The notes under the pieces are model-generated. The model had not been told where the DNA came from, did no database searches, and worked only from the letters and a program-made list of their open reading frames with translations. From assembly GCA_001797815.1 (NCBI GenBank), contig MGQK01000041.1, positions 5,523-18,120 of the forward strand: a stretch of 12,598 bases of DNA, read 5' to 3'. The first letter of the stretch is position 1; the number at the start of each line of letters is the position of its first letter. Positions 1-12,598 of the stretch are shown here, one piece after another. A program made the translations under genes and the position numbers. This stretch comes from Deltaproteobacteria bacterium RBG_13_61_14. GTDB taxonomy: Bacteria > RBG-13-61-14.

Positions 1-171
1 ATGGCCGGCCGCGGCGAGGGCGTCCCCGCGCTGGTCGTCGGTCAGGATGAAGATCAGGTTGGGACGATCCAGCGCGGCCCGGGCCGGCCGGCGGCGGGGC
101 CAGGAGGCGAGCAGGCCGGCGGTGGCCAGGCCGAGGCCTTTGAGCGCGTCGCGGCGGCTCTGGTGTTTCAG
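1..171 (-). CDS. Sulfatase (type I, alkaline-phosphatase fold), N-terminal fragment with Tat signal; probable CTG start
   Basis: Only the first 57 codons are in the window; the gene runs off the left edge. Reading from a CTG at 169-171 gives MKHQSRRDALKGLGLATAG and a further hydrophobic stretch. This is a Tat-type signal (SRRDALK, then a weakly hydrophobic core). It is followed at residues 36-50 by RPNLIFILTDDQRGD, the N-terminal signature of type I sulfatases, where the two Asp residues are metal ligands. The Cys/Ser-x-Pro-x-Arg site that becomes formylglycine lies outside the window. No ATG, GTG or TTG occurs in frame upstream near this point. The CTG overlaps the rseC-like stop as CTGA and has a GGAGAAA ribosome-binding site just upstream. 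The family hydrolyses sulfate esters, often of sulfated polysaccharides, outside the cytoplasm. The substrate cannot be judged. The family call is firm; the CTG start is inferred. Confidence 0.85.
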   Translation of the reverse strand, partial: MKHQSRRDALKGLGLATAGLLASWPRRRPARAALDRPNLIFILTDDQRGDALAAAGH

Positions 172-590
172 GGTTTTTCTCCAGGGGACTCGAGGATCTG
201 CACGACCGTGGGATCCGGGAGCCGGGGTCGGCGGCCGCGGCGGAGCCAGAGGGCGGAGAAGGCGAGGCCGAGGAGGCCCGAGCCGAAGATGAGGTTATCC
301 GGGGTGATGAGGAAGGGGCCGAGGCCCGAGCCAAGCGCCCGCTGGACGGGTTCGATCAGCGCCGAAATACCGGCCAGGATTCGGCCCAGGGCGCCGGCGA
401 GGATGACGCTCGCCAGCATGACCCGGAGGGAACGGTTGGTAGTTTTGCTCTCGGCAAAGGCGAGGATGACCCGGTCGCCCGCTTTGGCGCCGGAGGGGTT
501 GGAGGCCCACACCTCGGGCGCTCCCGCGGAGGCCAGGGTCACCTTGGCCCGCGGACCCTCGATGGATTGGATGGTGCCGGTCTCTTCCAC
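168..590 (-). CDS. RseC/MucC-like membrane protein (SoxR-reducing system / sigma-E regulator family), cysteine-free
   Basis: A 140-residue protein. Residues 1-45 form the small beta domain seen in RseC/MucC proteins (TGTIQSIEGPRAKVTLA, then WASNPSGAKAGDRVIL, matching the family's N-P-x-GAxxGDxV pattern). Two hydrophobic segments follow at about 56-78 and 98-116, then a basic stretch LRRGRRPR and a short tail. Known RseC proteins act on sigma-E control or in the SoxR-reducing/Rnf context, and many carry a Cys cluster in the N-terminal domain. This one has no cysteine, so a redox role by that cluster is not possible. The GTG at 588-590 is the only usable start, because an in-frame TAG lies at 608-610 and no other start codon falls between. 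The stop overlaps the sulfatase start by 4 nt, suggesting translational coupling. No rpoE, rseA/B or rnf gene is visible here. Confidence 0.75.
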   Translation of the reverse strand: MEETGTIQSIEGPRAKVTLASAGAPEVWASNPSGAKAGDRVILAFAESKTTNRSLRVMLASVILAGALGRILAGISALIEPVQRALGSGLGPFLITPDNLIFGSGLLGLAFSALWLRRGRRPRLPDPTVVQILESPGEKP

Positions 591-604
591 GGCGGTTGCT
601 GAGT

Positions 605-633
605 AGCCTAGCCAGATCGCTGGCCCGAGTCAA
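605..633 (-). promoter_or_regulatory. Predicted sigma70-type promoter of the rseC-like/sulfatase unit
   Basis: On the minus strand TTGACT (628-633) is followed by a 17-nt spacer and TAGGCT (605-610). The start codon is only 14 nt beyond the -10 box, so the 5' UTR would be about 7 nt, too short for a normal ribosome-binding site; none is visible. The -35 match is strong and the -10 match is weak. Confidence 0.45.
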
Positions 634-693
634 GGCGGGGGCAGGGGTTGCCGGAGGATGGAGCCGGACTTTTGATACGAAGGAGAATAGGCT

Positions 694-710
694 GGATCAA
701 AACTTGATCC
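694..710. repeat. Small perfect inverted repeat in the gap between the rseC-like gene and the tRNA
   Basis: GGATCAA (694-700), AAC, TTGATCC (704-710): 7-bp arms with a 3-nt centre. There is no T-run on either side, so it does not look like a terminator. It lies about 60 bp upstream of the predicted rseC-like -35 box and could be a protein-binding site. The rest of 634-774 shows nothing recognisable. Confidence 0.3.
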
Positions 711-774
711 GGCCGCTCCTGGAAACTAACCGAAACCTGCGCCGCAAGGGGCGGGAGAGAAGATGATAACTGAG

Positions 775-806
775 AAAAAAAGGGCACCGGCTAAGTTCCG
801 ATGCCC
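775..806 (-). terminator. Rho-independent terminator of the initiator tRNA unit
   Basis: On the minus strand GGGCATCGG (806-798) pairs with CCGGTGCCC (790-782) across a 7-nt loop. The 9-bp stem has one G-U pair and is followed directly by seven T (781-775). It starts 11 nt after the tRNA CCA end. Confidence 0.9.
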
Positions 807-817
807 TGAAGCATTTT

Positions 818-894
<77 letters not shown>

Positions 895-905
895 ACAATC
901 TTATT

Positions 906-935
906 ATTATTACCTGTTCTTTGTCTTCCTGTCAA
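906..935 (-). promoter_or_regulatory. Predicted promoter of tRNA-fMet
   Basis: TTGACA (930-935) is followed by an 18-nt spacer and AATAAT (906-911); a 17-nt spacer would give TAATAA. Transcription would begin about 5 nt before the mature tRNA 5' end at 894. The perfect -35 box and the position make this the strongest promoter call in the window. Confidence 0.7.
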
Positions 936-1084
936 GGATTTTCAGCCAGCCAGACGAACTGTAAGTTTCTCTACAAAATCCTGCACCCCGAAAAACCCCC
1001 GGCCGGCCCTGGCTTTCCAGCACCAGTTCCAGCAAGTTGTTTCACCGTCCGCCGCCAGTTCTGGGCGGCAAAGAGTCAAATCCC

Positions 1085-1115
1085 AAAAAAAAGCCCGCCG
1101 GAGGGAAAGGCGGGC
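1085..1115 (-). terminator. Rho-independent terminator, minus strand
   Basis: GCCCGCC (1115-1109), a 9-nt loop and GGCGGGC (1099-1093), followed by eight T on the minus strand (1092-1085). No minus-strand protein gene ends here, which is the main reason to suspect an RNA gene upstream of it (1116-1258). Confidence 0.8.
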
Positions 1116-1258
1116 GTGAAAAAGAAAGGAGATTTTGGTGAGAGGTCATTGCCTTACGGGTTTGAACTCTGGCTCAAGGCCTCGTTCGCTCCTTTTAGGC
1201 TTTCATATATAAAGACGCGGCCGAAAGGGAAAAGTTTCAAATAATTTAAAATATTATA
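1085..1258 (-). ncRNA. Candidate structured small RNA, family not recognised
   Basis: No protein gene fits 936-1484. On the minus strand this stretch has a perfect TATAAT (1258-1253; the matching -35 TTTCGG is poor) and ends in a strong terminator at 1085, so a transcript of about 160 nt is predicted. It folds into one long irregular hairpin: AAAGGAG (1195-1189) with CTCCTTT (1131-1125), then GAGG (1183-1180) with CCTC (1145-1142), then CCTT (1179-1176) with AAGG (1155-1152), with a bulge on one side and a 20-nt apical loop. Size and hairpin-plus-terminator shape are reminiscent of 6S-type RNAs, but I see no diagnostic sequence and do not assign a family. The rest of 936-1084 shows nothing clear. 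Confidence 0.4.
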
Positions 1259-1559
1259 ATTTTTTAATCCAAAATCCGAAAAGCCGAGAACAGGGTGACT
1301 GACTTTCCCCCGCATTTTCCAAATCATCCCTGCATTTAAGTGGTTGACATCAATGGTCTTTCTTTGCTTTTTTCACGGTAATCTCTAACAGTTGTTCGAT
1401 CCAGGTTAAACGCCCCCGCCTGCCCGTATCCTGATTAAAAACGCCTGGGGATTTCAAAACCTAGCCGCACCCGAGCAGACCAGCATGGCCCAAGCTGGCA
1501 TTTTTTCATGGATTTTTTTGGGCTTTTGTTATATAAGTGCGGAGACCAAGGAGGGGCAC
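1259..1559. other. Intergenic region upstream of the BamA-like gene
   Basis: About 300 AT-rich bases without a convincing gene. TTGACA at 1344-1349 (plus strand) is a perfect -35 box, but the hexamers 16-18 nt downstream are T-rich with no good -10, so the promoter of the following unit is unresolved. A TATATA lies at 1530-1535 near the gene, without a matching -35. An upstream in-frame ATG at 1485 could extend the next gene by 25 codons but has no ribosome-binding site and would spoil the signal peptide. Confidence 0.4.
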
Positions 1560-2828
1560 ATGCATAACCTCGGGCGAATTTGTCTCATCGTAGGGGTTCT
1601 TCTACTAGCGGGTTCGGCAGCCGCGGAAGAGGAATGGCCGCCCCGGAAAAGCGACTTCAGCATTCCGATCGTATTCGGGCCGGAAGGCAGCGGCGGCGGG
1701 GTCGGCTATTACTTCCACGACCTCTTCGGCAAGAAGTCCCGTAACCTTTACCTCCACGATACCTTCACCAACACCGCCTACAAACAATTGATGGCGGACT
1801 TCCAGGAGCCGGACCTGCTCCTGCCCCGGAGCCTGCTCAAGGTCCGCTTCCTCTACTTGAACCGCACCGGCATTCACTTCTTCGGCATCGGCAACGATAC
1901 GGATATGGATGACGCCGCCTACTCCGGGGCGGAAGTTTACCGCGGCCTGGTCAGCTACCAGGTCAGCTTCGGGCCGGGGCTCGGCATCGGCGGAGGCGCC
2001 GAATACCACCGCACCAGCCACCGCGATGGTCTGCTCAGGAACCCGAACTTCCAGGCCGGGATAGATGAGTTGGACCGGCCCATCTCCGAAGTCTATCCCG
2101 CCCTCTATCATTCCGCGGATTTCCGTTTCCGCGAGTTCACCCACAACTGGTTCGTCACCGTGTTTCACAACAACCTGGACCAGCCGATCTTCCCCACCCG
2201 GGGCGGCTACGAGCAATTCCGGCTCGCCCGGGTGGACGAGAGCATGGGCGCCGACTGGAACTACTGGCGCTACAGCGCGGAGGCCGCCCATTTCTTCCAG
2301 GCGCCGAACAACTATAACGTGCTCGGGCTATACGGGCGCTGGGACCGGCTGGACGGACGCTACCTTCCTTTCTGGGAATACCCGGCCCTGGGCCACGCGC
2401 GGATCGGCCTGGCCGATTATCTTGACGGCAACGGCCTGCGGGGCTACTGGGAGAACCGCTTCCAGGAGAAGAACCGGGTCCTGGGCTCCATCGAGTTCCG
2501 GCACCGCACCCGGGCGAAGTGGTTCTCGAAGGACAAGTTCAATTTGGGCAAGGAGCATCAGCCCTCGGAAAAGCCCCGGCCCAAGTGGCTGCCGGAGCGC
2601 AAGCCCCTGGGCCTCACCCTCCAGGGGTTCCTGCTCAACTCCTCCACCCTGGTCTTCGTGGACGCCGGCCAGACCTGGGGCGACCACGACCCGCTCAACC
2701 GGATCCGCGTCACCCCCGGCGTCGGCGCGGTTTTTTATTTCAAGTCCGGCATTGCCATGCGCATGACCGTGGGTTTCAGCGATGAGCTGACCGCTTACCA
2801 GCTCTTCACCTACTGGCAGGCGTTCTGA
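1560..2828 (+). CDS. BamA/TamA-type outer membrane beta-barrel protein (surface antigen D15 domain) without POTRA repeats
   Basis: A 422-residue protein. Residues 1-22 (MHNLGRICLIVGVLLLAGSA and following) are a Sec signal peptide. The mature part is rich in alternating aromatic beta strands: GSGGGVGYYFHDLFG near the start, DQPIFPTRGGYEQF in the middle, then LVFVDAGQTWG and RVTPGVGAVFYF close to the end, and a C-terminal Phe (YWQAF) as expected for BAM substrates. These match the D15/Omp85 barrel, but no POTRA domains precede it and the protein is about half the length of BamA. It is therefore a barrel-only member and not BamA itself; what it transports or anchors is unknown. The start at 1560 is preferred because AAGGAGGGG sits 3 nt upstream and the signal peptide begins there. 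An amidohydrolase follows after 18 nt. Confidence 0.75.
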   Translation: MHNLGRICLIVGVLLLAGSAAAEEEWPPRKSDFSIPIVFGPEGSGGGVGYYFHDLFGKKSRNLYLHDTFTNTAYKQLMADFQEPDLLLPRSLLKVRFLYLNRTGIHFFGIGNDTDMDDAAYSGAEVYRGLVSYQVSFGPGLGIGGGAEYHRTSHRDGLLRNPNFQAGIDELDRPISEVYPALYHSADFRFREFTHNWFVTVFHNNLDQPIFPTRGGYEQFRLARVDESMGADWNYWRYSAEAAHFFQAPNNYNVLGLYGRWDRLDGRYLPFWEYPALGHARIGLADYLDGNGLRGYWENRFQEKNRVLGSIEFRHRTRAKWFSKDKFNLGKEHQPSEKPRPKWLPERKPLGLTLQGFLLNSSTLVFVDAGQTWGDHDPLNRIRVTPGVGAVFYFKSGIAMRMTVGFSDELTAYQLFTYWQAF

Positions 2829-2846
2829 GCAGAGGAGCCAGGCCCG

Positions 2847-3737
2847 ATGATCATTGACTGCCATTATCACCTGGATACCGAGATGGTCCCGCTGGACGCT
2901 CTTATCCAGAGCATGGACCGCCACGGCATCAACCGGGTCGCCCTGATCCCGCGCCTGAACCCGCCCATTTACATGAACCCCCTGCTCGCCAAGATCGCGC
3001 TGCCCGTTTTCCGCCACGGGCTCCACCGCTCCTCGGGCTGGCTCCACCGCGCGATGACGGCCATGTATCGAAACAACGTCAAAGCCGACGGCACCGTGGA
3101 CCTCCTGGGCAAGCGCTATGAAGTTTTTGCCCAGCCGCCCAACCAAGAGGTGAAAGACGCGGTCAAGGCTCACCCGGACCGGTTTTCCGGCTGGGTCTTT
3201 GTCAACCCGGCCGGCCCCGCGGACCCCATCGCCGAGATCGAGCGCAGCATGGGCCAGGCGGGCATGATCGGGGTCAAAGCCCATCCCTACTGGCATAACT
3301 ACCCGGTGCGCTTGCTCGAAACCGCGGCCGCCTGGTGCGAACAACATGACCAGCCCATGCTGATCCACCTGGGCGCCGGCGAGAACGGCGATTTCAAATT
3401 TCTGCCCGATCAGTTCCCCCGCCTCAAAATCCTTTACGCCCATGCCGGGATCCCGGAATCCGCCGCGGTCTGCGCCCTGGCCGGCGAGCGCAAAAACGTG
3501 TTCGTGGATCTTTCCAGCTCGTCCTATGTAGACTTCCAGACCGCCCGCGACGCGGTCAAGCGCGCCGGCGCCGGCAAGTGCCTCTTCGGCTCCGACGGCC
3601 CCTACTTCCACGTCCAGGACCAGACCTTTGACTTCAGTTGCCAGCGGAAAATGGTGGAAAAGATCGGACTTCCGGATCCGGACCTGAAACGAGTGCTGAG
3701 CCAGAACTTCCTCGAGCTCTGCGGGCTTGCGGGCTAG
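2847..3737 (+). CDS. Metal-dependent hydrolase, amidohydrolase-2 family (TIM-barrel)
   Basis: A 296-residue protein starting MIIDCHYHLD; His6 and His8 form the HxH metal motif at the end of beta-strand 1. Further family landmarks are K144/H146 (GVKAHPYWH), H174 (MLIHLG), H199 (YAHAG) and D250 (GSDGP), the expected ligands and catalytic Asp of an Amidohydro_2 (PF04909) TIM barrel. Length is normal. Members hydrolyse or decarboxylate small carboxylic or cyclic substrates in the cytoplasm; the sequence does not reveal which. An AGAGGAG ribosome-binding site at 2831-2837 supports the start. It lies 18 nt after the barrel-protein stop, so the two are very likely co-transcribed, an odd pairing of outer-membrane barrel and cytosolic hydrolase. 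No clear T-run terminator follows; the palindrome at 3784-3864 may serve. Confidence 0.85.
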   Translation: MIIDCHYHLDTEMVPLDALIQSMDRHGINRVALIPRLNPPIYMNPLLAKIALPVFRHGLHRSSGWLHRAMTAMYRNNVKADGTVDLLGKRYEVFAQPPNQEVKDAVKAHPDRFSGWVFVNPAGPADPIAEIERSMGQAGMIGVKAHPYWHNYPVRLLETAAAWCEQHDQPMLIHLGAGENGDFKFLPDQFPRLKILYAHAGIPESAAVCALAGERKNVFVDLSSSSYVDFQTARDAVKRAGAGKCLFGSDGPYFHVQDQTFDFSCQRKMVEKIGLPDPDLKRVLSQNFLELCGLAG

Positions 3738-3783
3738 TGCTCCGTCCACTTGGTTTTGATGGATACAGAATCTCGATCAGCCG

Positions 3784-3864
3784 GGGTGCCACGGGCAAAG
3801 CGAGCCGGGCGAGCTTGCCCGTGTCTGGCACTGGCAAGGCCTTCGGCCTTAGCCAGTGGCACCC
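3784..3864. repeat. Cruciform-like nested palindrome (REP/BIME-type intergenic repeat)
   Basis: Perfect outer arms GGGTGCCAC (3784-3792) and GTGGCACCC (3856-3864) enclose two further hairpins. The first is CACGGGCAA (3790-3798) with TTGCCCGTG (3815-3823). The second is CACTGGC plus AAGGCC (3829-3841) with GGCCTT plus GCCAGTG (3845-3858), interrupted by one bulged A. The arms share bases, so alternative folds exist. Such modular palindromes are usually dispersed non-coding repeats; copy number cannot be judged from one window. Confidence 0.75.
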
Positions 3865-3890
3865 TGAGACATTCAATTTGAGTTAACTTT

Positions 3891-3919
3891 GTTAAGTTGG
3901 GGCCTGGCCCCTTGTTAAG
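3891..3919. repeat. Short palindromic repeat, copy 1
   Basis: GTTAAGTT, a GGGGCCTGGCCCC core and TTGTTAAG. It matches the element at 6076-6105 nearly base for base, apart from two one-base indels and two or three substitutions. Both copies are intergenic and both are flanked by near-palindromic TTAA-type ends. Confidence 0.75.
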
Positions 3920-3920
3920 T

Positions 3921-3951
3921 AAAAAGGCCGTCCCGGGGGCGAGGACGGCCT
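3921..3951 (-). terminator. Rho-independent terminator of the small Cys/His-rich gene
   Basis: On the minus strand AGGCCGTCC (3951-3943), a 9-nt loop and GGACGGCCT (3933-3925), then T-rich DNA to 3921. It lies 18 nt beyond the stop codon of the 3970-4221 gene. It abuts the short repeat at 3891-3919. Confidence 0.8.
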
Positions 3952-3969
3952 GCCAGAAAGGAGGGTTAT

Positions 3970-4221
3970 TTATCTCACCACCATGCCTTCCTCGTATTCC
4001 AGCTCATAGTCCGGGCGCAGGTGCTTTTTGCACAGGCAGACCATGTCATCGTGGTGATGGTTGACCAGCACCACCATCTCGGTGTCCACCTCCCGGTGGC
4101 AGATGAAGCAAAGCACTTTGCGGATCACCCGCGTATCCATTTCGGAAAGGCCACGGAGGTCATGGTTTTCAGTTTGCATCACAAACCCCAATACCGGCTC
4201 TTGGTGCCGCGATATTATCAT
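3970..4221 (-). CDS. Small Cys/His-rich, probably zinc-binding protein of unknown function
   Basis: An 83-residue protein I cannot assign to a family. Residues 38-42 are CFICH and 62-67 are CLCKKH, separated by a 19-residue segment that includes HHHDD (55-59). This spacing of two Cys/His pairs suggests one treble-clef or zinc-ribbon-like site. The C-terminus is acidic (YELEYEEG). CFICH also fits a c-type heme motif, but there is no signal peptide, so zinc is more likely. The ATG at 4221 is chosen because AAAGGA lies 10 nt upstream. The reading frame extends further 5' to 4284, but the extra 21 residues cover the predicted promoter. It has its own predicted promoter and a strong terminator, so it appears monocistronic. 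Confidence 0.7.
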   Translation of the reverse strand: MIISRHQEPVLGFVMQTENHDLRGLSEMDTRVIRKVLCFICHREVDTEMVVLVNHHHDDMVCLCKKHLRPDYELEYEEGMVVR

Positions 4222-4254
4222 CGGAGTAAAATCCTTTCCCTTGAGCAAGATCGG

Positions 4255-4347
4255 AGATAAGGCCGGCCCGAAAATCCAATTCAATTTTACCGCCCGCGCC
4301 AGGCAGGGCCAAGATCCAAATCATTCAACCCGGGCCCGGCCTTATCT
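4255..4347. repeat. Long inverted repeat bracketing the promoter of the small Cys/His-rich gene
   Basis: Left arm AGATAAGGCCGGCCCG (4255-4270) and right arm CGGGCCCGGCCTTATCT (4331-4347) are complementary over 16 bp with a single extra C in the right arm. The spacer is 60 nt. No T-run follows either arm. If transcription reads through from nadB, the arms would form a long hairpin; if transcription starts inside, only one arm is in the RNA. Confidence 0.8.
4284..4312 (-). promoter_or_regulatory. Predicted promoter of the small Cys/His-rich gene
   Basis: TTGGCC (4307-4312), a 17-nt spacer and TAAAAT (4284-4289) on the minus strand. The -10 box matches consensus at five of six positions. It sits between the two arms of the 4255-4347 inverted repeat and would give a 5' UTR of about 55 nt. 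Confidence 0.4.
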
Positions 4348-4439
4348 CTGCTTAAATAGACGTTAGAGTTTGAACTTCCTTGCAGCCCCGGTTTTCCCCG
4401 CCGGGAGGAGCTCGGTTCGCGGAAGCCAATCGGGGAGGC

Positions 4440-6035
4440 TCAGCTGGTCTTTCGGATCAGGGTATCCCGCTTCCAGGCGTCGGAGGGCTGGGGATAGTCG
4501 AGGTTGAAGTGGAGCCCGCGCGACTCCTTGCGGGCGATGGCCGCTTGCACGATCAGCCCGGCCACGGTCGCCAGGTTGCGCAGCTCCAGCAAATCGCCGG
4601 TCACCAGGAAGTCCCAGTAATACTGGGCGATCTCTTCCTGGATCATCGCGATCCGGCGCTTGGCCCGCTGCAGCCGCTTGTCCGTGCGCACGATGCCCAC
4701 GTAGTTCCACATGGTCCGCCGGATTTCGTCCCAGTTGTGCGAGACCACCACCGACTCGTCCGAGTCCTTGGCCCGGCCCACGTCCCAGGCCGGGAGCGCC
4801 GGCCGCGCCTCCGCCTTCCTCAGCTCCTTGCGCGCCTGCTGGCTCGCCCGGTGGGCAAAGACCAGCGCCTCCAAAAGCGAGTTGCTGGCCAGGCGGTTAG
4901 CGCCGTGCAACCCGGTGGCTGCGGTCTCGCCGACGGCATACAGGCCCGGCAGGTCCGTGGCCCCGAAAAGGTCGGTGAGCACGCCTCCGCACAGGTAGTG
5001 CGCGGCCGGCACCACCGGGATGGGCTCTTTGCTCATGTCAAACCCGAATTGCTTGCAGGTCTGATAAATGTTGGGAAAGCGCTTGCGGACGAAGCGGGCC
5101 GAGTGGTGCGAGATATCCAGGAGCACGTGGTCGTCGCCCCTCACCTTCATCTCGTGGTCTATGGCCCGGGCCACCACGTCCCGGGGCGCCAGCTCCGCCT
5201 GGGCGTGGTAGTTGCGCATGAAAGGAGAGCCGTCCTTCAACTTCAACACCGCGCCCTCGCCCCGCACCGCCTCCGAGATCAGGAACGACTTGGCCTCCGG
5301 ATGATACAGGCAGGTCGGGTGGAACTGGATGAACTCCATGTTGGCGATGGTGCACCCGGCCCGAGAGGCCATGGCCGCGCCGTCGCCGGTGGCGATGTCC
5401 GGGTTGCTGGTGTAGAGATAGACCTTGCCCACCCCGCCGGTGGCAAGCAAGGTCACCTGGGCCGAGATGGTTTTGATCAGTCCGCGCTTCAGGTCCAGGA
5501 CGTAAGCGCCCAGGCAGCGCCACGCCTTGCGCCGGCCCGGCACTTTCTCGGTGGTGATCAGGTCCACCGCCATGTGATGCTCGAGGAAACTTATGCGCGA
5601 ATTCCGCTCGCAGGCCCTGAGCAGCGCCCGCTCTACCTCCCGGCCGGTCAGGTCCTCCGCGTGCACGATCCGACGGCGCGAGTGGCCCCCTTCCCGGCCC
5701 AAATCGAACTCTTTCTGCCGGCCCGCCCGCCGGGTGAAACGCACGCCCAGCCCGATCAACTCCTGGATCCGCTCCGGCCCGCCCTCCACCACCAGCTTCA
5801 CCACCTCCGGGTGGCACAGCCCGCCCCCGGCCTCCAACGTGTCCTGCACGTGCTCGTCAAAGCTGTCCTTCGCGTCCAGCACCGAGGCGATCCCGCCCTG
5901 GGCGTAAAGCGTGGCCGACTCCTTGCGCTCCCGCTTGGTCACCACCAGCACCCGGCCCGCCTCCGCGGCCTTGAGCGCGAAGGAAAGACCGGCGATCCCG
6001 GACCCGATCACCAGAAAATCCGTCTCGATTTCCAT
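4440..6035 (-). CDS. nadB: L-aspartate oxidase (NadB)
   Basis: A 531-residue flavoprotein that oxidises L-aspartate to iminoaspartate, the first step of de novo NAD synthesis; NadA then makes quinolinate. Diagnostic segments are the FAD-binding [17 protein letters not shown] (residues 9-25), the substrate-loop [10 protein letters not shown] (41-50), [16 protein letters not shown] (116-131), FHP (238-240), AVRGEGA with R258, AAHYLCGG with H346 and [16 protein letters not shown] with R381. R258, H346 and R381 correspond to active-site residues of E. coli NadB. Length matches the family (about 540). The helical C-terminal domain is complete. nadA and nadC are not in the window. The ATG has GGAG only 2 nt away, too close for a normal ribosome-binding site, and the predicted -10 box ends 6 nt before the ATG, so the mRNA may be leaderless. 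No clear terminator follows its stop. Confidence 0.97.
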
Positions 6036-6041
6036 GGCTCC

Positions 6042-6070
6042 ACTCTAAAGTCGAGGGTTCGACTTGTCAA
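6042..6070 (-). promoter_or_regulatory. Predicted nadB promoter with a palindromic operator in its spacer
   Basis: TTGACA (6065-6070), a 17-nt spacer and TAGAGT (6042-6047) on the minus strand. The spacer is almost entirely a perfect dyad: AAGTCGA (6048-6054), a 4-nt centre, TCGACTT (6059-6065). Only six bases separate the -10 box from the nadB ATG, so transcription should begin at or next to the A of ATG. A dyad between -35 and -10 is a classic repressor site; which regulator binds is unknown. Confidence 0.6.
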
Positions 6071-6075
6071 GGAAT

Positions 6076-6105
6076 GTTAAGTTCGGGGCCTGACCCCATG
6101 TTAAC
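6076..6105. repeat. Short palindromic repeat, copy 2
   Basis: GTTAAGTTC, a GGGGCCTGACCCC core and ATGTTAAC. It is the second copy of the element at 3891-3919 and lies between the divergent promoters of nadB and the LarA-like gene. Confidence 0.75.
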
Positions 6106-6107
6106 TA

Positions 6108-6136
6108 TTGCCTCAGGGCATGGCCTATGCTATTAG
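6108..6136 (+). promoter_or_regulatory. Predicted promoter of the LarA-like gene
   Basis: TTGCCT (6108-6113), a 17-nt spacer and TATTAG (6131-6136); each box matches consensus at four of six positions. As at nadB, exactly six bases separate the -10 box from the ATG, and there is no good ribosome-binding site. Confidence 0.4.
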
Positions 6137-6142
6137 AGAATC

Positions 6143-7384
6143 ATGGACCTGCCCCGCGTTCTCCGGGTGCGCCGGCAGTTTGACCGCGCCGAGATCGCCG
6201 ATGTCCCGGCCGAGGTCCGGCGCGTGCTCGAGGCCGCCGGCCTGGCCGAGCGCATCCGGCCGGGCCTGAGCATCGCCGTCACCGCCGGCAGCCGGGGCAT
6301 TGACCGGATGGTGGAGGTTTTGGCCGCGTTGGTGACCTGGCTGAAGGAGCACGGCGCCAAACCCTTCCTGGTCCCGGCCATGGGCTCGCATGGCGGAGCT
6401 ACTGCGGAGGGCCAAGCGGCTTTGCTCGCCGGGTTGGGCATCACCGAGACAAGCGCCGGCGCGCCGATCCGATCCTCCATGGAGACCCGGGTGCTGGGCG
6501 TGGTGGACGGTCTGCCGGTGCACCTGGATCGGCTGGCCGCGGAGGCGGACGGGATCGTGGTGGTCAACCGGATCAAGCCCCACACCAGTTACCACGGGCC
6601 GTGCGAGAGCGGGCTTATTAAGATGCTGGCCGTGGGCTTGGGCAAGCGCGAAGGGGCGGAGGCGGTGCACCGCCGGGGCCCCCGGGCGCTCCGCGACACG
6701 GTGCCGCGCATGGCCGAGTTCATCTTGGCCCGGGCCTCGGTGTTCTTCGGCCTGGCCCTGGTCGAGAACGCCTTTGACCGGTTGGCCCGGATCGAAGCAG
6801 TGCCGGCTAACGCCATGCTCAGCCGCGAGCCGGGCTTGCTGGCAGAGGCGGAGGCGCGCCTGCCCAGCCTGCCTTTTCACGAGATTGACGTTTTGGTGGT
6901 GGACCGGATCGGGAAAGAGATCAGCGGCACCGGCCTGGACACCAACGTGATCGGCCGCTTGCACATCGCGGGCGAGCCGGAACCCGAACTGCCCCGCATC
7001 CGGCGGATCGTGGCCTTGGACCTCTCTCCCGGCGCCCAAGGCGGCGCTTACGGCATCGGGCTGGCCGACGTTACCACCGAGCGCCTGGTCCGAAAGATTG
7101 ATCCCGCCCAAGTCCGGGAGAACGCGCTGGCTTCCACCTTCCTGGAGCGCGCCAAGGTCCCGATCGCCTTTGCCACCGACCGCGAGGCCATTGCCGCGGC
7201 CTTGGCCTGCTCCTGGTGCGAAGACCCGGCCCGCGGCCGCCTGGTCCGGATCCAGGACACGCTCCATCTCGCCGAGCTGATGGTCAGCGAGGACCTGGCC
7301 CAGCGGTCCCTGGCCCCCCTCGAGATCGTCTCCGGGCCAAATCCGCTCCCCTTTAACGCCGAGGGCAATCTAAAAGGATGGTGA
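6143..7384 (+). CDS. LarA-superfamily protein (lactate racemase-like N-terminal domain, DUF2088)
   Basis: A 413-residue protein. MGSHGGAT (residues 80-87), VVVNRIKPHTSYHG (139-152), GLIKMLAVGLGKREGAEAVH (157-176) and DRIGKEISGTGLDTNVIGR (254-272) are hallmarks of the DUF2088/LarA-like group. LarA is a nickel-dependent lactate racemase whose pincer cofactor is held by His and Lys residues. H83, H147, H151, K160 and H176 are candidates for similar roles here, but a true LarA assignment needs alignment. The substrate may be another alpha-hydroxy acid. A stop (TAG, 6134-6136) just upstream makes the ATG at 6143 the first start. A zinc-ribbon gene follows after 3 nt. Cofactor genes larB, larC and larE are not in the window. 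It is divergent from nadB. Family call firm, reaction uncertain. Confidence 0.82.
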   Translation: MDLPRVLRVRRQFDRAEIADVPAEVRRVLEAAGLAERIRPGLSIAVTAGSRGIDRMVEVLAALVTWLKEHGAKPFLVPAMGSHGGATAEGQAALLAGLGITETSAGAPIRSSMETRVLGVVDGLPVHLDRLAAEADGIVVVNRIKPHTSYHGPCESGLIKMLAVGLGKREGAEAVHRRGPRALRDTVPRMAEFILARASVFFGLALVENAFDRLARIEAVPANAMLSREPGLLAEAEARLPSLPFHEIDVLVVDRIGKEISGTGLDTNVIGRLHIAGEPEPELPRIRRIVALDLSPGAQGGAYGIGLADVTTERLVRKIDPAQVRENALASTFLERAKVPIAFATDREAIAAALACSWCEDPARGRLVRIQDTLHLAELMVSEDLAQRSLAPLEIVSGPNPLPFNAEGNLKGW

Positions 7385-7387
7385 GCC

Positions 7388-8494
7388 ATGGCTAAAGCTT
7401 GTCCCAAATGCCAGCGACCGAACTCGGACCAGGCGGCCAAGTGCCTCTACTGCGGCGCCGTGTTTCCGGAGCCGGCTTTGTCCCCGACTCCAGGGGCGCA
7501 GGCGCCTACACCTGCGCGTCCAACCTCCACGGAGCCAAAGACAAAACCCAGTCCGCCCAAGCCCGAACAGCCTGAGGCTTTCATGGTGGTGCAGAGCCCG
7601 GTGGAGGGCACGGACCCCAAGTGGCTGCGGCCGTTTTGCGAACTGACCGGGTTCGACCCGTTCCTCGCCAAGCAACGCTTCAAGAGCCTGGTGCCCTGGG
7701 TGGTCCGGGTGTTCAAGGACCTGGACCCGGCCCAGCAGTTTCTGGCCAGGCTGGTGCAAATAGGCCTGGACGCTTACCTGCTCAAGCAAAGCGGCATCAG
7801 CAAACTGGAGGGCAAGCTCCAGGTGAAGGGGCTGCGTTTTCAGGAGAACGGGATCACGTTCTTCACCGCGGCCGGCGAAGAGGTGGTGGTGCGGTATGCG
7901 GACTTGTTCCTGATCGTGCGGGGCCGGATCCAGGTCCAGCCGGAGCGGGAGGATACGGAAGAGAACCCGGTGGAGGTGAGCCTGGGCGGGCTGATCGTGG
8001 GCGCGCCGGGGGAGACCGAGGAAAATCCGGAAGATCCGCTGGTCAAGCTGAAGCAGCGGGCCCGGCAAATCAAGTTCCGGCCCCAAGAGCGGCACCAGCG
8101 CATGTTTTACCGGGGCCAGGAAAGCCTGATCCTGGACCTCTACCTGAAGAGCAGCCACGTCGGGATCCGGGTGGTGGAGACCGAGTTCGACTTTTCCGGG
8201 ATGGGCGAGCGCAAGCTGGCTTCGGCCATGCTCAACTTCAATGCCATTTTCCGCGACCTGATCGGCCACGCGCCGGAGGAGGTGGTGGTGGACGACCATT
8301 TCAACCGGATCAGTTACGTGATGGAAGAGGTCCAGGAAAAGGACCATGTGCGGAGCCAGCTCCAGGAAATCGGCGTCAGTTCCAGCGCCCGCAAGCTCTA
8401 CGACAACAAGGCCTTCTTCACCGACTACTCCAGCCGCATCTACTTGCATCATCTCCGCCAGGCCAAGCTGGCCAAGCCGGCGGAGACCGCCTGA
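7388..8494 (+). CDS. Zinc-ribbon protein of unknown function, co-transcribed with the LarA-like gene
   Basis: A 368-residue protein I do not recognise. Residues 5-22 form a zinc ribbon (CPKC, ten residues, CLYC). A low-complexity Pro/Thr/Lys-rich linker follows (about 28-63). The remainder is soluble and mixed alpha/beta, with an acidic stretch at 186-216 (EREDTEENPVEV, GETEENPEDP), a basic patch at 220-238 and a possible amphipathic helix near 310-330. There is no signal peptide or membrane segment. The ribosome-binding site AAAGGA lies at the end of the preceding gene and only 3 nt separate the stop from this ATG, so translation is probably coupled. N-terminal ribbon plus flexible linker resembles bacterial zinc-ribbon adaptor proteins, but the main domain gives no functional clue. 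Confidence 0.8.
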   Translation: MAKACPKCQRPNSDQAAKCLYCGAVFPEPALSPTPGAQAPTPARPTSTEPKTKPSPPKPEQPEAFMVVQSPVEGTDPKWLRPFCELTGFDPFLAKQRFKSLVPWVVRVFKDLDPAQQFLARLVQIGLDAYLLKQSGISKLEGKLQVKGLRFQENGITFFTAAGEEVVVRYADLFLIVRGRIQVQPEREDTEENPVEVSLGGLIVGAPGETEENPEDPLVKLKQRARQIKFRPQERHQRMFYRGQESLILDLYLKSSHVGIRVVETEFDFSGMGERKLASAMLNFNAIFRDLIGHAPEEVVVDDHFNRISYVMEEVQEKDHVRSQLQEIGVSSSARKLYDNKAFFTDYSSRIYLHHLRQAKLAKPAETA

Positions 8495-8512
8495 ACCATA
8501 AGGGCGGGTTTC

Positions 8513-8567
8513 AAATCACGTAGGGTGCTATGCACCCGCCCCGACCTGTTCTCCCGGTGATTTTTTT
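8513..8567 (+). terminator. Branched terminator closing the LarA-like/zinc-ribbon unit
   Basis: An outer stem AAATCAC (8513-8519) with GTGATTT (8557-8563) runs directly into T (8561-8567). It encloses a perfect inner hairpin GGGTGC-TAT-GCACCC (8523-8537). A competing pairing, GGGCGGGT (8502-8509) with ACCCGCCC (8534-8541), would disrupt the inner hairpin. It lies 19 nt after the stop and just before the convergent porin gene end at 8571. Confidence 0.5.
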
Positions 8568-8570
8568 GAT

Positions 8571-9893
8571 TTAAAAAGCCACGGCGATCCGGCCGCGGTA
8601 GTTGATGTCCGAGTGCTGGTCCGGATTGTTCCCGTCATAGGTCGAGGAGTGATCGAACCACTGCCAGGTGACATCCAGGCCGATCCAGAATCCGGGCTTG
8701 ATGAACCAGTTGAGCCCCGCATCCACCGAGCGCACCTTTTCGTCAATGCTCCGCCGGCCCAGGGCTTGGGAAGCCGCGCTGACTTCCCGGCCCCAGGTGC
8801 CCGGCGCCTGGCCCCGGATCTTCTCTTCCTGCGAGTCAAAGGTGACCGTGCTGTAACGGGCCAACAGCTCCACGGCCCCCCAGGAATGGTCGGGCACGAT
8901 CCGCTCGCTGAACGGCTCGCCGGTCAAAACCCAGACCGCGGAGACTTTCCAACCCTGCTCCAAGAGGTTCTCCAAATCGCGGGTCACTTCCGCGTCACCC
9001 ACACCGTCTCCATCCGTGTCCAGGTTGATCAGGACGTGGTCGCGTTCTTCTTGGGAATGGATCCATTCCGCCGCGATCCATAAGGGCTTATAGCGCCAGC
9101 TCAGGTCGGCCTCCCAGCGGGTGCGGTAACCGTTCACCGGGACCGGAGAAAAGAAGGTTAATTCGTTCTGCGTCTTGCCGGTAAAGGAGGTGGTGGCTTC
9201 CCGCACCGGCGAGCGCCGGGCCCGCGCCCCGGACGCGGCCAGGGCGAATTCGCCGGGGAAATCAGGGATGATCTTGTTCAGGAAGATTCTGCCCCGGCCC
9301 ACGTATTCAAAATGGTCGTCGGTGTTATTCTTCATCATGTTTTCGCCGGTAAACAATCCCAGTTCCAGGCGGGCCATTTCATTGCGGGGATGGAGGCCGA
9401 TGGACACGCCCCGGCTGCGCCGCAGTTCCAGGTTGGCGGCCAGCGACCTTTCCAGGAAAGGATTGGTCAGAAAGGACTCCAGCCGCTCGGCGCTGAAGGG
9501 CATCTTCATTTGCCCGGCCCGGACGTCCACCCAGGGCGCGATCTGGTAAATCATGATCCCATCCATGAGCAGGGTGTCGGTGGATTCCAATCCGGTCTGG
9601 ATAAAAAAGGTGATCTTCTCGTAAAGGATGCCGGTGAGGACCACCCGCGCCCGCCGGATGGTGAAGTTGTTCTCCTGCGAACCCGCGCCGGCCAGGTTCT
9701 CTTCATGGCGGTCATAGCCCAAAAAGTCCAGGTGGACCGCGGCGTGAAAATCCAGGCCGGTCTTGGGGGCGGGAGCCTCGAGGTGAAAGAGCGCCTGCTT
9801 GTCATTCGGTGCGGCGTCGGCGCGTTGCCCCCAGGCAAATAACCCCAGGATGGCAGCCGGGATGGCAATCCATTTCAATCCCAAGTTCTTCAC
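8571..9893 (-). CDS. OprO/OprP-type porin (Porin_O_P family), anion or phosphate-selective type
   Basis: A 440-residue outer membrane porin. Residues 1-27 are a signal peptide (KWIAIPAAILGLFAWGQRADA). Features typical of the family are NNFTIRRARVVLTGILYEKITFFIQTG (75-101), APWVDVRAGQMKMPFSAERL (119-138), repeated aromatic beta strands and a C-terminal Phe (RIAVAF). Such porins form trimers that admit phosphate or polyphosphate in Pseudomonas, but distant homologues vary and the substrate is not certain here. A DTDGDGVGD segment (292-300) has the pattern of a calcium-binding thrombospondin type-3 loop and probably lies in an external loop. The start is GTG (9891-9893), with AAAGAGG 10 nt upstream. 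The promoter, a structured leader and a terminator lie in the 370 bases upstream. Confidence 0.85.
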   Translation of the reverse strand: MKNLGLKWIAIPAAILGLFAWGQRADAAPNDKQALFHLEAPAPKTGLDFHAAVHLDFLGYDRHEENLAGAGSQENNFTIRRARVVLTGILYEKITFFIQTGLESTDTLLMDGIMIYQIAPWVDVRAGQMKMPFSAERLESFLTNPFLERSLAANLELRRSRGVSIGLHPRNEMARLELGLFTGENMMKNNTDDHFEYVGRGRIFLNKIIPDFPGEFALAASGARARRSPVREATTSFTGKTQNELTFFSPVPVNGYRTRWEADLSWRYKPLWIAAEWIHSQEERDHVLINLDTDGDGVGDAEVTRDLENLLEQGWKVSAVWVLTGEPFSERIVPDHSWGAVELLARYSTVTFDSQEEKIRGQAPGTWGREVSAASQALGRRSIDEKVRSVDAGLNWFIKPGFWIGLDVTWQWFDHSSTYDGNNPDQHSDINYRGRIAVAF

Positions 9894-9970
9894 CGCGGAA
9901 ATACCTCTTTCCCGAATAACGACTCGCTGCCGTCACCAGTTGGCCTGCTAAGATTAGAACGACCTGGCGC

Positions 9971-10001
9971 AAAAAAGCCAACCCCGCACTTGAAGTTGGC
10001 T
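9971..10001 (-). terminator. Rho-independent terminator inside the porin leader
   Basis: AGCCAAC (10001-9995), a 12-nt loop and GTTGGCT (9982-9976), followed by T to 9971 on the minus strand. It lies about 80 nt before the porin start codon and downstream of the predicted promoter at 10127-10155. Confidence 0.65.
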
Positions 10002-10126
10002 GGCGCAACAGATCTCCTTTCCAAGCACGGGAGCCCGGACCGTTTCCCGACCGACCTTAACGTCCTGTGGCCGTGGGGAATTCCCGGTAGGATCACAGGC
10101 TCGGAAATGAACGAGATTTGGGCAGA
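9971..10126 (-). ncRNA. Candidate structured leader RNA or small RNA upstream of the porin
   Basis: From the predicted start near 10120 to the terminator at 9971 the RNA would be about 150 nt. It can form CCTGTG (10099-10094) with CACAGG (10069-10064), closing over a GGGAATTCCC palindrome (10085-10076). Alternatively GAGCC (10102-10098) pairs with GGCTC (10035-10031) to give a multibranch fold. I do not recognise a known riboswitch class. It may be a terminator-controlled leader of the porin gene or an independent sRNA. No convincing second promoter is seen between 9970 and 9893. Confidence 0.4.
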
Positions 10127-10155
10127 ATTTTGCCCGTTTCAAGGAAGGCTGTCAA
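10127..10155 (-). promoter_or_regulatory. Predicted promoter of the porin leader
   Basis: TTGACA (10150-10155), a 17-nt spacer and CAAAAT (10127-10132) on the minus strand. The -35 box is perfect; the -10 box matches four of six. AT-rich DNA directly upstream (10165-10200) would act as an UP element. Confidence 0.55.
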
Positions 10156-10168
10156 GAAAAATATTGCC

Positions 10169-10218
10169 TTTAATTCATCTTTTAATTTTATTTTAATTCG
10201 ACCTTAATCCCAATTAAG
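10169..10218. promoter_or_regulatory. Helically phased TTAAT array upstream of the porin promoter
   Basis: On the plus strand TTAAT or TTAAG begins at 10170, 10182, 10193, 10204 and 10214, a spacing of 12, 11, 11 and 10 bp. The last two units form a dyad CTTAAT-CCCA-ATTAAG (10203-10218). Tandem TTAA-type hexamers every 11 bp are the pattern bound by PhoP/PhoB-class response regulators, which would suit an OprP-like porin. Phased A-tract bending is the plain alternative. Confidence 0.4.
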
Positions 10219-10263
10219 TAAATACCCGGTTCGCACTTAAACCTTGAGCAATCCCGCCAGCCT

Positions 10264-12598
10264 TCACCGGGGGAACGGCGGCACCAGGCCGTCAAACGCC
10301 TCGGGCTGGTAGATCGCCATGGCCGCGAGGTAAGCGGTGGCCCCGTTCCAGAGGTGGGGGATGCTGGTCCGGGCCTGGCCGACTTTTTGGCCGGTGCCGG
10401 CAAAATCGCCCCAGAGGTTCACCTCGCCGAAGCAGTCGGTGCCGGGGAAGGCGACCTCGTGCGTGAGCACCGTGAGCGCCTTTTCCAGCAAGGGCTTATA
10501 TTCGGGCATTCCCCGCGCGGCGAGCGCCAGGCAAAAGATGTTCTCGCCGAGATAAGCGAAGCCCGGGGTCTCCTTGTCCGCCTTGATCCGGGTGTCCTCG
10601 GCCAGGCGGTCCATCATGCGCCGGGCGTCCGGCACGGTAAAGTCCTCGAACAGGGGCGCCGGCCAGAGCGTCCAGACCAGGCCGCGATAGCCCGCGTCAT
10701 CCAAAACCGAATCATACTTCACCCGGCCGAGCATGCCTTGGCGCAGGGCGACCGCCGCCTCCCGCCACTTCTTTACCTTGGCCGGCTCGATCCCCCAGCG
10801 CGGACCCGCGTCCGCGGCCGCGGCCAGGCCCACCAGCACCGAGGACGCCCCGTGCAGGGTGGCGGAGGGAGGGAAGTTGTCGTCTTCCAGGGCCTCCCGC
10901 ACCCAGCCGTGCTTCACGTTCACGAACCGGACCAGCGCGTCCGCGGCTCGGACGAGCGGCTCGCGCATCCGCTGGATGTATTGCTCGCGCTCGGAGCCGG
11001 TAAGATATCGCTCGTGCCGCCACATATTCCAGACGGTAAGGCCGGTCTCGTCAATCTCGAACGCCATTACCTCGGGCATCGAGCCGCGGGTGCCGTCGGC
11101 GGCCATGTTCGAGCGCCAGTGCCCTTCCGGCCGAAAAAACCCGGACCGAAAATTCACCCAGAAAGCCGGGGTGTAACCCACGCGGGCGGTGAGCTGGGTG
11201 CGGGCGTAAAATTCCAGGTGCCGGGTCACCGCTTCGGGGAAGCCGGCCATGTCCAGGGCCAGGTCGAAGAACGCGCCGTCGCGGGGCCAGTCAAAATGGT
11301 AAGCCGGCTGGCGGGAGATAGAGGCCATGATCGCGCCGCTCTGCGCATCCTGACCCTGGATCAGGTTCAGGATCGAGCGCCGGCCGACGCGTTGGCTCAC
11401 CGGGTCGGCTCCGGCGGGCAGGATGACTTTAGCCGAGGTCGCTTGCCAGGCGGCCGTGGCCCGGGCTTGCAGATGGGCCAGCCCTTGGGCCCGCGCCTCC
11501 TGGACCAGGGCTGCGGCCTTTTCCGCCGAGTCCGCCGCGGCCGCGAGCACGGTGACCGTTTGAGTGTTGCCGCTTAGGTCCGCGCTGAGGGCCGCATCAA
11601 CCGGGCCGATGAAGAGCGAGTTTTGCTGGAGCGCTCCGTCCTGGATATCGGCGTGGCCCCCTTCCGGGGCGTTGCCCGTGACCTGGCGGCCCAGCTTGCC
11701 GGCGCGGTCGGCCCCGACTTGCCAGCCGGAGTTGGGCCCGAGCAGGCCCCAGGCGATAAAGATGCCGCCGGAGGGATAGAGTTGGTCGAGTTGGGCGGGA
11801 GTAAGATCTTTTAGAGGGGTGCGGGTGAGGGCACCCGCACCACGATGGGCACCCGCACCACTATGGTCATCCGCGCCCCCATGCTTGGGTTTGAAGTGAA
11901 TGATGATCTGGTCGGCCGGACAATAGAGCGCGGCAAAGCCGGCGTCCTCCGGCTCGATCTTGGTGTAGCGGCCGGGCGAGCTTTGCCAGGGCGCAAAGGT
12001 GGCGTGGTAGAAGAAGCGCTTGGCGCCGGGGCCGATCTCGAACAGGCGGACCAGGAGGTCTCGTTCCGGGTCCACCCAGTCGGCCACCGCGACCTGAAGC
12101 CCGGGCCGGGTGAGCCGCGTGACCAGGACGGTCGAGTCATCCGGCTCAAAGCCGCGCGAAGTGGTCCAGGAAGGATCGCCGATGAACACGACCGCGCCGT
12201 CGTCGAGCTGAACCGCGGCGCGCGAGCCGAGCTCGGGGTAAGGCTCGATCGGATGGCCGTAGCGCCGCCAATCCGGCGAGGGCGCGTCCAGGTTCATGCG
12301 CACCGGCGCGCTCTCGCCGCCGAACATGGGACGGGTGGCGGTGAAATAGCGGAGCTGGTCGGAAAAGCTCAGGTTAGGCCAGCGGAAGAGGGTGAGGTCG
12401 GCCCAGGGCGAGATGGCCACGGCCAACCGGCCGTTGCTCAGCGCAGTGGCATAATTGGAAGGGCCGTCTATGCTCTCGGAAGAGAGGTCGGCCGCGAACA
12501 GGATGTCGCCGCCGGCTTCGGAAAGCGAGGCACGGGTCAGTTGGTCCATGATCCGGCTCGCGAGGCTTCTGACTCCAGGCACAATCCGGGGCTTGGGC
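10264..12598 (-). CDS. Glycoside hydrolase family 15-like protein (glucoamylase/glucodextranase type), probably 5'-incomplete
   Basis: At least 772 residues are encoded from a GTG at 12582, but the frame stays open to the window edge, so the true N-terminus, possibly with a signal peptide, may lie outside. An internal ATG at 12549 is another possible start. Numbering from the GTG, an N-terminal beta domain (SNGRLAVAISPWADLTLFRWPN, 49-70) precedes an (alpha/alpha)6 barrel with YHFDWPRDGAFFDLALDMAGF (428-448) and AFEIDETGLTVWNMW (507-521). The latter matches the GH15 segment that carries the general acid Glu. GH15 enzymes release glucose from the non-reducing ends of alpha-glucans or related oligosaccharides. 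No clear second catalytic Glu is assigned. A three-unit repeat lies at about 234-251. The downstream porin is 370 nt away and separately controlled. Confidence 0.8.
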   Translation of the reverse strand, partial: PKPRIVPGVRSLASRIMDQLTRASLSEAGGDILFAADLSSESIDGPSNYATALSNGRLAVAISPWADLTLFRWPNLSFSDQLRYFTATRPMFGGESAPVRMNLDAPSPDWRRYGHPIEPYPELGSRAAVQLDDGAVVFIGDPSWTTSRGFEPDDSTVLVTRLTRPGLQVAVADWVDPERDLLVRLFEIGPGAKRFFYHATFAPWQSSPGRYTKIEPEDAGFAALYCPADQIIIHFKPKHGGADDHSGAGAHRGAGALTRTPLKDLTPAQLDQLYPSGGIFIAWGLLGPNSGWQVGADRAGKLGRQVTGNAPEGGHADIQDGALQQNSLFIGPVDAALSADLSGNTQTVTVLAAAADSAEKAAALVQEARAQGLAHLQARATAAWQATSAKVILPAGADPVSQRVGRRSILNLIQGQDAQSGAIMASISRQPAYHFDWPRDGAFFDLALDMAGFPEAVTRHLEFYARTQLTARVGYTPAFWVNFRSGFFRPEGHWRSNMAADGTRGSMPEVMAFEIDETGLTVWNMWRHERYLTGSEREQYIQRMREPLVRAADALVRFVNVKHGWVREALEDDNFPPSATLHGASSVLVGLAAAADAGPRWGIEPAKVKKWREAAVALRQGMLGRVKYDSVLDDAGYRGLVWTLWPAPLFEDFTVPDARRMMDRLAEDTRIKADKETPGFAYLGENIFCLALAARGMPEYKPLLEKALTVLTHEVAFPGTDCFGEVNLWGDFAGTGQKVGQARTSIPHLWNGATAYLAAMAIYQPEAFDGLVPPFPR
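11818..11882. repeat. In-frame 18-bp tandem repeat with adjoining hairpin, inside the GH15-like gene
   Basis: Three consecutive 18-bp units on the plus strand (11829-11846, 11847-11864, 11865-11882); the first two differ at one base and the third is diverged. They encode the minus-strand hexapeptides GADDHS, GAGAHR and GAGALT. A perfect 10-bp inverted repeat, GGTGCGGGTG (11818-11827) and CACCCGCACC (11832-11841), overlaps the array. The unit is a multiple of three, so copy-number change keeps the frame. Confidence 0.8.

Follow-up and report, generated by a model that had tools for sequence, protein, structure and literature searches.

Among described systems, the closest to the locus reported here are the RNAs of the Moco motif (RF01055), which Regulski et al. 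(2008; PMC2408646) divided according to stem P3, RNAs that lack it going with tungsten-cofactor genes, a metal assignment that is correlative; RNAs of this class have been reported to control transporters of the inner membrane, synthesis of the cofactor and enzymes that use it. The P3-lacking, or Tuco, group has the same aptamer sequence and structure as an RNA that we find in a stretch of 12,598 nucleotides (the window) from Deltaproteobacteria bacterium RBG_13_61_14, with P3 absent and a terminator 3' of the aptamer, and in both cases a genome has multiple copies, one other of them lying on tup and moa genes. The window RNA differs in having an outer-membrane porin as its target and in one otherwise invariant base, at position 10034. 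Neither 'porin' nor 'outer membrane' occurs in the main text of Regulski et al. (2008), and the open-access papers that we searched contain no report of a porin under RF01055; the RNA class itself is known, and the porin is probably new as a riboswitch target.

Three further systems bear on the protein. The Pseudomonas aeruginosa porins OprP, for phosphate, and OprO, for pyrophosphate (2o4v and 4rjw), belong to the same family and share the predicted fold (TM 0.71 and 0.69 relative to the query), although the window porin has only about 15-17% identity to them in structural alignment, is under the control of a cofactor riboswitch and has relatives tied to the transport of tungstate. ExtI of Geobacter sulfurreducens (PMC5877670, NF040900), proposed to serve a non-phosphate oxyanion, is a distant relative with another operon and other regulation, and the window porin, at 27.7 bits against a cut-off of 150, falls outside its family. 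Operons for the tungstate importer TupABC share both predicted substrate and riboswitch class with the window locus, and related porins are found inside such operons, whereas the window porin is in its own genome a separate transcription unit, standing alone and away from the tup genes, which counts against our reading. We know of no protein that has been assigned to the passage of tungstate or molybdate across the outer membrane.

The leader of the porin gene measures about 150 nt up to and including the U run, with a further 78 nt to the GTG codon at 9893 (Table 1). The 5' end of the aptamer lies about 9 nt past the candidate promoter, approximately where transcription would be expected to start, the start being predicted near 10120 from the position of the promoter; the consensus scan returns a weaker promoter-like site upstream (10213-10185, 9/12 matches) and no second promoter between 9971 and the porin start. 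The leader matches RF01055 in cmscan with 51.7 bits (curated cut-off 36, E 1.2e-11) over the full length of the model, positions 1-135, and has the covarying P1, P2 and P4 stems and the conserved GAAA tetraloop and core, by which it is almost certainly a member of this known class. Compensatory changes are seen in 16 of the 27 consensus pairs in an alignment of P3-lacking RNAs with 19 rows (18 different RNAs, one having been entered twice, as L002 and L005). The folding energy of the leader is not above chance when compared with dinucleotide shuffles (z -0.8), so that the presence of several stems proves nothing by itself; it is the covariance-model match that does.

An earlier note on this DNA had described a structured leader of about 150 nt, with several stems and a strong terminator, lying between the only good promoter and the porin gene, had offered a riboswitch or attenuator, or a separate sRNA, as its explanation with no known class evident, and had pointed to an Rfam/Infernal scan and a covariation analysis as the means of checking it. 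The layout is borne out, as is the riboswitch or attenuator, while the stems are not supported by folding energy and an sRNA is not needed as an explanation; the scan and the compensatory changes both favour the proposal, and the scan corrects the note as to the class. Of the two findings that the note held would tell against it, a promoter downstream of 9971 and the lack of any conserved structure, neither was obtained.

Table 1. Features of the porin gene and its leader, in window coordinates.
Feature	Position	Strand	Description
Promoter, sigma-70-like (candidate)	10127..10155	(-)	Consensus scan 10/12; TTGACA 10155-10150, CAAAAT 10132-10127, spacing 17
Moco/tungsten riboswitch aptamer RF01055, P3 absent	9998..10118	(-)	cmscan 51.7 bits, model 1-135; 37/40 conserved positions
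Proposed antiterminator, 5' arm	10020..10032	(-)	UCCCGUGCUUGGA; in conserved aptamer, P5 and junction; pairs with 9994-9982
Proposed antiterminator, 3' arm	9982..9994	(-)	UUCAAGUGCGGGG; covers end of terminator 5' arm, loop and start of 3' arm
Intrinsic terminator stem-loop	9976..10001	(-)	10 pairs, loop 6, then TTTTT at 9975-9971
Shine-Dalgarno-like AGAGGT	9903..9908	(-)	9 nt 5' of GTG start; read from sequence
Porin_O_P gene, proposed tungstate/molybdate porin	8571..9893	(-)	440 aa, signal peptide-like N terminus, GTG start 9893

A set of 101 other RF01055 RNAs has 40 positions with conservation of 90% or higher, and the window aptamer keeps 37 of these. At position 10034 it has G where all other aligned RNAs have C, a substitution that counts against our reading. 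Stem P3 is missing, its columns being deleted in the RF01055 alignment, as it is in all seven RF01055 RNAs of the small phylum to which the window belongs (three genomes examined). The window RNA probably belongs to the proposed tungsten-cofactor variant, and the ligand that we infer is the tungsten rather than the molybdenum form of the cofactor. We note that the metal cannot always be read from P3: at loci L271 and L272, in genomes G136 and G271, the RNA in front of a tupA-tupA'-porin-tupB-tupC operon has a P3-like hairpin, the feature of the supposed Moco form.

An expression platform is present 3' of the aptamer, consisting of the terminator (10001-9976) and a possible antiterminator pairing in which UCCCGUGCUUGGA (10032-10020) and UUCAAGUGCGGGG (9994-9982) could form 13 contiguous pairs, a number reached in 2 of 10,000 shuffled terminators (2e-4). 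The minimum-energy fold includes the antiterminator when the RNA ends at 9982 or 9980, and prefers the terminator when it ends at 9976; static folding of the full-length leader favours the terminator together with a structure other than the aptamer, so that read-through by the unliganded RNA would depend on the order of folding. The same aptamer strand pairs better with the terminators of the 37 RF01055 loci that have one nearby than with 252 unrelated control terminators (p 2e-8, a value that shared ancestry makes too small), the parts of the strand that are used differing by locus (CCCCCCG/CGGGGGG, CCCGUGUU/AACACGGG, GAAAGGAG/CUCCUUUC). Because the antiterminator takes bases that the aptamer needs for P5 and the junction, and the closed aptamer frees the terminator, the leader is likely to be an OFF switch that works by antitermination. 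This gives the RF01055 class a proposed antitermination mechanism that can be tested by mutation.

The porin matches PF07396 (Porin_O_P) with 82.5 bits (E 4.8e-23; curated cut-off 20.9), and the best PDB matches of its AlphaFold2 model (pLDDT 77) are 2o4v (OprP, E 6.5e-20) and 4rjw (OprO, E 5.2e-19), such that an OprP/OprO-like beta barrel is predicted. A PDB search with the porin sequence profile gave only weak BamA matches, a search of the genome contigs by peptide patterns returned no relatives of the window porin. Viral contigs gave no match. Compared by BLAST with 26 other porins, its four best matches are all tup-linked (G064, 1e-35; G062, 1e-28; G093, 1e-26; G231, 1e-22), and the porins of G001 and G002 are distant from it. 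Tree tests do not reject its grouping with the G064 and G062 porins (p 0.23) or with sulfate-linked porins (p 0.19), and reject a clade with phosphate-linked porins (p 0.029). It forms a long branch with no firm placement among the tup-linked porins, and this too counts against our reading. A single tungstate-porin clade of all tup-linked members together with the window porin was considered and is rejected (p 0.003), which suggests repeated recruitment, the tup linkage seeming to have arisen more than once. Some Porin_O_P members adjoin sulfate-type or phosphate-type transport genes, and the family thus looks like one of oxyanion porins in which the operon hints at the anion. Porin_O_P genes are found immediately 5' of genes for a sulfate-type permease and binding protein at loci L233, L235, L236 and L240; their products group in a supported clade, which is likely to be a sulfate-porin subfamily.

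The association of porin and riboswitch recurs in other genomes. In a sample of 386 genomes from across the domain, 78 have RF01055, 108 have the porin as judged by a profile, and 25 have both; the porin lies within about 5 kb downstream of an RF01055 RNA, on the same strand, in eight of these 25, with 0.03 expected. The window genome, G062 and G064 were sources of the profile and the other five (G313, G136, G271, G001 and G002) are independent of it, and when related genomes are counted once four groups remain (P ~4e-8). In a second small phylum the order is RNA-porin-tupA-tupB-tupC in G064 and RNA-tupABC-porin in G062, and in G063 two tandem RNAs and tupABC are followed by an RNA and a porin-like start at the end of the contig. 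Tandem RNAs precede porin-tupA in G313, G136 and G271 have RNA-tupA-tupA'-porin-tupB-tupC (in G271 with one further gene first), and in G001 and G002 the order is RNA-kelch lipoprotein-diheme GEGP protein-porin. This repeated linkage makes it likely that the porin is the outer-membrane entry for a metal oxyanion.

Members of a further phylum, G093 and G231, have porin-tupABC, and no RF01055 RNA above the cut-off was found in that phylum. In G093 a gene with an N-terminal helix-turn-helix-like sequence (L227:5607-6506(-)) precedes porin-tupABC, and it is possible that this encodes a protein regulator that replaces the RNA. We left out of account the Geobacter porin Gbem_4037, a candidate by its position beside Mo-cofactor genes: it is called orthologous to Gmet_1042 (PMC2996986), and the assignment of moeB is inconsistent, being Gmet_1042 in the text but Gmet_1043 in a table of the same paper (PMC2700814).

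The window's genome contains three RF01055 RNAs, with scores of 75.3, 64.8 and 51.7 bits, the window copy being the lowest. Another of them heads a tupABC-moeA-moaC-MOSC-moaA cluster, in which tupA adjoins tupB and tupC and matches the NCBIfam TupA model with 225 bits, below the cut-off of 400; there are also six AOR-type (AFOR_N) gene matches in the genome. Genes of the AOR type occur in E. coli as well, so that tup and AOR genes are no more than suggestive as a sign of tungsten use. The third RNA, on contig C125 (L005:10500-10624(-)), has a good terminator, after which there is no more than a short ORF that resembles a signal peptide and soon ends. Genes for an outer-membrane protein and CbiMNQO lie 570 nt further on and have their own promoter-like site. 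Control of these genes by the C125 RNA was considered and rejected because the ORF ends early and a separate promoter-like site intervenes, and the case was not counted; this RNA seems to have lost its target and may be a relic.

We put at about two in three the probability that the window carries a transcriptional OFF switch of the P3-lacking Moco/tungsten class acting on an outer-membrane porin for tungstate, and possibly molybdate, that is repressed by the finished cofactor. With little Tuco in the cell, pairing of the terminator loop and 3' arm with the aptamer's conserved 3' strand would form the antiterminator and let the polymerase read through, and the porin would be made; when Tuco is plentiful, the aptamer would be held closed, the terminator would form, and the porin would be turned off. 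The substrate that we infer is tungstate, which the porin, possibly along with molybdate, would admit to the periplasm, where TupA would pass tungstate to the TupBC importer. A riboswitch-controlled porin in tungstate importer operons of several unrelated groups would be a candidate for the outer-membrane step of tungstate and molybdate uptake and makes that step testable, and porins annotated as 'phosphate-selective' would gain a better candidate substrate.

The same device could respond to the molybdenum cofactor, with the porin serving mainly molybdate. It was for Moco, in E. coli, that the class was first shown to be responsive (PMC2408646), and both the correlative nature of the P3-based assignment and the P3-bearing RNAs before tup-like operons in G136 and G271 leave room for this; we nonetheless think it unlikely, as P3 is absent from 7/7 RNAs of the window's phylum, the relatives of the porin are adjoined by binding proteins of the TupA type and not the ModA type, and the genome has its six AOR-type genes. 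Whether the window copy is still under ligand control at all is questioned by its score (51.7 bits, where the genome's other two copies have 75.3 and 64.8) and by the substitution at 10034, as would be expected of a decaying aptamer whose terminator attenuates the porin constitutively or yields a short RNA. That score is still above the cut-off, however, 37/40 conserved positions are kept, and promoter, terminator and a 13-bp antiterminator are all in place, such that decay seems very improbable.

Two other explanations concern what the porin does. It could belong to a redox or assembly complex in the outer membrane that is required only while tungsten enzymes are inactive, with the riboswitch as a reporter of cofactor shortage. 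In favour of this, the porin of G001 and G002, with an RNA of the same class in front, follows genes for the kelch lipoprotein and the diheme GEGP protein, and ExtI, a related porin, has an effect on heme proteins without being a proven channel (PMC5877670). But the G001 and G002 porins are the distant ones, the window gene stands alone, and in G064, G062, G136, G271 and G313 the porin is found among tup transport genes, and we regard such a complex as improbable. The earlier note had named phosphate as one ligand to vary, and a phosphate-starvation porin with a phosphate-responsive leader would be in keeping with the name of the family and with OprP and OprO as best structural matches. This phosphate signal is unsupported, 'phosphate-selective' being only a family name and the closest relatives having been found in tup operons; as the aptamer class is moreover unrelated to phosphate and the clade with phosphate-linked porins is rejected, we give this explanation almost no credence.

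RF01055 RNAs have genes for TonB-dependent receptors immediately or a short way downstream at L063:3188-5116(-), L067:5218-7131(+), L069:3718-5655(+), L286, L288, L296 and L300. These loci come from Aminicenantes, Zixibacteria and other lineages, in some cases a lipoprotein gene comes first, and the receptors constitute a second kind of outer-membrane target. Their presence behind RF01055 in several other lineages points to a wider theme that supports the reading of the porin as a riboswitch target. We consider it an evenly balanced proposition that there is a dedicated outer-membrane tungsten step, in which OprO/OprP-type porins, and elsewhere TonB-dependent receptors, would have been recruited repeatedly and independently into a tungsten/molybdenum-cofactor riboswitch regulon that the finished cofactor shuts, and that salvage of the cofactor or its pterin may even take place in lineages that have TonB receptors, ECF transporters and secreted molybdopterin-domain-like proteins.

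Several other genes were noted in the course of this analysis. At L062, L063, L071, L092 and L126, the genes behind P3-lacking RNAs encode ECF transporters whose membrane component is of the PF09819 type and secreted Oxidored_molyb proteins of the sulfite-oxidase fold, possibly an uptake system for cofactor, pterin or metal. The diheme GEGP protein (NF041762; L035:3599-4960(+) and L037:1998-3377(-)) aligns over its C-terminal part with Oxidored_molyb-like proteins in profile comparison (probability 94%, E 9e-8), a likeness not seen by Pfam alone. In one Desulfurellaceae genome, the first gene behind a P3-lacking RNA (L115:6632-7933(+)) encodes a protein of 434 aa with no family match, a C-terminal phenylalanine and the look of an outer-membrane barrel. 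Within the window itself, the gene at 6143-7381 (+) matches NPN_iso_grp_22, an isomerase that depends on the nickel pincer cofactor and belongs to the lactate racemase family.
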